DNA of 64,000 bases from Desulfonatronum lacustre DSM 10312 (GTDB lineage Bacteria > Desulfobacterota > Desulfovibrionia > Desulfovibrionales > Desulfonatronaceae), in assembly GCF_000519265.1 (NCBI RefSeq), contig NZ_KI912608.1, positions 261,665-325,664 of the forward strand, given 5' to 3'. Below the pieces are notes generated by a model. That model saw only the letters and a program-made list of their open reading frames with translations. It ran no database searches and was not told the origin of the DNA. Positions within the stretch are counted from its first letter, which is position 1. Every line of letters begins with the position of its first letter. This document shows, piece by piece, positions 1 to 64,000 of this stretch. The translations under genes and the position numbers were made by a program.

Positions 1-300
1 CAGGTCCCAGTACCCGGTGCGCGAGGCCGAGCGGATGTGGATGACCGCAGCTTCATGGTCGAAATGGAACTCCAGGTCGTCCTTGAAGCGAAACAGGGCG
101 CTTTGGACCACGGCCTTGACCAGGGAAGGGGATTGCTCGGTGATCTCGGTGCGCGGCAGGTCGCGGAGTACCTGGAGGAGGGTCTTCAGGGCCAGCTGCT
201 CCTGGCCTGGGGGATAGGGCAGAGGCTCCACCCGGCGGGCCGGGTTCGTGGCTTGGCTGGAAACGCAGTTGGGGCTAGTGGGGCAGTCCAGCAACGTCAT
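1..300 (-). CDS. DUF1499 family protein, 3' end cut by window edge
   Basis: Only the first 100 codons are present; the gene runs off the left edge. The start is the ATG at 300, with AAGGCGG a few bases upstream. The protein opens with CPTSPNCVSS at residues 6-15 and ends in the window with SASRTGYWDL, which are the hallmarks of the DUF1499 family (short, soluble or lipid-associated proteins of unknown function). There is no signal peptide. The function is unknown. The family call rests on the N-terminal C-P-x-S-P-N-C-V-S-S motif and the start of the S-R-x-G-x-x-D block. Confidence 0.75.
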   Translation of the reverse strand, partial: MTLLDCPTSPNCVSSQATNPARRVEPLPYPPGQEQLALKTLLQVLRDLPRTEITEQSPSLVKAVVQSALFRFKDDLEFHFDHEAAVIHIRSASRTGYWDL

Positions 301-384
301 CTTATTTACCGCCTTGATCCGGGAGCCGGATGGAAAATGTGACATTCATTGGAATTCTCCTGTGCTGGCTATAGAGAACAGGTT

Positions 385-1269
385 TTAAGTTTTCCTGGCA
401 ATACCACCAACAGCCCCACTACCTGAAGCATCAGAGCCCCAGACGAAATTCAAATCTACTTTTACCACCTTGCGTTTTGGTGAGATTTCGTAAATTTTTT
501 CTAGCAAAACGGCTTCTGTCTCGTCAGGCAAAGAAAAGACCTCCTGGGCAATGGCACCATCCGTAATTATTGACAACTGAAGTAGGCCCTTTTGTACTAG
601 AAAACGCCCTGCGGAATAGACTTTATTTGGCATCAGCTCCCCGGATGTTTGGGTGCCAAACGGAATTTTTTCCGCCCAAAAAATACTGAGAAATTCTTGA
701 TGATGTCCACGGATATTGTCTACCGTATGAGTAATGACCTTAAGTAACTCTGAATTTTCATATTCAATTAGCAGGTTCTTCACGCACGGATCAAGCTTCG
801 CGACAAATTTGCTAGCAGATGTTTGCACTGTTTTATGCATCCACTTCTCTCTGAGAAGCCAGGCAACGCCTCTTTCGCGGAGATCAATCGTTGTTTCAGA
901 ACTCTTAAGTCTAGTTAGTAAATCCAATATTTCTTTATCCAGAGCGGGAAGAGAAATGCGTACATTTTCTTTAAACTCCTCGTGTTGCACTTGAGATCTT
1001 GATTTATCTTTTAATTTATCAATAAATTTCCAGACTTTTTGCGTCCAAAAAATAACGAGGCAGACGGACAAATATGAGAATGTCAGCGTGGCCATAACAA
1101 CGATGGGGAAAATATAGTCTTCAGGAATAGATCTTTCTAATGTGACCTGTGATAGCCATGGCCACACGACTAAAGTCACCACGACGCACAGCAAAACTGT
1201 CGCGGCATTAGTCGCGGTTACTTTAGAAAGAAAAAAATTTGATAACCATTCTGTCATCACAAAATCCAT
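385..1269 (-). CDS. two-TM membrane protein, possibly SieB superinfection-exclusion family
   Basis: A 294-aa protein with two hydrophobic helices near the N terminus (about residues 21-39 and 53-75) and a roughly 215-residue charged, probably cytoplasmic, C-terminal domain. This architecture and size match phage superinfection-exclusion B (SieB) proteins, but I see no signature motif that proves it. The DNA is visibly more AT-rich than the neighbours and stands alone between unrelated genes, which suggests horizontal gain. The start is ATG 1269; an in-frame ATG at 1254 is an alternative. The SieB call is an inference from architecture. Confidence 0.5.
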   Translation of the reverse strand: MDFVMTEWLSNFFLSKVTATNAATVLLCVVVTLVVWPWLSQVTLERSIPEDYIFPIVVMATLTFSYLSVCLVIFWTQKVWKFIDKLKDKSRSQVQHEEFKENVRISLPALDKEILDLLTRLKSSETTIDLRERGVAWLLREKWMHKTVQTSASKFVAKLDPCVKNLLIEYENSELLKVITHTVDNIRGHHQEFLSIFWAEKIPFGTQTSGELMPNKVYSAGRFLVQKGLLQLSIITDGAIAQEVFSLPDETEAVLLEKIYEISPKRKVVKVDLNFVWGSDASGSGAVGGIARKT

Positions 1270-1581
1270 AAAATTTTAAGAAAAAACTGTCATTTGCTCC
1301 ATGTGGTGCTAGATAAAATTATTTTGAGGAACAGGTTAATCCTTCCACTTCAACAAACTCTTAAAATGCCCAGAGAACAGGGGCATGGTGGTCTTGTCCA
1401 TTCTATAAAAGACAATAATATAATACGAGAAGACCAATCTTGTCCAGGCGTAACGGGAGGTTGAATGAAGGGATGGCGATGTAAGGCCTCTGGAGTGGCG
1501 ACTTGGGGAGGGGCATGTGGGGTCGGCGTTGCGTGACCAGGATTCCCGCATACGCGGGAATCCTGGCGTGGAGGGGGAGCT
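1270..1581. other. intergenic region with a perfect 13-bp inverted repeat
   Basis: No gene is supported here. Positions 1537-1549 and 1554-1566 form a perfect 13-bp inverted repeat around the 4-nt loop ATAC. Its core is ATTCCC-N8-GGGAAT, the same layout as the short dispersed palindromes (for example neisserial dRS3) found in many proteobacteria. Whether it is repeated elsewhere in this genome cannot be seen from one window. Confidence 0.6.
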
Positions 1582-1615
1582 TTAAAAAGGTATCCGCCCT
1601 TTTTGGGGCGGATAC
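1582..1615 (-). terminator. rho-independent terminator of yedF
   Basis: A perfect 10-bp stem (1590-1599 with 1606-1615), GC-rich, followed on the minus strand by CTTTTT. It lies 25 bases beyond the yedF stop codon. Confidence 0.8.
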
Positions 1616-1639
1616 GATTTCAGGACATTCGGCGATTCG

Positions 1640-2251
1640 TCAGGGCCGGATGACATTTCCGGCCAGTTGGAGGCTGGTGACCACGTCCAGCATGTTGGTG
1701 GTCTGGCCCACGGCTTTTTTGTCCAGCAACTCGAAGTGGGTCAGGCAGGTGCCGCAGACCAGGATGGTTACTCCGGCCGCTTCCAGTTTTTGCAGCGCTT
1801 CCAGGCCGGGGCTGCCTTCCACGGCCAGCCGCACGGCGCCGTTGACCAGGATCATCCGCCACAACTGAGGCCCCATTTCCGGCAGGGTGGCCAGGAAATT
1901 GAGCATCAGTTTTTCGCCCAGGCCCGGATCGCCTTCGCCAATTCCCGGAGCCGCCAGGAAGATCAGGGTTTTGGCGCCCTGGGCCGGCGTGGCGGTTTGG
2001 CCGACCGGGGCTTTGTCCGCCTGGGCGCCGGCTTCCCGTTCCCCCGTGATCCGCCATTCGCTTTGGGCGGTTTGTTCATTGCCGACCCGGTAGCCTTGAT
2101 TTTCCAGAAACCGGGTCACGTTCTGCAAGGCAGCCTCGTTGTCCACCACGACGCTCACGGCTTTGGGCTGTTGGGCGTCGATATATTGCTTGCACTGGAG
2201 AACCGGTTGCGGGCAGGGGAGGCCTTTGCAGTCGAGATGGGTATTGCTCAT
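1640..2251 (-). CDS. yedF: selenium metabolism protein YedF (TusA-DsrE fusion)
   Basis: A 203-aa protein. The N-terminal TusA-like domain begins MSNTHLDCKGLPCPQPVL, with the CPxP motif at residues 13-16. A linker rich in Ala/Gly/Gln leads to a DsrE-like C-terminal domain containing LVNGAVRLA (about 135-143) and the CGTC pair C166/C169, followed by VGQTTNMLDVV. This two-domain order is the YedF family that travels with selenocysteine and selenium-use genes; the exact reaction is not settled. The start at 2251 is preferred over the longer frame to 2305 because AAGGAAT lies just upstream and the TusA domain starts there. A terminator follows. Its presence fits the candidate selenoprotein at 30.8-31.0 kb. 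Confidence 0.9.
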   Translation of the reverse strand: MSNTHLDCKGLPCPQPVLQCKQYIDAQQPKAVSVVVDNEAALQNVTRFLENQGYRVGNEQTAQSEWRITGEREAGAQADKAPVGQTATPAQGAKTLIFLAAPGIGEGDPGLGEKLMLNFLATLPEMGPQLWRMILVNGAVRLAVEGSPGLEALQKLEAAGVTILVCGTCLTHFELLDKKAVGQTTNMLDVVTSLQLAGNVIRP

Positions 2252-2305
2252 GGCTGGGATTCCTTTTGGGCTGTAGGGTTTGAGTTGGAGGATATGAACA
2301 AGCAC

Positions 2306-2590
2306 AGCCGGGGGGAAAAATCAAATTGAAGATTTCTATTGGATTTGGTGGTTGTGATTTGGTTTTTCGATAAAGGTGGGGGGAGTCAGAATTCAGGAGC
2401 CAGAATTCAGAAATCAGAATTCAGGAGTCAGGAGTCAGGAGTCATGTGGTGTGAGGTAGGTGTCGGGAAGCTGGTACAACTTGTCTTGAAATTGGGGAAT
2501 CAGAACCGCTGAACCGTGAACCATTGAACCGTGAACGGCTAAACCTTTCTTCCCTTGTCTCCAACCGGCATCCGGTTTAGAAGCCTCGCC
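2306..2590. repeat. intergenic region with short direct repeats
   Basis: No gene is supported. Positions about 2387-2444 contain repeated AGAATTCAG and AGGAGTC units. Positions about 2503-2546 hold repeated GAACCGTGAACC-type heptamers (TGAACC plus one variable base). A similar heptamer run precedes the RND pump gene at 32.27-32.33 kb, so this is a dispersed simple-repeat class in this genome. Confidence 0.65.
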
Positions 2591-3220
2591 ATGGGCATTC
2601 GCGTCAATCCCCTTTGGTTCGTCACTCCGGCTGTTCTGTTCACCGAAGTGCTGAGCCGGACGTTGCGGTTTTCCCAGGAAGGATTGGAGGATGTGGAGGG
2701 GGTGCGGCGGGAGGAGCCCATTGTCGTGCCGTTCTGGCATGACGAGTTGTTTCCCTTGATCCATCTGCACCGCGACCAGGGAGTGGTGGCCGTGGTCAGT
2801 CAGAGCCGGGACGGGGAGTTTCTGTCCCAGGTTATGGCCAGGTTCGGCTTTCAGCTCGCCCGGGGCTCCAGCCGTCGGGGCGGGGTGGCCGCGTTGATCG
2901 CGGCCCGCAAGGAGATGCGTTCGCGCAACGCGGACGTGGTGGTCACTGTGGACGGTCCGCGCGGCCCCCGGCACAAGGTCAAGGAAGGGGCCGTGTATCT
3001 GGCCGCCAAGACTGGCGCGCCGCTGGTCCCCTTGCGGGTGTTCATGTCCCGGTCCTTTGTCTTCCAGAAAGCCTGGGACAAATTCCAGCTCCCCTGGCCC
3101 GGCGCCCGGTGCCGGGTGGTTTACGGGCGGCCTTACCGGATTCCGGCGGAGCTGACCGCCGAGGACATGGCCCGGGAGTGTTCGCGCTTGGAAGGGCTGC
3201 TCAACGCCCTGGGCTCGTAG
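2591..3220 (+). CDS. DUF374 lysophospholipid acyltransferase-like protein
   Basis: A 209-aa protein of the DUF374/LPLAT-like family, thought to act on lipid or lipid A precursors at the inner membrane. Recognisable blocks are VPFWHDELF (H50, D51), SQSRDGE (71-76), RGSSRRGG (91-98) and VDGPRGPRH (120-128), in the usual order. There is no signal peptide, but an N-terminal hydrophobic stretch (residues 8-18) suggests membrane association. The ATG at 2591 was preferred to an upstream TTG because family members start near the hydrophobic segment; the ribosome site is weak. It lies 25 bases before uppP, so an envelope-lipid operon is likely. Confidence 0.85.
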   Translation: MGIRVNPLWFVTPAVLFTEVLSRTLRFSQEGLEDVEGVRREEPIVVPFWHDELFPLIHLHRDQGVVAVVSQSRDGEFLSQVMARFGFQLARGSSRRGGVAALIAARKEMRSRNADVVVTVDGPRGPRHKVKEGAVYLAAKTGAPLVPLRVFMSRSFVFQKAWDKFQLPWPGARCRVVYGRPYRIPAELTAEDMARECSRLEGLLNALGS

Positions 3221-3245
3221 TCCCTCAGCAAATCCCGGAGTCTTC

Positions 3246-4043
3246 ATGGATTTTCTTCAAGCCGCGGTCCTGGCCCTGGTCCAGGGGCTGACGGAGTTTT
3301 TGCCCATTTCCAGTTCCGCCCACCTGATCCTGGTGTCCGTGTTCACGGGCTGGGAAGACCAGGGGCTGACCTTTGACGTGGCCGTGCATATGGGAACCCT
3401 GGCGGCCGTGGTCTGGTACTTTCGCCGGGATCTGTTGGAAATGGCCCGGGATTTTTTTCGTTCCTTGACCGGCAAGGGGAGCGGACCCGGGGCACGATTG
3501 GCCTGGGCCGTGATTCTGGGGACCATTCCCGTGGGGCTGGCCGGATTGGCGTTTCGGGACGTGGTGGCCACGCATCTGCGCGATCCGTTGATTCTGGCCT
3601 TTGGGCTGATGTTCTTCGGGCTGCTTCTGGGCTGGGCGGATTGGCGGAACAAGGGGGGGCGCGATGAACACGGTCTGACCTGGCTGGACATCCTGATCAT
3701 CGGCTGCGCCCAGGCCGTGGCTCTGATTCCCGGCACATCCCGATCCGGAGCGACCATGACCGCCGGGCTGTTTCTGGGCCTGAACCGGGAAGCCGCGGCC
3801 CGGTTTTCCTTTCTGCTGTCCATTCCGGTGATTTTTCTGGCTGGGGCCCTGGAGGCCGGACAGCTTTTCGGCCGGCCGGAACCCACGCAGTGGGGGATGA
3901 TCTCCGTGGCCACGGTGCTGGCCGGGATCAGCGCCTATCTCTGCATCCACTACTTTCTCAAATTCATCCGCACGGTGGGGATGCAGCCGTTCGTGGCGTA
4001 TCGGCTTATGCTGGGGGTATTGTTGGTTTGGCTGTATTGGTAG
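3246..4043 (+). CDS. uppP: undecaprenyl-diphosphatase UppP (BacA)
   Basis: A 265-aa integral membrane enzyme that dephosphorylates undecaprenyl pyrophosphate to recycle the carrier for peptidoglycan and O-glycan synthesis. Diagnostic sequences are QGLTEFLPISSSAHL (13-27, catalytic Glu17 region) and PGTSRSG (162-168), with about eight hydrophobic segments and the normal family length. It follows the DUF374 gene by 25 bases and ends 45 bases before a palindromic element. The carrier lipid it recycles is the one used by the glycan genes at 40-51 kb. Confidence 0.96.
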   Translation: MDFLQAAVLALVQGLTEFLPISSSAHLILVSVFTGWEDQGLTFDVAVHMGTLAAVVWYFRRDLLEMARDFFRSLTGKGSGPGARLAWAVILGTIPVGLAGLAFRDVVATHLRDPLILAFGLMFFGLLLGWADWRNKGGRDEHGLTWLDILIIGCAQAVALIPGTSRSGATMTAGLFLGLNREAAARFSFLLSIPVIFLAGALEAGQLFGRPEPTQWGMISVATVLAGISAYLCIHYFLKFIRTVGMQPFVAYRLMLGVLLVWLYW

Positions 4044-4088
4044 CGGACGCCGGGAAGCGACCGGATCGGCTCTTTGTTTTGAAGAAAA

Positions 4089-4264
4089 GTAACTATTCAG
4101 CACCGAGTAGTGCCGTTGCCGGTGTCGGTGTCGGTATCGGTATCGGAATCGGGATCGAAAAGGGTGGGGCTCGTTCAATTATTCTCCGTTCCGATGCCGA
4201 TACCGATAGCGACCCCGACCCCGATTGCCGGAGTAAGAGCGGGTAAGATGTGCTGAGTAGATAC
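4089..4264. mobile_element. family 1 palindromic MITE-like element, copy 1, with 8-bp target duplication
   Basis: A 176-bp element with inverted ends GTAACTATTCAGCACC and TGTGCTGAGTAGATAC. Inside, about six TCGGTA/TCGGAA-type hexamers face their reverse complement across a short loop, giving a long hairpin. It is flanked by a perfect 8-bp direct repeat, GAAGAAAA (4081-4088 and 4265-4272), the footprint of transposition. It has no credible coding capacity; translated frames are only Gly-Ile or Ser-Asp repeats. Three other copies are at 9.2, 20.3 and 22.4 kb. Confidence 0.9.
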
Positions 4265-4285
4265 GAAGAAAATTGGAACATCTTA

Positions 4286-4996
4286 ATGCAAAACGGCATA
4301 TTGTATGGAATCGGCGTCGGCCCCGGAGATCCGGGGTTGATCACCCTGGCGGCGGTCAAGGCCTTGTCCGAGGTGGACGTGGTCTTTGCCCCGGCTTCAA
4401 CCAAGAATGATTTTTCCGTGGCCCTGGACATCATCCGGCCGCACTTGCGGGCGGATGTGGAAATCCGGCGGCTGGACTTTCCCATGACCAGGGACGACGC
4501 GGTGCGCAACACGGCCCGGGGCAGGAACGCCGAAGCCGTCCTGGAATGTCTGCACGGCGGACGCCATGCGGCCTTCATCACCTTGGGCGACCCGCTGATC
4601 TACAGTACCTTCGGGCATTTGCTGCGGGAACTGCGGGCTCGCGACGGCCAGGCGGAAGTGCGGATTATTCCGGGCGTGACCTCCTTCCAGGCGGCCGCGG
4701 CCCGCCTGGAGCAGACGTTGGTGGAGGGCGACGAGAGTTTGGTGGTGGCCACGGGCAACAGCGACATTGATCGGCTGGCAAAGCTGCTGGACGTGGCGGA
4801 TGCCGCCGTGATCCTGAAACCGGCCAAGCGCTTCCCCGCGCTCAGGGCAGCCCTGGAAGACCGCGGACTGACGGACCGGGCCAGACTGATCGAGCGGTGC
4901 GGGCTGGATGGAGAGGCCGTGTACGCGAACCTGGATCAGGTCCCGGAAAAGCTGTCCTATTTTTCCCTGCTGCTTGTCGCGCGCAAGGGTGCTTGA
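4286..4996 (+). CDS. cbiL: precorrin-2/cobalt-factor II C20-methyltransferase
   Basis: A 236-aa SAM-dependent tetrapyrrole methyltransferase (CbiL/CobI) of corrin ring synthesis. The N-terminal YGIGVGPGDPGL (about residues 7-18) is the family's SAM/substrate motif, followed by LGDPLIYST and IIPGVTSFQ, which separate CbiL from other corrin methyltransferases. The ATG at 4286 is used because the longer frame starts with a GTG inside the upstream palindromic element. No other cobalamin gene is adjacent, so it is a detached member of the pathway here. The element at 4089-4264 forms its immediate upstream region and could alter its expression. Confidence 0.93.
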   Translation: MQNGILYGIGVGPGDPGLITLAAVKALSEVDVVFAPASTKNDFSVALDIIRPHLRADVEIRRLDFPMTRDDAVRNTARGRNAEAVLECLHGGRHAAFITLGDPLIYSTFGHLLRELRARDGQAEVRIIPGVTSFQAAAARLEQTLVEGDESLVVATGNSDIDRLAKLLDVADAAVILKPAKRFPALRAALEDRGLTDRARLIERCGLDGEAVYANLDQVPEKLSYFSLLLVARKGA

Positions 4997-5011
4997 GATA
5001 TCAGCACGAAC

Positions 5012-6157
5012 TCAGGAAGATTCCGCCGGAAAGACGTAGACTTGGTCCATGAGAACATGGACGTGGACGTGCGCTCCCTCGGGCATGGGGAACAGGCAGG
5101 GAACTCGGGCGTGCAGATGGATGTCCTCTCTGGCGTTGCCAAAAGCGTTGCCAAGAGCATTACCAGGAGCATTATTTGGCGCTTCGGGGGGGACCGCCGG
5201 GGGCTTGGACGCATGCGGCGCAATGCGCAGGTGGACCAGGGTCGCACCGGGCAGGAGCCGGGTGGCCAGCACTTCCCCCGGCACGGTGGATATCGGCGGG
5301 GTCGCGTCTGCCCTGAATATCTGGACCGCTTCCGGTCGAAACATGATTTCAACTTCGGCCCCGTCCTGAAACCCGGCGGAGGCTATCCGTCCAAGCGGGG
5401 TGGCGACCTGTCCGCCCCGAACCATCCCCCTGATCACGTTCACATCGCTGAAAAAGGTCGTCACAAAGGCGTTCACCGGCTTGGAGTAGAGTTCCACCGG
5501 GCTTCCGGTCTGAACGATCCGGCCCTGGTGCATGAGCACGATCCGGTCACCCATGAACATGGCTTCCTCGGGGTCGTGGGTGACCATGACCGTGGCCACG
5601 CCGCTGGATTTGAGCACGTGCAGGGTCTGGTCGCGGATCTGGACCCGGAGCCGGGCGTCCAGGCTGGAAAACGGTTCGTCCAGGAGAATGATCCGCGGGC
5701 CGGGAGCCAGGGCCCTGGCCAAGGCCACGCGCTGTTGCTGGCCACCGGAGAGTTCGTGCGGGTAGACCGCCGCGAAATCCTGCATGTTGACCTGCTCCAG
5801 GGCCTGAAACGCCTTTTGTCGGCGGGCGTCCTTGGACGCGACGGCCGTCAGCCCGAACAGGGTGTTTTCCAGGACCGTCAAGTGGGGAAAAAGGGCAAAG
5901 TCCTGGAACAGAAAGCCGGTGCCGCGCCGCTCCGGAAGCATCTGGCGGTGCTGGTCCGCGATGACGTGGTCGTCGATCAGAATCCGGCCGTGCTGGAGTT
6001 CCTCCAGTCCGGCGATCAGCCGCAACAGCGTGGTCTTCCCACAGCCCGACGGTCCGAGCAGGCAGACCACCTCGCCGGGTTGGACCTCGAGGTTGATGTT
6101 TAGCAGGACGATTTTGGGGCCGTATGCATGGCGAATGTCGTCGAGGATCAGGGACAT
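5012..6157 (-). CDS. fbpC: Fe(III) ABC importer ATP-binding protein
   Basis: A 381-aa ATPase of the FbpC/FutC type that powers ferric iron uptake. Visible motifs: Walker A GPSGCGKTT (35-43), signature LSGGQQQR (136-143), Walker B IILLDEP (156-162), switch His in VTHDPEE (H194), then a TOBE-like C-terminal domain. Within that domain, residues 328-342 form a Gly-Asn-Ala-x repeat (NNAPGNALGNAFGNA) encoded by a 12-bp tandem repeat at 5133-5180, absent from the usual family sequence. It is the last gene of fbpA-fbpB-fbpC on the minus strand, 61 bases after fbpB. Confidence 0.92.
   Translation of the reverse strand: MSLILDDIRHAYGPKIVLLNINLEVQPGEVVCLLGPSGCGKTTLLRLIAGLEELQHGRILIDDHVIADQHRQMLPERRGTGFLFQDFALFPHLTVLENTLFGLTAVASKDARRQKAFQALEQVNMQDFAAVYPHELSGGQQQRVALARALAPGPRIILLDEPFSSLDARLRVQIRDQTLHVLKSSGVATVMVTHDPEEAMFMGDRIVLMHQGRIVQTGSPVELYSKPVNAFVTTFFSDVNVIRGMVRGGQVATPLGRIASAGFQDGAEVEIMFRPEAVQIFRADATPPISTVPGEVLATRLLPGATLVHLRIAPHASKPPAVPPEAPNNAPGNALGNAFGNAREDIHLHARVPCLFPMPEGAHVHVHVLMDQVYVFPAESS
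5133..5180. repeat. 12-bp tandem repeat, four imperfect units, inside fbpC
   Basis: Four consecutive 12-base units (GCGTTGCCAAAA, GCGTTGCCAAGA, GCATTACCAGGA, GCATTATTTGGC) preserve the reading frame and encode Gly-Asn-Ala-x steps in the TOBE region of the ATPase. The 12-bp period means copy number can change without a frameshift. pdxA contains a second, unrelated 12-bp repeat. Confidence 0.85.
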
Positions 6158-6218
6158 GGAAAGGGCCTTTGGCGGTTGTCGTGGGTTGGGAGGAAAAAAA
6201 TGTTTCGCGGGTCGGTGG

Positions 6219-7841
6219 TTACGTCTGCCCCGGTCTGGATCTGGCGATCATCAAGCTGGCCAGGATCACGGGGATGATTCCGGCCAGAACAATGGCCAGG
6301 GAAGAGCTGGACGACTCCTTGAGCAGGCCGTCCGAGGCCAGCTCGTAGGAGCGGATGGCCAGAGTGTTCAACCCGAAGGGGCGCATCATCAAGGTGGCCG
6401 GCAGTTCCTTCATCACGTCCACGAAAACCAGGACCCCCGCCGTGAGCAGGCTGGCGCGCATGATCGGCCCGTGCACCCGGCGCAGGGTCTGACCGGCGGA
6501 CAAGCCCAGGGTTCTGGCCGCGCCGTCCATGCTGGGCGTCACTTTTTGCAGGCTGGCTTCGACGGTATTGGTGGACACGGCCAGGAAGCGGACCACGTAG
6601 GCGAAGATCAGCGCGGTCCAGGTGCCGGTGAGCAGCAGGCCCGTGGAGTAGCCGAAGAGCGTGCGGGCCAGATTGTCCACGGCGTTGTCCAGAAAGGCAA
6701 AGGGGATCATGATGCCCAGGGCGATGACCGCCCCGGGGATGGCGTAGCCCAGGGAAGCCGTTTGAACGGCGATCCCGGTGGCCTTGCCCGGAACCAGCCT
6801 GCGTCCGTAGGCCAGCAGGACCGCCGCGCACACCGCGGCCAGGGCGCTGATCCCGGCCAGGGAAAGGCTTGTTCCGGCCATGCGCAGATAGCGCGGATCG
6901 ACGAAATCCCAGGTTTGCCATGTCCAGATAATCATCGCGCCCACCGGCAGAATGAATCCGAAGAACACCGGCAGAAAGCAGACCGTGAAGGCCAGCCCGG
7001 CGGAAATGCCGGAAAGCTGGAATCGGGGCAGTTGCCGATAGTAGCCCGTGGTGTGGCTGACCCGTCCCCTTCTGGACCAGCGCTCCAGAAGGATCAGCCC
7101 CAGAATGAAGAACATCAGCACCGCGCCCAGTTGGGCGGCGATGGCCGGTTGTCCCAAGCCCATCCATGTCCGGTAGATCCCCGTGACGAACGTGTCCACG
7201 GCGAAGAAATCCACCGTCCCGAAATCATTCAATGTCTCCATCAAGGCCAGGGCCAGGCCTCCGGCGACCGCGGGTCTGGCCAGGGGCAGGGCCACGCCGA
7301 AAAAGGTGCTCCAGGCTCCCCTGCCCAGGGTCCGGCTGGCGTCCAGGACGCAGACCGATTGTTCCAGGAACGCCGCCCGGGAGAGCATGTAGACGTAAGG
7401 ATAGAAGACCAGGGTCATCATCACGATGGCCCCGGGCAGGGAACGAATCTGAGGGAACCAGTAGTCCGCCGCGGACCGCCAGCCGAAGGATTCCCGCAGC
7501 AGCGTCTGCACCGGGCCGCCGTACTCCAGCAGTCCGGTATAGGTGAAGGCGATGACGTAGGCCGGAATGGCCAGGGGGATGATCAGGCTCCATTCGAAAA
7601 ATCGCCGCCAGGGGAAGCTGGTCATGCTTACCAGCCAGGCCGTGCTCACTCCAAGTAACAGGGTGCCCGCCCCCACGCCGAGCATCAGACTCAGGGAATT
7701 GCCCACGTAGCGGGGCAGGACCGTGGCGGCCAGGTGTCGCCACACCTCCAGGGAGGGAACGAACAGGTGGGCCATGATCACCAGGATCGGCGCGGCCACC
7801 AGGGCGGCAAGGCCCAGAACCATGAACATCCAGATGCGCAA
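6219..7841 (-). CDS. fbpB: Fe(III) ABC importer permease
   Basis: A 540-aa inner-membrane permease of the FbpB/SfuB type, with two fused transmembrane halves of about six helices each. Each half has an ATPase-contact (EAA-like) loop: SRTLGRGAWSTFFGVALPLA in the first and ARTLGLSAGQTLRRVHGPI in the second. This is the normal size for single-chain iron permeases. The protein starts MRIWMFMVLGLAAL. It sits between fbpA and fbpC on the minus strand, separated from fbpA by a strong hairpin (7919-7955). Confidence 0.93.
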   Translation of the reverse strand: MRIWMFMVLGLAALVAAPILVIMAHLFVPSLEVWRHLAATVLPRYVGNSLSLMLGVGAGTLLLGVSTAWLVSMTSFPWRRFFEWSLIIPLAIPAYVIAFTYTGLLEYGGPVQTLLRESFGWRSAADYWFPQIRSLPGAIVMMTLVFYPYVYMLSRAAFLEQSVCVLDASRTLGRGAWSTFFGVALPLARPAVAGGLALALMETLNDFGTVDFFAVDTFVTGIYRTWMGLGQPAIAAQLGAVLMFFILGLILLERWSRRGRVSHTTGYYRQLPRFQLSGISAGLAFTVCFLPVFFGFILPVGAMIIWTWQTWDFVDPRYLRMAGTSLSLAGISALAAVCAAVLLAYGRRLVPGKATGIAVQTASLGYAIPGAVIALGIMIPFAFLDNAVDNLARTLFGYSTGLLLTGTWTALIFAYVVRFLAVSTNTVEASLQKVTPSMDGAARTLGLSAGQTLRRVHGPIMRASLLTAGVLVFVDVMKELPATLMMRPFGLNTLAIRSYELASDGLLKESSSSSLAIVLAGIIPVILASLMIARSRPGQT

Positions 7842-7918
7842 GCAAAGACTCCGGCTAATGGAATGAGCCTCGGCGCGGCGCGGGCCGTGCCAAGGCAGGA
7901 ATTGGGTTCGGCAGTGGT

Positions 7919-7955
7919 CATGGTCGAGGGCGACAACATGTCGCCCTCGACCATG
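7919..7955 (-). promoter_or_regulatory. perfect 17-bp stem-loop between fbpA and fbpB
   Basis: Positions 7919-7935 and 7939-7955 are perfectly complementary around a 3-base loop (ACA). There is no T-run, so it is unlikely to be a simple terminator. In periplasmic-binding-protein operons such hairpins often stabilise the upstream mRNA and limit read-through, giving more binding protein than permease; that role is inferred here. Confidence 0.7.
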
Positions 7956-8011
7956 GGAGAAGATGTTACCTCAGAGGACGGTTCCGGGCAAACGGTGTCG
8001 AAGCGGAGAAC

Positions 8012-9055
8012 TTATCGCCAACCGGCGCGGTCCATGACCCGCACGGCTTCGGCATTGTATTTTTCGATCAGTGACAGGTTCAGATCGTCGGCCTTGAACT
8101 CACCCATCCGGACCACCGGGCCGCTGGGTTGGACGCGAGGATTCACCGGGTACTCGTTGTTGTCCCGTGCGTAGACGTCCTGAGCCTGCTCGCTGGAGAG
8201 GAACTCCAGGAGTTTTAGGGCTTCGTCGATGTTCCGGGCGCTTTGCGTCATAGCGCCGCCGCTGAGATTCATATGGGCGCCGCGATCATCCTGGTTGGGC
8301 CACATCACGCTCACCTTGGCGGTGACGTCCTGGTCCGCCGGATCGTCGGAAGCCAGAAGACGTCCGAAATAGTAGGTGTTGGCAATGCCCACGGCGCATT
8401 CGCCGGAGGCCACGGAACGAATCTGCGCGGTATCGTTGTCCTGGGGCCGACGGGCGAAGTTGTTCACGAATCCCCGCACCCACGTTTCAGTTTGCTCCAC
8501 GCCGTGGTGGGCGATCATCGAAGCCACCAGGGACTGGTTGTAGATGTTGGAGGAACTGCGCACGCAGATCACGTTCCCCAGTGCTGGATCGGCCAAGGCT
8601 TCGTAGGTGGCGATCTTTTCGGGATTGATCCGCTCGGGATCGTAGTAGATGATCCGGGCACGTGAGGAGAGACCGTACCAATACCCCTCGTCGTCGCGGT
8701 ACTGGGCTGGGATGTTCTCCTCCAGCACGGTGGAACGGGCCGCCTGCAGGACGCCGGCCTGCTTCGCGGCCACCAAGTTGCCGACGTCCACGGTGATCAG
8801 CACGTCCGCGGGGCTGTTTCGGCCTTCGCTACGCAGCCGTTCCAGGAGCGCGGGACCCTGGCCGGTGAGCAGGTTGGCGGAGATTCCGGTCTGGGCTGAG
8901 AACTCATCCAGGAGCGGCTTGATCAAATGCTCCTGCCGGGCGGAATAGATGTTGACCTCCGCGGCATGCGCAGACGGGATTGTGGGAAAAATCAAGGACA
9001 GGACAAGCAAGGGCAGGGTGAGGAATATGGTTTTTGTTTCTTTCAGAAGCGACAT
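8012..9055 (-). CDS. fbpA: Fe(III) ABC importer periplasmic binding protein
   Basis: A 347-aa ferric-iron-binding protein. It has a signal peptide (MSLLKETKTIFLTLPLLVL...PSAHA, cleavage near residue 30) followed by AEVNIYSARQEHLIKPLLDEF, the start of the FbpA/FutA1 fold. The tyrosine pair typical of iron coordination lies in IANTYYFGRL. The start at 9055 is chosen because GGAGG sits seven bases upstream; the open frame extends to 9199 through promoter sequence. A good sigma-70 promoter is present at 9125-9153. It is the first gene of the importer operon; no clear Fur box was recognised. Confidence 0.93.
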   Translation of the reverse strand: MSLLKETKTIFLTLPLLVLSLIFPTIPSAHAAEVNIYSARQEHLIKPLLDEFSAQTGISANLLTGQGPALLERLRSEGRNSPADVLITVDVGNLVAAKQAGVLQAARSTVLEENIPAQYRDDEGYWYGLSSRARIIYYDPERINPEKIATYEALADPALGNVICVRSSSNIYNQSLVASMIAHHGVEQTETWVRGFVNNFARRPQDNDTAQIRSVASGECAVGIANTYYFGRLLASDDPADQDVTAKVSVMWPNQDDRGAHMNLSGGAMTQSARNIDEALKLLEFLSSEQAQDVYARDNNEYPVNPRVQPSGPVVRMGEFKADDLNLSLIEKYNAEAVRVMDRAGWR

Positions 9056-9124
9056 GGTCAGTGAACCTCCGGTTTGATGTGAGAGTAAGGCAATCCTTTT
9101 TGTCGAGAAATATCGAGAAAGAAA

Positions 9125-9153
9125 TTGATAGGCACTTTCATATTGGTTGTCAA
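9125..9153 (-). promoter_or_regulatory. sigma-70-type promoter of fbpA
   Basis: On the minus strand, TTGACA (9153-9148), a 17-base spacer and TATCAA (9130-9125) lie about 70 bases before the fbpA start. The -35 box is perfect and the -10 box matches four of six positions. Confidence 0.65.
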
Positions 9154-9233
9154 TGTTGCGTTGAGCAGTGGCGAAAAATAATGGGATTTGTCGGACCATT
9201 TTTTGACTGGAAATCAGAATGTGCTGAGCAGAT

Positions 9234-9407
9234 GTAACTACTCAGCACAGAGTAATGCCGTTGCCGGGGGTCGGAATCGGAATCGGAATCGGAATCGGGA
9301 TCGGGATCGAAAACGCTGGGATGCATTCTCAATTCTTCCTGTTCCGATTCCGACCCCGATACCGATTGCCAGAGCAAAAGCGGACACAAAATGTGCTGAG
9401 TAGATAC
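9234..9407. mobile_element. family 1 palindromic MITE-like element, copy 2
   Basis: A 174-bp copy with ends GTAACTACTCAGCACA and TGTGCTGAGTAGATAC and hairpin arms of TCGGAA/TCGGGA hexamers. No clean 8-bp duplication is visible; the flanks share only AGCAG. Immediately to the left (about 9220-9233) lies TGTGCTGAGCAGAT, which looks like the right end of another copy, as if one element inserted next to the relic of another. Confidence 0.85.
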
Positions 9408-9422
9408 AGCAGTTTCCCAACA

Positions 9423-9457
9423 AAAAAAGCGACTCGGTATAACCGAGTCGCTTTTTT
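9423..9457. terminator. bidirectional rho-independent terminator
   Basis: A 16-bp perfect stem (9423-9438 with 9442-9457) with a GCGACTCGGT core, A-rich on one side and T-rich on the other, so it works in both directions. It ends the gene at 9483-9923. Confidence 0.9.
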
Positions 9458-9482
9458 GAAGTATGGAAGTTGTTTTTGGGTG

Positions 9483-9923
9483 CTATTCCAGCCACCGATT
9501 GGCGTAATATTGAAAAATTTCCGTGACCTTGCGGCCATGGACCGGCACGAAGGGGCCCAGGGCCGCGGCGGTCCGGGTGTCGGCCGCGCATTCGTAGGTC
9601 CATTCCGTGTATTCCAGTATCCCGATGTAGTTGCCGGGGCCGGTGCTCGCTTGCTTGACGGACCAGGCCACGGAGTCCCGATCCACCTGCATGTAGCGCC
9701 CGACGTATCCGGCCCCGTTGTTCACGAACTCGACATTTCCGATCCGGGAGTGGAAATTGCGGTCGATTTTATCGATCCAGTTTTGGGAAAACAGAGCGAA
9801 TTGTTGTTCAATATAAATTGCCTGCGAGGAGACCGGAGGCGAGTCGAATCCCGAGGCGGCCGATGGAAGGGGGGCCGCCGGAAGCAGAACCGTCAGTAAC
9901 AGGATCATGCGAAGATGTCGCAT
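9483..9923 (-). CDS. small exported protein of unknown function
   Basis: A 146-aa protein with a clear signal peptide (MRHLRMILLLTVLLPAAPLPSAASG). The mature part is about 120 residues, rich in aromatic residues, with a single Cys in WTYECAAD and the C terminus IFQYYANRWLE. I do not recognise a family. It shares the strand with the VWA-OmpA gene upstream, but a hairpin at 9948-9971 separates them, so it may be transcribed separately. It ends at the strong terminator at 9423-9457. Its reading frame and signal peptide make it a real gene; its function is unknown. Confidence 0.75.
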   Translation of the reverse strand: MRHLRMILLLTVLLPAAPLPSAASGFDSPPVSSQAIYIEQQFALFSQNWIDKIDRNFHSRIGNVEFVNNGAGYVGRYMQVDRDSVAWSVKQASTGPGNYIGILEYTEWTYECAADTRTAAALGPFVPVHGRKVTEIFQYYANRWLE

Positions 9924-9947
9924 AGGTGTCTCGTGAAGGTTGAAGGT

Positions 9948-9971
9948 CCCCCTCCCCGGACGGGGAGGGGG
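9948..9971 (-). terminator. GC-rich stem-loop after the VWA-OmpA gene
   Basis: CCCCCTCCCC (9948-9957) pairs with GGGGAGGGGG (9962-9971) around a 4-base loop. It has only a short T-run on the minus strand (TTT on the 5' side), so termination is likely but may be partial. Confidence 0.55.
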
Positions 9972-9990
9972 AAACTGAACAGGAGAGATG

Positions 9991-11103
9991 TTATTCGAAG
10001 CGAATTTCCACGCGACGGTTCAGAGAGCGTCCTTCGCGGGTGTTGTTGTCGAAACGGGGTTGGGTCAAGCCGAAGCCCTGCGTCGTGATGCGGTCCGCGG
10101 GGATGCCTTCGTTGACCAGGAAGCTCCGGACCGAGGAGGCGCGACGCTCGGAAAGGCCCATGTTGTAGCTGGCCGGACCGATGTTGCAGGTATGACCATC
10201 GACCATGACCTGCTTGCCGGGACGGGACTTGATGATTTCAGCGGCTTCTTTGAGCAGGGGCGCGAATTCGGGCTTGATGTTGTACTTGTCGAAGTCGAAG
10301 TTGACGTTGCGGAAGACGATGACTTCTTCCACCGGAGCCGGAGCGGGTTCGGCCACCGGTGCGGCGGGGATAACTTCCACGTCGTAGAAGACCTTGCGCA
10401 CGAAGTCCGCACGCTTGCCGTCGTCCGTCAGGTCCATGAGGTCCGCGGTGACCGAGCAGGGGTTGATGGCGGCGATCTGCTCCACCATGGCTTTTTCAGC
10501 CGCGGTCTGGGCGAAGCTGATCACGTGGAAGCAGATATTTTCGCCGTATTTGGCGTACATGTCCTGCACTACGGGCAGCGGCTTGGGGCCGATGTTGGAC
10601 TCGCCGTCCGTGACCAGGATCACGGCGCGTCGGTCGGACAGGCCGCCGACAACGGAGTCAAGGGACTTCAGGCCCAGACCCATGGGGGTCAGGCGACCGA
10701 AGATGTCGTACTGGGTCTTTACGCTGTCGATGCCCTGGTTCATGCGACCCTTGTTGTACGGGGAGGGCCCGATGTATTCTTGGAAGGGAGCGTAGGTGTA
10801 CAGCCCGGAGGTGAAGGCGATCTCAGGAATGTCGGCGTTGACGGCCTTGAGGACTTCCTTGGCCACTTCGATTTTTTCCTGCTTGTTCGGATCGTGGCGG
10901 GCGGCCAGGGAGCTTTGGGACTCGGAAGGGGCGCTCATGGCCATGGATCCGGAGTGGTCGATGAAAAAGAGAAAATTCTCCGCTCTGGGGACGATCCGTT
11001 CGGTTTGGGCCACGGCGGTCGTCGCCATGCCCAGGCAGAGGGCCAACAGGCCCAGGAGGGCCAACAGGGAAACCAGCGGCTTCAGAACATGTTTACGCAT
11101 CAT
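9991..11103 (-). CDS. envelope protein with von Willebrand A and OmpA domains
   Basis: A 370-aa exported protein. It has a signal peptide (to about residue 33, TAVAQ), a VWA domain with the metal-binding DHSGS at 49-53 and VTDGESN further on, then an Ala-Pro linker. The C-terminal OmpA domain has NVNFDFDKYNIKP, DGHTCNIG and LSERRASSVRSFL, which should bind peptidoglycan in the periplasm. Homologous VWA-OmpA proteins occur in deltaproteobacterial envelopes; the ligand of the VWA part is unknown. Two adjacent ATG codons (11103, 11100) follow AAGGAG, and either may be used. The neighbouring histidine kinase gene (11290-12762) is upstream on the same strand. Confidence 0.85.
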   Translation of the reverse strand: MMRKHVLKPLVSLLALLGLLALCLGMATTAVAQTERIVPRAENFLFFIDHSGSMAMSAPSESQSSLAARHDPNKQEKIEVAKEVLKAVNADIPEIAFTSGLYTYAPFQEYIGPSPYNKGRMNQGIDSVKTQYDIFGRLTPMGLGLKSLDSVVGGLSDRRAVILVTDGESNIGPKPLPVVQDMYAKYGENICFHVISFAQTAAEKAMVEQIAAINPCSVTADLMDLTDDGKRADFVRKVFYDVEVIPAAPVAEPAPAPVEEVIVFRNVNFDFDKYNIKPEFAPLLKEAAEIIKSRPGKQVMVDGHTCNIGPASYNMGLSERRASSVRSFLVNEGIPADRITTQGFGLTQPRFDNNTREGRSLNRRVEIRFE

Positions 11104-11289
11104 TTCATCTCCTTTTGCTTAAGTCTTAAAAGCGTGCAGGGCACGACGCCCGTGGTGTCACGGAAAAAAACCGAGAAGGAATACGGTTGGGTCTTTTAGA
11201 AAAGTCGCGAAAAAAAGGTCACCTCCTTCTCCAGACAGCGACTACTCGTTACGCCATAGGGTGAAGAATATCGCACCCCGAAAAAAAGC

Positions 11290-12762
11290 TCAAGAGGGGG
11301 TTGATGCGTCCGGTGAAGAATTATGCGGAGAGCTTGGGGGCGAGCTCGGCGAAGAGTCGTATTGGGAAAGCAACGGAGAAGCCGACGCTTCCTTGGGCAG
11401 GATGAAGTAGAAATTGTTGCCCATGGGAGTCGGTTCATAGCTCATCCTGCCGCCGTGCAGTTCCACGATCTGGCGGATGAAGAACAAGCCGTGGCCGGTC
11501 CCCGGTTCCTGAGCGGTGTTCCCGGCTCGGAACCCTTCCTCAAAGAGGTGATCCCGTTCCTCTCCGGTGATGTGCGGTCCGGTGGTGAAAACGTTCAGCT
11601 TGACTCCGTCCAGGCCGATGCCGAAAAAATTGGGCATGTCCTCCCATCCATAGGAGAGAAACTTGACCCACCGACCGCGGGCGTCGCGAACCGGGGCGGC
11701 GTACTTCACGGCATTGGAAAACAGGTTGGCGTAGACCTGGGTTATCAGGCCGACGTCCACGACCACCTCGATTTCCTTGTCCGGAACCCCGGCCCAGGCG
11801 ATTTCGATGCCGCGATCCTCGAACTGGGTCATGAATCGGGCGATCTGCGGATCAATGATCTGGTTCTTGAAGTTGCAGACCCGTTTTTCCAGGACATATC
11901 GCCCCTGTTCAAAATGACTTCGGCGCAACAAGGTTTCCAGAAACAGACTGGTGTTGTCGTAGTGGCGCTGAATTTCCCCGAACTGATCCTGGAGCGCGTC
12001 CTGAACGTAGTCCATTTTGGCGACGAGTTGCTTCCACCGCGCGTCGTCGACGGACAGGCCGTCCGGGGGAGCTTGGCGCATGTCTCCGGCCAGCTCGCCG
12101 AGGGCGTTGATGGTGCTTTCCAGACGACGATAAAACAATTTGAAGTACATGTTGGGCACGATGACATTATGCCCGATGTCCTTGACCAGGCTGCGGATGA
12201 ACAGGATGTGCTCCTGGTTCTTCTGGCTGATCATCCGATTGTGGAGTTGAAAGCCGACCCGGTTGGCGTATTTTTCCAGAAAGAGTCGGTCGTGGTCGGA
12301 AAGGGCGTCCACGGGGTAGATGTCCAGAATGCCGATCAGATGATTCTCGGAGTCGGCCGGAGGAAGGGATTGCAGGTCCTTGTTGCCTTTGATCGGGAGA
12401 TAATAATGGCCCTCATGGATCGTGGGCGTGGAGAAAGAGGGAATATCCGACGCGGGGGTCGGTTTTTGGCCTCGCTCCGGGCAAATGACGATATGATCGA
12501 CGCGGTGATCCTGGAACATGTACAGGGTGCAGTCCAGGTTGAAAAAAACTTTTGGGACCAGGGCGCAGACGGTCATCAGGTCCCGAAAGGAATCGAATTC
12601 CTGGGCCAGGTCGAAAAAAACGTTCAGGGCCGTGCTTTGCAGGGAGGAGAAGTTGTAGTCCGCGTAGTCGTCGATCTTTTCATGGATGCGTTTCTGGACG
12701 GACAGAGCCCTGGGGTATTCCAGGCAAAGCGAGGCGATATCCAAGGGGGTGGGGCTGTGCAT
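11290..12762 (-). CDS. cytoplasmic GAF-domain sensor histidine kinase
   Basis: A 490-aa protein without membrane segments. The N-terminal half is GAF-like. The probable phosphoacceptor helix contains VKDIGHNVIVPNMYFK, an unusual H-box in which His is followed by Asn. The C-terminal ATPase domain has an N-box (NLFSNAVKYAAP) and a G-box (GTGHGLFFIRQIVELHGG). The last 40 residues are a Ser/Pro-rich tail. No response regulator lies next to it, so it is an orphan kinase in this window. The start at 12762 gives MHSPTPLDIAS; the ribosome site is weak. The signal sensed is unknown. Confidence 0.82.
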   Translation of the reverse strand: MHSPTPLDIASLCLEYPRALSVQKRIHEKIDDYADYNFSSLQSTALNVFFDLAQEFDSFRDLMTVCALVPKVFFNLDCTLYMFQDHRVDHIVICPERGQKPTPASDIPSFSTPTIHEGHYYLPIKGNKDLQSLPPADSENHLIGILDIYPVDALSDHDRLFLEKYANRVGFQLHNRMISQKNQEHILFIRSLVKDIGHNVIVPNMYFKLFYRRLESTINALGELAGDMRQAPPDGLSVDDARWKQLVAKMDYVQDALQDQFGEIQRHYDNTSLFLETLLRRSHFEQGRYVLEKRVCNFKNQIIDPQIARFMTQFEDRGIEIAWAGVPDKEIEVVVDVGLITQVYANLFSNAVKYAAPVRDARGRWVKFLSYGWEDMPNFFGIGLDGVKLNVFTTGPHITGEERDHLFEEGFRAGNTAQEPGTGHGLFFIRQIVELHGGRMSYEPTPMGNNFYFILPKEASASPLLSQYDSSPSSPPSSPHNSSPDASTPS

Positions 12763-12836
12763 ATGCTGATCCGAAATAATCGTCTTCGCAATCCGCTTCG
12801 AGGTTTTTCGGGTTGAGTCGATCCAGGCCGCGACGG

Positions 12837-14567
12837 TCAGGGAGTGAAGCCGGGGGGCAGGGCGTCCTTGTCCGGCACGGCGTCGGGAAGAGGAGCGAAG
12901 GCGGTGTCCGGCGTTTCCAGGTCAAAAGGGGCGTATTCGGCTTGATCCGGCGAAACGACGTGCAACATCAACCCCATGTCTTGACCATGGACCTTGTAGG
13001 ATCCAGCGCCGAGGCGCAACGCTTCCATGGGCTCAACGATAATGGCCGACGCGGCGCGAACCGGGCAATGGTATTCGCAGAACCCGCATCCCGAACATTT
13101 TCGTCCGTCCACAAAGGGCACGGGCTGAGAATGGGTCGCCACCCTTCGCAGATCAATGGCATCATACGGGCAAACTTCATCGCAAACAAGGCATTTTTTG
13201 TTCCATTCCCAGGCCAGACATTTGTGGCGCAGGATCGTCGCGGTTCCGACCTTGGCCCAGGTTTTTTCAGTGAGCGGGAGGTCGCGGATGGCCCCGGTGG
13301 GGCAGACCCGGCCGCAGGCCGTGCATTCCGGTTCGCAGGGGCCCCGGCGGGGGGTCAGGCGCGGGCTGAACAGGGCGACGGCTCCGGCCTGGAACCAGAT
13401 CGGCTGGAGGGTGTTGGTGGGACAGGCCCGCATGCACAGCCCGCAACGGATGCAGCGGGCCAGGAAATAGCGTTCCGGCAGACTGCCCGGAGGGCGGAGC
13501 AGGGTTTCCGGAGTAATGTCGCCGGGCAGCATTTCGTCCCGGACCTCCAGCAGTCCGGTGTAGGTCAGGGTCGCGGTCCCGGCCCCGGCCAGTCCGGCCA
13601 GCAAGGCCTCGCGCCGTTGCGGGGAAAAGCTCGGCGTCTTTCCGCCGAATTCGCGGGATGGCTGGAACGTCACGGCCTGAACCGGACAGATCCGGACGCA
13701 TTCCTGGCAGGCGATGCATTCTTCATGGATGGTCCGGGATGGATTCGCCGGGATGGCGGCCATGGGACAGCGCCGCTGGCAGGCTCCGCAGTCGGTGCAG
13801 GTTTCGGAGACGGTTCTGCGGATCAACGGCCGTCGGCCCACAAGGGCCAGCAGGGCCCCGGAAGGACAGAGATACCGGCACCAGAAGCGGGGGCTCCAAC
13901 GGGCCAGGCTGAAAACAGCCAGGAAGAACAGGAGAAGAAACCATTGGGTCGTGAACCTGGGCTGGTGGAGTTCGGCGTAGGCGGCCCAGGTCCAGTCCAG
14001 GTGCAGGGCCAGGGGACGCAGGACGTGGAGCGCGGCGTCGCCGAGCAGGGACGCCGCCGGGTGGACCAGAAGGGTGTAGAAGCGAGTGATCAGGGACAGA
14101 GGCGATGCGAGGAATACCGTGGACACGCCGAGGACGGCGGCGGCCAGGATGAAGAACAGGATCAGATATTTGACCCGGCGCAATCCGCTGGAAGGCTGGG
14201 ACGGGGGCGGCAGGATCGGGGCGGAGGGATCGTCCTGAGCCGAGAGCTCTCCGGAAGAGCGGCCCTTCCCGGCGGAGCGCGGGATGCGGGCTAGGCGGTC
14301 GGTGAGGTCCAGGGTCGTGCCCATGGGGCAAAGGTAGCCGCAGAAAAAGCGGCCCAGCACCACGGTCAGGGCCAGGATCAGGACCGCCGGGGCCAGGGCG
14401 GCGATCCAGGCCCGGTCCGCCAGAACCGTGCCCGCCAGGACCAGGGGGTCCAGGCGGAGAAAGGCGTCCACCGGGGCCCAGTCCGGCACGGGGAAAAAGG
14501 CCAGGCCGAGCAGGATCAGGAAGGCGGCCAGGCTCAGGGTTTGGACGATGCGTTGAAACGGGATCAT
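12837..14567 (-). CDS. membrane polyferredoxin (NapH/MauM-like 4Fe-4S protein)
   Basis: A 576-aa protein. The N-terminal membrane part has several helices and the NapH-like FFCGYLCPMG motif. It is followed by at least four ferredoxin-type clusters with CxxCxxCxxxCP spacing: CTDCGACQRRCP, CIACQECVRICP, CIRCGLCMRACP and CSGCGFCEYHCP, plus further Cys sets (CEPECTACGRVCP, CLVCDEVCP). It should pass electrons between the membrane and an extracytoplasmic or cytoplasmic partner. It overlaps the DUF362 gene by four bases (ATGA), so the two are translationally coupled. The redox partner is not identifiable here. Confidence 0.88.
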   Translation of the reverse strand: MIPFQRIVQTLSLAAFLILLGLAFFPVPDWAPVDAFLRLDPLVLAGTVLADRAWIAALAPAVLILALTVVLGRFFCGYLCPMGTTLDLTDRLARIPRSAGKGRSSGELSAQDDPSAPILPPPSQPSSGLRRVKYLILFFILAAAVLGVSTVFLASPLSLITRFYTLLVHPAASLLGDAALHVLRPLALHLDWTWAAYAELHQPRFTTQWFLLLFFLAVFSLARWSPRFWCRYLCPSGALLALVGRRPLIRRTVSETCTDCGACQRRCPMAAIPANPSRTIHEECIACQECVRICPVQAVTFQPSREFGGKTPSFSPQRREALLAGLAGAGTATLTYTGLLEVRDEMLPGDITPETLLRPPGSLPERYFLARCIRCGLCMRACPTNTLQPIWFQAGAVALFSPRLTPRRGPCEPECTACGRVCPTGAIRDLPLTEKTWAKVGTATILRHKCLAWEWNKKCLVCDEVCPYDAIDLRRVATHSQPVPFVDGRKCSGCGFCEYHCPVRAASAIIVEPMEALRLGAGSYKVHGQDMGLMLHVVSPDQAEYAPFDLETPDTAFAPLPDAVPDKDALPPGFTP

Positions 14568-15601
14568 GCCGCGACTTCGTCGATGCGCAATCCGGACAGG
14601 TCCATGGTGCCCAAGCCGCGTTCATGGGCCAGCAGAATGTGTTGAACCTGGCGCGGTTCGAAGCGGCGGCCGTACCATTCAAAGAGGCTGACGGCCATGG
14701 CGTCCGCGGCCACCACGTCCCTGGATGCGATCACCGTGTTTTCCTGGAGCACCTTGCCGGGTCCGAAGGGGCCGTTGGTGGAGAGCACCCGTGTGGCGTC
14801 CACCACCGTGAGGTCGGGCATGAGCAGGGTGGTCAGGTCCACGATGGCCGTGTGCAGATCGAACCGGCGGTGCAGGATGCCCCGGTCCAGGATCAGGCCG
14901 AGCATGCCCTTCATGGCCAGGCTGACTCCGGTGGCGGAATGGGATTTGGCCACCGGCGCGGCGATGAGCACGTCGGCGGTGAGCACGTCCTCCATGACCT
15001 GGGTTTCGCGGAGCTGTTCGCCCTGAGGGATCGGGACGGAGCGGAAAAAACGGGCCGCGTTCAGGGTGTGCACGGAAACGTCGGGCAAGGCCGCGCAGGC
15101 TTCCTGGATGCCGGACTGGACCAGGCACATTTCCGCGTTTTGCAGGGGGTGATCCAGAACGCGCACCCGGGCGGCTCCGGCTTCCCGGCACATCAGGGCC
15201 AGTTCGCGGACCACGTCCGGATGGGTGTTGGTGGCCCGCTCCGGCGGTTGGGCAAAACTCATGTTCGGCTTGATCACCACCCGCTGGCCGGGGCGGACAA
15301 AGGCGGCCATCCCGCCCAGAGCCTCCACAGCGGCCCTGGTCGCCGGGCCGGGTTCGCCCCTGGCCACGGTCAGGTCCGGTGTTTCGTCAGCTCTTTGGGC
15401 CGCGGCCAGAGGCCGGGCGTGCAGCAGTCCGTGGCCGCCTGCGGCCAGGACCAAGGCCGCCGTGCCCTGGGCTTTCAAAAAATCCCGGCGGGAGACGCGG
15501 AGGGGGGGCTGGTGGGCAGGACCACAAACAGGACCCAAAACAATATCGGATACCGTATCGGAAAGACTCTCGGAATCGGCGAAACGGCGGGTTGACGGCA
15601 T
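14564..15601 (-). CDS. Tat-exported DUF362 protein
   Basis: A 345-aa protein with a twin-arginine signal (VSRRDFLKAQGTAALVLAAGG, about residues 36-56) and a DUF362 domain (VVIKPNMSFAQPPERATNTHPDVV, then LIAAPVAKSHSATGVSLAMKGMLGL). DUF362 proteins often occur with ferredoxin-like proteins and are presumed redox or cofactor proteins; the function is unproven. The start at 15601 is chosen because AAGGAG lies eight bases upstream; the frame continues to 15730 without a start of comparable quality. Its stop overlaps the start of the polyferredoxin gene, so the pair probably forms one exported electron-transfer module. Confidence 0.85.
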   Translation of the reverse strand: MPSTRRFADSESLSDTVSDIVLGPVCGPAHQPPLRVSRRDFLKAQGTAALVLAAGGHGLLHARPLAAAQRADETPDLTVARGEPGPATRAAVEALGGMAAFVRPGQRVVIKPNMSFAQPPERATNTHPDVVRELALMCREAGAARVRVLDHPLQNAEMCLVQSGIQEACAALPDVSVHTLNAARFFRSVPIPQGEQLRETQVMEDVLTADVLIAAPVAKSHSATGVSLAMKGMLGLILDRGILHRRFDLHTAIVDLTTLLMPDLTVVDATRVLSTNGPFGPGKVLQENTVIASRDVVAADAMAVSLFEWYGRRFEPRQVQHILLAHERGLGTMDLSGLRIDEVAA

Positions 15602-15718
15602 GGGGAACTCCTTGGATTGGGGTTCGGGAAGAGAAGCGGAACGCGCCTTTACAATGGCGGACGGGGTGGCGTAAAAAGGCGGTTTGCCGAACTCAGACCG
15701 GCAAAACCGACGGCGAAC

Positions 15719-16597
15719 ATGGAAAACCATTCATTATTTCATTCTTTTTTTCAAGGCCGCGCCATGGGGTATCTGGACCGGCTGATCGACCTGGCGTTGG
15801 AAGAGGACGGACGGGACCTGACCTCCGAGGCGCTGTTTACCGAGAACGACCAGGCCAAGGCCCGGATTCGGGCCAAGCAGGACACCCGGATTGTCGGGCT
15901 GCCGATTATTCCCTTGATTTTAGCCCGGTTTCCCGGTGCGGTGCGCGTGAGTTTTCCGGAGGCCGAAGGAGCCCTGGTGCCTTCGGGCACATATGTCGCC
16001 CTTTTTCAGGGTCAAGCGCGGGCCTTGCTCAAGGCCGAGCGGGTGATCCTGAACTTTATCGGCCGGCTCTCCGGCATCGCCAACCTGACCCGGGCCTTTT
16101 GCGAACGGATTGCCGGGACGGGCGTGCGGCTTCTGGACACCCGCAAGACCACCCCGGGTCTGCGCTATCCGGAGAAATACGCGGTGGCCGTGGTCGGCGG
16201 GTCCAACCACCGGCTGGACTTGAGCGAGATGCTGATGCTCAAGGACAACCATATCGACCGGGCCGGAGGGATCACGCCTGCCGTGCGACGCCTGCTGGCG
16301 GCCTACGACCCGTGTCCGCCCATCGAGGTGGAATGCCGGACCCTGGAAGAGGTCGCCGAAGCCGCGGCCCTGTCCGTGCAACGAATCATGCTGGACAACA
16401 TGCGTCCGGAAGAGATGGCCCGGGCCCTGGCCATGATCCCCCAAACCATGGAAACGGAAATCAGCGGCGGCGTCGCCCTGGACACCATCGCCGCCCTGGC
16501 CGCCCTCCGGCCCACCTTCATTTCCGCCGGAGCCCTGACCCATTCCGCGGCCTGCGCGGATTTCAGCATGACCATCGATCTTACGCCCAACGCCTGA
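15719..16597 (+). CDS. nadC: nicotinate-nucleotide diphosphorylase (carboxylating)
   Basis: A 292-aa enzyme that converts quinolinate and PRPP to nicotinate mononucleotide in de novo NAD synthesis. The catalytic-site blocks LDTRKTTPGLR, GGSNHRLDLSEMLMLKDNH and EVECRTLEE are intact. Length matches the family (about 280-300). The ATG at 15719 (MENHSLFHSFFQ) is chosen because homologues begin with a short MxNxxFHxFF stretch; the frame upstream to 15617 lies in the divergent intergenic region. It is followed by nadA and nadB after a hexamer palindrome at 16646-16752. Confidence 0.94.
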   Translation: MENHSLFHSFFQGRAMGYLDRLIDLALEEDGRDLTSEALFTENDQAKARIRAKQDTRIVGLPIIPLILARFPGAVRVSFPEAEGALVPSGTYVALFQGQARALLKAERVILNFIGRLSGIANLTRAFCERIAGTGVRLLDTRKTTPGLRYPEKYAVAVVGGSNHRLDLSEMLMLKDNHIDRAGGITPAVRRLLAAYDPCPPIEVECRTLEEVAEAAALSVQRIMLDNMRPEEMARALAMIPQTMETEISGGVALDTIAALAALRPTFISAGALTHSAACADFSMTIDLTPNA

Positions 16598-16645
16598 TTT
16601 TATAATACGTGCAGCATGAAACAAATAGCTGGGGTGAACTTCAAG

Positions 16646-16752
16646 TCGAAATCGAGATCGAAATCGAAATCGCTATCGAAATCGCTGATGCAGTCATTCT
16701 CTTTGAAGCACTTGTTTTTCTCGATTTCGATTTCGATACCGATTTCGATTCT
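16646..16752. repeat. hexanucleotide palindrome (TCGAAA-type), copy 1
   Basis: The left arm (16646-16684) is built of ATCGAA-type hexamers. The right arm (16721-16752) is their reverse complement. About 36 bases lie between. It resembles the arms of family 1 elements but lacks their GTAACTACTCAGCACA ends. It sits between nadC and nadA and would form a long hairpin in a nadC-nadA transcript. Confidence 0.75.
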
Positions 16753-16841
16753 GACACCGGGGCCAAGTTGACCCGGTAATGTCATTCTTATGCAGCAACA
16801 TATAGTAATTTTTGCCTTTGTTTAAGCAACAGGATACCTTC

Positions 16842-17882
16842 ATGACCACCGACATCTCCCAGCGTACCCAACGCATCACGGCCCTGCGTCGCGAACTCGG
16901 ATCATCCCTGGCCATTCTCGGCCACCATTACCAGAGCGACGACGTGATCCAACACGTGGATTTTCAGGGGGACTCCCTGGAGCTGGCCCGCCGGATACCC
17001 GGGCTGGACGCCCGGTACATCGTGTTCTGCGGCGTTTCCTTCATGGCCGAAACCGCGGCCTTGCTGGCCAAGCCGGAACAGACCGTGTTGATTCCCGACC
17101 CCAAGGCCCATTGCTGCATGGCCGGGACCGCGCCGGATCGCAGGGTGGCCGCGGTTCTGGAGCGGATCACCGCGGCGGGCCGCAAGGTCGTTCCCCTGGC
17201 CTATGTGAACTCGTCCGTGGGAGTTAAAGCCCTGTGCGGGCGGTACGGCGGCAGCGTCTGCACCTCGGCCAACGCGGCGATCATGCTCGAATGGGCCTTG
17301 GAACAGGGTGACAGCGTTCTCTTCTTGCCGGACAAGAACCTGGGCATGAACACGGCGGATTTGCTGGGCATTTCCAAGCAGGACCAAGCCGTGCTGAACG
17401 TGCGCGAAGAGAGCGGTTGGAACGAGGATATTTTGGCCCGGAGGCTGCTGTTCTGGCCCGGGGTCTGCGCCATCCACTTCCGGCTCAAGCCCGAGGACGT
17501 GCGCCTAGTGTTGGAGGACGATCCCCGGCCCCTGATTTTCGTGCATCCGGAATGCGATCCGGCGGTGGTGGCCCTGGCGGACGTTTCGGCGTCCACTTCG
17601 GGCATTATCCGGGCCGTGCGCGAGGCCCCGGTCGGCGCGACCATCTACATCGGCACCGAGGACAACCTTGTTTTGCGCTTGGCCAGGCTGCATCCGGACA
17701 AGCATATCTCTCCGCTGGGGGCCGGGTATTGCAGCGCGATGCTCAAGATCACCGAGCCGAAGCTGCTGGACGCCCTGGAAAATTTGGACCGGCATGAACC
17801 AGTCCGGGTGGACCCGGAGGTGGCCCCTGACGCCCGCAAGGCCCTGGAAACCATGCTGGCCGTGATGGAGGGCGCGAAATGA
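16842..17882 (+). CDS. nadA: quinolinate synthase
   Basis: A 346-aa [4Fe-4S] enzyme that condenses iminoaspartate with dihydroxyacetone phosphate to quinolinate. The three cluster cysteines are visible in VFCGVSFMAE (C63), GVCAIHFRL and AGYCSAMLK. LGHHYQSDDVI near the N terminus is the substrate-binding block. The ATG at 16842 is used because it follows an AGGA ribosome site; the frame extends 10 codons upstream. It overlaps nadB by four bases (ATGA), so the two are co-translated, as expected for enzymes that pass the unstable iminoaspartate. Confidence 0.96.
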   Translation: MTTDISQRTQRITALRRELGSSLAILGHHYQSDDVIQHVDFQGDSLELARRIPGLDARYIVFCGVSFMAETAALLAKPEQTVLIPDPKAHCCMAGTAPDRRVAAVLERITAAGRKVVPLAYVNSSVGVKALCGRYGGSVCTSANAAIMLEWALEQGDSVLFLPDKNLGMNTADLLGISKQDQAVLNVREESGWNEDILARRLLFWPGVCAIHFRLKPEDVRLVLEDDPRPLIFVHPECDPAVVALADVSASTSGIIRAVREAPVGATIYIGTEDNLVLRLARLHPDKHISPLGAGYCSAMLKITEPKLLDALENLDRHEPVRVDPEVAPDARKALETMLAVMEGAK

Positions 17883-19462
17883 CCGACACCATCGAAACCA
17901 CGGCCCTGGTCATCGGTTCCGGCATCGCGGGCTGCGTCGCGGCTCTGACCATGGCCGAGGCCGGTCTGGAGGTCACCCTGGTTTGCGCCGGGGATCAGCT
18001 TGACGAGGGGAACACGGCTCTGGCCCAGGGAGGGATCGTCTATCGCGGCCTGGACGATTCCGCCAAACTGATGGCCTCGGACATCTTTACCGCGGGATGG
18101 GAAATGAATTCACCCTCCGCGGTGCGTTTTTTGTGCCGCAAAGGGCCGGAGATCCTGCACAAGGTGTTCCTGGAAAAGCTGGCCGTGCCCTTTGCCCGGG
18201 AAGAACTCGGCGATTACCATCTGACCATGGAAGGCGGGCACAGTCGGGCCCGGGTGCTGTACAGCGCGGACTATACCGGACGGGTGATCATGGACAGCCT
18301 GATCGTGGCCGTGCGCAAGAGTCCGAATATCCGGGTGATGACCGGGATGACCGCGGTTGATCTCCTGACCACCCACCACCACAGCGGTGCGCTGGAAATC
18401 CGCTATCAGATCACCAATCAGTGCGCGGGGGCGTACATTCTGGAGAACTCCACCGGGATGATCCGCCGCTTTCTGGCCGACTACACGGTGCTGGCCACGG
18501 GCGGCATCGGACAGGTCTACCTGAACACCACCAATACCCCGGGCTCCCTGGGGTCGGGCTTCGCCATGGCCCACCGGGCCGGGGCTCGGCTGATGAACCA
18601 GGAGTACATCCAGTTCCACCCCACGTCCTTGTTCCATCGCGGCCCGCGCAAGTTCCTGATCTCCGAGGCGGTACGCGGCGAGGGAGCGCGGTTGATCAAC
18701 GTGCATGGCCGCGCCTTCATGGGCGACTACGACCCCAGGGCGGATCTGGCTCCCCGGGACATCGTGACCCGGGCCATTGTCGATGAAATGCTCAAGACCG
18801 GGGATGACTTCGTCTACCTGGACGCGGCCAAATATATCCATAAAGACCTTGCGGCCCGCTTTCCCACCATCCACCAGCGCTGCCGGGAATTGGGCGTGGA
18901 CATGACCAGGGAGCCGATCCCCGTGGTTCCGGCGGCCCACTATTTCTGCGGCGGCATTCTGGTGGACCAGCGCGGCCGGACGACCATCGAACGCCTCTAC
19001 GCCGGGGGCGAATGCGCCTGCACCGGGGTCCACGGGGCCAACCGGCTGGCCAGCACCTCCCTGCTGGAAGGGCTGGTCTGGGGTTGGGCCATCGGACGGG
19101 ACGTGGCCTCCCGAATGAAGCGCGGGACCATGCTCAGCGCCAAGCTGAAGGCGTCCATCGCGCCGTGGAAGGTCCTGGGCCAGCGCCAGAACGAGGACCC
19201 GGTCCTGGTGGCCCAGGACTGGGCGGCCATCAAGCACACCATGTGGAATTACGTGGGCATCAAGCGGACCACTCCGCGCCTGAAGCGGGCCTTCGACGAT
19301 CTGCGCGACCTGAACAAGCGCCTGCACTCCTTTTATAAGGAAACGAAGCTTTCCAAACCGCTGGTGGATCTGTTCCACGGCTGCCAGACCGCCTACATCA
19401 TCACCACCGCGGCCATGCGCAACACCGAGAGCAAAGGCTGCCACTTCCGGGTGGATGAGTGA
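17879..19462 (+). CDS. nadB: L-aspartate oxidase
   Basis: A 527-aa FAD enzyme that oxidises aspartate to iminoaspartate. The FAD-binding GSGIAGCVAAL (12-22) is near the N terminus. The active-site region EAVRGEGARLINVHG, the second substrate block AAHYFCGGILVDQRGRT and GECACTGVHGANRLASTSL are all present. It overlaps nadA upstream (ATGA) and the UPF0280 gene downstream (GTGA), giving a tight nadA-nadB-UPF0280 unit. The C-terminal helical domain is complete and length is normal. Confidence 0.96.
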   Translation: MTDTIETTALVIGSGIAGCVAALTMAEAGLEVTLVCAGDQLDEGNTALAQGGIVYRGLDDSAKLMASDIFTAGWEMNSPSAVRFLCRKGPEILHKVFLEKLAVPFAREELGDYHLTMEGGHSRARVLYSADYTGRVIMDSLIVAVRKSPNIRVMTGMTAVDLLTTHHHSGALEIRYQITNQCAGAYILENSTGMIRRFLADYTVLATGGIGQVYLNTTNTPGSLGSGFAMAHRAGARLMNQEYIQFHPTSLFHRGPRKFLISEAVRGEGARLINVHGRAFMGDYDPRADLAPRDIVTRAIVDEMLKTGDDFVYLDAAKYIHKDLAARFPTIHQRCRELGVDMTREPIPVVPAAHYFCGGILVDQRGRTTIERLYAGGECACTGVHGANRLASTSLLEGLVWGWAIGRDVASRMKRGTMLSAKLKASIAPWKVLGQRQNEDPVLVAQDWAAIKHTMWNYVGIKRTTPRLKRAFDDLRDLNKRLHSFYKETKLSKPLVDLFHGCQTAYIITTAAMRNTESKGCHFRVDE

Positions 19463-20217
19463 AACGGCACACGTCTTCCTGGCGCGGTTATCGGGGCCGG
19501 TGTCGGCCCGGACAGGGAGAAGTGGGCTTTCAGGCCGTGGTGGAGCAGACGGATTTGTGGGTCGTGGCCCAGCGGGATCTGCGGCGGGAAGTGCTCCAGG
19601 CGGTGAACGCTTGTCGTGGGCTGCTTCAGGCGCACATCGCCCGGCAACCGGAATTCGCCGCCAGCCTGGAGCCGGTGCAGGTCCAGGCAGATGTTTCGGA
19701 AATCATCCAGGACATGGCCCGGGCCGGACGGATCTGCGGCGTGGGCCCCATGGCCGCGGTGGCCGGGGCCGTGGCCCAGTGGGTGGCCGCCTGGATCGTC
19801 GAACACTGCCCCGAAGCCGGTCCGACCTTGCTGGTGGAAAACGGCGGCGACCTCTACCTGCGGTCCGACCGGGAGCGGATTATCGGCCTGTTGGCCCTGC
19901 CCGAGGGCGAGTCCAGCCTGGGGTTGCGACTCGGCCCCGAGGATTTCCCCTGCGCGCTCTGCTCCTCCTCCGGGACCATCGGTCACTCCCTGAGCTTCGG
20001 CCAAGCCGACCTGGTAGCCGCCCGCTCCCGCGACGCCGCCCTGGCCGACGCCGCGGCCACGGCCCTGGCCAACCTGCTCCGCACTCCCAAGGACATGCCC
20101 CTGGTCATGCAACGGGCCGAAGCCTTTGCCGAACACGGTCTGGACGGCGTCTTCGCCCAATGCGGGGATCAGATTGGGGTCTGGGGGCGGATGGATTTGG
20201 TTTGCCTGGAGGCGTGA
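19459..20217 (+). CDS. UPF0280 (ApbE-like) family protein
   Basis: A 252-aa protein of the UPF0280 family, distantly related to the flavin transferase ApbE. The characteristic GPMAAVAGAVAQWVA, VENGGDLYL and SSSGTIGHSLSFGQAD motifs are present. It starts with GTG at 19459, overlapping the nadB stop, so translation is coupled. The biochemical role is unknown. The pairing with nadB raises the possibility of a flavin or NAD-related function, but this is inference from position only. Confidence 0.85.
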   Translation: MKRHTSSWRGYRGRCRPGQGEVGFQAVVEQTDLWVVAQRDLRREVLQAVNACRGLLQAHIARQPEFAASLEPVQVQADVSEIIQDMARAGRICGVGPMAAVAGAVAQWVAAWIVEHCPEAGPTLLVENGGDLYLRSDRERIIGLLALPEGESSLGLRLGPEDFPCALCSSSGTIGHSLSFGQADLVAARSRDAALADAAATALANLLRTPKDMPLVMQRAEAFAEHGLDGVFAQCGDQIGVWGRMDLVCLEA

Positions 20218-20267
20218 TTGGTTGAGGCGGTTGTGCAACTGACCGGCGTAGTTTTGAATGAGGTCGC

Positions 20268-20434
20268 GTAACTACTCAGCACAAAGCAATGCTGTTGTCG
20301 GGGTCGGAGTCGGGGTCGGAATCGGGATCGAAAACGCTGGGATGCGTTCTTATTTTTTCCTGTTTCGATTCCGATTCCGATTCCGACCCCGATTGCCGGA
20401 ACAAGAGCGGACGTAAAATGTGCTGAGTAGATAC
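20268..20434. mobile_element. family 1 palindromic MITE-like element, copy 3, with 8-bp target duplication
   Basis: A 167-bp copy with ends GTAACTACTCAGCACA and TGTGCTGAGTAGATAC and hexamer hairpin arms. It is flanked by a perfect 8-bp direct repeat, GAGGTCGC (20260-20267 and 20435-20442). The centre (AAAACGCTGGGATGCGTTCTT) is shared with copy 4. It lies between two converging genes, in the 3' region of both. Confidence 0.92.
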
Positions 20435-20447
20435 GAGGTCGCTTTGT

Positions 20448-22286
20448 TTAATCTACGATATTCACTCTGGCCCTCTCGTGCTCAAAAGAGGTGTCGATTC
20501 CTTTGACAAAGCCCATGAGTTGGGAAATGTCCCGCTCGGGGGTAAGCTGGGCTTGCGGGTTCCTTGCGCTTGACGACGGGCATGTCGGGCTCTTCACAAT
20601 CTCCAGCAAGTCATGCTTCACGGCCCAGTGGATGCAAAACCGGATTTCTTCCGGGCAGTGCGGGGTGAATTCGGAAGACAGCAGGGTCATTTTGTGGATC
20701 AGGCGGTCCAGGGGGATGGGGTTGCGGGCGAGGATGAGGAGGGGTTTGAGCTGGTCCGGGGAAATCAGGTGTTCCAGGCCGGCGTAGATCACGGGAAAGT
20801 CGTGTCCGGCGGTGATGCGTTCTCCGGTTTGGGTGCGGATCAGCAGCGTTTGGGGCGTTGGGCTGTTGCTGGGGAAGTTCGCGAAGATTTTGGAGAAGGG
20901 GAGTTCCAGGGGGCGCGGGGTGTCGCGGGATGAGCGGGGATCTTCGGCATGGTGGGGCGAGGTGCGTTCCCGGAGGTGGTCCCAGAGCGTCAGGTACTGC
21001 TCGATCACCCGGGACCAGGAGAAGGAGGTCCGGACATGCTTTCGGGCCTGGGTTCCCAGGGTGGCGCGCAGTTTTGGGGCGTCCAGCAGTCGGCGCAGCG
21101 CGGCGGCGAGGTCCGGGACGTGGACCGCGGTTTGCTGGGCCAGGAGGAACTGGACTTCGTAGTCCGGGATCAGGCCGGAGAGCATGTCGATGTTCGACGA
21201 GTCCGGCGGGCCCCAGGTGGGCACCAGCAGGCCGGTTTGGTCGTGTCGGATGATGTCCCGATAACCGCTGTAGTCCGCGGCGATGGTCGGCAGCCCGGCC
21301 AACCCGGCCTCCAGGAGGGTCAGACCGAAGGTCTCCTGGGGGTTGTCGGCCAGGGAAAGGAAAATGTCCGCCGCGGCGTAGAGCCGGTGTTTGCGGGCCT
21401 CGTCCGGGCTGGGGACGAGGCGGCAGGGCAGGCCCACGTTGTGGGCCAGGGCCGTGAAGGCGCCGGGAAAGTCGTCCTTGGGCTCGACCCAGCCGGCCAC
21501 CACCAGGAGCACATCTTGCCGAGGGTCCGAGCGTCCGGAGATGCGCTGCCAGGCCCGGAGCAGGGGCAAAAGGTCCATCTTGGAATGGGGAGTGATCCGG
21601 CCCAGGACGAGGAGCACCTGGGTCTCGGGCCCCGCGTCCAGCTCGGCCCGGCCCTCTTTGCGCAATGCGACCGGATCAGGGGTCACGGGTTCGTCCATGC
21701 CCAGGGGGATTACCGCGGTCTCGGGCTGGGGGAAGCGCTCTTGATCCAGACTGTAGCTCGCGCGGAGATGGTCGAAATAGGCCAGCACCGCGTTTTGTCC
21801 GGCCGTGGAAGTGGCCACGACGCAGTCCCTGGGAGTGCAGCCCGGGTGGAGGTGGTCCAGGAATCGGGCCGGGTAGCCGGGATAGCTCAGGGAGTGGGTG
21901 ACGCTGGTGATGGGGAATTGCCGTGCGGCGCAGGCGTTGCGCAGCCTGGCCAGAGCGGGAGGATGGTTGATGCAGTCCGAAAGATGGAAGCAGTGGTAGT
22001 CGGTGGATCGCAGGGACGATGGGAGATCCTGGCGCAAAAAAAAGCGCAGCCGCTTATCCGCGGAGAACTGAGGGAACCGTTGTTGGAAGAGCTGCTGAGT
22101 CGAGTGGATCTCCCTGGGGGTAGCCAGAAAAAAATGATATTCGGCAAAAGGATCCCGGTGCAGCAAGGCGGCCAGAAACTGCTCGTTGGCCACCTTGCGG
22201 CCCCAGACCGCGCCGGGTTCGAGAAAGGGGTCCAGCGTCGCCCAGATGCGTCGAGAGGGGTTCTCATTCAGTTCTGCGTTCAACAT
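20448..22286 (-). CDS. glycosyltransferase family 4 protein with C-terminal extension
   Basis: A 612-aa GT-B glycosyltransferase. A central block VLLVLGRITPHSKMDLLPLL begins the donor-binding half, and LSLADNPQETFGLTLLEAGLAGLPTIAADYSGYRD is the E-x7-E nucleotide-sugar motif of GT4. The first 180 residues form the acceptor half. After residue about 440 there is an extra region of about 170 residues with no recognised domain. There is no signal peptide. The start is uncertain; ATG 22286 is preferred to an upstream TTG. The acceptor is unknown, and no cell-envelope gene is directly adjacent. Confidence 0.82.
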   Translation of the reverse strand: MLNAELNENPSRRIWATLDPFLEPGAVWGRKVANEQFLAALLHRDPFAEYHFFLATPREIHSTQQLFQQRFPQFSADKRLRFFLRQDLPSSLRSTDYHCFHLSDCINHPPALARLRNACAARQFPITSVTHSLSYPGYPARFLDHLHPGCTPRDCVVATSTAGQNAVLAYFDHLRASYSLDQERFPQPETAVIPLGMDEPVTPDPVALRKEGRAELDAGPETQVLLVLGRITPHSKMDLLPLLRAWQRISGRSDPRQDVLLVVAGWVEPKDDFPGAFTALAHNVGLPCRLVPSPDEARKHRLYAAADIFLSLADNPQETFGLTLLEAGLAGLPTIAADYSGYRDIIRHDQTGLLVPTWGPPDSSNIDMLSGLIPDYEVQFLLAQQTAVHVPDLAAALRRLLDAPKLRATLGTQARKHVRTSFSWSRVIEQYLTLWDHLRERTSPHHAEDPRSSRDTPRPLELPFSKIFANFPSNSPTPQTLLIRTQTGERITAGHDFPVIYAGLEHLISPDQLKPLLILARNPIPLDRLIHKMTLLSSEFTPHCPEEIRFCIHWAVKHDLLEIVKSPTCPSSSARNPQAQLTPERDISQLMGFVKGIDTSFEHERARVNIVD

Positions 22287-22359
22287 GACACAAACAGCCA
22301 AGGCATGCTCAGGGTTGAAATCGAAATCGCCTTCATCTTCATGATATAATTACTTTCTG

Positions 22360-22520
22360 GTAACTACTCAGCACAAAGCAATGCTGTTGTCGGGGTCGGA
22401 ATCGGAATCGGAATCGAAAACGCTGGGATGCGTTCTTAATTTTTCCTGTTTCGATTCCGATACCGATACCGACCCCGATTGCCGGAACAAGAGCGGACGT
22501 AAAATGTGCTGAGTAGATAC
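22360..22520. mobile_element. family 1 palindromic MITE-like element, copy 4
   Basis: A 161-bp copy with ends GTAACTACTCAGCACA and TGTGCTGAGTAGATAC. The arms are one hexamer shorter than copy 3, which otherwise shares the central loop almost base for base. No 8-bp duplication is visible. A short run of ATCGAA hexamers (about 22318-22330) lies just to the left. It sits 19 bases beyond the end of the acyl-CoA ligase gene. Confidence 0.88.
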
Positions 22521-22539
22521 GCTTCAGGGTACTCCCGGG

Positions 22540-24213
22540 TCAGGATGCTCCCCCGGCCGCGCTAAGATCATTGGCGCGGATTTCGGCGCGTTTAATCTTG
22601 CCGCTGATGGTCTTGGGCAGTTCGTCCACGTAGTCGATGATCCGGGGGTACTTGTAGGGCGCGGTGAGGGACTTGACGTGGTTCTGAAGTTCCTTGGTCA
22701 GTTCCTCGGAGGCTGTGTAGCCCGGAGCCAGGACCAAGGTGGCCTTGACCGTCTGCCCGCGATCCGGGTCCGGGATCCCGGTCACCGCGGCTTCCACCAC
22801 CGCGGGGTGGGTGATCAAAACGCTTTCCACTTCAAAGGGGCCGATCCGGTAGCCCGAGCTTTTGATCAGGTCGTCCACCCGGCCCAGGAACCACAGGTAG
22901 CCTTCCTCATCCATCCAGGCCTTGTCCCCGGTATGATAGAAACCGCCCTTGCGCGCCTGGGCCGTCTTGTCCGGTTCGTCCAGATATCCGGCGAAGAGGC
23001 CTAGCGGAGCAGCGGGGTCCAGGCGGATGCAGATCTCGCCCTCCTCGCCCGGGGCGCAGGGCTGGTCGTCGTCGTTGAGCAGGACCACGTCCCAGCCTGG
23101 GCAGGGTTTGCCGATGGAGCCGGGTTTGGGGGTCATGAACGGAAAGGTGGCCACTTGCAGGGTGGTTTCGGTCTGGCCGTAGCCCTCGTAAATGGGCAGT
23201 CCGGTGGCTTCCTTCCAGGCGTGAAAGACCCCTTCGTTGAGCAGCTCTCCGGCAGTGGTGCAGTGGCGCAGGCTGGAGAGGTCCAGGCCCGAGAAGTCCT
23301 GGCGGATCAGGAAGCGGTAGACCGTGGGCGGCCCGCAGAACGAGGTCACCTTGTGTTCGGCCAGTAGTTCGAGCAGCCTGGCCGGGTCGAACTTGCCCCG
23401 GAAATCGTGGACAAAGACCACGGCTTGGGCCATCCACTGGCCGTAGAATTTGCCCCAGACCGCCTTGCCCCAGCCGGTGTCGGCCAGGGTCAGGTGGATG
23501 TCCCCGGGGCGCAGATCGTGCCAGTGCACGCCGGTGACGTAATGCCCCAGGGGGTAGGTGTGCAGGTGCTCGACCATCTTCGGCGGTCCGGTGGTCCCGG
23601 AGGAAAAAAAGATCAGCAGGCTGTCCCGGCCTCCGGCGTTTTCAGCCGGATCCTCGGGCCGGGGAAAAACGTCGGATGCCTGGGCCATGATCGCGTCGTA
23701 GTCGGCCCAACCTGGCTTTAGGGCGCTCCCGCCGACCTGGATCAGGGTGCGCAGGCCGGGGCAGTCCGGCAGGGCGGCCTGGACCGCTGGCGCGACCCCG
23801 GCGTCCGTGATCACGGCCTTGATTCGGGCGAAATTGACCCGGTAGACGATGTCCTTGGTGGTCAGCAAAGCCGGAGAAGGCACGGCCACCGCGCCCAGCT
23901 TGTGCAGGCCCAGCATGGCCACCCAGAATTCCACCCGGCGATGCAGGATGAGCATCACCCGGTCGCCTTTTTTCAGGCCGAGCTGTTGCAGGGCATTGGC
24001 CAGCTTGCCGGATTCGGTCCGGAAAAAGCCCAGGGAGAAGTCCCGGCGGTTCCCGGCGTCGTCCACATGGATCATGGCCGGACGGCCCGGCTCCCGTTCG
24101 GCGTGCACGTCCAGAAAGTCGAAGGCGAAATTGTAGTTCTCCGGTATCTCCAGCCGGAAGTTGGTCAGAAAGTCTTCGTGGGGATGGTAGGTCGGGTGCA
24201 TGATTGTCCGCAT
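22540..24213 (-). CDS. acyl-CoA synthetase (AMP-forming, MACS type)
   Basis: A 557-aa ANL-superfamily ligase that activates a carboxylic acid to its acyl-CoA through an acyl-AMP. Motifs in order: IFFSSGTTGPPKMVEH (phosphate loop), YEGYGQTETT (A5), GDKAWMDEEGYLWFLGRVDD (A7), KSSGYRIGPFEVES (A8) and PKTISGKIKRAEIR with the C-terminal catalytic Lys. It is closest in style to medium-chain or aryl/propionyl MACS ligases; the substrate cannot be deduced. It lies seven bases after the XRE-cupin regulator gene, a combination common for acyl-CoA ligases, suggesting that regulator controls it. Confidence 0.9.
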   Translation of the reverse strand: MRTIMHPTYHPHEDFLTNFRLEIPENYNFAFDFLDVHAEREPGRPAMIHVDDAGNRRDFSLGFFRTESGKLANALQQLGLKKGDRVMLILHRRVEFWVAMLGLHKLGAVAVPSPALLTTKDIVYRVNFARIKAVITDAGVAPAVQAALPDCPGLRTLIQVGGSALKPGWADYDAIMAQASDVFPRPEDPAENAGGRDSLLIFFSSGTTGPPKMVEHLHTYPLGHYVTGVHWHDLRPGDIHLTLADTGWGKAVWGKFYGQWMAQAVVFVHDFRGKFDPARLLELLAEHKVTSFCGPPTVYRFLIRQDFSGLDLSSLRHCTTAGELLNEGVFHAWKEATGLPIYEGYGQTETTLQVATFPFMTPKPGSIGKPCPGWDVVLLNDDDQPCAPGEEGEICIRLDPAAPLGLFAGYLDEPDKTAQARKGGFYHTGDKAWMDEEGYLWFLGRVDDLIKSSGYRIGPFEVESVLITHPAVVEAAVTGIPDPDRGQTVKATLVLAPGYTASEELTKELQNHVKSLTAPYKYPRIIDYVDELPKTISGKIKRAEIRANDLSAAGGAS

Positions 24214-24220
24214 TGGTTGT

Positions 24221-24790
24221 TTAAATGATGACGTCCAGAAAAGTGGCCTCGGATTGGTCCAGGCCCCGCAGGGCGTGAGGCGTTCGGGAGGTGAAGTAGA
24301 GGCTGTCTCCGGGTTCGAGGATCAGGATCTGGTCTCCCAGGCGCAGTTCCAGGCGGCCGGAGAGCATGTAGATGAATTCCTGTCCGGCATGTTCGGTGAA
24401 GGTCGGTTCCTGCTCGCTTTTCGGCGGTACGGTGACCAGAAACGGCTCCATCCGGCGGCCGGTGAAGCTGTAGGCCAGGCTTTTGTAAGTGTAGTCCTTG
24501 CGCCGGTCCACGTTCATGCCTTTGTCCTTGCGGACCAGGGCGTGGTTGTGCAGGTGGGCCTCGCCGCCGGAGAGCAGCACGGTCAGGTCCACGCCGCAGT
24601 TTTTGGCGGTGTTGAAAAGATGGCTGACCGGGATTTCCACGGTCCCGGATTCGTACAGGGCCACCTTGTCCGGGGTGGATTCGATCCGGGCGGCCATTTC
24701 CTCGACGCTGAGGTCCAGGGCCTCGCGCAGACCGCGCAACCGCGGGGCGACCTGGGCGTAGGGCGGGGTTTCGGGGGAAATGTCAGGCAT
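24221..24790 (-). CDS. XRE-family regulator with C-terminal cupin
   Basis: A 189-aa transcription factor. Residues about 16-70 are a helix-turn-helix of the XRE/Cro type (LREALDLSVEEMAARIESTPDKVALYESG). The C-terminal half is a cupin barrel (FTEHAGQEFIYMLSGRLELRLGDQILILEPGDSLYF), the usual ligand-sensing module. Such regulators often sit next to the metabolic gene they control; here the acyl-CoA ligase starts seven bases downstream, so they are probably co-transcribed. The effector is unknown. A family 2 element lies about 45 bases upstream. Confidence 0.88.
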   Translation of the reverse strand: MPDISPETPPYAQVAPRLRGLREALDLSVEEMAARIESTPDKVALYESGTVEIPVSHLFNTAKNCGVDLTVLLSGGEAHLHNHALVRKDKGMNVDRRKDYTYKSLAYSFTGRRMEPFLVTVPPKSEQEPTFTEHAGQEFIYMLSGRLELRLGDQILILEPGDSLYFTSRTPHALRGLDQSEATFLDVII

Positions 24791-24835
24791 GATGATCGTC
24801 CTGGGATGAGGTTTCGTTACTTAAGTGATGAAAAA

Positions 24836-24970
24836 GTGTTTGTCGACAGGCCGTTCAAAAACCCCAAGTGCAAGGAGCAAGAAAAGCGCAAGGTCGAAGC
24901 GTATGTGTTGATACGTGAGAGTTTGAACTTTTTACTGCGACGCGGCAATTGGGAGTTTTTCAGCGGACTG
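24836..24970. mobile_element. family 2 palindromic element, copy 1, overlapping the pdxA stop
   Basis: About 135 bp, in the same orientation as the copy at 55.5 kb. It contains the family core GCAATTGGGAGTTTTT and the partner GTTCAAAAACCCC, which make a long imperfect hairpin. Its right end (...AGCGGACTG, 24970) reaches into pdxA: the last residues and the stop codon of pdxA are encoded by the element. The left end is diverged and no clean duplication is visible. Confidence 0.82.
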
Positions 24971-26045
24971 TCAGGGCGACGGCCATGTTGAGAGCGTTAC
25001 GCAGGCTTTGGGCCGAGGCCTTGCCCTGGCCGACCAGGTCGTATCCGGTGCCGTGGTCCGGGCTGGTGCGGACGTAGGGCAGGCCGAGGGTGACTTGGAC
25101 GCCGTCGTGAAAGTGCAGCAGCTTGAAGGCCGTCAGGCCCTGGTCGTGGTACATGGCCAAAACCGCGGAGAAGTCGCCTTGCGCGGCCCGGTGGAAAACC
25201 GTGTCCGCGGCCAGCGGGCCGACCACGTTCCAGCCTCTGGCCCTGGCCTGGCTCACGGCCGGGGCGATGATCCGTCCGTCCTCGTCGCCGATCCGTCCAT
25301 CCTCCCCGGCATGCGGGTTCAGGCCGCAAACCGCGACGGGGCCAGGCAGACCCTGGGCGTGCATCGCGGCTCTGGTCAGCTCCAGCTTGCGCAGAATCCG
25401 CTCGACGGTGATCAAGCCGGGGACCGCACGCAGCGGGGGGTGGGTGGTGACCAGGCTGACTCGCATCCGAGGCCCCGCAAAGTGCATGCAGACGTCGTCC
25501 GGGGTCAACCCGGCCTTGGCGGCCAGAAACTCGGTGTGCCCGGCGAAATTGAATCCTGCCCGCTGGAGCGTGGCCTTGTTCAGCGGGCAGGTGGTCAAGG
25601 CCTGGACATGGCCGGATTGCAGCAGGGAACAGGCGGTTTCCAATGCCAGTCCCGCTGCCTGGCCGCCTGCTGTTGTGGCCGCTCCCGGCTGCATCTGGAA
25701 GGAGTCGAGGTCTGGAGGCGTATAGAGATGGACGCTTGACGGCTGAACCTTTACCTGTTCCGATAATCGGTCCAAATTGGACAGCCGATGCCAGAACACA
25801 GAACTCCCTGACGCCTGCTGGTGGTGCGCCAAGGCCTGTTCCGGGCCGATGATCAGCACGGAGGTCCCGGCGAGCGACTCGGGGAGGCCGTGTTGGAAAA
25901 CGCGACAGACCAGTTCCGGGCCCAGCCCGTTGGGGTCGCCCAGGGTCAGGCCCAGGGTCAGGCCCAGGGTCAGGCCCAGGGTTTGGCCCAGGGTTTGGCC
26001 CAGGGTTTGGCCCAAGCCTCGGCCCTGAACGGAAGAGGGGGGCAC
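24960..26045 (-). CDS. pdxA: 4-hydroxythreonine-4-phosphate dehydrogenase with a repeat-extended N terminus
   Basis: A 361-aa enzyme of pyridoxal phosphate synthesis (DXP-dependent pathway). The family normally starts near x-T-x-GDPxGIGPE; here LTLGDPNGLGPELV begins at about residue 31, after a Thr-Leu-Gly-Gln/Leu repeat. Metal/substrate residues are in GHTEFLAAKAG and CGLNPHAGEDG, and the final YHDQGLTAFKLL block is intact. The proposed start is GTG 26045, four bases after the upstream SAP gene stop, so coupled translation is likely. The C-terminal TVR and stop come from the inserted element at 24836-24970. Confidence 0.9.
   Translation of the reverse strand: MPPSSVQGRGLGQTLGQTLGQTLGLTLGLTLGLTLGDPNGLGPELVCRVFQHGLPESLAGTSVLIIGPEQALAHHQQASGSSVFWHRLSNLDRLSEQVKVQPSSVHLYTPPDLDSFQMQPGAATTAGGQAAGLALETACSLLQSGHVQALTTCPLNKATLQRAGFNFAGHTEFLAAKAGLTPDDVCMHFAGPRMRVSLVTTHPPLRAVPGLITVERILRKLELTRAAMHAQGLPGPVAVCGLNPHAGEDGRIGDEDGRIIAPAVSQARARGWNVVGPLAADTVFHRAAQGDFSAVLAMYHDQGLTAFKLLHFHDGVQVTLGLPYVRTSPDHGTGYDLVGQGKASAQSLRNALNMAVALTVR
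25941..26024. repeat. 12-bp tandem repeat in the 5' coding region of pdxA
   Basis: Six 12-base units (three CAGGGTCAGGCC, three CAGGGTTTGGCC) and a degenerate seventh. They encode TLGQ and TLGL tetrapeptides placed directly before the conserved GDPNGLGPE. The last unit supplies the conserved LTLGD sequence, so the array appears to have grown by duplication of the start of the enzyme. Confidence 0.92.
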
Positions 26046-26048
26046 GGC

Positions 26049-26258
26049 TTACCCGTTATTCTGCTTCGGAGCCAGGGTAAGGCAATCCTCGCGAAAGATG
26101 CAGCCGTCCTGGTCGCAATAGCCGGCTTCGGCCCGGGCGAAGCAGTCGAAGTTGCCTTCGTCCAGTTGGATCATTCGGACGGCTTGAATTTTCGTGGTGC
26201 CGACGCCAAGTTTTAACCCGCGTGATTTGGCCATGGCTCGAATTTCCGTCATTTTCAT
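26049..26258 (-). CDS. small SAP-domain protein with a Cys-rich tail
   Basis: A 69-aa protein. MTEIRAMAKSRGLKLGVGTT (residues 3-22) and the following Lys-Ile-Gln-Ala-Val-Arg form a SAP-like helix-linker-helix, a putative nucleic-acid-binding motif. The rest carries four Cys (FDCFARAEAGYCDQDGCIFREDC) that could bind metal. The start ATG 26258 has GAGG upstream; the longer open frame overlaps glgA and is rejected. It lies between glgA and pdxA on the same strand. Small SAP proteins of this type are recurrent in Desulfovibrionales annotation; the role is unknown. Confidence 0.78.
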   Translation of the reverse strand: MKMTEIRAMAKSRGLKLGVGTTKIQAVRMIQLDEGNFDCFARAEAGYCDQDGCIFREDCLTLAPKQNNG

Positions 26259-26307
26259 GGGAGAACCTCGTTTGTGAGGGGTGAAGGGCGGACGTCCAAA
26301 ACGGCGG

Positions 26308-27774
26308 TCAGGCCGGGGACAGGTCCGCCCCAATGTCCGTGTAGGCTTGGATATACTGCTGCGCCGCGCTGGACCAGGAATAGTCCTTGCGCATGGCCCT
26401 GACCCGCATGGCCTTCCACTCCGCCGGGCGTTCCCAGACGTCCAGGGCCAGCTCAATGCTTTGCAGAAAGGTCCGGGCGTCGGGCGGGGTGAAGATGAAT
26501 CCCGTGGATTCGGGATCGGGGTAGCCGGTGATGGTGTCCAGGAGTCCGCCCAGGGCCGAGGCCACGGGCAGGCTGCCGTAACGCAGGCTGTACATCTGGG
26601 TCAGGCCGCAGGGTTCGTAGCGCGAAGGCATCAGGAAGAGATCCACCCCGGCCTGGATGCGGTGGGCCAGGTCTTCGGTGTAGCCGATGCGGGCCACGAG
26701 CCGTCCCGGGTAGGTTTCCATCATGTCCTGGATCTGGGCTTCAAACTGGAGATTGCCTTCGCCCAGGACCACCACGCAGACGTCCTTGCGCATCAGTTCA
26801 GGCAGGATTTCCAGGAGCATGTCGATGCCCTTTTGCTCCCGGAGGCGGCCGACGAACCCGAGCAGGGGGCGGGACAGCAGCTCGGGGTCCAGGCAGAGTT
26901 CGTGAAACAGGCTCTCCTTGCAGCGCAGTTTGCCCCGCAATGTCTCCGGCGAATAGGTGCTGGGCAGGTAGCGATCCTGCCTGGGGTCCCAGACGGCGTA
27001 GTCCGCGCCGTTGAGAATTCCCCGCAAGTCCGCGGTCCGGTGGTTGAGAATGCCTTCCAGGCCGCAGCCGAATTCCGGGGTCAGGATTTCCTTGGCATAG
27101 GTCGGGCTGACCGTGGTGACCAAGTCCGCGTAGGAGATGCCGGACTTGAGCAGATTGAAGTCTCCGAAAAATTCCGCCCCGGAGCTGTTCCAGGCCGCCG
27201 AGGGCAGCCCGGATTCCAGGAACAGGCGGTAGGCGAACCGGCCCTGAAAGGCCAGATTGTGGATGGTCACCACGGACTTGGTTTTTTTCCAGAAGGTGTC
27301 CACCTTGCGCAAAAAATGCAGATAGGCCGGAACCAGGGCCGCGTGCCAGTCGTGGGCATGGATGATTTCCGGGGGGTTGGACAACCGTCTGGCCCATTCC
27401 ATGGTCGCCCGGCAGAAAAAGATGAATCGCTCGCAGTTGTCGAAATAATCGCCCTTGTGGGTGCAGTACAGAAAGCGGCGATCAAAGTATTCGCCCCGGG
27501 AGATGAAATAGACCGGCAGACCGTGATAGTCGGCCAGGAAAATGTCCGCCGTGGTGTCCGGCCAGGGGTAGCCCACCGGGCAGTCTTCGTAGATCAGGCG
27601 TAAGGGAAATTCGCTGCTGGCCAGCCGCCCGTAGAACGGAGTGATCACCCCCACGCTCACGCCAAGTCGGGACAAGGCCAGGGGCAGGGCGCCCATGACG
27701 TCCGCGAGGCCCCCGGTCTTGGAGAAGGGGTACATTTCCGAGGCCACGAACAGGATCTGAGGATGGCTGTCCAT
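26308..27774 (-). CDS. glgA: glycogen (starch) synthase
   Basis: A 488-aa GT5 enzyme that adds glucose from ADP-glucose to an alpha-1,4-glucan. The ADP-glucose motif [14 protein letters not shown] (about residues 18-31) is intact, with [16 protein letters not shown] in the C-terminal half and the final [19 protein letters not shown] donor-binding block. Length is typical. It lies 36 bases after a Nudix gene. No glgC or branching enzyme is in the window. Downstream are the SAP and pdxA genes on the same strand. Confidence 0.95.
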
Positions 27775-27809
27775 GCTGATTCCTTTAGGTTTTGCGTCGA
27801 TGGAGCGAA

Positions 27810-28304
27810 CTACGAGACGGACACCGGAGGGTTCAGGGCCTCGTGACGGCGACGAAGTTCTTGGAGGATGCTTCCGTGGTCAAAGGCCAGTTGGTCGGGC
27901 AGGGCGGTCAGGGGAAAGACGCGCACGGCCCCGGCGTCGTCTCCGGCCCGGAGTTGGTCCGGATTCTTGGCCTGGGCCGTGAAGATCGTGCTGATGGTGT
28001 GCTGGCGCGGGTCGCGGTCCGGGGCGGAATAGACGCCGAAAAGTCCGGTCAGCTCCACTTCCAGTCCGGTTTCCTCCAGGGCCTCGCGCACAGCGGCCTG
28101 TTCCGCGGACTCGCCGTAATCGATGAACCCGCCGGGAATGGCCCAGCCCGGAGGAGGGTTGCGACGTTCAATGAGGACGATTCCCCGGTCGGGAAGGGTG
28201 ATCAGAATGTCCACGGTGGGTACTGGGTTGGTATAGATGGTCAGCGGTTTGGCGCAGTGGGGGCAGGGTTTTTGGAGTCCTGGCATGGTTGGGGATGCTT
28301 TCAT
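27810..28304 (-). CDS. Nudix hydrolase with N-terminal zinc-ribbon-like motif
   Basis: A 164-aa protein. The Nudix box G-x5-E-x7-RE-x2-EE-x-G (residues 59-80, [11 protein letters not shown]...REALEETG) is complete. An N-terminal CPHC (14-17) resembles half a zinc ribbon. Such proteins hydrolyse nucleoside-diphosphate-linked compounds such as ADP-ribose or NADH; the substrate is not deducible. An in-frame ATG at 28286 is an alternative start. It begins the glgA-SAP-pdxA gene string on the minus strand. Confidence 0.9.
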
Positions 28305-28437
28305 GGAGGCGTGAAAGCCGGGGAAGAGGATGAGGATGGGGCGGTTGACTGAAAAACTGTTCCTGCACGGGAAGATACCATATTAGTCGGGGCCTTGGCA
28401 AAGGGCAACAGGTAGGCTTGCATTGGGCAGGGAAATA

Positions 28438-28567
28438 CGAAATCGAAATCGAAATCGTGATCGAAATCGAAATCGATATCGAAAATACTGTTCATTTCCA
28501 AGTAATTAAATCGTTTTCTTGGTCATGACGTTCGATTTCGATTTCGATCACGACTTCGATATCGATT
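28438..28567. repeat. hexanucleotide palindrome (TCGAAA-type), copy 2
   Basis: The left arm (28438-28484) is made of ATCGAA hexamers. The right arm (28531-28567) contains the reverse complement, with a shared run of about 22 bases interrupted by the same TGATCG variant on both sides. The loop is about 46 bases. It has no family 1 ends. It lies between the Nudix gene and the racemase-like gene. Confidence 0.8.
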
Positions 28568-28590
28568 CAGAGAGCGGGTGAGGATAAAGA

Positions 28591-29316
28591 TCAAATCTGC
28601 TCTGTGAAATTGGGCGAAAGCGCGGACTGCTCAACGCGGGCTTCGATTTCAAAGAGGTCCACGCCCTCTTCCTCACGTTCCTTTACAGCAGCCCGACGAA
28701 CCGTGATGAATTGTCCGGTGGGTTGACGGACCCGGTCTTGGCCGGTGAACAGGCTGAAGGCCACGCTTCCTGATCCGCAGGCTGTTTCCGGGACAAAGGA
28801 GTCCACGGTCGCGACGTAAACGTACGGCGTGATGGCATTGCCGGAGAAGTGGATCGCCCCGAAGGCCGGGAGGTCGAAGCGGTTGCACAGATCGGCCAGT
28901 TCGCGTTTGGTTCGGGCGTGGCCCGTGGGGCTGCTCGAGGCATGTCCGTCCGGTTTTGGGGTGAGAATGAAGCCGATGCCTTCCAGGAGGACGATGTTTT
29001 CGGACATGGACCAGCGCAGGGGGATGGTCGCACGGGTGGCGTGGGGCATGTTGACGAAGTCCGCCGGACGATCCAGGCCGCTGACTCGGACGGTTCCTTT
29101 CGGCCCCAGGGTGGAGGCGAAAGCCAGGGTGGCATTGATGCAGAATTCCCCGCCCATCATCTCCAGGCGCGGCGGACGGGCCTGTTCGTCCACGAAGCCG
29201 ACCTGCTCCACGTCGCAAAGCAGGTCCGCGGCCAGGGAGGCCCGAAGGGAGGTCGGGCAGTCCTGGACCAAAGCGGTGGCGTTGCCGCCGGCGATGAGGA
29301 ATTTGCGAGTCGTCAT
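28591..29316 (-). CDS. CntK/DapF-fold amino-acid racemase-like protein
   Basis: A 241-aa protein of the diaminopimelate epimerase fold, most like the histidine racemase CntK of staphylopine synthesis. Shared landmarks, from memory of the CntK sequence: CDVEQVGFVDE (34-44), MMGGEFCINATLAF with catalytic-type Cys59, GTVRVSG (74-80) and ETACGSGS with the second Cys180. Both active-site cysteines are kept, so a cofactor-independent racemase is plausible. Neither a nicotianamine-synthase-like CntL nor an opine dehydrogenase CntM is visible nearby, so the substrate and pathway are open. pcnB ends 14 bases upstream. Confidence 0.75.
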   Translation of the reverse strand: MTTRKFLIAGGNATALVQDCPTSLRASLAADLLCDVEQVGFVDEQARPPRLEMMGGEFCINATLAFASTLGPKGTVRVSGLDRPADFVNMPHATRATIPLRWSMSENIVLLEGIGFILTPKPDGHASSSPTGHARTKRELADLCNRFDLPAFGAIHFSGNAITPYVYVATVDSFVPETACGSGSVAFSLFTGQDRVRQPTGQFITVRRAAVKEREEEGVDLFEIEARVEQSALSPNFTEQI

Positions 29317-29330
29317 GGAGAACGGGCGCG

Positions 29331-30755
29331 TCAGGTTCGAGGCGCGGACGACGGCTTGCGGCGGCGGGAACGCTTGCGCGGTGGGCGGGAACGCTTGATC
29401 TCGACGTTTTCTCCCGCTGTTTCGGTTGCCGGTCCGTCCGGTATCGCCGTCGTCTTCTCGTTCGGTTTTTCGGCGCTTGCCATCACCTGACGGCGTCTTG
29501 TCCTTTCGGGCTTTTTATCGGCGGTCTTTTTATTGATTTTGAAGTCCGGACGTTGCGCTTCGATTTCCATGCGCAGGGCGTTCCAGGGTTCGAGGCGCTC
29601 CGGATCCTCGCCGGCCACGCGCAGACCGATTTCATACAATGCCAGGGTCTCGGGGAAGGTCTCCTGGGCCACGAAGCCGCGCTTGGAGAAGCGCTTGCGT
29701 TTGTCCGGGACGAAGCGGGACTGGTTGGCCATGACCTGGATCATCCGCATGGTCATCAACTTGGGCATGCTGATCCGGATGCAGATGGGCGTGAGCAGTT
29801 CGGTCAGCCGGAGGTGGAGCGCAAGCCGTTCTTGCTCCTCGTCCCGGGCCGCTTGTTCACTGAGGAGTCGGCTCATGGGGGCGAAAAACAGGGTCGCGAA
29901 AATTAGGACCGGATTTAGGCCGCCCCTGTCTCTGATCCGGTCGTCCAGGCGGCCCAGCCAGGACCACAGGACGGATTCCCGGTTTTGCGCGCGGCCCTGG
30001 TCCAGATACTGCGCGATTTCCGGGAGTAGATCCCCGAGCAGGCCGGTTTTATAGAGCAGGCGAACGGCCTGTTCCCCGGAGCCGTAGGCAAAGAGCTTGA
30101 TCAGTTCCTCGAAGACCCGGGGCGGGGCGGCCTTGAGGATTTCCTGGTGATGGCGGAGAATGGCGTTGAAGGTGGCGGGTTCGATCCGGAAGCCCAGGCG
30201 GGAGGCGAAACGCACGGCCCGGATCATGCGCACCGGGTCCTCCCGGAAACGAATGTTCGGATCTCCGATGCAGCGGATCAATCGGTCGCGGATGTCGCTC
30301 AATCCCCCGACATGGTCGATGACGGAGAATCGCTTCACCTCGTAGAACAGGGCGTTGATGGTGAAGTCCCGGCGCAGGGCGTCCTCTTCCGGAGAGCCGT
30401 AGCAATTGTCCCGAAAGACGTACAAATCCCCGTTCCCGTCGGCATCCGGCTCGGGGCAGCGCCGAAAGGTGGAGGTTTCGATGATCTGGTCGCCGAAATG
30501 GATATGCGCCAGCCGGAACCGGCGGCCGATGATGAAACAGTTTCGGAAGGCCTTCTTGATCTGATTGGGCGTGGCGTTGGTGCCCACGTCGAAGTCCTTG
30601 GGCTCGCGCCCGAGGATCAGGTCGCGCACGCCGCCGCCCACCAGGTAGGCCGTGAATCCCTTGCGCCCGAGTTGGTACATGACCCTCAGAGCGTCGGGAT
30701 GGATGTTTTTGCGGGAGATGGGGTGTTCGTCGCGGGGAATGATTTGTGGGGGCAT
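29331..30755 (-). CDS. pcnB: poly(A) polymerase
   Basis: A 474-aa class II nucleotidyltransferase. The GG motif VGGGVRDLILGREPKDFDVGTNA (39-61) includes the catalytic Asp pair DFD (54-56). RRFRLAHIHFGDQIIETSTFR and RRDFTINALFYE follow as in PcnB rather than CCA-adding enzymes. The last 50 residues are a strongly basic tail (RPPRKRSRRRKP), typical of PcnB and likely RNA-binding. It adds 3' adenylates that promote RNA decay. It is followed by the CntK-like gene after 14 bases. Confidence 0.9.
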   Translation of the reverse strand: MPPQIIPRDEHPISRKNIHPDALRVMYQLGRKGFTAYLVGGGVRDLILGREPKDFDVGTNATPNQIKKAFRNCFIIGRRFRLAHIHFGDQIIETSTFRRCPEPDADGNGDLYVFRDNCYGSPEEDALRRDFTINALFYEVKRFSVIDHVGGLSDIRDRLIRCIGDPNIRFREDPVRMIRAVRFASRLGFRIEPATFNAILRHHQEILKAAPPRVFEELIKLFAYGSGEQAVRLLYKTGLLGDLLPEIAQYLDQGRAQNRESVLWSWLGRLDDRIRDRGGLNPVLIFATLFFAPMSRLLSEQAARDEEQERLALHLRLTELLTPICIRISMPKLMTMRMIQVMANQSRFVPDKRKRFSKRGFVAQETFPETLALYEIGLRVAGEDPERLEPWNALRMEIEAQRPDFKINKKTADKKPERTRRRQVMASAEKPNEKTTAIPDGPATETAGENVEIKRSRPPRKRSRRRKPSSAPRT

Positions 30756-30783
30756 GCGGGTGAGGAAAACGTAAAACGTATTG

Positions 30784-30984
30784 CTATATTCGGTTGCAGG
30801 GAGTGTCGGCCAAAAATTCTTCCATCAGGTCGTCCAGGGTGGTTCCGTATTCGTGCAAGGCAAAGGCGGCGCCGCAGGACCCGCAGCGCAGGGCGACGGC
30901 CCGTCAGCCGCGCCGGGCGTGCAAGCGATCGCCGCACTTCCGGCAACGGAGTCGGGTCCTGATGTCTTGGATGGGCGGGAGCAT
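30784..30984 (-). CDS. candidate selenoprotein: small dual-CxxC protein with in-frame UGA
   Basis: Reading through one TGA (30906-30904) as selenocysteine gives a 66-aa protein: start ATG 30984 (AAGGA six bases upstream), CRKCGDRLHARRG, Sec27, RAVALRCGSCGAAFALHEYG, and stop TAG at 30786-30784. Two CxxC pairs (C14/C17 and C36/C39) straddle the UGA, giving a rubredoxin- or zinc-ribbon-like arrangement. I recall a family named dual CXXC motif small (seleno)protein in public annotation, but cannot check it here. A short hairpin with a bulged U lies just after the UGA. yedF is in the same window. A standard gene finder would miss it because of the UGA. Confidence 0.7.
30880..30903 (-). promoter_or_regulatory. 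possible SECIS element after the UGA codon
   Basis: Directly after the UGA, 14 bases (30893-30880) can fold as CCC-U-GC / GCU loop / GC-GGG. The bulged U is the 14th base after the UGA, the same distance as U17 in the E. coli fdhF SECIS. The loop is shorter than in fdhF and lacks GU, so this is only suggestive. Confidence 0.4.
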
Positions 30985-31156
30985 GATAATCCTTGCGTGG
31001 CGGGACAGGTTGTGGTCACGGACGCGAACATACAGCGAGACTGCGGAAAGTCAATTCCAATCCCGTGGCTTCACGGCTTACGCGGTTTTCTTTTGTAAAC
31101 GATCCGGGTAAGAATCTTCAGCCGTCAACCATCAACAACAAGGATACGGAGACGAT

Positions 31157-32227
31157 ATGCACGGACGTTTGTTGGTTTGCATCCTGGCCGCGATGTTCTG
31201 GTTCTGGAGCGCGGGAATCGTGTCGGCCCAGCCACCGGGACAGCAGGGAGGGCCGCCGCCGGCCGTGGTGGTCGTGGCGTCGGTCGCGTCCGGGGAAATG
31301 GTCGAGGAACGGGAGTTCGTGGGCACGGCCTATTTTCAGGAAACCTCCCTGGTGGCCTCGGAAGTCAGTGGTCGGGTTCTTGAGGTCCATTTCGAACAGG
31401 GGGACCGGGTTCGCCGCGGCGACAAGCTGGTGACCATGGACGGGGTACTCAAGTCCAAGGACCTCTTGTCCCGTCGAGCCCAGCGGGAAGAAGTCCTGGC
31501 CGAACTGTCCCGCGTCTCGCGGGAACTGGATCGGATGCAACGGCTGTATGAGCAAAACACCGTCGCTGAACAGGAGTATGAAAAGGTCAAGTTTCTCGCC
31601 AGCGCATTGGAGCGACGAGCCGAGTCCCTGGCAGCGGACATTTCCCGGATCCAGGAGGAGCTGCGCATGCTGGTCATCCTGGCCCCGTTTGACGGAGTGG
31701 TCCTGTCCCGGAAGAGCAATCTCGGGGAATGGCTGTCGTCGGGCTCTCCCGTGGCGGAACTGGCGCGTTACGATGTGGTGGACATCCTGGTCAATGTGCC
31801 CGTGGACGTGGCTCTCGGGCTGGAGCTGGGCCAGGTCGTGCGGGGAAGCGCCGCGGGCCGGGAGTTGGAGGGGCGGGTTCAGGCCGTGGTGCCCCGTGGC
31901 GACGTGGGCTCGCGGACGTTTCCGGTCAAGGTCCGGCTGCCCAACGAGCATGGCCTTCTGGAAGGCATGGAGGTGCGGATGTACCTGCCCACCGGCCAAC
32001 GTCACGAGGGATTGACGGTCCCCCGGGACGCTGTTGTTCCCAGCCCCATGGGCCAGGTGATTTTTCTGGTCCGGGAGGGGCAGGCCAAAATGGTCCCGGT
32101 GACCGTGCTCGGCTTTGCCCGGGACACGGCCGGGATAGAAGCCCAGGACGTCGCCCCCGGTGACCAGGTGGTGGTCAAAGGCCAGGAGCGCCTGCGAGAC
32201 GGACAGCCGGTGCGGGTTGTGGAGTGA
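31157..32227 (+). CDS. RND efflux membrane-fusion (periplasmic adaptor) protein
   Basis: A 356-aa adaptor. It has a signal peptide ending near SAGIVSAQ, then a lipoyl-like half (VASEVSGRVLEVHFEQGDRVRRGD), an alpha-hairpin coiled coil (about residues 105-170), the second lipoyl half (LVILAPFDGVVLSRKSNLGEWL), and beta-barrel and membrane-proximal domains. It should link the inner-membrane pump encoded next to an outer-membrane channel, which is not in the window. The start follows CGGAGACG. The RND gene begins 101 bases downstream. Confidence 0.92.
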   Translation: MHGRLLVCILAAMFWFWSAGIVSAQPPGQQGGPPPAVVVVASVASGEMVEEREFVGTAYFQETSLVASEVSGRVLEVHFEQGDRVRRGDKLVTMDGVLKSKDLLSRRAQREEVLAELSRVSRELDRMQRLYEQNTVAEQEYEKVKFLASALERRAESLAADISRIQEELRMLVILAPFDGVVLSRKSNLGEWLSSGSPVAELARYDVVDILVNVPVDVALGLELGQVVRGSAAGRELEGRVQAVVPRGDVGSRTFPVKVRLPNEHGLLEGMEVRMYLPTGQRHEGLTVPRDAVVPSPMGQVIFLVREGQAKMVPVTVLGFARDTAGIEAQDVAPGDQVVVKGQERLRDGQPVRVVE

Positions 32228-32270
32228 AGGGTGAGGAGTGAATGATGAAATGTGAACCTCGCAATTGCCC

Positions 32271-32326
32271 CCTGAACCGTGAACCTCATCAACCGCTGAA
32301 CCCTGAACCCCTGAACCCCTGAACAC
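32271..32326. repeat. heptanucleotide repeats (TGAACCC) before the RND pump gene
   Basis: Seven or so imperfect copies of CTGAACC plus C or G lie directly before the ATG of the RND gene, including CTGAACCCCTGAACCCCTGA. Related units are found at 2503-2546, before another gene start. They leave no normal ribosome-binding site in front of the RND gene. Confidence 0.7.
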
Positions 32327-32328
32327 CC

Positions 32329-35300
32329 ATGAATCCCATTAGCTTCGCCATCCGCAATCCGGTCACCATCCTGGTGGGCGTGATTTTCGTCGTGATTTTT
32401 GGTCTGATTTCCCTGCTCGGCATGCCCTACCAACTCACGCCCACGGTGATCGAGCCGGAGATTTCCGTGCAGACCGTGTGGAGCGGGGCCACGCCGTATG
32501 AGATCGAGCGGGATATTATCGAGGAGCAGGAAAACGTCCTCAAGGGCATCCCCGGCCTGGTGGAGATGGAAAGCGAGAGCTTCAGCTCTTTCGGGCGGAT
32601 CAATCTGCGCTTCTCCCTGGGCACCAACGTGGACGACGCCCTGCTGCGGGTCTCCAACAAGCTCAACGAGGTCCGCTCCTATCCCCAGGGCGCGGACCGG
32701 CCCGTGATCACGGCCACGGGCGCGGCTTCCTCGCCGATCATCTTCACCTCGTTGCGGACCTTGCCGGACAACCCCAAGGACATCGACACCTATCGGACAT
32801 TTTTTGAAAACGAGGTCCGCCAGGACCTGGAGCGGGTCGAGGGGGTGGCGGACCTGTTCGTTTTCGGCGGCACGGAGCGGGAAATGCACGTGGTGGTCCT
32901 GCCGGAACGGCTGGCCGCCTACGGCATGACCTTGAGCGAGGTCATCCGGGCTTTGCAGGCCGAGAACGTCAACGTGGCCGCAGGGAGCATCGACGTGGGC
33001 CGACGGGACTACCGTATTCGGACCGTGGCCGAGTTCCAGAGTCCGGAGGAGATCGAGGCGCTTCCGGTCCGTTCCTCCGGGCAGGAGCGGGTGTTCTTGC
33101 GGGATGTGGGGCATGCGGAGTTCGGGTACGAAAAGGCGTCCGCGGCCATGCTGCATCGGGGTGAAAAGGGCATCACCGTGGGCATTCAGGCCGAGCCCGG
33201 GACCAACGTCCTGGAACTGACCGACGCGGTGGAGGCGGTGGTCCGGCACCTGAATCAAACCGTCCTGGAACCCCAGGGGCTGGTCCTGCTCTGGCTGTCC
33301 GATCAGCGCGACTATATCCAGGGAGCCATCTCCCTGGTTCAGCAGAACATCCTGATCGGCGGCCTGCTGGCCATGATCGTGCTGTTCATCTTTCTGCGCC
33401 GGATTTCCACCACCGGCATCGCCGCCGGGGCCATTCCCATCAGCATTATCGGCACGTTCATTTTCATGAGCGCCTTCGGCCGGAACCTGAACGTGGTCAG
33501 TCTGGCCGGGATTTCCTTTGCCGTGGGCATGTTGGTGGACAGCACCATCGTGGTCCTGGAAAACATCGACCGCCACCTGAAGATGCGCAAACCCACCTGC
33601 CAGGCGGCCCTGGACGGCACGCGGGAGGTCTGGGGCGCGATCCTGGCCTCGGCGTTGACCACGGTGGCCGTGTTTCTGCCGGTGGTCTTCATTCAGGAGG
33701 AGGCCGGTCAGCTTTTCAAGGATATCGCCATTGCCGTGACCTGCGCCATCAGCTTGAGTCTGGTGGTTTCGGTGATGGTCATCCCGTCCATCACCTGCCA
33801 ACTTTTTCGGGTGGTCAGTTCGGTCAAGCCCCGGGACCTGGGTCCATTACCCAGGCTGGGCGGCTTTTTGGTCAACATGATCATGTTCTTCGTGCGCCAG
33901 GCCGTACGCAACTGGTTCACCCGGATTCTGACCGTCAGCGGCTTGACCGCCGCGGCGGTGCTTATCGCCTGGCTGTTTTTTCCGAAGATGGACTATCTGC
34001 CCGAGGGCAACCGTAATCTGGTCCTGAACATCCTGATCCCGCCCCCCGGTCTGTCCTATCCGGAGCGGGTCGCCATCGGCGAACAGATCCACGAGCGCCT
34101 GGAGCCCCATTACGACCAGGACGTGGACGGATTTCCCGGTATCCTCCATCTGTTCTACGTGGGTGCGGAGTCGTTCATGTTTTTCGGGGCCGTGAGCACC
34201 CATGAGCAGCGGGCCGGTGAATTGATTCCGCTGTTTCGCAACGTGATCGGGTCCATCCCCGGAATGCTCGGGGTCAGTTTGCAGGCCGGGATATTTCAGA
34301 CCCGGCTGGGCCGGGGGCGAACCATCGACATCGATATCGTCGGCCCGAACCTGGAGGAACTGGTGGCCGTGGGCGGGACCATGTTCGGGATGCTGCGCGG
34401 GATCTACCCGGGGGCGCAGGTTCGGCCGATTCCCTCCCTGGAACTGACCTATCCGGAGATCCGCTTCATTCCGGATCGGGATCGGCTCCGAGCCGCCGGG
34501 CTGAGCGCGACGGATTTGGGACTGGCCCTGGACGTGCTGACCCACGGACGCAAGATCGGCGATTTCAAGGAGGAGGGGCAGAAAACCATCGACTTGGTCC
34601 TGCGTTCATCCGTCCAGGCCATGGAAACCCCCGAGGTGCTGCATCACGCCCTGGTGGCCACGCCCCAGGGTATTTCGTTGCCGGTCTCTTCCCTGGCCGC
34701 CATGGAACGGACCACCGGAATCACCCAGATCCGGCACCTGGAACGCCAGCGGACCGTGACGTTGCAGCTCACGCCTCCGGAAGACGTGACCCTGCAGGAG
34801 GCCATGGAAACCGTTCAAAATCAGGTCGTTCCGGCTCTGGAGGCCCAGGGGCTGCTGGGCAACTCACGGGTGGAGATGAGCGGGGTGGCGGACAAGCTGA
34901 CCGAGACCCGGCTGGCCCTCCAATGGAACTTCATCCTGGCCGTGATCATCATTTACCTGTTGATGTCCGCCCTGTTCGGCAACTTCGTCTATCCGCTGAT
35001 CATCCTGTTCACCGTGCCCCTGGCCACGGCCGGCGGGTTCGTGGGGCTGAAGCTGGTCAACGTGTTCATCGCTCCCCAGCCCCTGGACATCCTGACCATG
35101 CTCGGCTTCGTGATCCTGGTGGGCGTGGTGGTGAACAACGCCATTTTGCTGGTCAATCAGTCGCTGATCAACGTCCGTCAGCACGGCATGGAGCACCTGG
35201 AAGGCGTATTGGAGGCCACCAGGGTCCGCCTGCGGCCGATCTACATGAGCACCACCACCAGCATCTTCGGCATGCTGCCCCTGGTGGTGGCCCCGGGGCC

Positions 35301-35532
35301 GGGGTCCGAGCTGTATCGCGGCCTGGGCAGCGTGGTCCTGGGCGGGCTGGCCCTGTCCACGGTGTTCACGATCTTCGTGATTCCGTCCCTGCTGGCCTTC
35401 TTCATCCGCATGGAAACCCCCGGCTCGGCAATGGGCGCGGACGACCCCCTAGGCGGGGCGGAGCGCTGCGAGTTGCCGGAGTCTGAAAAAGGAGCGAACA
35501 ATGAAAAGCTATCGGAAGGAACTGTGGTTTGA
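32329..35532 (+). CDS. RND-family efflux pump, inner-membrane transporter
   Basis: A 1067-aa proton-driven pump of the AcrB/MexB-CzcA superfamily with 12 membrane helices. The N terminus [20 protein letters not shown] is TM1. TM4 carries [18 protein letters not shown], whose VDxxIVVxEN motif has one acidic residue of the proton relay. Later TM10-11 sequences include [13 protein letters not shown]. The substrate cannot be deduced; the sequence looks more like a hydrophobic-compound (HAE/AcrB-like) than a heavy-metal pump. It overlaps yjbQ by 32 bases. Confidence 0.93.
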
Positions 35533-35920
35533 CGTTGCCGGTCGCCGGGCGTTCATCAACATCACGCCCCAGGTGGAGCAGTGTCTGCGGGAAAGCGGCA
35601 TCCAGGAAGGATTGCTGCTGTGCAACGCCATGCACATCACGGCCAGCGTGTTCATCAACGACGACGAATCCGGACTGCATCAGGACTATGACGACTGGCT
35701 GGAACGCCTGGCCCCCCACGCCCCGGTCAGCCAGTACCGCCACAACCGCACCGGTGAGGACAACGGCGACGCCCACCTCAAACGCCAGATCATGGGGCGG
35801 GAAGTGGTGGTGGCCGTGACCAAGGGCCGTCTGGACTTCGGTACCTGGGAGCGGATCTTCTACGGGGAATTCGACGGCAATCGCCGCAAACGGGTGTTGG
35901 TGAAGATCATCGGGGAGTGA
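35501..35920 (+). CDS. yjbQ: YjbQ/UPF0047 family protein
   Basis: A 139-aa member of the YjbQ family (UPF0047), described as having weak thiamine-phosphate synthase activity. Conserved blocks are [49 protein letters not shown] and [22 protein letters not shown], ending near the C terminus as usual. The in-family His, Asp and Glu residues form the presumed metal site. It starts 32 bases inside the RND gene, so it is translated from the same mRNA. Confidence 0.93.
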
Positions 35921-35932
35921 GGCCGGGCCGAC

Positions 35933-36820
35933 TCAAGCGCCGCTCTGCAGCACGACCCGCACGGCGCACGGACCTTTCTTGTTGACGCTCTCCTGAAAGG
36001 AAACCCTGTCGCCCACGGTCAGTCGGTTGATGTCCATGTCCACCAGATCGCCGTAGTGAAAGAAAAGGTCTTCCTCGCCCATGTCCGGGCGGATGAATCC
36101 GTATCCGCCCTGAATGGAGACCACGGTTCCGGATTGGTCCTCGCCGGGTTTCGCCTTGGCCGCGTCCACGGGTCGGTATTTCTCCTTGACGAACAAATCC
36201 CGCACGATCTGGTCGTCGTGGCGCTCGGGGTCGTCGATGACTTCGTTGATCAGGATCGGATAGGTGGCATTATCCAGCAGGGCCTGGGAGGTCTTGGTGA
36301 CCCGGTGGTTTCCGTACTGATCCACGTATTCGAAGTCGCACCCCAGGACCATGACCCGCGCGCCGATGGTATTCAGCTTTCTGGTCAGGGGCAGGTAGTC
36401 CCCGTCCGAGGCGATGAGCACGATGACGTCGTACTTCTTGAAAATGGCCAACTCAAAGGCCTCCAACGCCAGCCAGACGTCGATGCCCTTTTCCCCCTCC
36501 GGAGACATGGGCAGATAATGCGTGATCACCCCTTCCTTCATCAGGATGTCGTCGAATATCCGCTCCTTGAGCAGCAAGTCGCGGGCCTGGGCGTCGTAGG
36601 CCGTCAGCCGACCCCGGAAATAATGCATGTCCACGATCTTGCAGTTCTTGACCGGCCGTTCCTCGCGGGCCGCGACTTCGTGGATGATGAACTGGTGGAT
36701 TCCGTTGATGCTGATCCGGGATTTGCGGGAGTGGTCGTAGAGGTAATAGTTGCTGACGTGAAAGAAGAAATTGCCGTCGTAAAAGATGCCGACCTTGGTC
36801 AGATTCGTGTTGGTGATCAT
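35933..36820 (-). CDS. NYN-domain (LabA/DUF88) nuclease-like protein fused to a cold-shock domain
   Basis: A 295-aa protein. Residues 1-200 form a NYN/PIN-like domain: D15 in VGIFYDGNFFF, D114 in KGIDVWLALEAFE and SDGDYLPL (D139, D141) are the acidic metal-site residues of this nuclease superfamily. Residues 229-292 are a cold-shock RNA-binding fold with RNP1 GYGFI (239-243) and RNP2 DLFFHY (251-256). The fusion suggests an RNA-directed nuclease. It is convergent with yjbQ. Upstream (36.84-37.08 kb) I see no other gene. Confidence 0.88.
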   Translation of the reverse strand: MITNTNLTKVGIFYDGNFFFHVSNYYLYDHSRKSRISINGIHQFIIHEVAAREERPVKNCKIVDMHYFRGRLTAYDAQARDLLLKERIFDDILMKEGVITHYLPMSPEGEKGIDVWLALEAFELAIFKKYDVIVLIASDGDYLPLTRKLNTIGARVMVLGCDFEYVDQYGNHRVTKTSQALLDNATYPILINEVIDDPERHDDQIVRDLFVKEKYRPVDAAKAKPGEDQSGTVVSIQGGYGFIRPDMGEEDLFFHYGDLVDMDINRLTVGDRVSFQESVNKKGPCAVRVVLQSGA

Positions 36821-37079
36821 TCAGGTTCCTGATGTTGGTTGTTCGAAAAATTCCTTCCTCCCCGTCAATCCTTGCCCCATCGCTGCCTCTGGCGAGTGAT
36901 CCGTCGGGCGGCTTTTGTGGCCTCTGATCGGTACGTCAGGAAAATCCTCTTGCTCATGGCTTTCAGTATAGAGCTGCGAGGATGGGCTAGCAAGGGATGG
37001 AGGCGGGAAGGCTGCTGCAACAATTTTCGCTTGACATTATTTTGGGGCAAGGTAAGGTTTCTTTTAGCTGAATGACAAA

Positions 37080-37187
37080 GTCCGCTCAGGGCAAACCATC
37101 CGAAAGGATGGGACGCAAAGCCGACGGCCTACGTCTCGCCCGCACCGCACCCCGTGCGGGAGGGATAGGGCGGCAGGGTTGCCGGAC
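37080..37187 (+). promoter_or_regulatory. GEMM (c-di-GMP-I) riboswitch
   Basis: The core GGGCAAACC (37089-37097), stem CCATCC-GAAA-GGATGG with its GNRA loop (37096-37111), GACGCAAAGCC (37112-37122), a long P2 containing CCCGCAC...GTGCGGG, and GGCAGGGTTGCCGG (37172-37185) match the GEMM-I consensus in order and spacing. Outer stem GTCCG/CGGAC closes it (37080-37084, 37183-37187). It is followed by about 230 bases of leader and then pilA, so c-di-GMP should control pilin expression. Which direction (on or off) cannot be read from the sequence. Confidence 0.92.
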
Positions 37188-37419
37188 AAAACGGGCGACG
37201 CCAAATGTTTTTTGGCCAAGCCCGACAGGGTAGCAAAGGCGAAACAGAAACTCAGGTCTCAGGTCCCAGCCTTCTGTTTTCAAGCCTTCAGCCCTCTGAA
37301 AAAGCCCGCGCCAAAAAAAGGACGGTCGTTCAGTGCTAGTGACTCGTTGTGGCGGCGTTCTGGTAACAGTTGGAACGAAATCGGGCAAACATTCCACCCA
37401 AAATCCGAAGGAGGGCATT

Positions 37420-37827
37420 ATGCAAATGCCAAGAAAAGGTGAAAAAGGCTTTACGTTGATCGAATTGTTGATCGTTGTGGCGATTATCGGGATTCTGGCG
37501 GCGATCGCGATTCCGCAGTTTGGGAAGTATAAGGCAAGGTCGGCGGCTTCTGCGGCTACGGCGACATTGAAAACATGTGCGACACAGCTTTCGGCAGCCT
37601 ATGCTGCTGGTGATACTCCAGACGAACATGATTCGTTGACAGTAACTGGTGGGAATACTACCTGGACTTGGGAATGTCCGATAGGAAATGAGACACAAGA
37701 CTTCGTATTGTCTTTAGCCAATGGGACTATTAATGCATTCACGAACGAAGTCTATGTAGTAAGCGCAGTCAATGTAAGATGTTCATTTAGTTCGCCAGGT
37801 ATTGTTGAGTGCGAACCTGCTAATTAG
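37420..37827 (+). CDS. pilA: type IV pilin with three N-glycosylation sequons
   Basis: A 135-aa type IVa prepilin. [10 protein letters not shown] is the leader; cleavage is expected after Gly10, giving mature [20 protein letters not shown] with Glu at position 5. Length is short for a PilA, similar to the geobacterial/desulfo type. Two or more Cys pairs may close a disulfide loop. It has three N-X-T sequons, N79, N90 and N101. The start at 37420 follows GGAGGGCATT. A c-di-GMP riboswitch precedes it, a strong terminator follows, and an oligosaccharyltransferase gene comes next on the same strand. Confidence 0.95.
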
Positions 37828-37864
37828 CAGACGTATTTTTTTGTCATTATTTGATTTTTGGCAC

Positions 37865-37905
37865 AAAGGCAGTTCGCTAAGTAAAACTTAGCGAACTGCC
37901 TTTTT
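37865..37905 (+). terminator. rho-independent terminator of pilA
   Basis: An 18-bp perfect stem (37865-37882 with 37886-37903) around AAA, ending in a T-run. The stem includes AGTTCGCTAAGT. It separates pilA from the oligosaccharyltransferase gene. Confidence 0.95.
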
Positions 37906-37991
37906 ACTTTTTTTGCCAATCATGCTGGCGCATTTCGTCCCTGATGCCCTATTTCTGGTTATATTGTCATTTTAAGGTTTGTGGGGTTTAG

Positions 37992-40178
37992 TTGGGCATT
38001 ATCTGTAATCGACAATATGTTCGAGTTTTTTGCATGCTCTTGGCCGCGATCCTGGTTTATGTCCTATGTTTAGGGTTGCGGCTGGCCGAACTCCCGGCCT
38101 GGGAGCCTCAGTTGCATCAGGTGCAGGGCGAGAGGCTCCAGACCACCCACGACGCTTACTACTTCCTGGCAGGAGCCAAGGGAACGGCGCGTCCTAATCC
38201 TCATCATGAGCCGTTTTTCAAGCTGACCCGTTTTTTTCATGTCACCACGGGCATGTCCTACGGCGATTTGGGCTTCTGGCTGCCCGTCTTCCTGGCACCC
38301 CTAGTGGTTTTTCCCCTGGCCTTCCTCGCTTGGCGAGAAGGAGTTCCCGAGGCGATTCTGCCCATGGGCATTATGGCTGGCGGAGCCATGGGCTTTTTGG
38401 CCCGGACCAGATTGGGATATTACGATCATGATATGCTCAGCCTGCTACTGCCGGTGCTGTTCACGACGTGTTTGTTTTTTTTTCTGGATTATTGGCTGCC
38501 CAAAAAACAAGGTGGCGGCGGTTTCGCGCTAAAGCCCAACGGTTATTATTGGCCCGCTGACTGGAAGCTGTTCCTCGGCGCCTGTTTGGGTTTGGGCGTC
38601 CTGGGCTGGGCGTATGTCGGGTTTTATTCCTCGGGCCGACTCATAGTGATGGCCATCGTCGCCATGGGCGTTCTTTTGACTTTGGCCTTGGCTCGGGACG
38701 GCCGACAGCGGGCGGTTCTCTGCGTGTGCCTAGGCATGGTCTTTCTGCTGGCCGTGAACATTTTCTGGGGAATGTTCGTGTTGGCAGTCTTGACCCTGGC
38801 GCTCGGTCCTTTTTGCAAGTGGTTCAGGTCAGGTCCGTACTTTTGGCTCCTGGTGAGCGTGTGCGCCCTGGCAGTTGTCTGGGCCGGCAATCTCGACACG
38901 CAGGTCAGTTCGGTGCTTCGCCAACTGGCCAAATATTCTCCCGTTGTTTCCGAAAGCAATCAGACCATCGACACCTTGGCCTTGCCTTCGGTGATGCAAA
39001 GCGTTCGTGAAGCCCGCTTGCTCTCCTGGGAAATCATGGCAGAACGGTCCGGCGTGACCGGATGGTTGTTTGCTTTGGGTGTTGTCGGATTCGTCTATCT
39101 GGCTTGGCGGCGCCCCCTTTATCTCCTGTTTCTTCCATTGCTTATACTGGCTGTAGGCGCAGTGAAGCTAGGTGCGCGATTCACCATGTATGGCGGCGTC
39201 CCGATTGGTTTGGGCCTAGGCTTGGGTCTGGCCTTGCTGCTTGGCAGGCTTCGCCTCGGACAGGCTGCCAGAACCGCTATTCTGAGCGCGTTTGCCTTGG
39301 TGGCGGCCATGTTACTATGGGCCCAGTCCGACATATTAAAACCTGTTCCAGTCCTTTCCCGTGCATATGCCGAGACATTGCTGCAACTGCGGGAAAGTAC
39401 ACCGGTCGATGCCCGGATCTGGACATGGTGGGATTACGGCTATGCCACGCAGTACTATGCAGAACGGGCATCCTTTGGTGACGGGGCGCTGAATACACGA
39501 GATTATCTTTATCCCTTGGCCCTGGTGCATGCCACCTCATCCCCTTTGCAGGCGGCTCAAGTGATCAAGATGGTGACAGCCGGCCAAAACAATCAGTGGA
39601 GGGAAGAGGGAACCAAGGAAGGGCCGTTCGATGGAACTGCTGTGCCTTGGCCGCTTTATCTGCAACCGCCCTTGAGCGGATTGCGAGAGATGGGCGCGGC
39701 TCAGGCACAGGCATACATGGACGACTTGGCCGAGACTAGACAGACATGGCAGGACACCCTGCCGGAGCAGTATATACTCTTTTCGTGGCAGAATCTGGCC
39801 ATGGCGGCTTGGATCATCCATTTCGGCAACTGGGACGTGCAAAGCGGTCAGGTGGGCTCCGGCAAGATTCAGCGGATTTTCATGGATGTTTCCGTGGACC
39901 TAAATGCCGGTGTACTTGTTTTTTCTGATGGGAACACCGTAGAATTGGACGGTTTTCTTTCGGTTTCCCAAGGCGGGGTTGACGAGTTCACCTGGGACAA
40001 GGAGACCGGTGACTACGTGATATACGTCGACGACCTGCAGCAGTTTTTATTCGTGGACAAGACCATGTATGACTCCATGCTCGTGCAGATGCTCCTAAAC
40101 GATTCGGTCCTGTTCATCGAGGATTTTGAACTTGTATTGGACAATTCCCCCTGGGCCAGAGTCTATCGGGTGCGGTGA
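37992..40178 (+). CDS. oligosaccharyltransferase of the STT3/PglB family
   Basis: A 728-aa membrane protein with about 11-13 N-terminal helices and a periplasmic C-terminal domain. The defining catalytic motif WWDYG is at about residues 479-483 (TWWDYGYATQYYAE). The first luminal loop has a DAYYF motif with the acidic residue of STT3 (THDAYYFLAGA) and a second in LGYYDHDML. It transfers lipid-linked glycan to Asn in N-X-S/T. TTG 37992 or ATG 38034 may be the start. It overlaps the convergent WecA-like gene by 16 bases. I use no symbol because PglB and AglB families cannot be separated by eye. Confidence 0.94.
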   Translation: MGIICNRQYVRVFCMLLAAILVYVLCLGLRLAELPAWEPQLHQVQGERLQTTHDAYYFLAGAKGTARPNPHHEPFFKLTRFFHVTTGMSYGDLGFWLPVFLAPLVVFPLAFLAWREGVPEAILPMGIMAGGAMGFLARTRLGYYDHDMLSLLLPVLFTTCLFFFLDYWLPKKQGGGGFALKPNGYYWPADWKLFLGACLGLGVLGWAYVGFYSSGRLIVMAIVAMGVLLTLALARDGRQRAVLCVCLGMVFLLAVNIFWGMFVLAVLTLALGPFCKWFRSGPYFWLLVSVCALAVVWAGNLDTQVSSVLRQLAKYSPVVSESNQTIDTLALPSVMQSVREARLLSWEIMAERSGVTGWLFALGVVGFVYLAWRRPLYLLFLPLLILAVGAVKLGARFTMYGGVPIGLGLGLGLALLLGRLRLGQAARTAILSAFALVAAMLLWAQSDILKPVPVLSRAYAETLLQLRESTPVDARIWTWWDYGYATQYYAERASFGDGALNTRDYLYPLALVHATSSPLQAAQVIKMVTAGQNNQWREEGTKEGPFDGTAVPWPLYLQPPLSGLREMGAAQAQAYMDDLAETRQTWQDTLPEQYILFSWQNLAMAAWIIHFGNWDVQSGQVGSGKIQRIFMDVSVDLNAGVLVFSDGNTVELDGFLSVSQGGVDEFTWDKETGDYVIYVDDLQQFLFVDKTMYDSMLVQMLLNDSVLFIEDFELVLDNSPWARVYRVR

Positions 40179-41635
40179 TTGTTTGCGGCCAAACGGGTCA
40201 GGGCTTTGGTCAGGGCGCTACGCAGTGGTTCGACACTGGCCAGGATGTCCTCGTTGGGAGCCACGTCTTGAATGTCCTTGACCAGGAACAACGTGCCCAG
40301 GCAGGCTGATTCAGCGTCCAAGATCGAAATTTCCAGGCGAAGCAAGGGTGGTCTGCGCATATCTGCAGGACAATTTTCGCCGTCAAACGCCCCGTCTGCT
40401 GTACCGCCACCGTGATTTGTCCTGAGACCGCCCTTTTCAACCCCCATCTGCTCCAGGATTTTCCTCAGCTTCCTGTGCAATGCCTCCATGTCCGGTGCAT
40501 TTTTCAGTTCCGGCAGCAAGTCCATCCAGCGTCGATCACTGGGTAGCCCTGTCGCCCTGAGCATGGTGTCGGCCGTTTCTGGAAAACAGCGCAGGCGCAA
40601 CGTTTCCAAATAGCCAAGTTTGCCCGCGAAAATGAAGGCTCCCGCGCCTATCAGCACCAGGAGCAGGCCGCTTTGCTCATCCCGGATGTTCACCAGGACG
40701 ATGGCCAGGGTGCAAAGTGTTGCTGTCAGGCCGTAGAGGACCATCACGGCTTTGGGTGTATTCAGGCCTATTCTGAGCAGCCGGTGGTGGATATGATCGC
40801 TGTCCGGCTGAAAGATTTTCCTGCCTTGGACAAGGCGGCGCAGGGCGGTCAGGAGGATATCCAGAAGGGGTAGCCCCATGGCCAGGACCGGGATGAGAAT
40901 GGCCGCACCCACGTGGGTTTTGACCGAGGTGATCAGCCCGAAACCGGCGATGGCGTAGCCCAGGAAATACGTGCCGGCATCCCCCAGAAAGATCGTGGCC
41001 GGATGGAAATTGGAGCGCAGAAAGCCCAGCACCGACCCGGCCAGGGCCGCGAAAAACAGGGCCGTGAGATAATCCTCCCGCGGAATGGCCAGCACGATCA
41101 TCACCAGGGACGCAAAAAAAACAATCCCCCCCACCAGCCCGTCCAGTCCGTCCATCAGGTTCAGGGCATTCATGAACAGCAGAAACCAGAACACGGTCAG
41201 GAGGTACGACGTGACCGGGTCGAAGAAGACGGCCAGGCCGAACAGGACGAACTTGTCCAGGGCGATGCCCCCGGCATAGGCCGCACTGGCCGCCAGAATC
41301 TGGACTGGGAGTTTTTTCCAGGCGTTTAGCCGGAAGAGGTCGTCATAAAGCCCTAAACCCAGGGCGATCAGCGCCCCGGCCAGCAGACCGAGCAATGATC
41401 GGTCCGGGATGATCAGTCGGGAAACATCCGTGCCCCAGAGCCAGGCGATCGTCAGCGTGATCCCCACGGCGGCAAAGATGGCCAACCCGCCGGTCCGGGG
41501 GATCACCCCGTCGTGCACCCTGCGCCCTCCCGGTGTGTCCAGGGCTCCCATGACCACCCCCAGTTTGCCCGCCAGGGGGGTCAGAATCAGTGCTAGCAGA
41601 AGAGAAAGCAGAAAAGTGGTCAGCAGGGTGGTCAT
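40163..41635 (-). CDS. WecA-like polyprenyl-phosphate sugar-1-phosphate transferase
   Basis: A 490-aa PNPT-family enzyme (WecA/MraY type), with about 10 helices. The N terminus DTPGGRRVHDGVIPRTGGLAIF has the signature basic block. Further landmarks are LGLYDDLFRLNAWKKLP, NALNLMDGLDGLVGGI and AGDAGTYFLGYAIAG. It should put the first sugar on undecaprenyl phosphate. The C-terminal ~150 residues after the membrane core are extra and have no recognised domain. It heads or ends the minus-strand glycan cluster 40-51 kb and is convergent with the oligosaccharyltransferase. Confidence 0.9.
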   Translation of the reverse strand: MTTLLTTFLLSLLLALILTPLAGKLGVVMGALDTPGGRRVHDGVIPRTGGLAIFAAVGITLTIAWLWGTDVSRLIIPDRSLLGLLAGALIALGLGLYDDLFRLNAWKKLPVQILAASAAYAGGIALDKFVLFGLAVFFDPVTSYLLTVFWFLLFMNALNLMDGLDGLVGGIVFFASLVMIVLAIPREDYLTALFFAALAGSVLGFLRSNFHPATIFLGDAGTYFLGYAIAGFGLITSVKTHVGAAILIPVLAMGLPLLDILLTALRRLVQGRKIFQPDSDHIHHRLLRIGLNTPKAVMVLYGLTATLCTLAIVLVNIRDEQSGLLLVLIGAGAFIFAGKLGYLETLRLRCFPETADTMLRATGLPSDRRWMDLLPELKNAPDMEALHRKLRKILEQMGVEKGGLRTNHGGGTADGAFDGENCPADMRRPPLLRLEISILDAESACLGTLFLVKDIQDVAPNEDILASVEPLRSALTKALTRLAANNHRTR

Positions 41636-41656
41636 GGTCTTTGTCCGATACTCCGT

Positions 41657-42466
41657 TCAACGGATCCGTTGAAGGACATAGAATCGAGTCGTCGCTTTCG
41701 TGTGGGCTTCGACCATTTTTATGTCTTTTCGTTTTGTCAGGTAGTCGTCGATGTCGCGATAGTCGAATCCCAGGTGCGTTGAATACTTATCCCTCTCAGG
41801 CCGAAATTGCGACAGACGTTCACCGCGCAGGAGAGCAAGCAGATACCCTCGGGGCGATGTTCCAAAACCCTGGAGTTCCCTGTGGAGGGGGCTCTTGAGG
41901 ATTATCTTGGCGAGGCCGGGAAATCCGATTTCCACGGGAACAGTGATCAGTAGTCTGCCGCTGGATTTAAGGCTGTTCAGCAACGTTTGCAGCGCATGAC
42001 TCAGGTTGCCGACGTGTTCCAAGGTTTCCAGGCAGGTAACAAAATCGAAACGAAGTTTGGCCGCTTGGCAGTTGAGATCAAACTTTTGAAAATTGATGCT
42101 TGGATAGGTTGTTCGTGCGGCTGCCAGGTGTTCGATAGTATGGTCAAAACCATGAGTATCCTCGGCCTTGATCATGGCAGCGATCAATGAGGTCAGGTAC
42201 CCGTTGGAGCAGCCAAAGTCACCATATGTGGCGACATGGCTGGGGGCATGTTTTTTCGCAAGCCGTGCAATGCGCCGCAAACGCAAGCGATGGGGCAGAT
42301 TTCGTAGCCGACCATCGGTATATGTCAGGGAATGATCCAGAGGCATTGGTCGCAGGCTTCTATTGTTTTGTAGGTGAGGTCCCCAAAAAGCCTTACCTTC
42401 TGAACACGGCCCTCCAAGCATACGATGAAAAGCAGATCGCGCTCTTGAAGAATCCGAGTTTTTCAT
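41657..42466 (-). CDS. class I SAM-dependent methyltransferase
   Basis: A 269-aa methyltransferase-like protein with motif I YGDFGCSNGYLTSLIAA (SAM binding), a motif around FDLNCQAAKLRFDFVTCLETLEHVG and LLITVPVEIGFPGL. It is probably part of glycan modification, but the acceptor is unknown. The frame overlaps the upstream glycosyltransferase gene by 74 bases if it starts at 42466; an in-frame ATG at 42346 (MPLDHSLTYT) would remove the overlap and leave a normal-length methyltransferase core. Confidence 0.8.
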   Translation of the reverse strand: MKNSDSSRARSAFHRMLGGPCSEGKAFWGPHLQNNRSLRPMPLDHSLTYTDGRLRNLPHRLRLRRIARLAKKHAPSHVATYGDFGCSNGYLTSLIAAMIKAEDTHGFDHTIEHLAAARTTYPSINFQKFDLNCQAAKLRFDFVTCLETLEHVGNLSHALQTLLNSLKSSGRLLITVPVEIGFPGLAKIILKSPLHRELQGFGTSPRGYLLALLRGERLSQFRPERDKYSTHLGFDYRDIDDYLTKRKDIKMVEAHTKATTRFYVLQRIR

Positions 42467-43160
42467 GTTTACGGTAGATTTGCCATTGCCGCCGAGCTTT
42501 GCCGATTTTATTCCTGGAAAGAGAGCCGGGTACTATTCGATATTTGGTTAACGCCACTGGAAGGCATGTGGCCAATAATCCCGTTCGCAACAGTGTAAGC
42601 CAAAAAGCATAGTCCTGCCCTGTGCGCAATTCGGGCATGCGGGCATCGCCAACCATATCCCGTTCAATTATCACCGTGGAACAGCCCATGGTTGCCTTTT
42701 TGCGCAACATGTTCTCATAATTAACCGTTGAACGAGATTTGCCGTCCACGACCTTGCCTGTGAATTTTCCGTGCCGGTCGATGACTTCGAACGCAGTGAA
42801 GGAAAATGAGAGGTTTCCAAATGCCATGAAATCCAGGTGTGTTGAGAGTTTATGTGGAAGCCAGACGTCGTCGGCGTCGAGAAAGGCAAAATAATGGCCT
42901 TTGGCCCTGTCCATGGAGCGGTTGCGGGAAAAAGCAGGCCCCTGGTTCGCGTCGTTGCGAACAGCCTTGATTCTGCTGTCCGAAGCGCACAGGTCTTGGA
43001 TCATCTGCCATGTGCCGTCCTGAGAAAAATCGTCCGTAATCAGCCATTCCCATTTCTGGTGCGTCTGAGAGCGGACGCTGATGGCGGTTTGTTTGAGATA
43101 CGCAGAGCTGTTGAATGTCGGGGTGATGATGGAAATGAGAAAATGAATTCCATGAGACAT
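42393..43160 (-). CDS. glycosyltransferase family 2
   Basis: A 255-aa GT-A enzyme: ISIITPTFNSSAYLKQT start, nucleotide-sugar and DxD motif in YFAFLDADDVWL, then a C-terminal acceptor region. The start ATG 43160 follows GGAGACATTAGA, whose TAG is the stop of the upstream GT4 gene, so translation is coupled. Sugar specificity is unknown. Confidence 0.9.
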   Translation of the reverse strand: MSHGIHFLISIITPTFNSSAYLKQTAISVRSQTHQKWEWLITDDFSQDGTWQMIQDLCASDSRIKAVRNDANQGPAFSRNRSMDRAKGHYFAFLDADDVWLPHKLSTHLDFMAFGNLSFSFTAFEVIDRHGKFTGKVVDGKSRSTVNYENMLRKKATMGCSTVIIERDMVGDARMPELRTGQDYAFWLTLLRTGLLATCLPVALTKYRIVPGSLSRNKIGKARRQWQIYRKHEKLGFFKSAICFSSYAWRAVFRR

Positions 43161-43161
43161 T

Positions 43162-44343
43162 CTAATGTCTCCACAGGTCAATATATTCTTTCATTTGTAT
43201 TTCTGCATTAAATTTTTCCTCTATCAATATCTTAGCGTTTTCACCAATCATTTTTTTTTCAGAATCGGATAGTTTGGTTATTATATCAGCGGATTGTTCT
43301 ATTTCATTTTCTAAAACAATAAATCCTGTTTTTCCATGTAAAATAAGATCCTCAATTCCTGGAGTATAAGAGGTAATGCATATGCATTTTGCAAACATTG
43401 CTTCCTTAATAACGTTGGGAAGTCTTTCACCTTTTTTATATGACAATAAAATAAAAAAATCAGAGTTTCGCATTATTTGAAATAATTTTTGCTGTTGTAT
43501 ATGGCCATAAAATTTAACATAATTTTGTATTTTATTTGATTTTGATAATTTTTCTAAATTATTTCTAAAATTACCGTCTCCAACAATTGAAAGCTGAGCA
43601 TCTATTTTTCTTTTTAAAACAATAGTGAATGCGTTTATGACTTTATCAAATCCTTTTTCTCGAATTAATCTTCCTGCGGTGAGTATTTTATTGTTTTTAG
43701 TTTTTTTTTCATTTAAAAAGCTATTTAGATAGGCTATGTCAATTCCTCTATGAACTACATTTATGCGAGATAAGCCAACTCCGAGATTCTTTATTGTTTC
43801 GACATTTGCTTTGGTATGAGTGAAAATGATGTCTGCAATTTTTGCAAGACTAGCACTTATGCCAAGCCTCATTTCAAGGTCATATGCTCCAAGAAATAAA
43901 GAAATTCTAATTTGTGGTGATTTATTTCTTATTAGGTAGCCAACTATACTTGGATAGTGTCCCCAATATAAATGTACGACGCTTGGATTGAACTCTTTGA
44001 TGCGGCTCAAAATAAAAAAACTTGCCGGTACCAACGCAAGACATTTGAATAATTGGAGAGGTTTGTTGAATTCATTTTTAACCAACCAGCATATCAATTG
44101 AATTGATGAATTCAAATAACGCAAGCAAGCGAATAGTCCAAGAATGTAATTTTTAATGCCACAGCACGTGATCGGAATTGGTTTAAGGTCGCGATCTTTA
44201 ACCATTTCTTCAAAATCGCGATGTGCCGGTTTTTGTGTGAAAATTGCGATCTCAACTCCAAGTCTATTTAACACGCGTACATCGCTGCAGGCAAATGTTT
44301 CTGAAGGAGCAGGGAATTGAGTAGTTATATACGCAATCTTCAT
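43162..44343 (-). CDS. glycosyltransferase family 4
   Basis: A 393-aa GT-B enzyme starting MKIAYITTQFPAPSETF. The donor half has ILTAGRLIREKGFDKVI and the E-x7-E motif in LPNVIKEAMFAKCICITSYTPGIEDLI. The DNA is markedly AT-rich compared with surrounding genes, suggesting separate transfer of this cluster. It is followed immediately by the GT2 gene. Confidence 0.9.
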   Translation of the reverse strand: MKIAYITTQFPAPSETFACSDVRVLNRLGVEIAIFTQKPAHRDFEEMVKDRDLKPIPITCCGIKNYILGLFACLRYLNSSIQLICWLVKNEFNKPLQLFKCLALVPASFFILSRIKEFNPSVVHLYWGHYPSIVGYLIRNKSPQIRISLFLGAYDLEMRLGISASLAKIADIIFTHTKANVETIKNLGVGLSRINVVHRGIDIAYLNSFLNEKKTKNNKILTAGRLIREKGFDKVINAFTIVLKRKIDAQLSIVGDGNFRNNLEKLSKSNKIQNYVKFYGHIQQQKLFQIMRNSDFFILLSYKKGERLPNVIKEAMFAKCICITSYTPGIEDLILHGKTGFIVLENEIEQSADIITKLSDSEKKMIGENAKILIEEKFNAEIQMKEYIDLWRH

Positions 44344-44368
44344 TACTTTATTAGTCCGTGGAAAAGGT

Positions 44369-44610
44369 TAAAACCCCCGGCTTTAGCCGGGTGGCTTTCA
44401 GCTAGCGGTTTGGCTTTACGCTGGTGTACCGCCTGGACTGCCTTGCATGCGAATAACGCGTCGGATTTGTGTAAACGTGCTTGCCGAGGCCTGGGTGTTT
44501 AACGTGGCCGATGAGGAGCACGTACGAACCGGCTGCGAAGCCTGCCGGTCAAGGCTGGACTTTCAGTCCGCTGGATCAAACCCACCAGCTTTAAGCTGGT
44601 GGTTGTTTAG
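44369..44610. mobile_element. decayed IS200/IS605-type element (ends only)
   Basis: A GC-rich hairpin CCCGGCTTTAGCCGGG (44376-44391) at the left and CCACCAGCTTTAAGCTGGTGG (44582-44602) followed by TTGTTTAG at the right look like the subterminal hairpins of IS200/IS605 elements. The intervening 190 bases resemble a tnpB 3' end but have no open reading frame (for example the NNASDLCKRA stretch). No transposase is present. It interrupts the strand of glycosyltransferase genes. The family call is by pattern only. Confidence 0.55.
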
Positions 44611-44649
44611 TCATAAAAAGCAGTTAAAAAATTGTATTGTATATATTTT

Positions 44650-45795
44650 TTAATTTATATCAAGTGCTTTCATATACTCTACAACAGCATTATTAACAGA
44701 AAAATCAGCAGCACGTTTCCTTACATCAGGTGGATTGGGATCGTTGAGTGCCGAATCCATTGCCTCTGCAAGCGCAATTGTATCTCCAACAGGAACAAGC
44801 CGGCCCCATCGTTCATTTTCAAGTACCTCAGAAGGCCCATAAGGGCAGTCCGTGCTAACTACAGATGTGCCACAGGCCATAGCTTCAATCAAAGCGCAAG
44901 GTAAGCCTTCCCATATAGAGGTAAGAACAAAAAGTTTTGCTGCTCGCATCCAAGCGTAAGGATTGTCAACAAATCCTGGCAGGGCGATTTCGTTTGTAAG
45001 CCCCAAGTTTTCGATTAACAACTGTAATTCATTCCGAAGTTCGCCTTCGCCCAGAATCACCAAGCGCACAGAGCGTCGATCTCGAAGTTTAGAAAATGCG
45101 TTAATGAGTGTTTTGAAACTTTTTAGAGGCGTCAATCTTCCAACCCCAAGGACGACGGGAGGTTGATTTGGAGCAAACCATGGGTGCTCGGGGGGAGATT
45201 TTCCGAGAACTTCAATTCGAGGGGCATCAATTGGGTTGTAGATCACCTGAATTCGTTCGCGAGGCAAACCGGTAAGCAGTACAAGGTCATCCGCCACTCC
45301 TTGTGAAACAGCCACAACCTTATATGCTTTGGGGTAAAATAAGCGCATGAGAAATGGCATGACCCTTGTTCTGAAGCCTTTCGCATATGCTCGAGTTGAA
45401 ATTAGTGGACTACGTTCAGAAATAACGAGTCGTAGCGGGAAATTGGCCAATTTTGTAGCTAGAATTGCAATCACATTAGCATGGCGCAATGCAGTTAGCA
45501 TGGCCTGTGGTTGTTCTTTTTGAATGTACTTTGCAAGTGGCAATACGCTTGTCAACATACGAGAAGTATTTAGGTGGATGATGCGTACTTTTGGTGATAT
45601 ATTTTTCAAATATGGTCCTTCGGCTTTTGAAAGTACAAAGTCTGTACCAATGCCGCGATTAGTAAAGGCATTGGCCAGTGTGACCATTACTCGTTCCGCT
45701 CCACCGCCGCTAAGCATAGGGAGATACAAGGCAACTCGTTTTGAGAGGAGTGGAGGCATCAAATGGCTCTTTTTTATGTGTTGTTGACTCCCCAA
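44650..45795 (-). CDS. glycosyltransferase family 4
   Basis: A 381-aa GT-B enzyme. MLSGGGAERVMVTLANAF near the N terminus and the donor half VVLGVGRLTPLKSFKTL, LTSIWEGLPCALIEAMACGTSVVSTDCPYGPSEVL are typical of capsular/LPS GT4 enzymes. The sugar is unknown. Confidence 0.92.
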   Translation of the reverse strand: MGSQQHIKKSHLMPPLLSKRVALYLPMLSGGGAERVMVTLANAFTNRGIGTDFVLSKAEGPYLKNISPKVRIIHLNTSRMLTSVLPLAKYIQKEQPQAMLTALRHANVIAILATKLANFPLRLVISERSPLISTRAYAKGFRTRVMPFLMRLFYPKAYKVVAVSQGVADDLVLLTGLPRERIQVIYNPIDAPRIEVLGKSPPEHPWFAPNQPPVVLGVGRLTPLKSFKTLINAFSKLRDRRSVRLVILGEGELRNELQLLIENLGLTNEIALPGFVDNPYAWMRAAKLFVLTSIWEGLPCALIEAMACGTSVVSTDCPYGPSEVLENERWGRLVPVGDTIALAEAMDSALNDPNPPDVRKRAADFSVNNAVVEYMKALDIN

Positions 45796-46267
45796 TGTTA
45801 TTCAGGAAATTCTGAAAACTGGAGGGGGTAAGATGGACAAAGACTTTCAACTCATCCTGGTTTGGATCAACGATTTGGATGAGGCCCAGCGCAAAGGAGT
45901 TCGTGGCGGTCCTTGTTGCAAGAGACCGGAGCGGTTCCACGGGGACTGCATTTTGGATCAGGACCGAGGTGCCAAGGCAGTGAAAAAAGGGTTGTCTGGA
46001 GCGCTGGGCAAAACACGATGCTTTTGCTTGACGTGGCAACGCGCTTTGGGGATTTGTCCAACAAAACGTCATCCCGTGCAAAGTAATTGCTCCTGGTCGG
46101 CATGTGCATGAAAGAGAGCCTGTGTTTTCTGCAAAACGTCAACCCTACATCAAACACTCAAGGGCTGGATCAGTCGTTTTCTCTGCAGCTACTGGAGATA
46201 GCCAGACCTTTCGACCTGTTTGCCCAATAGATGTCGGGTGGCTTCATCCTGCTGAACATTTTTCAAA
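45796..46267. other. about 470 bases without a supported gene
   Basis: Several overlapping short frames of 90-125 codons exist on both strands, none with a recognisable domain, ribosome site or family. It lies between two glycosyltransferase genes and may be a decayed gene. I see no repeat here. Confidence 0.6.
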
Positions 46268-47380
46268 TCAATACTCCAATTTTTCAACCCTGGCCTGCCA
46301 GGTATAATTCCTTACAAACTCATCATGAGCGGTTTGTCCCAGTTGTACGGCAAGTATTTTGTCCTGCCTCAACCTTTCCAGGGCTTTTACCCACTCATTT
46401 ACATCATCCGGCGGACATAAAAGTGCATTTTTTTCATGTGCAAAAACTTCTCTGAGCACGGGCAGGTCAGAGCAGATGATGGGTTTCTGGGCTGCCATGT
46501 ATTCAAATAGCTTTAAAGGTGACATCCAATTAACTGTGTTACCGCCACCTGATATGGAAACATCAGATTGGTAGGGCGCAAGTAGAACATCAAAGCTAAT
46601 GCGCAACCTTTCTCCTTCAGCTGGCGCAACGAAGCCGCGGAATAATATATTGTCGTGACCCTTTGTCTTAATCATCCAGTATTTGATATCCGTCTCAGTT
46701 CCACCAACTAAATGAAAATTGGCCCAGTCACAGTTCTTGGCCATATCAATGATGATATCCACACCTCTACCCTTATACAAATGCCCCACATACCCCACCT
46801 GCAATCGCGCACCCTTGTTGGGCAGGTCAAAGGGTTCAATTCCTTCCGGCACAGGATCTGCACCGTCCGGGGCGACCTGGATCTCATTACCATCACAAGA
46901 GTAATTATCTAGATAATATTTTTTCAGGGCATGGGTTATGACCACCATCTTCTTCAGCTTGGATGACTCTAGAATCCGACGAAACATCCAATTACTGATT
47001 GTTCCGCTGTCTCCCAGCGGAGCGTGGGACTCGAAAATGACCGGCAGACCAAGCTTGGCAGCAAAAAAACACCCGGGAGCATTCCGACAGTACACAACAT
47101 CTGGTTTTAATAACCTAGCCTTTAATCCAGCCAAAAAACCATATATATGCCCTCGGCCTCTGATGGGCAGCCAGGGCAAGTTGATGATCTCAAAGCACTT
47201 GTCCACCCCATAAAACTTATAAACATCCTCCACACCCGATTCCAGTGCATCCTTTTTATCCGGCGCAATCAGCACCACCTCATGCCCGTTTTTGGCGAAC
47301 GCCTGACACATCTTCATCACGTGGATGCTGTTGGCTGCACGGGATGGGATGGTGGATGAAGATATGTAGACTATTTTCAT
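46268..47380 (-). CDS. glycosyltransferase family 4
   Basis: A 370-aa GT-B enzyme. MKIVYISSSTIPSRAANSIHVMKMC starts the acceptor half; LQVGYVGHLYKGRGVDIII and PLKLFEYMAAQKPIICSDLPVLREVF form the donor half. The start at 47380 is preferred over a frame continuing to 47503 because it begins with the family's MKIxYIS pattern; an ATG at 47386 is equally possible. Confidence 0.9.
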   Translation of the reverse strand: MKIVYISSSTIPSRAANSIHVMKMCQAFAKNGHEVVLIAPDKKDALESGVEDVYKFYGVDKCFEIINLPWLPIRGRGHIYGFLAGLKARLLKPDVVYCRNAPGCFFAAKLGLPVIFESHAPLGDSGTISNWMFRRILESSKLKKMVVITHALKKYYLDNYSCDGNEIQVAPDGADPVPEGIEPFDLPNKGARLQVGYVGHLYKGRGVDIIIDMAKNCDWANFHLVGGTETDIKYWMIKTKGHDNILFRGFVAPAEGERLRISFDVLLAPYQSDVSISGGGNTVNWMSPLKLFEYMAAQKPIICSDLPVLREVFAHEKNALLCPPDDVNEWVKALERLRQDKILAVQLGQTAHDEFVRNYTWQARVEKLEY

Positions 47381-47524
47381 CTGCATTAGTCGATTTAAAA
47401 TTTTCGCAGGCCATTCTTGGTTCGATTTAAAGTGAAATTTTTCTTTGCGCCTGAATATTTTGTCAATATAAATCTGGCAACAACACTGAGCATCTGAATC
47501 CAATACACATACGTTACGCGCTTG

Positions 47525-48283
47525 TTACAAGATTTTTTTATTTGTCAAAACAGCTACCAAATGAAATCCTGTGCCCTCATCTGCGATCCGGTAGTTTCGC
47601 CAAACATCTCGCCATGCAAACCGCATGAATGGTTTGAATTCCAGTGAAAATACCTTGTTATTGAAAAAACGTCTAAAAATATTGTACCACCAAGGTTTGC
47701 GAAAAATATATTCGTATTCTTTTATGCTCAGCCCTGCTTGGCTATCTGCGAGCTGATTTTTCAGCAAATCAATTGTATAATGCCTGTAATGCTTCTTGTT
47801 CAAGGGGATATTTGTAGTAGGGACTGAAATTATGATTGTGCCGCTGTTATTGGTACGATGACAAAGTGAGTTAAAAAAAACAGGTAATTCATTTTCCTGG
47901 ATATGCTCTATCACTTCTATGGCTGCGACAATGTCAAAAGTGTCTTTTATAGCATTAAAATCCTGGGCAAAAAAAGTGCAATCAGGATGAAAAGCTCTGG
48001 CAAAAGCAATAGATTTCGATGACAGATCAACACCAACCCTGACAGGGATAGAGGAAGGAAGCCCGCTGATAAAGTAACCATCCCCGCAGCCGACTTCCAG
48101 AACCGATTGCGGGTGCATGGCAACAACCTTCTCCTGTAGATGCTTCTGGTAGCAAAGATAATCAAAGCCCCAGTTCAGCTTGCGCATTAGAGAAGGAGTC
48201 CCGTCTGTTTCAAAGTGCGGGATATAGTGGTAAGGGAATTGGTAAAGATTATCCTGAAGTTCGAATTTATTACTATTGCTCAT
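47525..48283 (-). CDS. class I SAM-dependent methyltransferase
   Basis: A 252-aa protein with motif I VLEVGCGDGYFISGL, DLSSKSIAFARAF, and FDIVAAIEVIEHIQE, a UbiE/Methyltransf_11-like fold. It is likely a sugar or lipid methylase of the cluster. It overlaps the amidotransferase-like gene upstream by 11 bases. Confidence 0.88.
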   Translation of the reverse strand: MSNSNKFELQDNLYQFPYHYIPHFETDGTPSLMRKLNWGFDYLCYQKHLQEKVVAMHPQSVLEVGCGDGYFISGLPSSIPVRVGVDLSSKSIAFARAFHPDCTFFAQDFNAIKDTFDIVAAIEVIEHIQENELPVFFNSLCHRTNNSGTIIISVPTTNIPLNKKHYRHYTIDLLKNQLADSQAGLSIKEYEYIFRKPWWYNIFRRFFNNKVFSLEFKPFMRFAWRDVWRNYRIADEGTGFHLVAVLTNKKIL

Positions 48284-49538
48284 TTGCCTTGGTCTCTGCT
48301 GCTTTGAAAAATATTTCCAGTGATGCCAAAAGAGTGATTAATTGTGAATGATTAAATCTCCGAGATTGATGCTCCTGCCAGATGGTGGGGATACGAATTC
48401 CTTCCACGATATTTCTTTTATGCAAATCATTGAGGCTTTTTTCGGCAATGGTTTTCAAATCCGGCTTTTCCCGGTAGGCCTTTTCAAAGTCAATATAATT
48501 CAATCCCGGAGAGGGTTTCGTGAAAACAAACGGCAGATATCTGCGGACAAGATTACTGGATCTATTTAGCAAACGTTTCTGAAACACTTGGAAACGCGAA
48601 GCTCCAAGTGGCAGTCCGCCCAGATTCTTCAACGGCAATGAAAAAAGATCCGGATACATATGCTGCAAAATCTTTTTGTACAAAAACTGGCCGTTGCGAA
48701 GCTCGTGGGGCAGATTTAACATAAATTCTATCCAGCGGGGGTATAAAAACGGGGTAATACGTTGGTAGCCTTTTAAAAGGACAAGGGGCAAAATATTGCA
48801 CCTCTGCCTTATAAAAAAGTCCAGTTGTTCATCAAGGGTAAGTAGCACGGCATCGGCCAGCGGAGCTGAGGGCAAAAAGTCTTTTTCCGGAAAAAAAAAC
48901 TTCAACTTAGTATAATTATTCCTTTGGATAAAAGCAGCTTTTGCCTGCGGCCAATCTGTGCTTTGATTTGCAGGCAGATGTGACCCGGACAGGGGATCCC
49001 CCATAAAGCCGCTTAAATAGCAAGGATTGCCTCTAAAATCATCAAAAATCTGGCTGAACAAAAAACCTTCAATCAGTGCTATGGGGAATTGATATTTGCT
49101 GGCGTAACTAATCAGATCATCTTCATTCCAAGTGATTTGATCCAGGTTGACCGCTTTGTTTGCAATTCCTGACTTCTGCGTCACCTTTTGCCCGATTTCA
49201 TAATCAAGCGCTCCAGGAATTCCAACGGTTACTGTCTGCACCTGCTCTTTTGGAAGGTGCTGTAAAATACCGGCAAGGATGGCACGAGAGTCCATACCAC
49301 CGCTTATTGGGACAACAGTGGCTCTGTTTCCTATCTTCCGGGCTGTGTCTTTAAAAACATCATCAAGTATTTCTGCCCCTTTGCTGACAAGGTCTTTTTC
49401 CGGCCTCTGGCTTTTGGCTTCTTCAATTTCAATTCCGTAGCGGGATAGCAAGCCAACAAGGTTCACCGGCCTGGGCCTGGGTACATAACCGTAGTGGAGA
49501 AATGCCTTGATCTGGTCCTTAGTTAGTTTCTGCTGCAC
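48273..49538 (-). CDS. asparagine-synthetase-like ATP-pyrophosphatase domain protein without glutaminase
   Basis: A 421-aa protein. PISGGMDSRAILAGIL (the PP-loop SGGxDS) begins the AsnB C-terminal synthetase domain. The N-terminal class II glutaminase domain of AsnB (starting with catalytic Cys) is absent; instead there are about 90 residues of unknown fold. Similar truncated proteins in glycan clusters amidate sugars using ammonia or a partner. It overlaps the flippase gene by 20 bases and the methyltransferase by 11. Confidence 0.85.
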   Translation of the reverse strand: MQQKLTKDQIKAFLHYGYVPRPRPVNLVGLLSRYGIEIEEAKSQRPEKDLVSKGAEILDDVFKDTARKIGNRATVVPISGGMDSRAILAGILQHLPKEQVQTVTVGIPGALDYEIGQKVTQKSGIANKAVNLDQITWNEDDLISYASKYQFPIALIEGFLFSQIFDDFRGNPCYLSGFMGDPLSGSHLPANQSTDWPQAKAAFIQRNNYTKLKFFFPEKDFLPSAPLADAVLLTLDEQLDFFIRQRCNILPLVLLKGYQRITPFLYPRWIEFMLNLPHELRNGQFLYKKILQHMYPDLFSLPLKNLGGLPLGASRFQVFQKRLLNRSSNLVRRYLPFVFTKPSPGLNYIDFEKAYREKPDLKTIAEKSLNDLHKRNIVEGIRIPTIWQEHQSRRFNHSQLITLLASLEIFFKAAETKANEQ

Positions 49539-50886
49539 TTGGGGTCAGCCTTCTTGAGATAAGAAAGATTTCAATCGCCAGCATGAAAGCCGACCAGGAG
49601 ATGTAATAAATCAGATAAGATATGCCTGCCCCTAGAAGCCCTGTGCTGGGAAGCAGAAAAAATAGAGCTGTGAAATATATGAGTGTGGCAGCTAAATGAA
49701 CCCCAAGGGTGGTATGTGGCCTGCCCATGGAAAGCATGGCCGGCTGCAGAGGGAATGCCGCAGCCGCAACAACAATCGCCATCATGTACCATAGCATGAC
49801 TTCCACGGCTTTCAGGTACTCTTCTCCAAAAATAAGTAAAATCACTATTTCCCCGAAAAAAATGAAGAAAAACCAGACGCTCAGTGCAAACAATCCGGCC
49901 AGAAGAGAAGATCGGAGCCCAAACCGTACGAACTCCTTTACTTCTCCTTTGGCGTAAAGTCTTGCCAAATCAGGAAATATGGATTGATATAAAGGATCGA
50001 TCGTCTTTTGGAGCACCAGAGAAAACTGCTTGGCTATTTTGTATAACCCTACCGCTGCGGGGCTCAACAAAGCGGCAATGATCATGATATCCACTTCCCT
50101 GGAGGCCATCCGGATCGAACTGTTGATATTGGTCGTCAACACAAAGCCCCAGATCCTAGAAAATTTTCTTCCGATATTCCTTGTGGTTGCGTGCATGAAG
50201 TCATGGTGTTTTTGCAATAGAAGCTCATTGTATGCCATACAGACCAGCAACAGCTTGCCCAAGATATCCACCATCGCCCATACAATGAGAAACGACCACA
50301 GACCTGCGCCGACAAAAAAAGCGATGGTTACGCCTGCCAGTTTTATGGCTGAAGCGATTACGTGCTGGTAGGCCAACTTGTTGAACTTGTCGAAAAGACG
50401 CAGAATCGCCATGGGCGTTCCCTGGATGTGAAAAAGGATGGTGGAGCTGTAAATGGTTGCCATGATTACAAGCTGCTGATCCCATCCTCGCCAATGTCCG
50501 ACAAACCATGCAGCAGAGGCGGCGATAATCATGCCGAGAACCGCTGTGGAGCAGTCCATGAGGAAACCGAACTTGAGCAGGGATTTAAAATCCTCGTCAC
50601 TTTCTTTTTCCAGAGCGTCTGCTCCGTACTTGATAATTGCCTGCCAAGTCTGGAAATTGACCAGTTTATCAACAATCCCGACATAAGTGGTGATAAGCAC
50701 CAGTATGCCAAAATTTTCGACTCCAAGAGCGCGGGCAGTCATGGCCAGAGAGGCCAACCCTAGCAGGGATGCACCTACATTACCGCTGAACAGCACAGCT
50801 GCATTTTTGAATAAACGCCTCAGCAGATCGTCCTGCAGCCAGTGGCGGGGATGGCCCAGAGATTTGACGAACCTGAGTATATTCAT
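49519..50886 (-). CDS. Wzx-type oligosaccharide flippase
   Basis: A 455-aa integral membrane protein with about 12-14 helices, starting near SLGHPRHWLQDDLLRRLFKNAAVLFSGNVGASLLGLASL. It belongs to the polysaccharide-biosynthesis (MOP/Wzx) family and should flip the lipid-linked glycan to the periplasm, where the oligosaccharyltransferase acts. It is the first gene of the minus-strand cluster from the right. Confidence 0.9.
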   Translation of the reverse strand: MNILRFVKSLGHPRHWLQDDLLRRLFKNAAVLFSGNVGASLLGLASLAMTARALGVENFGILVLITTYVGIVDKLVNFQTWQAIIKYGADALEKESDEDFKSLLKFGFLMDCSTAVLGMIIAASAAWFVGHWRGWDQQLVIMATIYSSTILFHIQGTPMAILRLFDKFNKLAYQHVIASAIKLAGVTIAFFVGAGLWSFLIVWAMVDILGKLLLVCMAYNELLLQKHHDFMHATTRNIGRKFSRIWGFVLTTNINSSIRMASREVDIMIIAALLSPAAVGLYKIAKQFSLVLQKTIDPLYQSIFPDLARLYAKGEVKEFVRFGLRSSLLAGLFALSVWFFFIFFGEIVILLIFGEEYLKAVEVMLWYMMAIVVAAAAFPLQPAMLSMGRPHTTLGVHLAATLIYFTALFFLLPSTGLLGAGISYLIYYISWSAFMLAIEIFLISRRLTPSAAETN

Positions 50887-50967
50887 TTTTCCCTTGCCGG
50901 GAGGAAGGGAGAACTTGCCGATAGTTTGCGGATTGCATGGGCCATCGCGGTTTCATGCTTGACCAAG

Positions 50968-51438
50968 CTAGTTTTCCATCAACAATCCGGGTACCCTGTT
51001 AAAATTATCCAGTACGTGGTGAAAATACTCTCTGGACCAGACATCCAGTTCCCGCAGCTGGCGGATAAAGGCAACGACGTCGGCCTTGGCCGCTGCAAAA
51101 TCCACGGCATCAATGCGGCTGGTAATGAGGTTGGTGCAGTGCTCTTTGTCCAGGGGGGCGAGTGGTGTATGCACCTCGTTGCCTCAGCCTGGCCTCGAGT
51201 TGGGGAGCAGGAGCGGGACGTTCTTGGGGACCAGAAATGCGAAGTCATACCAATCCCTGTCTTTGATTCTATTAATCTTAGGGCCGTGCCGCCACACAAG
51301 GCGGCATGGGTGAAAAAATCAGTCCGAGACAGGCCCAGCAGCGCGACAGCCTGAATAGTCGGCAAGGGCTCTGTCCGTGGAACCGTGATTTATCCTCAGG
51401 TATTCCTCAAGCAATTGGACGACGGCTTCAGTCATCAT
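50968..51438 (-). pseudogene. AbiEii toxin (nucleotidyltransferase) pseudogene
   Basis: Fragments of one AbiEii-type toxin in different frames: MTEAVVQLLEEYL at the start, TDFFTHAALCGGTALRL, then a jump (the conserved DxD-bearing catalytic middle is missing) to INRIKDRDWYDFAFLV, then ITSRIDAVDFAAAKADVV and REYFHHVLDNF. At least one frameshift and one internal deletion are needed. It overlaps AbiEi (51428-52048), as an intact toxin would. Confidence 0.8.
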
Positions 51439-52048
51439 GGTTTTTATCCAAGAATTTTGCAAAGGTGTCCAGGGTCGTTGAGGAATAAAGCTCAGAAAAC
51501 GAGATCAGGGCATGCCGGTCCAGCCGCATGAACTGATCCCGGTCCAAACGTAGATCGTCGAAAAGCAGATCCTGTATCCCCTGGATGGAACGGACGCCGG
51601 GGACCCGGTAGAGTTCGTCGCAGACGGCTTTTTCCGGGGAGGCCACCAGATATCTTTCCCCCCTCTGTTCGGCGAAAAGTAACCCGCGGGGATAGGCGAT
51701 TGCGGGGATGTCTTGGTAAAAAAAAGAGCCTATCGGGGTGTCGTATCGTTTCTTCCTTCTCTTGCCGAAGGTCGCTGATGTGACGTGCGTGACGTGTTCG
51801 GGGATGAGGCCGTGCCTCCTGAGCGCGTAGACGAAAGACACGTACGAGGGGCCGTAGAGGCGATTGGCGGCCTTGCCAATCAGGTCAGGATCGTTTGCAT
51901 GTTGGGCCTTGATGTACAGCCCCCTTTTCAGACGATGTAAAACACCCTGACGGGTGAGGCGGGCAATGGCCGCCTTGGGGTTGGCGTATCCGGCGAAATG
52001 GCCCTGAAGCCACAAGGCATCCGGAAGATCGACCAAGTCGTTCTGCAT
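51428..52048 (-). CDS. AbiEi-family antitoxin
   Basis: A 206-aa antitoxin-type regulator. MQNDLVDLPDALWLQGHFAGYANPKAAIARLTRQG (residues 1-35) is an N-terminal winged helix; the C-terminal region (SPEKAVCDELYRVPGVRSIQGIQDLLFDDL) is typical. The start at 52048 has GGAGGAAAC upstream. Its toxin partner is a pseudogene, so it is an orphan antitoxin now, possibly still repressing its promoter. Confidence 0.88.
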   Translation of the reverse strand: MQNDLVDLPDALWLQGHFAGYANPKAAIARLTRQGVLHRLKRGLYIKAQHANDPDLIGKAANRLYGPSYVSFVYALRRHGLIPEHVTHVTSATFGKRRKKRYDTPIGSFFYQDIPAIAYPRGLLFAEQRGERYLVASPEKAVCDELYRVPGVRSIQGIQDLLFDDLRLDRDQFMRLDRHALISFSELYSSTTLDTFAKFLDKNHDD

Positions 52049-52173
52049 GTTTCCTCCAACAAGTTCAGAAAAAATACACTTGCTGGAGGGAATACGCAAG
52101 CACTGATGATGAGCGGGTAAAGATATGAGTTGTAAGCGAAAAGAAGGCTGGTGGACGGTTTTTGATTTTCTAG

Positions 52174-53324
52174 CTAGTACCGTATAACATTTAAATTTTC
52201 GGATAAAGCCGTTTCAGTTTGATCCTGGCGTTTTCGGTTTTGAATTGCCAGTCGAATTTTTCGAAAACGATTGTTCATGTTCTTTTCCCAGGCAGCGACT
52301 TCAGCTTGCATTATGGCCATGTCGGGAATTCTGCGACTTAAGCACTGACCTTTGAGGGCGCTGAGTTCGATCTCAGCCATGTTGAGCCAGCTTCCATGCT
52401 TAGGTGTGTAATGGATTTCGAGTCGTTCCGCTAATCGTCTGGCTTCCGCTGCATCAAAGGTCTCGTAAAGAGAGGCGATATTGTGAGTATTGAGATTGTC
52501 CATCACCAACCGCACTTTGGTTGCTGCGGGGTAGCGCTCGTCCAGCATCTGCTTGATTTGCTGCACCCAGTCCTTTCTGGTGCGACGTTCGCAAATCGCG
52601 ACATGTCGCTTGCCTGCAAGTGGCTCAACTTCCATAAAAATCTCAACAACGCCCTTTCTCACATACTCATCATCAACGCGGGAAATCTGTCCCGGCTTGC
52701 ACGCTATCGGCTCTCGAACTTCGCCAACAAGTTGTTTATTGGACTCATCCATACAAACCACGGGAAAGTTTGGATCATACGGCAGATGATAGACCTCCAG
52801 AACATCTTCCATCGCGGCTACAAAAGCGGCATTTCCCCGTGGTGGAATTTTCCAGTATTTGCTGAGATGAGGTTTAAGTTCCGTTTTTTTAAAATCCGTT
52901 GCACGGTCATGTGTGAAACAGATGGAGCAAGATTGAGTTCTACGGCCTTGTCGGCGAGCAGCCTGACAGTCCAGCGGCAGTTTCCTTCAGGAACTTCCGA
53001 ACAGGCCAGCGCGATTAGCCGCGCTTCAAAAGCTCCGTCGAATATGACTTCGCGCGGAGGCTTCTCTCGTTGTTTACGATCCAGGGCGGCATTGAGGCCT
53101 TCTTCAACAAAACGCTTCTTAATGTGCTCGACTGTGCGGGTTGTGACCCCAAGAGCTGTCGCCGTATCGACGACACTCCATGAGGGTCCATTTGGCCCGG
53201 CATCACAGAGCAACAAGGCCCTGGCATGGATGAATTTTCTGGCGTGAGTTTTACCACGCCGCGTTAAATTTTCAAGTTCTCCGCGTTCTTCTTCAGTTAA
53301 AGTGACTCGGTAGCGTGGGCACAT
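52174..53324 (-). CDS. IS630 transposase made by programmed -1 frameshift
   Basis: The N-terminal frame (53324 to 52818) carries the helix-turn-helix part; the C-terminal frame has the DDE catalytic domain: D in VVCMDES, D in LVMDNLNTH and E in NMAEIELSAL. The overlap has A_AAA_AAA (52890-52884), a classical -1 slippery heptamer; slipping there restores LKPHLSKYWKIPPRGNAA. With the shift the product is 383 codons plus stop in one frame. The stop codon TAG is completed by the flanking host base (52174). Confidence 0.92.
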
Positions 53325-53402
53325 GGCGACCTCCCTGGTTTGTATGGAGTTCGCCTACCACAAAGAAGAACTAAACGAAAGAATAATTGTTACATGGTAC
53401 TA
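52175..53402. mobile_element. IS630-family insertion sequence
   Basis: A 1.2-kb element bounded by TA (52175-52176 and 53401-53402), the IS630 target dinucleotide. Inverted ends GTACCGTATAACATT and the reverse complement of AATTGTTACATGGTAC are clear. The transposase is encoded on the minus strand in two frames joined by a -1 slippery run. The element is essentially complete. It sits among toxin-antitoxin remnants. Confidence 0.93.
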
Positions 53403-53474
53403 GGCTTGGCTAAATTTTTCGCAGAGGCATGTATTTAAAGAGAAGCTGGTTGGAAAATACGAAGGAGGGGCATT

Positions 53475-53721
53475 ATGCTCGTCGTGAACATGTTCGAGGC
53501 CAAGACGACGCTTTCCAAGTTGGTTGAGGCCATTGAAAGCGGAAAGGAAAGCGAGGTGATCATCGCCCGTCACGGTACTCCGGTGGCCAGGCTGGTCCCG
53601 ATTCCCAGTCAGCCGGTCGCCAAAAGAATTGAAATAGCCAGGGGGGAGTTCATTGGTGCCGGATGATATTGATGCGGACAACGAGCATATTGTCGCCCTG
53701 TTTCAGGACCCCATGCCGTGA
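53475..53721 (+). pseudogene. Phd/YefM-type antitoxin, frameshifted
   Basis: MLVVNMFEAKTTLSKLVEAIE begins a Phd-like antitoxin with a GGAGG ribosome site. After GEFI a single extra G shifts the frame; in the next frame VPDDIDADNEHIVALFQDP follows as in intact homologues, ending at 53721. Without a sequencing error the antitoxin is truncated to 63 residues. It precedes a VapC-like toxin relic. Confidence 0.72.
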
Positions 53722-53811
53722 GACTGCTCCTGGACACGCATATTGCCTTGTGGGCCGTCGTGGACAGTCCCAGGCTCTCCGCAAAGGCAGCGTGAGCTGA
53801 TCCTGCCCTGA
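53718..53811 (+). pseudogene. PIN-domain (VapC-like) toxin fragment
   Basis: VRLLLDTHIALWAVVDSPRLSAKA is the N terminus of a PIN toxin whose first catalytic Asp is present. A frameshift (one extra base) then yields RELIL and a stop at 53811. The remaining 100 residues are missing. It overlaps the antitoxin end by four bases, as in intact pairs. Confidence 0.75.
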
Positions 53812-54038
53812 AGTGTTCGCTTTCTTGACATTTTTCTTGCAAAATTTTCCAGCGCTGATCATTTCCCCGCAAGCATCCTGCTTTTCACATCCCAGAAATC
53901 TCTGGGTCTCTTGAAGGGATCATCCGCCCGGCCTCTTGCCCGCCCATCCCTGCTGCCCTATACTGGAAGCATGAGGGAACGAAAACATGTTTTTTGAATT
54001 TTTGATGAATGCATTCAAAGGAAGAGCTAGGAGAGATT
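53812..54038. promoter_or_regulatory. intergenic region with a sigma-70-like promoter for the downstream pair
   Basis: No gene is supported. TTGCCC (53936-53941), a 17-base spacer and TATACT (53959-53964) form a plausible promoter 75 bases before the antitoxin at 54039. A CCCAGA-AATC-TCTGGG palindrome lies at 53891-53906 and might be an operator. Confidence 0.45.
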
Positions 54039-54278
54039 ATGACGTCAAGTGCCACGGTTGAACATATCGCGGACCAAGTAATGGCATTACAACCTTCTGA
54101 GAGAGCCCGTCTTGTGGATTGGTTTTTCGACCTGGAACTCGGTCATGACAGCTGGGATGAGCAGATCGCCAAGGACTCACAACCTGGGGGGCGGCTCGAA
54201 GGAATCTTGTCAAAAGTGCGTCGCGACATTGAAGCAAAACAAACCCTTCCGCTTGATGAATTCCTCGACAACGCCTGA
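54039..54278 (+). CDS. addiction-module antitoxin (TIGR02574-like)
   Basis: A 79-aa antitoxin: MTSSATVEHIADQVMALQPSERARLVDWFFDLEL is the family's N-terminal region, with a Leu-rich C-terminal tail. The start follows GGAGAG. It overlaps the RelE-like toxin by 23 bases, the typical antitoxin-first arrangement. This is one of the few pairs here that look intact. Confidence 0.82.
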   Translation: MTSSATVEHIADQVMALQPSERARLVDWFFDLELGHDSWDEQIAKDSQPGGRLEGILSKVRRDIEAKQTLPLDEFLDNA

Positions 54279-54528
54279 TTTCTGGAGCGCGTATCGCGAA
54301 CTGCCCTCTGATGTGCGACGCAGGGCTAAAAAAGCATATCGCCTCTGGTTGAAAAATCCACGCCATCCTTCTCTGCGGTTCAAGAAGGCTGGTCAACTCT
54401 GGTCGATACGTATCGGTTCAGAATACCGTGCCTTGGCTCTCCACCAAAATGCAGTCTATTATTGGTTTTGGATCGGAAGGCATGATGCCTATGAGCAGTT
54501 GATTGCGGATTCGTTTTTCCACAAGTAA
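54256..54528 (+). CDS. RelE/ParE-family toxin
   Basis: A 90-aa toxin. WSAYRELPSDVRRRAKKAYRLWLKNPRHPSLRFKKAG, LWSIRIGSEYRALALHQ and YYWFWIGRHDAYEQLI match the RelE/HigB fold, whose members cut ribosome-bound mRNA or act on gyrase. The start is ATG 54256 within the antitoxin gene. The upstream frame to 54112 is a shadow. Confidence 0.82.
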   Translation: MNSSTTPDFWSAYRELPSDVRRRAKKAYRLWLKNPRHPSLRFKKAGQLWSIRIGSEYRALALHQNAVYYWFWIGRHDAYEQLIADSFFHK

Positions 54529-54529
54529 A

Positions 54530-54655
54530 AATGAAATCATTTCCCCCAATCCTCCGGATTTCCTCGAAAAGAATTTGTCGCCTGAAGTGCTGGCCTATTT
54601 GGAGATTGCCACGCTACGGCGCGTACCTGCTTCGTTCATCGACGAGAAGCTCTAA
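54530..54655 (+). pseudogene. 42-codon gene fragment, possibly Rpn-nuclease tail
   Basis: A start-less frame reads NEIISPNPPDFLEKNLSPE followed by LAYLEIATLRRVPASFIDEKL and a stop. It resembles the C-terminal part of a larger protein, perhaps an Rpn/PD-(D/E)XK transposase-associated nuclease, and has no start. Decayed remnant. Confidence 0.4.
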
Positions 54656-54690
54656 ACCATGCAAGGCTTTACATAGGGAGGTCTATTGAT

Positions 54691-54900
54691 ATGCAGCTAA
54701 CAGATGTATCACGTATTGAACTGACAACCATCATGAAAGAAGCTTTTGCAACCGTTCTCAGTGAACGTCGGGATTTGCTTGAAGACGCTGTTGCCGAGGC
54801 CATTATTGATATGAAACTTGGCTTGGCTATCGAAGAAGGTGATGTTGGAGAATATGTCAGTGAAGAGGTGGTGTTGGAGAAGCTGAGGTCTTCGGCATGA
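54691..54900 (+). CDS. small antitoxin-like protein next to a broken RelE gene
   Basis: A 69-aa acidic protein (MQLTDVSRIELTTIMKEAFATVLSERRDLLED..., ending VVLEKLRSSA). GGGAGGT lies upstream of the ATG. It precedes and overlaps a RelE-like gene, so it is probably its antitoxin. I do not recognise its family from sequence alone. Confidence 0.6.
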   Translation: MQLTDVSRIELTTIMKEAFATVLSERRDLLEDAVAEAIIDMKLGLAIEEGDVGEYVSEEVVLEKLRSSA

Positions 54901-55168
54901 AGATCAGTTTGCGAAATCGTTTCTCAAAGATATTGAAAAGCTTGCAGGGCAACAAAATGTTTCGGAAAATGTACTGAATATTGTCAGCATATTGAAAGAA
55001 GCTGAGGGCTTAGTGAAAGTTGCAAATGTTAAAGAAATCCAGGGTTATGCCTCTTACTACTACAGAATCAGAATAGGCAACCATCGAATCGGATTGAAGA
55101 AAACTGAAGAAGAAATTGAATTGATACGCTGTTTGCATCGGAAAGATATCTACAGAATGTTTCCTTGA
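54897..55168 (+). pseudogene. RelE-like toxin with a 5' frameshift
   Basis: DQFAKSFLKDIEKLAGQQNV continues through VKEIQGYASYYYRIRIGNHRIGLKK to RKDIYRMFP and a stop at 55168, an intact RelE/ParE body. It lacks a start in its own frame; the ATG at 54897 (MKI) is one base out of frame. One base loss after MKI explains it. Confidence 0.68.
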
Positions 55169-55188
55169 TGTTGGAAGAGTATCAGGAT

Positions 55189-55737
55189 TTATTGAAGAGG
55201 CATCCAATTTTCGACAAGCAATCCAGGTACTCTAATGAACTCACGTGGCAGAACCAGCCCTTTACTTCTGGCATGCCCCGCGATCTGATTGTCATATGCT
55301 CCGATACTCTTACGGCGGGTCTCCAGGTCGGCAATGATCCGGCCACTGTGTAAGGCGGCATGCGCATCAAATTCTAAACTTCCAGCTTCGCGAAAAATCC
55401 CTCCACAACCTTCAGGTTCGCATCCGGTTTCCCTGATTTCTCGACACCTTTGATCAGTTCCATGACCGTAACTGAGTGTTGAAAAAGTCCTTATCCGGCA
55501 GTCCGTTCAAAAACCCCAAGTGCAAGGAGCAAAAAAAGTTCAAGGTCGAAGCGTATTTATTCATACGTGAGAGTTTGAACTTTTTGCAGCGACGCAGCAA
55601 TTGGGAGTTTTTCAACGGACTGGTAACGGTGCTGATCACAACTGTCCGTGACAGCGGCGGAAATTCTCGCGAATAACGGCGGGACGGTTCTTGATGGTGT
55701 AAATACAGATGCAGGTGTCGAGCATGTATTTGAGCAT
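55189..55737 (-). pseudogene. VapC toxin gene interrupted by a family 2 element
   Basis: MLKYMLDTCICIYTIKNRPAVIRENFRR begins a VapC PIN-domain toxin whose ATG overlaps the vapB stop. After removing the element (55473-55622) and one 5-base duplication, GTGATCAGCACCGTTACGGT joins and reads VISTVTVMELIKGVEKSGKPD, then VVEGFFAKLEV as expected for VapC. At least one additional frameshift (after HGQL) and a second in the C-terminal part make it non-functional. The original stop is at 55189. Confidence 0.9.
55473..55622. mobile_element. family 2 palindromic element inside vapC, with 5-bp duplication
   Basis: A 150-bp copy with outer ends TGAGTGTTGAAAAAGTCC and (reverse complement) CAGTCCGTTGAAAAACTCC. 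The perfect 5-bp duplication GTAAC flanks it (55468-55472, 55623-55627). Because the host gene reads correctly once the element and one copy of GTAAC are removed, the target site and duplication are proven within this sequence. Confidence 0.95.
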
Positions 55738-55967
55738 CAAAACCTCTCTCGGTCCTGCACGGCCGGCTGCTCACGCTCGTTCATGAAGTCCGCGGTCACG
55801 CCGGGGCCATCAAACCAGCTATCCCACGCCTCCCCGGCGGGGGCGATGATCCGGCTTCGCCCTACTGCCACAACATCAACGCGCTTCACGTCTTCCGGCA
55901 GGGTCACGGCCTTGGGAAGTCGGACCGCCTGGGATCGGTTGCTTTTGAATACAGTGGGTTGTTCCAT
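55737..55967 (-). CDS. vapB: VapB antitoxin (AbrB-type)
   Basis: A 76-aa antitoxin. FKSNRSQAVRLPKAVTLPEDVKRVDVVAVG is the swapped-hairpin AbrB/MazE-like N terminus, with a C-terminal tail (WDSWFDGPGVTADFMNEREQ) that normally wraps the toxin. Its stop overlaps the vapC start. With the toxin destroyed it is an orphan. Confidence 0.88.
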   Translation of the reverse strand: MEQPTVFKSNRSQAVRLPKAVTLPEDVKRVDVVAVGRSRIIAPAGEAWDSWFDGPGVTADFMNEREQPAVQDRERF

Positions 55968-56209
55968 CGGCTTCTCCTCCTTCGATCAGATTCGTTTGTA
56001 AGGGGCAGAGTAGCAAGACCTTGGGATATGCCAACGGGATATCTTCAAGGCGTCTGCGATGAGGGAAGTGACTGGAAGCGAACCGCGGGTGTTGCTTTGA
56101 CCTCCATGTGACTTATGTGCAAAGTAGCCATGAATACACGCTCCACCATTGGGATGCGATTTTCGCTTTTTCCAATTTGTTGGGGAACACCAAGGGGTTC
56201 AGGTGGTCA

Positions 56210-58567
56210 ATGAAACACGCTATAGACCTGCCCACATCAGATGAATTGAAACGAGTCATCACGCTGGAAGGCAGCAGGCTGCCCAGCTTTCCCCAGGCAG
56301 CCTTGAAGTTTCTGGAGATGGTCGGGGACGAGGATGTTTCCGTGAAGGACATGGCCCGGGTGATCGAATCTGATCCCGGGATTGCCGCCAAGGTGCTGGC
56401 GATGGTGAATGCCGCGGGGTTTGGTCTCCGGCGGAAGATCTCCACGCTGACCGAAGCTCTGGTTTTTCTTGGAATTGATGAGATCAGAAAATTGTGCATC
56501 GGGATGACCGTCTTTCAGGGCCTGTTCGCGACATCCAGCTTAGGAACGTTCGGCCGGATCCATTTCTGGCGGCATTCCCTGTCCGTGGCCGTACTTTCCA
56601 TGGAGCTCGCAAAGAAACTTCAGTTTCCAAACCCTGAAGAAGCATATGTCGCCGGTCTCCTGCACGACGTGGGCAAAATCTTTCTCGATCTTCAAGGTCA
56701 CAGGGATTACGGTGACTTTCTTCATGATGCCGGCTCCATCCAGGAGCCGATCGTCGATCTGGAACGGAAAATCCTCGGCCTTGGACATGACGACGTGGGG
56801 GCTTACTTTTGTTCCCTCTGGGGCTTGCCCGAGAGCATCATCCTGCCGGTGAAGTACCATCACCAGCGTTTCCCGGCCGAGGACCTGCCCACTGATCAGT
56901 CGTTGCTCATCTCCATCGTGGCCCTCTCGAACTTCATCTGCTGGACCCAGGGCGTTGGGTCCTTTGAGAGTGAGACGATCTGCCCTCCGGTGCTGGCTCC
57001 TGAAATCGAGCGGTTTGTCGACTTGGACAAGATCGACGTCATTGCCAGGATCAGGGCCATGAACAGCGAAATGGAACGAATTTCCGAGTTCTACCGGTTC
57101 GTGTTTCCAACCCCCGGTGAAATCCAGGAGAGCATGCTCTGGATGAGCTTCAGTCTCGCCAGGGTGAATACCAGGCTCGCGCATCGGGACGTCACTCAAA
57201 CTACACATGACTATCGCCAGGTAAGCGGGAACGTCGCCCTCCACGATGTGGGGTTTGCTTTCGGCAAGTCCCTGGCACAGGCCGGAACCGCCAGGGAGGT
57301 CATGGATATCGTTATGTTTCATATCGGGTCCTTTTTTGAACCAATGCACTGGGCCATACTGCTCAAGGATTCGAAGAGCGAGGGCGTGATCTTCAGCGCC
57401 GTGGAGGGGCTGAACAAGGAACGACTCCAGGGACTCAGAGTGCCCAAAGGCAAAGGGCTGTCCGGGTATCTCGCGGAACGGGATATGCCCTTGATCTCCG
57501 AGAATATATTTCAGGACGCCCACTTGGCCGGGCGCATGGGGCTGTATGTTGATTTTGAACCGCTGTCCTGCATGGGGACCTTGCTCAAAATCAATCAAAA
57601 GTTTTTTGGTGTTGTCGAGCTTGTCAATAAAATGAATGGATTGCCGTACACCCCGGAAGAATTGAAAATACTGGAATCCATTACAGAACAGGCATCCATG
57701 GCCATCGAAAGGCTTTCCTACCAGCAGTCGTTGCGGAAAATGGCCACGACGGATTCCTTGACCGGGCTGAAAAACAGGTGCTCCTTGGAGCGGATGTTGA
57801 GCAACAGGGATCTGGTGCTGCGACAGTATGGCCATGACCTTTCCATCATGATCATTGACATCGACAGGTTCAAGCGGATCAACGAAATGAAGGGGCGTAA
57901 GGCTGCCGATGAAATCCTGAAACAGGTTGCCGGTATTCTTCGGTCGGCCTTCAGGAAGTCAGACAATGTCTTCCGCTACGAGGGCGACAAGTTCATCGCC
58001 CTGCTGCCCGGAACCGACAGGCAGGCGGCGGATCAAGCCAGAATGCGGATGCTCAAGTCCTTTGATGCGCTTAAAGGCGACATGGGTGTAACCATCAGCA
58101 TTTTTGTCCATTCCGTGAAATCGGATCATGCCCGAGGGCTGATCACCTTTCTTGAAGAACGTCTTGCCCAGGACAAAGCCGTGTTGGAATGCACGCCCGA
58201 TGCTTCCGTGGAAGCGGAACTCCAGCCCTTGCTTGAACAGGAAACAGCGCAACAGCCGGAAAGAAAAAGGATCTACCGGAAAAAAGTCCGCCTGGACGGT
58301 GTTTTCGAGCGCCCTTCGGCCAATAGCTACGGAAACATCCTGGTTGAAGAGCTCGCCCTGACCGAAATCGGTTTTCGGGTGACAACAGGACCACTCAATA
58401 TCAAACCCGGTGACTTTCTCGAAGTCTCCTTTCGTCTGGACGATACGCTACACTCTTTGATTGAGCGACGTGTCGTCGTCAGAAGCGTCCAGGGTGAGCA
58501 GGTGGACGCGGAATTCTACAACCCCCCACCATATGCAAAGGATCTAGGCTTTTACCTCTTGGCCTGA
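56210..58567 (+). CDS. HDOD-GAF-GGDEF-PilZ signalling protein
   Basis: A 785-aa protein (ATG 56210 preceded by AGGTGG; a GTG at 56108 is an alternative). HDOD domain: LEMVGDEDVSVKDMARVIESDPG and YVAGLLHDVGKIF. A GAF-like domain (MHWAILLKDSKSEGVIFSAVEG...) follows. The GGDEF domain has FRYEGDKFIALLPG; the signature GGDEF is EGDKF (E591-F595), so cyclase activity is doubtful. A PilZ-like tail has RIYRKKVRLDGVF but no canonical D/NxSxxG. It probably senses rather than makes c-di-GMP. Confidence 0.85.
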   Translation: MKHAIDLPTSDELKRVITLEGSRLPSFPQAALKFLEMVGDEDVSVKDMARVIESDPGIAAKVLAMVNAAGFGLRRKISTLTEALVFLGIDEIRKLCIGMTVFQGLFATSSLGTFGRIHFWRHSLSVAVLSMELAKKLQFPNPEEAYVAGLLHDVGKIFLDLQGHRDYGDFLHDAGSIQEPIVDLERKILGLGHDDVGAYFCSLWGLPESIILPVKYHHQRFPAEDLPTDQSLLISIVALSNFICWTQGVGSFESETICPPVLAPEIERFVDLDKIDVIARIRAMNSEMERISEFYRFVFPTPGEIQESMLWMSFSLARVNTRLAHRDVTQTTHDYRQVSGNVALHDVGFAFGKSLAQAGTAREVMDIVMFHIGSFFEPMHWAILLKDSKSEGVIFSAVEGLNKERLQGLRVPKGKGLSGYLAERDMPLISENIFQDAHLAGRMGLYVDFEPLSCMGTLLKINQKFFGVVELVNKMNGLPYTPEELKILESITEQASMAIERLSYQQSLRKMATTDSLTGLKNRCSLERMLSNRDLVLRQYGHDLSIMIIDIDRFKRINEMKGRKAADEILKQVAGILRSAFRKSDNVFRYEGDKFIALLPGTDRQAADQARMRMLKSFDALKGDMGVTISIFVHSVKSDHARGLITFLEERLAQDKAVLECTPDASVEAELQPLLEQETAQQPERKRIYRKKVRLDGVFERPSANSYGNILVEELALTEIGFRVTTGPLNIKPGDFLEVSFRLDDTLHSLIERRVVVRSVQGEQVDAEFYNPPPYAKDLGFYLLA

Positions 58568-58695
58568 TGTGAGATGGGTGAGAGTGGGCAGGGGGGCCAG
58601 GGGATCGTCGAGGCCTGGGTTCAACTCTTGTCAGTCCGTGTCAAAAACAGTACAGTTCCGTCTCCTTTATCAACTGACACGAGGTGAGCACGCCC

Positions 58696-59115
58696 ATGCA
58701 AAAGAAGAAAAATTCGCGCACCGTTTACATCGTGGCCCTGGCTCTCTTTCTGGTCGGCTTTGGGACGTTGTTGATGGCTGGTCTGAAGCAGAACAGCATT
58801 TACTTTTTGAATGTCTCCGAGGCATTGGCCATGCCGGCGGAGGATATTCAGCAGATTCGCCTGTTCGGGACCGTGGCCGGGGACGGCCTGGTTTTTGATC
58901 CCCAGCATATGGGGGTCCGGTTTATGCTGGCGGACAGCGACGATGCGTCGCAACGCATCCCGGTCCAGTACCGGGGCGTGGTCCCGGATCTGTTCGAGCC
59001 CGGGGCCGAGGTGATTCTGGAAGGCGGATACCTGATTCAGGAAGGGGTCTTCAACGCCAAGACCCTGATGACCAAGTGTCCTTCGAAGTACGAGGCCGAG
59101 AACCGGCCCGGATGA
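58696..59115 (+). CDS. ccmE: cytochrome c maturation heme chaperone CcmE (CXXXY type)
   Basis: A 139-aa membrane-anchored heme chaperone (TM at about 9-30). The usual CcmE heme-binding His (in HDExY) is replaced: TKCPSKYE places C128 and Y132 as CXXXY. Cys-type CcmE is known from archaea and Desulfovibrio, where heme is bound through Cys. ATG 58696 follows GAGGTGA. It is the first gene of ccmEFABC. Confidence 0.95.
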   Translation: MQKKKNSRTVYIVALALFLVGFGTLLMAGLKQNSIYFLNVSEALAMPAEDIQQIRLFGTVAGDGLVFDPQHMGVRFMLADSDDASQRIPVQYRGVVPDLFEPGAEVILEGGYLIQEGVFNAKTLMTKCPSKYEAENRPG

Positions 59116-59142
59116 TTTTTTCCCCTATTCCTTCTGCAGAAG

Positions 59143-59177
59143 CGGTCCGCGAGTGACGTGAGCGGGCCGTTTTTTTT
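59143..59177 (+). terminator. rho-independent terminator or attenuator between ccmE and ccmF
   Basis: CGGTCCGC (59143-59150) and GCGGGCCG (59162-59169), with one G-U pair, form an 8-bp stem followed by eight T. It lies in front of the ccmF ribosome site and could reduce read-through into ccmF. Confidence 0.75.
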
Positions 59178-59188
59178 GGAGCGCATTT

Positions 59189-61105
59189 ATGCACATTATT
59201 CCGTATTACAGTCTTCTGGCCGCCTTGTTGCTCTCGTTGCTGGCTGCCGCGGCCTGCGTCCATCAAGCCTGGGAGGGCCGGTCCAAGGTGCTGCCCTGGG
59301 TGGAGAACGCCCAGATCGTGATCTGCACCTTGGTGACCATCAGCTCGTTTTTTCTGCTCTGGGCGTTTTACGTCAAGGATTTCTCCCTGCTCTACGTCAG
59401 TCGCTACTCCGATCTGACCCTGCCGCTGTTCTACCGGCTGACCGCCTTCTGGGCCGGGCAAGCCGGGTCGATGTTGTTCTGGGCGTGGCTGGTGGTGATT
59501 TGCGGGACGATCATTCTGTTCACCAAGCGATACCGACTGCTCGGCGGGCAGACGCGGGTCTTTTTCTGGATTTTCTTTTTGGGAATCCAGGCCTTCTTCA
59601 TGTACCTGCTCACCGGACATCAGAATCCCTTCATGGAAATCTCCCCCGCGCCGTTGGACGGCCAGGGGTTGAATCCGCTGCTTCAGCACCCGGGGATGAT
59701 CATCCATCCGCCGACCCTGTTCATCGGCTATGCCGGGTTCACCATCCCGGCCTGTCTGGCTTTGGCCTGCTGGATCACCGGAGAGAAGCAGTCCTGGATC
59801 CAGATCGCTCACAACTGGACCCTGACCGCGTGGATTTTTCTTTCCGGCGGGATCATCATCGGCGGATGGTGGGCCTACCTGGAGTTGGGATGGGGCGGTT
59901 ACTGGGCCTGGGACCCGGTTGAAAACGCCTCCTTGATTCCTTGGCTCAGCGCCACGGCCTTTCTGCATACGGCCATCGTCGGCCAGGGCCGCAAGGCCCT
60001 GGGCAAAACCAACGTGCTGCTGATGGTTCTGACCCTGGTGCTGTGCTTCATGGCCACCTACCTGGTGCGCAGCGGGGTGATCGACTCCCTGCACGCCTTT
60101 GGCGACGGCGGGGTCGGCAATCCGTTGATGCTGTTCATGATGTTCAGCATGGTGGTCACGGCTCTGGTCCTGTTTTTCGGCCCGGCCCGGGATGATCGGC
60201 CCTTGAGCGGACTGGCCAGTCGGCAAGGCTTGCTGGTGGTCACGGCCTGGGTCTTTCTGACCTTGGGCCTGGTGGTTCTGATGGGCACCTTCTGGCCGGT
60301 GATCAGCAAACTCTGGACCGAGAACCCCATGGGCCTGGACGCCGGATTCTACAACCGGGTCTGTTTGCCGCTCTTTGCGGTGATCGGCGCGATCCTGGTG
60401 ATTTGCCCCTGGATTCAGTGGAAGGAAGGCGTGCGCCACGGCAAATGGCTCGCGGTGCTGGCCGGAATCTGGCTGGCCTTGGGCGTGCTGCTCTGGATCA
60501 ACGGGATTCGCATGCCTCTGGCCCTGGTCGGCGCCAGCGCGGGATTGGCCATGGTGGTCAGCATCGTCATGCTGTTCATCCTGGACCCGTCCTTGCGGCG
60601 GCGGCGCACGGCCTGGGGGGCTTACGGGGTGCATCTGGGCGTGGCCCTGATGTTTCTGGGCGTGGCCATTTCCGGCCCGTACAAGGTCGAGGCCGAGGCC
60701 GTGCTCGCTCCCGGGGAATCCATGACCATCCAGGACTATACCATCACCTATGTGGGCATGGAAACCTGGAGCACCCCGGCCATGATGGTCTTCGCCTCCC
60801 GGCTGGAGGTTTCCCGTGACGGCAAGGTCATCGGCGAACTGGCCCCGCAGCGACGTTCCTACCGGACCTGGGATCGGCCCCATGCCAAAATCGACACGCG
60901 CTTCAGCCTGGGCGTGGAACTGTATGCCACGCTGCTGGGCTTTACCGAGGACGAGATCATCAGCCTGAAAATGAGCACCCAGCCTTTGGTGAACTGGATC
61001 TGGATCGGTTGCGTCATTCTGTGTCTGGTGGGGTTTGTCGCGTTGCGCACTTCCAAGGGGAAGGTTCGGGAAACCGAAGCCGGAGCGGATGCTTCCATCG
61101 CCTGA
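59189..61105 (+). CDS. ccmF: cytochrome c heme lyase subunit CcmF
   Basis: A 638-aa integral membrane protein of the cytochrome c maturation system I. It contains the WWD-type heme-handling motif GGYWAWDPVENASLIPWL (about residues 235-252), and about 13-15 helices. The large periplasmic loop is towards the C terminus, ending with QPLVNWIWIGCVILCLVGFVAL. It works with CcmE in attaching heme to apocytochromes, whose abundance in sulfate reducers explains the operon. Confidence 0.95.
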   Translation: MHIIPYYSLLAALLLSLLAAAACVHQAWEGRSKVLPWVENAQIVICTLVTISSFFLLWAFYVKDFSLLYVSRYSDLTLPLFYRLTAFWAGQAGSMLFWAWLVVICGTIILFTKRYRLLGGQTRVFFWIFFLGIQAFFMYLLTGHQNPFMEISPAPLDGQGLNPLLQHPGMIIHPPTLFIGYAGFTIPACLALACWITGEKQSWIQIAHNWTLTAWIFLSGGIIIGGWWAYLELGWGGYWAWDPVENASLIPWLSATAFLHTAIVGQGRKALGKTNVLLMVLTLVLCFMATYLVRSGVIDSLHAFGDGGVGNPLMLFMMFSMVVTALVLFFGPARDDRPLSGLASRQGLLVVTAWVFLTLGLVVLMGTFWPVISKLWTENPMGLDAGFYNRVCLPLFAVIGAILVICPWIQWKEGVRHGKWLAVLAGIWLALGVLLWINGIRMPLALVGASAGLAMVVSIVMLFILDPSLRRRRTAWGAYGVHLGVALMFLGVAISGPYKVEAEAVLAPGESMTIQDYTITYVGMETWSTPAMMVFASRLEVSRDGKVIGELAPQRRSYRTWDRPHAKIDTRFSLGVELYATLLGFTEDEIISLKMSTQPLVNWIWIGCVILCLVGFVALRTSKGKVRETEAGADASIA

Positions 61106-61145
61106 GGGCGATGAAGAGCCGTGGCTTCGGAAGCAGTGGTCCTGA

Positions 61146-61814
61146 ATGACCCAACGTGAATCAGCACTCGTCAGCCTGAGCGGCGTGGGCCATTTTTTCG
61201 GCCAACGTCTGATTTTTCGTCAGGTTACCCTGGACGTTGCTCCGGGGGAGGTGTTGCTGGTCCTGGGGCCCAACGGGGCCGGGAAGTCCACGCTGCTGCA
61301 GATCGTGGCCGGGCTGCTGACCCCGGGAAGCGGGGAGGTGGCCTGGAATCTGGAACACGGAGAGATCGGCTATCTCGGCCACGGGACCTGCGTGTACCCG
61401 TTTCTGAGCGCCTCGGAGAACCTGTTGTTTTGGGCCCGGATGCACGGCATGACGCCATCGATCCCGGAAATCTCCGCGGTCCTGGACCGGGTGGAACTGA
61501 AAGCCGCGGCCCTGGAACGGGCCGGCACCTTTTCCCGGGGCATGGCCCAGCGGCTCAGCCTAGCCCGCGTGCTCCTGCTCAACTCCCGGATGCTGCTTCT
61601 GGATGAACCGGCCACGGGCCTGGACACGGCTTCCCGGGCCATTCTGGACCGGGAGATCGATCAGGCCAAAGCCCGCGGGGCCGCGGTGATCTGGGTCAGC
61701 CACGACGCCCGCCGGGATGCCCGCCTGGCGGACCGGGTGCTGGTGCTGCAAGGCAAGCAACAGGCCTTTCTGGGGGCTGCCGCCGACTATCTGGAATGGT
61801 GCGGCGATGCTTAG
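61146..61814 (+). CDS. ccmA: heme exporter ABC ATP-binding subunit CcmA
   Basis: A 222-aa ATPase with Walker A LGPNGAGKSTLL, signature SRGMAQRLSLARVL and Walker B MLLLDEPATGL. With CcmB and CcmC it drives holo-CcmE release or heme loading. The stop overlaps the ccmB start (ATGCTTAG). Confidence 0.94.
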   Translation: MTQRESALVSLSGVGHFFGQRLIFRQVTLDVAPGEVLLVLGPNGAGKSTLLQIVAGLLTPGSGEVAWNLEHGEIGYLGHGTCVYPFLSASENLLFWARMHGMTPSIPEISAVLDRVELKAAALERAGTFSRGMAQRLSLARVLLLNSRMLLLDEPATGLDTASRAILDREIDQAKARGAAVIWVSHDARRDARLADRVLVLQGKQQAFLGAAADYLEWCGDA

Positions 61815-62487
61815 ATTGCCCAGGTTCCTGGTTCTGGCGCGTAAGGATCTGCGCCTGATGCTCGGACTGGGTCTGGGGCTGGCCCAGACGGTCCTGCTGG
61901 GGCTGCTGATCATCTTTGTCTTCAGCCTTTCCCTGCCCGTGGGCGAGACCATGACCGGACAGGCCGCGGCGGCCATCTTCTGGCTGGCCTCGGTCTTCGG
62001 CCTGGTTTTGCTGTTCAACGCCCTGTATCACCTGGAGGAGGCCAACGGCGTCCGTCTGGGGCTGCTCCTGGCGCCCATCAGTCCGGGGACCGTTTTCCTG
62101 GGCAAGGCCCTGGCCGGGGCCGCGCTGCTGTTTCTGGCCCAGATTTTTTTCCTGCTCGGGCTGGTGGTTTTTCTCGGCCAATCCCTGTATGGACAGTGGG
62201 CGTCGGCCCTGGGCTTGGTCCTGGCCGTGGACCTGGGCCTGGTCGTCCTGGGCTCCCTGCTGGGCGCGCTCAGTCAGGGTCAGGCGGCCAGGGAATCCCT
62301 GCTCAGCGTGATCCTCTTTCCGTTGCTGGTGCCCCTGCTGCTGGGCGGCGTCAAACTGGGCGGAGGGCTGCTGTCCGGGGTCGGATTCCAGGACGAATCC
62401 CAATGGTTGACGCTGATCCTGGCCTTCGACGCCCTGTTCGCCGCGGTGGCGTTGATTCTGTTTCCCCTGGTCTTCCGGGAGGGATGA
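61807..62487 (+). CDS. ccmB: heme exporter membrane subunit CcmB
   Basis: A 226-aa protein of six membrane helices, MLRLPRFLVLARKDLRLMLGLG start, with the family's LFNALYHLEEANGVRLGLLLAPISPG loop and ARESLLSVILFPLLVPLLLGGVK. The start overlaps ccmA by eight bases. A family 2 element begins at the base after the stop codon (62488). Confidence 0.93.
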   Translation: MLRLPRFLVLARKDLRLMLGLGLGLAQTVLLGLLIIFVFSLSLPVGETMTGQAAAAIFWLASVFGLVLLFNALYHLEEANGVRLGLLLAPISPGTVFLGKALAGAALLFLAQIFFLLGLVVFLGQSLYGQWASALGLVLAVDLGLVVLGSLLGALSQGQAARESLLSVILFPLLVPLLLGGVKLGGGLLSGVGFQDESQWLTLILAFDALFAAVALILFPLVFREG

Positions 62488-62636
62488 CAGTCCGTTGAAA
62501 AACTCCCAATTGCTGCGTCGCTGCAAAAAGTTCAAACTCTCACGTATGAATAAATACGCTTCAAACTTGCACTTTTTTTGCTCCTTGCACTTGGGGTTTT
62601 TGAACGGACTGTGGATAAGGACTTTTTCAACACTCA
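62488..62636. mobile_element. family 2 palindromic element, copy 3, at the ccmB stop
   Basis: A 149-bp copy from CAGTCCGTTGAAAAACTCC to GGACTTTTTCAACACTCA, flanked by the perfect 5-bp duplication GATGA (62483-62487 and 62637-62641). The left duplication includes the ccmB TGA stop, so the insertion hit the ccmB stop and the duplication preserved it. Confidence 0.93.
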
Positions 62637-62648
62637 GATGAGCCGCTC

Positions 62649-63323
62649 ATGAAGAATTCCGCCTTGCTTTCGACCCTGGCCGTGGCGGCCGCGCTGGCCC
62701 TGGTGGCCGCGCATCTGGCCATCTGGCTGCATGCCCCGGTGGAGGCGACCATGGGGCTGGTGCAGAAGATTTTCTATCTCCATTTGCCCCTGGCCTGGTG
62801 GGCCCTGCTCAGCTTTTTCCTGGTCTTCGTGGGCAGCGTGGGCGTGCTGGTGCGCAAAACTCCGGTCTGGGACGCCCTGGCCGGTTCGGCCGCGGAACTG
62901 GGCGTCCTGTTCAGCGGTCTGGCCCTGATCACCGGCTCCCTGTGGGCCAGGCCCATCTGGAACGTCTGGTGGACCTGGGACCCCCGACTGACCACGGCCC
63001 TGATCATGTGGTTCGTGTACATGGGTTATTTGGTGCTGCGCACCTCCCCGATCCCCGAGGTCAAACGTCGGACCCTCTGCGCGGTGCTGGGCATCGTGGC
63101 CTTCGTGGACATCCCGCTGGTCTTTTTCTCCACCAGGTTGTGGCGCAGCATTCATCCGTCCGTAATGTCCTCTTCCGGGGGGGGCATGGAACCCGAAATG
63201 TGGCAGGCCATGGGAGTTTCCCTGGCGGCTGTGGGCCTGCTTTGGCTTGTCTTGGTCGTTCTGCGCGTCAGGCAGATCCTGGCTCAGGATCGGTTGGACG
63301 GGCTTTGGGCCGCCCGGCTTTAA
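62649..63323 (+). CDS. ccmC: cytochrome c biogenesis heme-handling protein CcmC
   Basis: A 224-aa protein of six helices. WWD-type motif NVWWTWDPRLTTALIMWFVYMG (about residues 105-125) with conserved His in KIFYLHLPLAWWALL. CcmC passes heme to CcmE. No CcmD gene is visible between ccmC and the next gene, and no CcmH or CcmI, which fits the reduced (system I*) set known in Desulfovibrio. Confidence 0.94.
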   Translation: MKNSALLSTLAVAAALALVAAHLAIWLHAPVEATMGLVQKIFYLHLPLAWWALLSFFLVFVGSVGVLVRKTPVWDALAGSAAELGVLFSGLALITGSLWARPIWNVWWTWDPRLTTALIMWFVYMGYLVLRTSPIPEVKRRTLCAVLGIVAFVDIPLVFFSTRLWRSIHPSVMSSSGGGMEPEMWQAMGVSLAAVGLLWLVLVVLRVRQILAQDRLDGLWAARL

Positions 63324-63330
63324 GTCTTTA

Positions 63331-63479
63331 CAGTCCGTTGAAAAACTTCCAATTGCTGCGTCGCTGCAAAAAGTTCAAACTCTCACGTATCAAGAATACG
63401 CTTCGACCTTGACCTTTTTTTGCTTCTTGCACTTGGGGTTTTTGAACGGACTGCCGACAAAGGACTTCTTCAACACCCA
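63331..63479. mobile_element. family 2 palindromic element, copy 4, after ccmC
   Basis: A 149-bp copy starting CAGTCCGTTGAAAAACTTCC, eight bases after the ccmC stop, ending ...GGACTTCTTCAACACCCA. The flanks CTTTA/GTTCA are not an exact 5-bp duplication, so this copy may be older. Two copies bracket ccmC. Confidence 0.88.
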
Positions 63480-63552
63480 GTTCAGCTCAGGTTAGCTCCG
63501 CCTGACGTTCGGAAAGCCAGCCCCTTCTTTTTTCCCACGATTCACACCGACC

Positions 63553-64000
63553 ATGTTTCACCAGTTCAAAAATCCCAAACTCTACGTCATGTTCCTGACC
63601 GACGGCCTGTTGTTCGCCCTGGCCATGGTCCTGGGCTATCTGATTCGTTTCGATTTTCATGTTGACGACATCTACCAGGCGCAGATGATTCACCTGGTGA
63701 TGATCGCCCTTCCGCTGAAGCTGGCGGTGTTCACAATCTTCGGGTTGTACCGGGGCATGTGGCGGTACACGGGATTGGGCGATTTGTGGCACGTGGTCCA
63801 GGCGGCATTGATCAGCAGTTTGCTCCTGGTGGCCCTGATGTTCACCTGGAACCGCCTGGAAGGGTACCCGCGCACGGTGTTCGTGCTGGACGCGGCTTTC
63901 ACCATGCTTTTTGCCGGAGGGCTGCGGATGGTGATCCGGTCCGGTTACACCATGCAGGGCAGCATTCGCAATTTTCCCTGGTGTGTCCCTCTGCGGCGTA
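63553..64000 (+). CDS. FlaA1/CapD-type nucleotide-sugar epimerase/dehydratase, N-terminal part
   Basis: The gene is cut by the right edge after 149 codons. The visible part is the four-helix membrane domain of the CapD/WbpM family: MFHQFKNPKLYVMFLTDGLL, FGLYRGMWRYTGLGDLWH, GYPRTVFVLDAAFTMLFAGG. The NAD-binding domain lies beyond the window. It should supply UDP-sugars for envelope glycans. Confidence 0.9.
   Translation, partial: MFHQFKNPKLYVMFLTDGLLFALAMVLGYLIRFDFHVDDIYQAQMIHLVMIALPLKLAVFTIFGLYRGMWRYTGLGDLWHVVQAALISSLLLVALMFTWNRLEGYPRTVFVLDAAFTMLFAGGLRMVIRSGYTMQGSIRNFPWCVPLRR

Follow-up and report, generated by a model that had tools for sequence, protein, structure and literature searches.

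It is probable, in our judgement, that Desulfonatronum lacustre and its relatives in the Desulfovibrionales operate a general bacterial N-glycosylation system in which the major type IV pilin, PilA, is one selected target. A wider proposition, to which we incline with only slight preference, is that in several families of the order the major type IV pilus is multiply N-glycosylated, selection maintaining 2-7 sequons in each subunit, as a counterpart of archaeal pili; that within the genus the oligosaccharyltransferase (OST), a WecA-like enzyme and the PilA sequons have been gained and lost together; and that ten Aquificota loci with a pilin-adjacent STT3-type OST may be a second instance.

Organization of the locus

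The window is the whole stretch of DNA analysed, 64,000 nucleotides of D. lacustre DSM 10312. It holds the following features:

37080..37186, + strand, aptamer of a c-di-GMP-I riboswitch, within the leader of pilA (Rfam RF01051, 61.2 bits)
37420..37827, + strand, pilA, type IV pilin of 135 aa (N_methyl PF07963; sequons N79-T-T, N90-E-T, N101-G-T)
37865..37903, + strand, intrinsic-terminator-like hairpin in the pilA/OST gap (18-pair stem, then a T-rich tail)
37992..40178, + strand, STT3/PglB-family OST of 728 aa with a TTG start (PF21436, PF02516)
40163..41635, - strand, WecA-like polyprenyl-phosphate sugar-1-phosphate transferase (PF00953, 113.6 bits)
41657..42466, - strand, SAM methyltransferase 1, MT1 (PF13489)
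42393..43181, - strand, GT2 glycosyltransferase (PF00535, 105.6 bits)
43162..44343, - strand, GT4 glycosyltransferase a, GT4a (PF00534, 112.2 bits)
44650..45795, - strand, GT4 glycosyltransferase b, GT4b (PF00534, 129.2 bits)
46268..47503, - strand, GT4 glycosyltransferase c, GT4c (PF13692, 60.6 bits)
47525..48283, - strand, SAM methyltransferase 2, MT2 (PF13489, 46.6 bits)
48273..49538, - strand, AsnB-like protein, possible sugar amidation (PF00733, 24.5 bits, just above the cut-off of 21)
49519..50886, - strand, Wzx-like flippase (PF01943, 72.9 bits; PF13440, 64.8 bits)

A sequence-only reading of this DNA had described a PilA with three N-X-T sites, an OST with the WWDYG motif and, convergent to it, a WecA-like initiator, four glycosyltransferases (here one GT2 and three GT4), two methyltransferases, an AsnB-like protein and a Wzx-like flippase, and profile matches and alignment bear out each of these components. 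The prepilin leader of PilA, with its GFTLIE motif (PF07963, 39 bits; TIGR02532, 37 bits), and an N-terminal helix, modelled at 11-61, identify the protein as a type IV pilin. In the same model, which had no match in the PDB at E<=0.001, the three sequon asparagines are predicted to occupy the first residue of a strand, a turn and a loop.

Judged by its Pfam matches (PF21436, 57 bits, cut-off 23; PF02516, 38.1 bits, cut-off 24.5) and its motifs, the predicted OST is a member of the STT3/PglB family. It matches Campylobacter lari PglB (phmmer E=3.5e-23) over two significant stretches, 30-158 and 207-501 (WWDYG included), and a weak third one, 643-727 (i-E 0.18), while scoring below the Campylobacter PglB equivalog NF050801 (113.1 bits against a cut-off of 1300). 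Its HDA, DHD, SVRE, ER, ARF and WWDYG segments align across 29 loci of Desulfovibrionales, and WWDYG, the acidic EL1 and DxD residues and the EL5 glutamate, which we take to be the functional residues of OSTs, are all present. The first ATG of the gene lies at 38034, 14 codons past the TTG start, and its end overlaps the convergent WecA-like gene by 16 bp.

Between them, these genes would encode the greater part of an en-bloc N-glycosylation pathway of the bacterial kind. A sugar chain would be started in the cytoplasm on polyprenyl phosphate by the WecA-like enzyme and lengthened by the glycosyltransferases, and it may be decorated by the methyltransferases and by the AsnB-like protein; the Wzx-like protein would flip the lipid-linked glycan, and the OST would move it onto asparagines of exported proteins.

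Sequons in PilA and the presence of the oligosaccharyltransferase

Taken alone, the PilA of D. lacustre is not beyond chance, with 3 sequons for 1.45 expected (p=0.155), and the case for PilA as a target is drawn from the comparison of orthologues rather than from the three sites of one protein. Among 25 OST-positive genomes of Desulfovibrionales, PilA carries 98 sequons for 43.8 expected under within-protein shuffling, and 46 reversed motifs; in 10 OST-negative genomes there are 13 sequons (three fragmented assemblies account for 10) for 9.0 expected, and 8 reversed motifs. At least two sequons occur in 25/25 OST-positive and 3/10 OST-negative genomes (Fisher p=1.8e-5, without correction for kinship). 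In contrast, 30 other pilin-like proteins of the genus show no enrichment (28 sequons, 26.6 expected, 26 reversed). Together with the few or absent sequons of two OST-less lineages, this suggests that PilA is an N-glycosylation target, as first proposed, even if the D. lacustre protein that inspired the proposal does not stand out by itself.

OST-negative here means no OST match in repeated searches, with a further search for 15 genomes; one of these genomes, G063, has a single match below the cut-off (12.8 bits, E 0.09). The count leaves aside pilins with a similarity score below 140 from six genomes, four OST-positive (G053 and G066 with 3 sequons each, G047 and G072 with 0) and two OST-negative (G059 and G022, both 0); with these restored, at least two sequons are found in 27/29 OST-positive and 3/12 OST-negative genomes. 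It also omits additional pilins where a genome had already contributed one (G009x, G039x, G051x, G069x, G060b) and four loci for which the automated scan gave no usable pilin (L208, L212, L219, L221). The pilin of L180 (G086), likewise missed by that scan, was included through a separate pattern, and that of L194 reaches the contig end.

Mapping of the sequons across PilA orthologues, advised in the sequence-only reading, revealed that their number is retained and their positions shift: at any one column of the genus alignment, at most two of the five OST-positive species have a sequon. At the scale of the order, a sequon where helix 1 ends recurs in 21/25 OST-positive genomes and in 3/10 OST-negative ones (G063, G065, G078). 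The same reading held that a sequon-less PilA beside this enzyme would speak against it, and none occurs in the five OST-positive genomes of the genus. The number of sequons would thus be under selection while their places drift, falling to chance level once the OST is lost.

Could this link be a by-product of kinship or of amino-acid composition? We regard this as quite improbable. On an rpoB tree of 27 of the 30 genomes requested (G038, G050 and G053 having no whole rpoB), comprising 25 of the 35 genomes of the sequon count plus G059 and G022, two contrasts follow OST loss, three show no difference and none is opposite. One of the two is G004, which is nested among OST-positive genomes and has this PilA with no sequon, no OST and no close WecA-like orthologue; the other is the g2+g14 clade. 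The three contrasts with no difference are fragmented assemblies, and with only two clean independent contrasts a sign test cannot reach significance; in addition, the PilAs of OST-negative genomes tend toward fewer asparagines. Against a compositional origin, however, shuffles that keep composition still leave a two-fold sequon excess in OST-positive genomes, the reversed motif has none, and sequon places shift within the genus. As for G063, G065 and G078, which are OST-negative and retain 3-4 PilA sequons, they are assemblies of 390-510 contigs from genera with OST-positive members, so an OST may have escaped assembly.

A probable general enzyme with PilA as a proposed target

The sequence-only reading had further supposed that the OST is dedicated to the pilin, and this we reject. 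The enzyme is present in 156/247 genomes of Desulfovibrionales. Outside the genus, 37 OST loci (35 genomes) showed no pilin in the retrieved flanks by pattern search. Moreover, 13 of 20 listed among the 120 genomes that have no PilA match carry it. Even within the genus the pilA-OST gap is 164 bp, 2.3 kb, 2.8 kb or about 11 kb, or the two genes lie on separate contigs. All of this would equally be expected of an enzyme serving periplasmic or surface proteins such as cytochromes, next to pilA by chance and with incidental sequons in PilA. Taken whole, we find that account improbable. Its first half, a general enzyme, is probably right; the sequons, however, are not incidental, since the excess in OST-positive genomes is peculiar to PilA within the genus's pilin-like proteins and sequons are few or absent in G004 and the g2+g14 clade. 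Among the genes next to pilA where the OST is lacking, nothing was seen that would replace it generally (7 loci listed, four proteins scanned).

Aquificota were considered as independent support for a selected pilin target and rejected. A pilin-like ORF lies in the OST flanks at 14/34 loci scanned, and at ten of them (L237, L238, L245-L252) the 18 adjoining pilins hold 40 sequons, with about 28 expected and 47 reversed motifs, hence no enrichment over the reversed motif. The sum omits L243, L261, L266 and L269 (a single pilin-like ORF apiece, holding 0, 0, 1 and 1 sequons) and a longer ORF of L250 (3 sequons); in L250 and L251 the OST frame shows no WWD motif.

The riboswitch and the terminator-like hairpin

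A c-di-GMP riboswitch had been noted, and it is confirmed before pilA as a class I aptamer, its covariance-model score lying well above the gathering score of 35. It precedes the pilA orthologue in 6/6 genus genomes with this pilA, the OST-less one included, and AGGGC is invariant in all six. A G at one ligand position distinguishes c-di-GMP from cGAMP aptamers, and specificity for c-di-GMP is putative here. The OST does lie directly downstream of pilA, as first stated, but a strong terminator-like hairpin separates the two genes, so that adjacency does not mean one operon. The idea that c-di-GMP controls glycosylation consequently finds no support: the hairpin intervenes before the OST, and the riboswitch accompanies pilA even where the OST is absent. 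We infer that it governs, in whichever direction, the supply of pilin and not that of OST. Ungapped complementarity of the pilA leader, within the window alone, gave p=0.18.

Origin of the glycan

The OST and its adjoining WecA-like gene occur in the same 5/8 genomes of the genus. A close WecA-like orthologue (53-73%) stands next to the OST in 5/5 OST-positive and 0/3 OST-negative genomes, whereas a distant match (28-34%) is found elsewhere in all five OST-positive genomes plus G004 and G035.

WecA, Wzx and these glycosyltransferase families serve O-antigen synthesis too, and the convergent cluster might make an O-antigen or other surface polysaccharide, the OST drawing its glycan from elsewhere. 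We hold this to be rather unlikely, although the gene content of relatives lends it some weight. Indeed, the OST/WecA-like pair alone recurs in every one of the five OST-positive genomes, L032 keeps the WecA-like gene alone beside the OST, and GT4c, the AsnB-like and the Wzx-like genes have no match in L032, L100 or L101, with GT4c giving no tblastn match in L099 either; the cluster may therefore serve another polysaccharide. MT2 has a weak match in L100 only, overlying MT1, and the L099 contig, ending within the WecA-like gene, is uninformative for the rest. Conversely, the close WecA-like orthologue tracks OST presence or absence in 8/8 genomes, the distant homologue could serve the other polysaccharide, and L100 keeps WecA, MT1, GT2 (79%), GT4a (74%) and GT4b (65%) in order next to the OST, MT1 being also found in L101. 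Of the gene order sought in relatives, five cluster genes persist in one locus, L100, and the OST/WecA-like pair in all five OST-positive genomes; of the claim that every part for en-bloc N-glycosylation is present, what stands is that most of the pathway is encoded, by a cluster that may have another purpose. Under our preferred reading of N-glycosylation with PilA as one target, we infer that a glycan made by this cluster is attached to PilA, with a putative benefit to the cell.

Comparison with known systems

To our knowledge, glycosylation of bacterial type IV pilins is O-linked, and N-glycosylated pili are known in archaea. Among the open-access literature matches listed, none describes an STT3/PglB-type OST acting on a type IV pilin of a bacterium.

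The Campylobacter pgl system shares with this locus the OST family, the WWDYG motif and nearby genes for a polyprenyl-linked glycan. GT4b scores best with PglJ among NCBIfam models (ProtGlycPglJ, 162.8 bits, below the cut-off of 500), while initiator and flippase, which we take to be PglC and PglK in Campylobacter, are WecA-like and Wzx-like here. Unlike the sites of Campylobacter PglB, the D. lacustre sequons have no acidic residue at -2. This feature, already pointed out from the sequence, is consistent with the reported use of N-X-T with no acid at -2 by the PglBs of D. gigas, D. desulfuricans and D. vulgaris (PMC4894442). Moreover, where ClPglB carries R331, the D. gigas enzyme has an E-R pair, which our OST shares in the alignment, and D. 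gigas HmcA is described as glycosylated at TANGT (PMC4894442); N101 of PilA sits in LANGT. The main text of that study does not contain the word pilin, the substrate proposed here, and in 2015 it called the acceptor rules of such relaxed OSTs unknown (PMC4894442). If true, our proposal would name native substrates for relaxed-specificity Desulfovibrio-type OSTs and supply a natural series of gains and losses, the number of sequons tracking the enzyme.

Adjacency to a pilin recalls PglL and PilO/TfpO, the OST gene adjoining its pilin target in 21/31 PglL candidates (PMC3643930), but those enzymes are O-linking members of the Wzy_C family, in contrast to the N-linking STT3 type and sequons considered here. 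A major pilin under a c-di-GMP riboswitch, for its part, is not new as such: C. difficile pilA1 has been reported with a class II aptamer, class I being found here, and the available portions of that report mention no OST (PMC6200980). Archaeal pilins and archaellins are filament subunits described as modified at sequons by the STT3-family OST AglB (PMC2952790, PMC5131992). Here the subunit belongs to a bacterium and is a type IV pilin whose leader has the GFTLIE motif; if PilA is indeed a target, it would be the bacterial analogue of the glycan-bearing pili found in archaea.

The pilin and oligosaccharyltransferase locus

All the parts attributed to this locus by the sequence-only reading, i.e., pilA, a gene for an STT3/PglB-family oligosaccharyltransferase (OST), a convergent glycan cluster and a c-di-GMP riboswitch, are present within 37080-50886:

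Upstream of pilA: c-di-GMP-I riboswitch
37420..37827 (+): pilA, type IV pilin of 135 residues with sequons N79-T-T, N90-E-T and N101-G-T
Intrinsic-terminator-like hairpin
37992..40178 (+): OST
40163..50886 (-), convergent to the OST: WecA-like enzyme, two methyltransferases (including MT1), one GT2 and three GT4 glycosyltransferases (GT4a-c), AsnB-like protein and Wzx-like flippase

The OST and WecA-like genes share 16 bp at their ends, as also in locus L032 of the closest named relative, 'Desulfovibrionales bacterium GEM2.Bin26' (55%), which belongs to the genus of the window. Upstream of pilA, 35933-36820 (-) encodes a protein with NYN and cold-shock domains, found with 89% identity and synteny in L032. 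In relatives, the interval between pilA and the OST contains two PIN-domain genes (L032:6160-7783) or an actin-like protein gene (L099:3933-5186).

A suggested link between PilA sequons and the presence of the OST

Within the genus, the OST is encoded by five of the eight genomes, in all of which it is adjoined by a close WecA-like orthologue that is absent from the three others. Mapping the sequons in the orthologues, as the sequence-only reading had proposed, we have found PilA to carry two to four in each of these five genomes (3 in the window; 3, 2 overlapping, 3 and 4 in the relatives), and none lacks them, although at most two of the five proteins have a sequon at any one alignment column. 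G004, which is 99% complete, has a PilA devoid of sequons and no OST match at E<=10 for PF21436 and PF02516, and G025 and G035 (90% and 84% complete) lack both the OST and any PilA match at E<=1e-6. Near the whole WecA-like gene, two genomes have a short N-terminal copy of it (G030:C2:8968-9198, 77%; G010:C127:98650-98844, 72%, with a stop).

Across the order Desulfovibrionales, a profile was built from the six PilAs of the genus, and 127 of 247 genomes match it at E<=1e-6; from 50 loci of the better matches, retaining a single pilin per genome over a similarity cut-off, 25 genomes with the OST were compared to 10 without. The former contain 98 sequons versus 43.8 expected and 46 reversed motifs, the latter 13 versus 9.0 expected and 8 reversed motifs, a difference supported by Mann-Whitney (p=6e-5) and Fisher (p=1.8e-5) tests, both of which ignore kinship. 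Ten of these 13 sequons are found in G063, G065 and G078, whose assemblies consist of 510, 400 and 390 contigs and have no OST match over a cut-off, and the remaining seven genomes (5 to 250 contigs) have three in all. An rpoB tree of 27 genomes has five changes of OST status: sequons follow the OST in two contrasts, do not differ in three, which involve fragmented assemblies, and go the opposite way in none, leaving two of two when these three are removed. Sequon number tracking the OST is suggestive on this tree, short of phylogenetic proof. No enrichment is seen in 30 further pilin-like proteins from the genus, a set mixing genomes with and without the OST and including pseudopilin-like proteins (28 sequons versus 26.6 expected). 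Together with the reversed-motif control, this leads us to argue that PilA itself is probably under selection for sequons.

An AlphaFold2 model of PilA (35 sequences, mean pLDDT 83.4) predicts a helix (11-61) and a beta domain, with the sequon Asn placed at the first residue of a strand (77), in a turn (88) and in a loop (99), model numbering being that of the 135-residue protein minus two.

Targets and glycan genes

The earlier claim that the OST would be dedicated to the pilin is not supported: no pilin was found by pattern in the OST flanks of 37 loci from 35 genomes of other genera, scanned mostly over about 9 kb per side and less at contig ends, and of the 20 listed genomes that lack a PilA match, 13 have the OST. 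There must be targets besides PilA. Within the genus, pilA and the OST are separated by 164 bp (window), 2.3 kb (L099), 2.8 kb (L032) or about 11 kb (G015), or lie on separate contigs (G030); in L100, the locus of G015, a different pilin-like ORF is located about 3.5 kb from the OST.

The gene order of the cluster is retained in part: WecA, MT1, GT2, GT4a and GT4b are kept in order beside the OST in L100 (65-79% identity), L101 keeps WecA and MT1, and L032 only WecA (L099 stops 0.7 kb into WecA), and none of the 37 outside loci has the whole set. Glycan genes are nevertheless often near this OST in the order, since a WecA-like match of 28-31% occurs in four of these loci (L089, L090, L107, L111) and one or more glycosyltransferase matches occur in 14. 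The outer cluster genes of the window may vary the glycan or serve another polysaccharide.

Riboswitch and pilA leader

A c-di-GMP-I riboswitch precedes pilA in all six genus genomes with a PilA of the window's type. The conserved leader segment ~37308-37340 could base-pair, across some 250 nt, with ~37068-37093, located 5' of and inside the aptamer; across the six genomes, 98.4% of 126 cells pair despite a differing middle, with no double changes indicative of covariation, and shuffles pair equally well. This pairing is a candidate expression platform. The genome of the window has a second c-di-GMP-I riboswitch (G000:C1:1607717-1607809, -) near a pilin-like match (1606870-1606989, -), and riboswitches also lie near other pilin-like matches in G010, G015, G030 and G004. 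Upstream of PilA in genus g4 (L187, L191; G078, G003) is a c-di-GMP-I-GGC riboswitch (RF03167), an Rfam family unlike that of the window. Near pilA of G030, an Acido-Lenti-1 RNA match (46.5 bits) was detected (L177:700-744, -).

The enzyme and known systems

The OST exceeds the Pfam cut-offs for PF21436 and PF02516 and aligns by phmmer with C. lari PglB (ClPglB) over two significant stretches and a weak one. HDA, DxD, S(V/I)(R/K)E, RF and WWDYG/WWDFG segments are common to it and 29 aligned loci of the order, and the phmmer alignment places an Arg at the position of ClPglB that we take to be R331. Genome G002 has three almost full-length OST matches (C26, C17, C28).

In Aquificota, the OST of locus L072 has matches at E<=1e-20 in 49 of 136 genomes, and one or two pilins adjoin an STT3-like OST in 10 of 34 scanned loci (L237, L238, L245-L252), with no sequon enrichment over the reversed motif in these pilins. 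The OSTs of L072 and L067 exceed Pfam STT3 cut-offs, and their frames overlap those of the pilins if read from the first possible start. In G017, which has no OST, a large membrane protein is encoded 3' of pilA (L181:1907-3331, the ORF being incomplete at the locus end); its sole Pfam match is a TPR under cut-off, and it is reminiscent of TMTC-type glycosyltransferases.

Among the open-access papers listed, none was found in which an STT3-type OST modifies a type IV pilin of bacteria. Pilin-adjacent O-OSTs (PMC3643930) and a pilin under riboswitch control (PMC6200980) are already known. Regarding acceptor sites, no sequon of the window's PilA has D/E at -2, as noted earlier; among PilAs of genomes with the OST, 74 of 98 sequons are N-X-T and 16 (16%) have D/E at -2, the D/E share of the same regions being 10.7%. 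D. gigas PglB, which like the OST of the window has an Arg at the R331 place, there in an E-R pair, still accepts non-acidic -2 residues, and D. gigas HmcA carries its glycan at TANGT (Ollis et al., 2015, PMC4894442), so that the missing acidic residue would be no obstacle to glycosylation of PilA.
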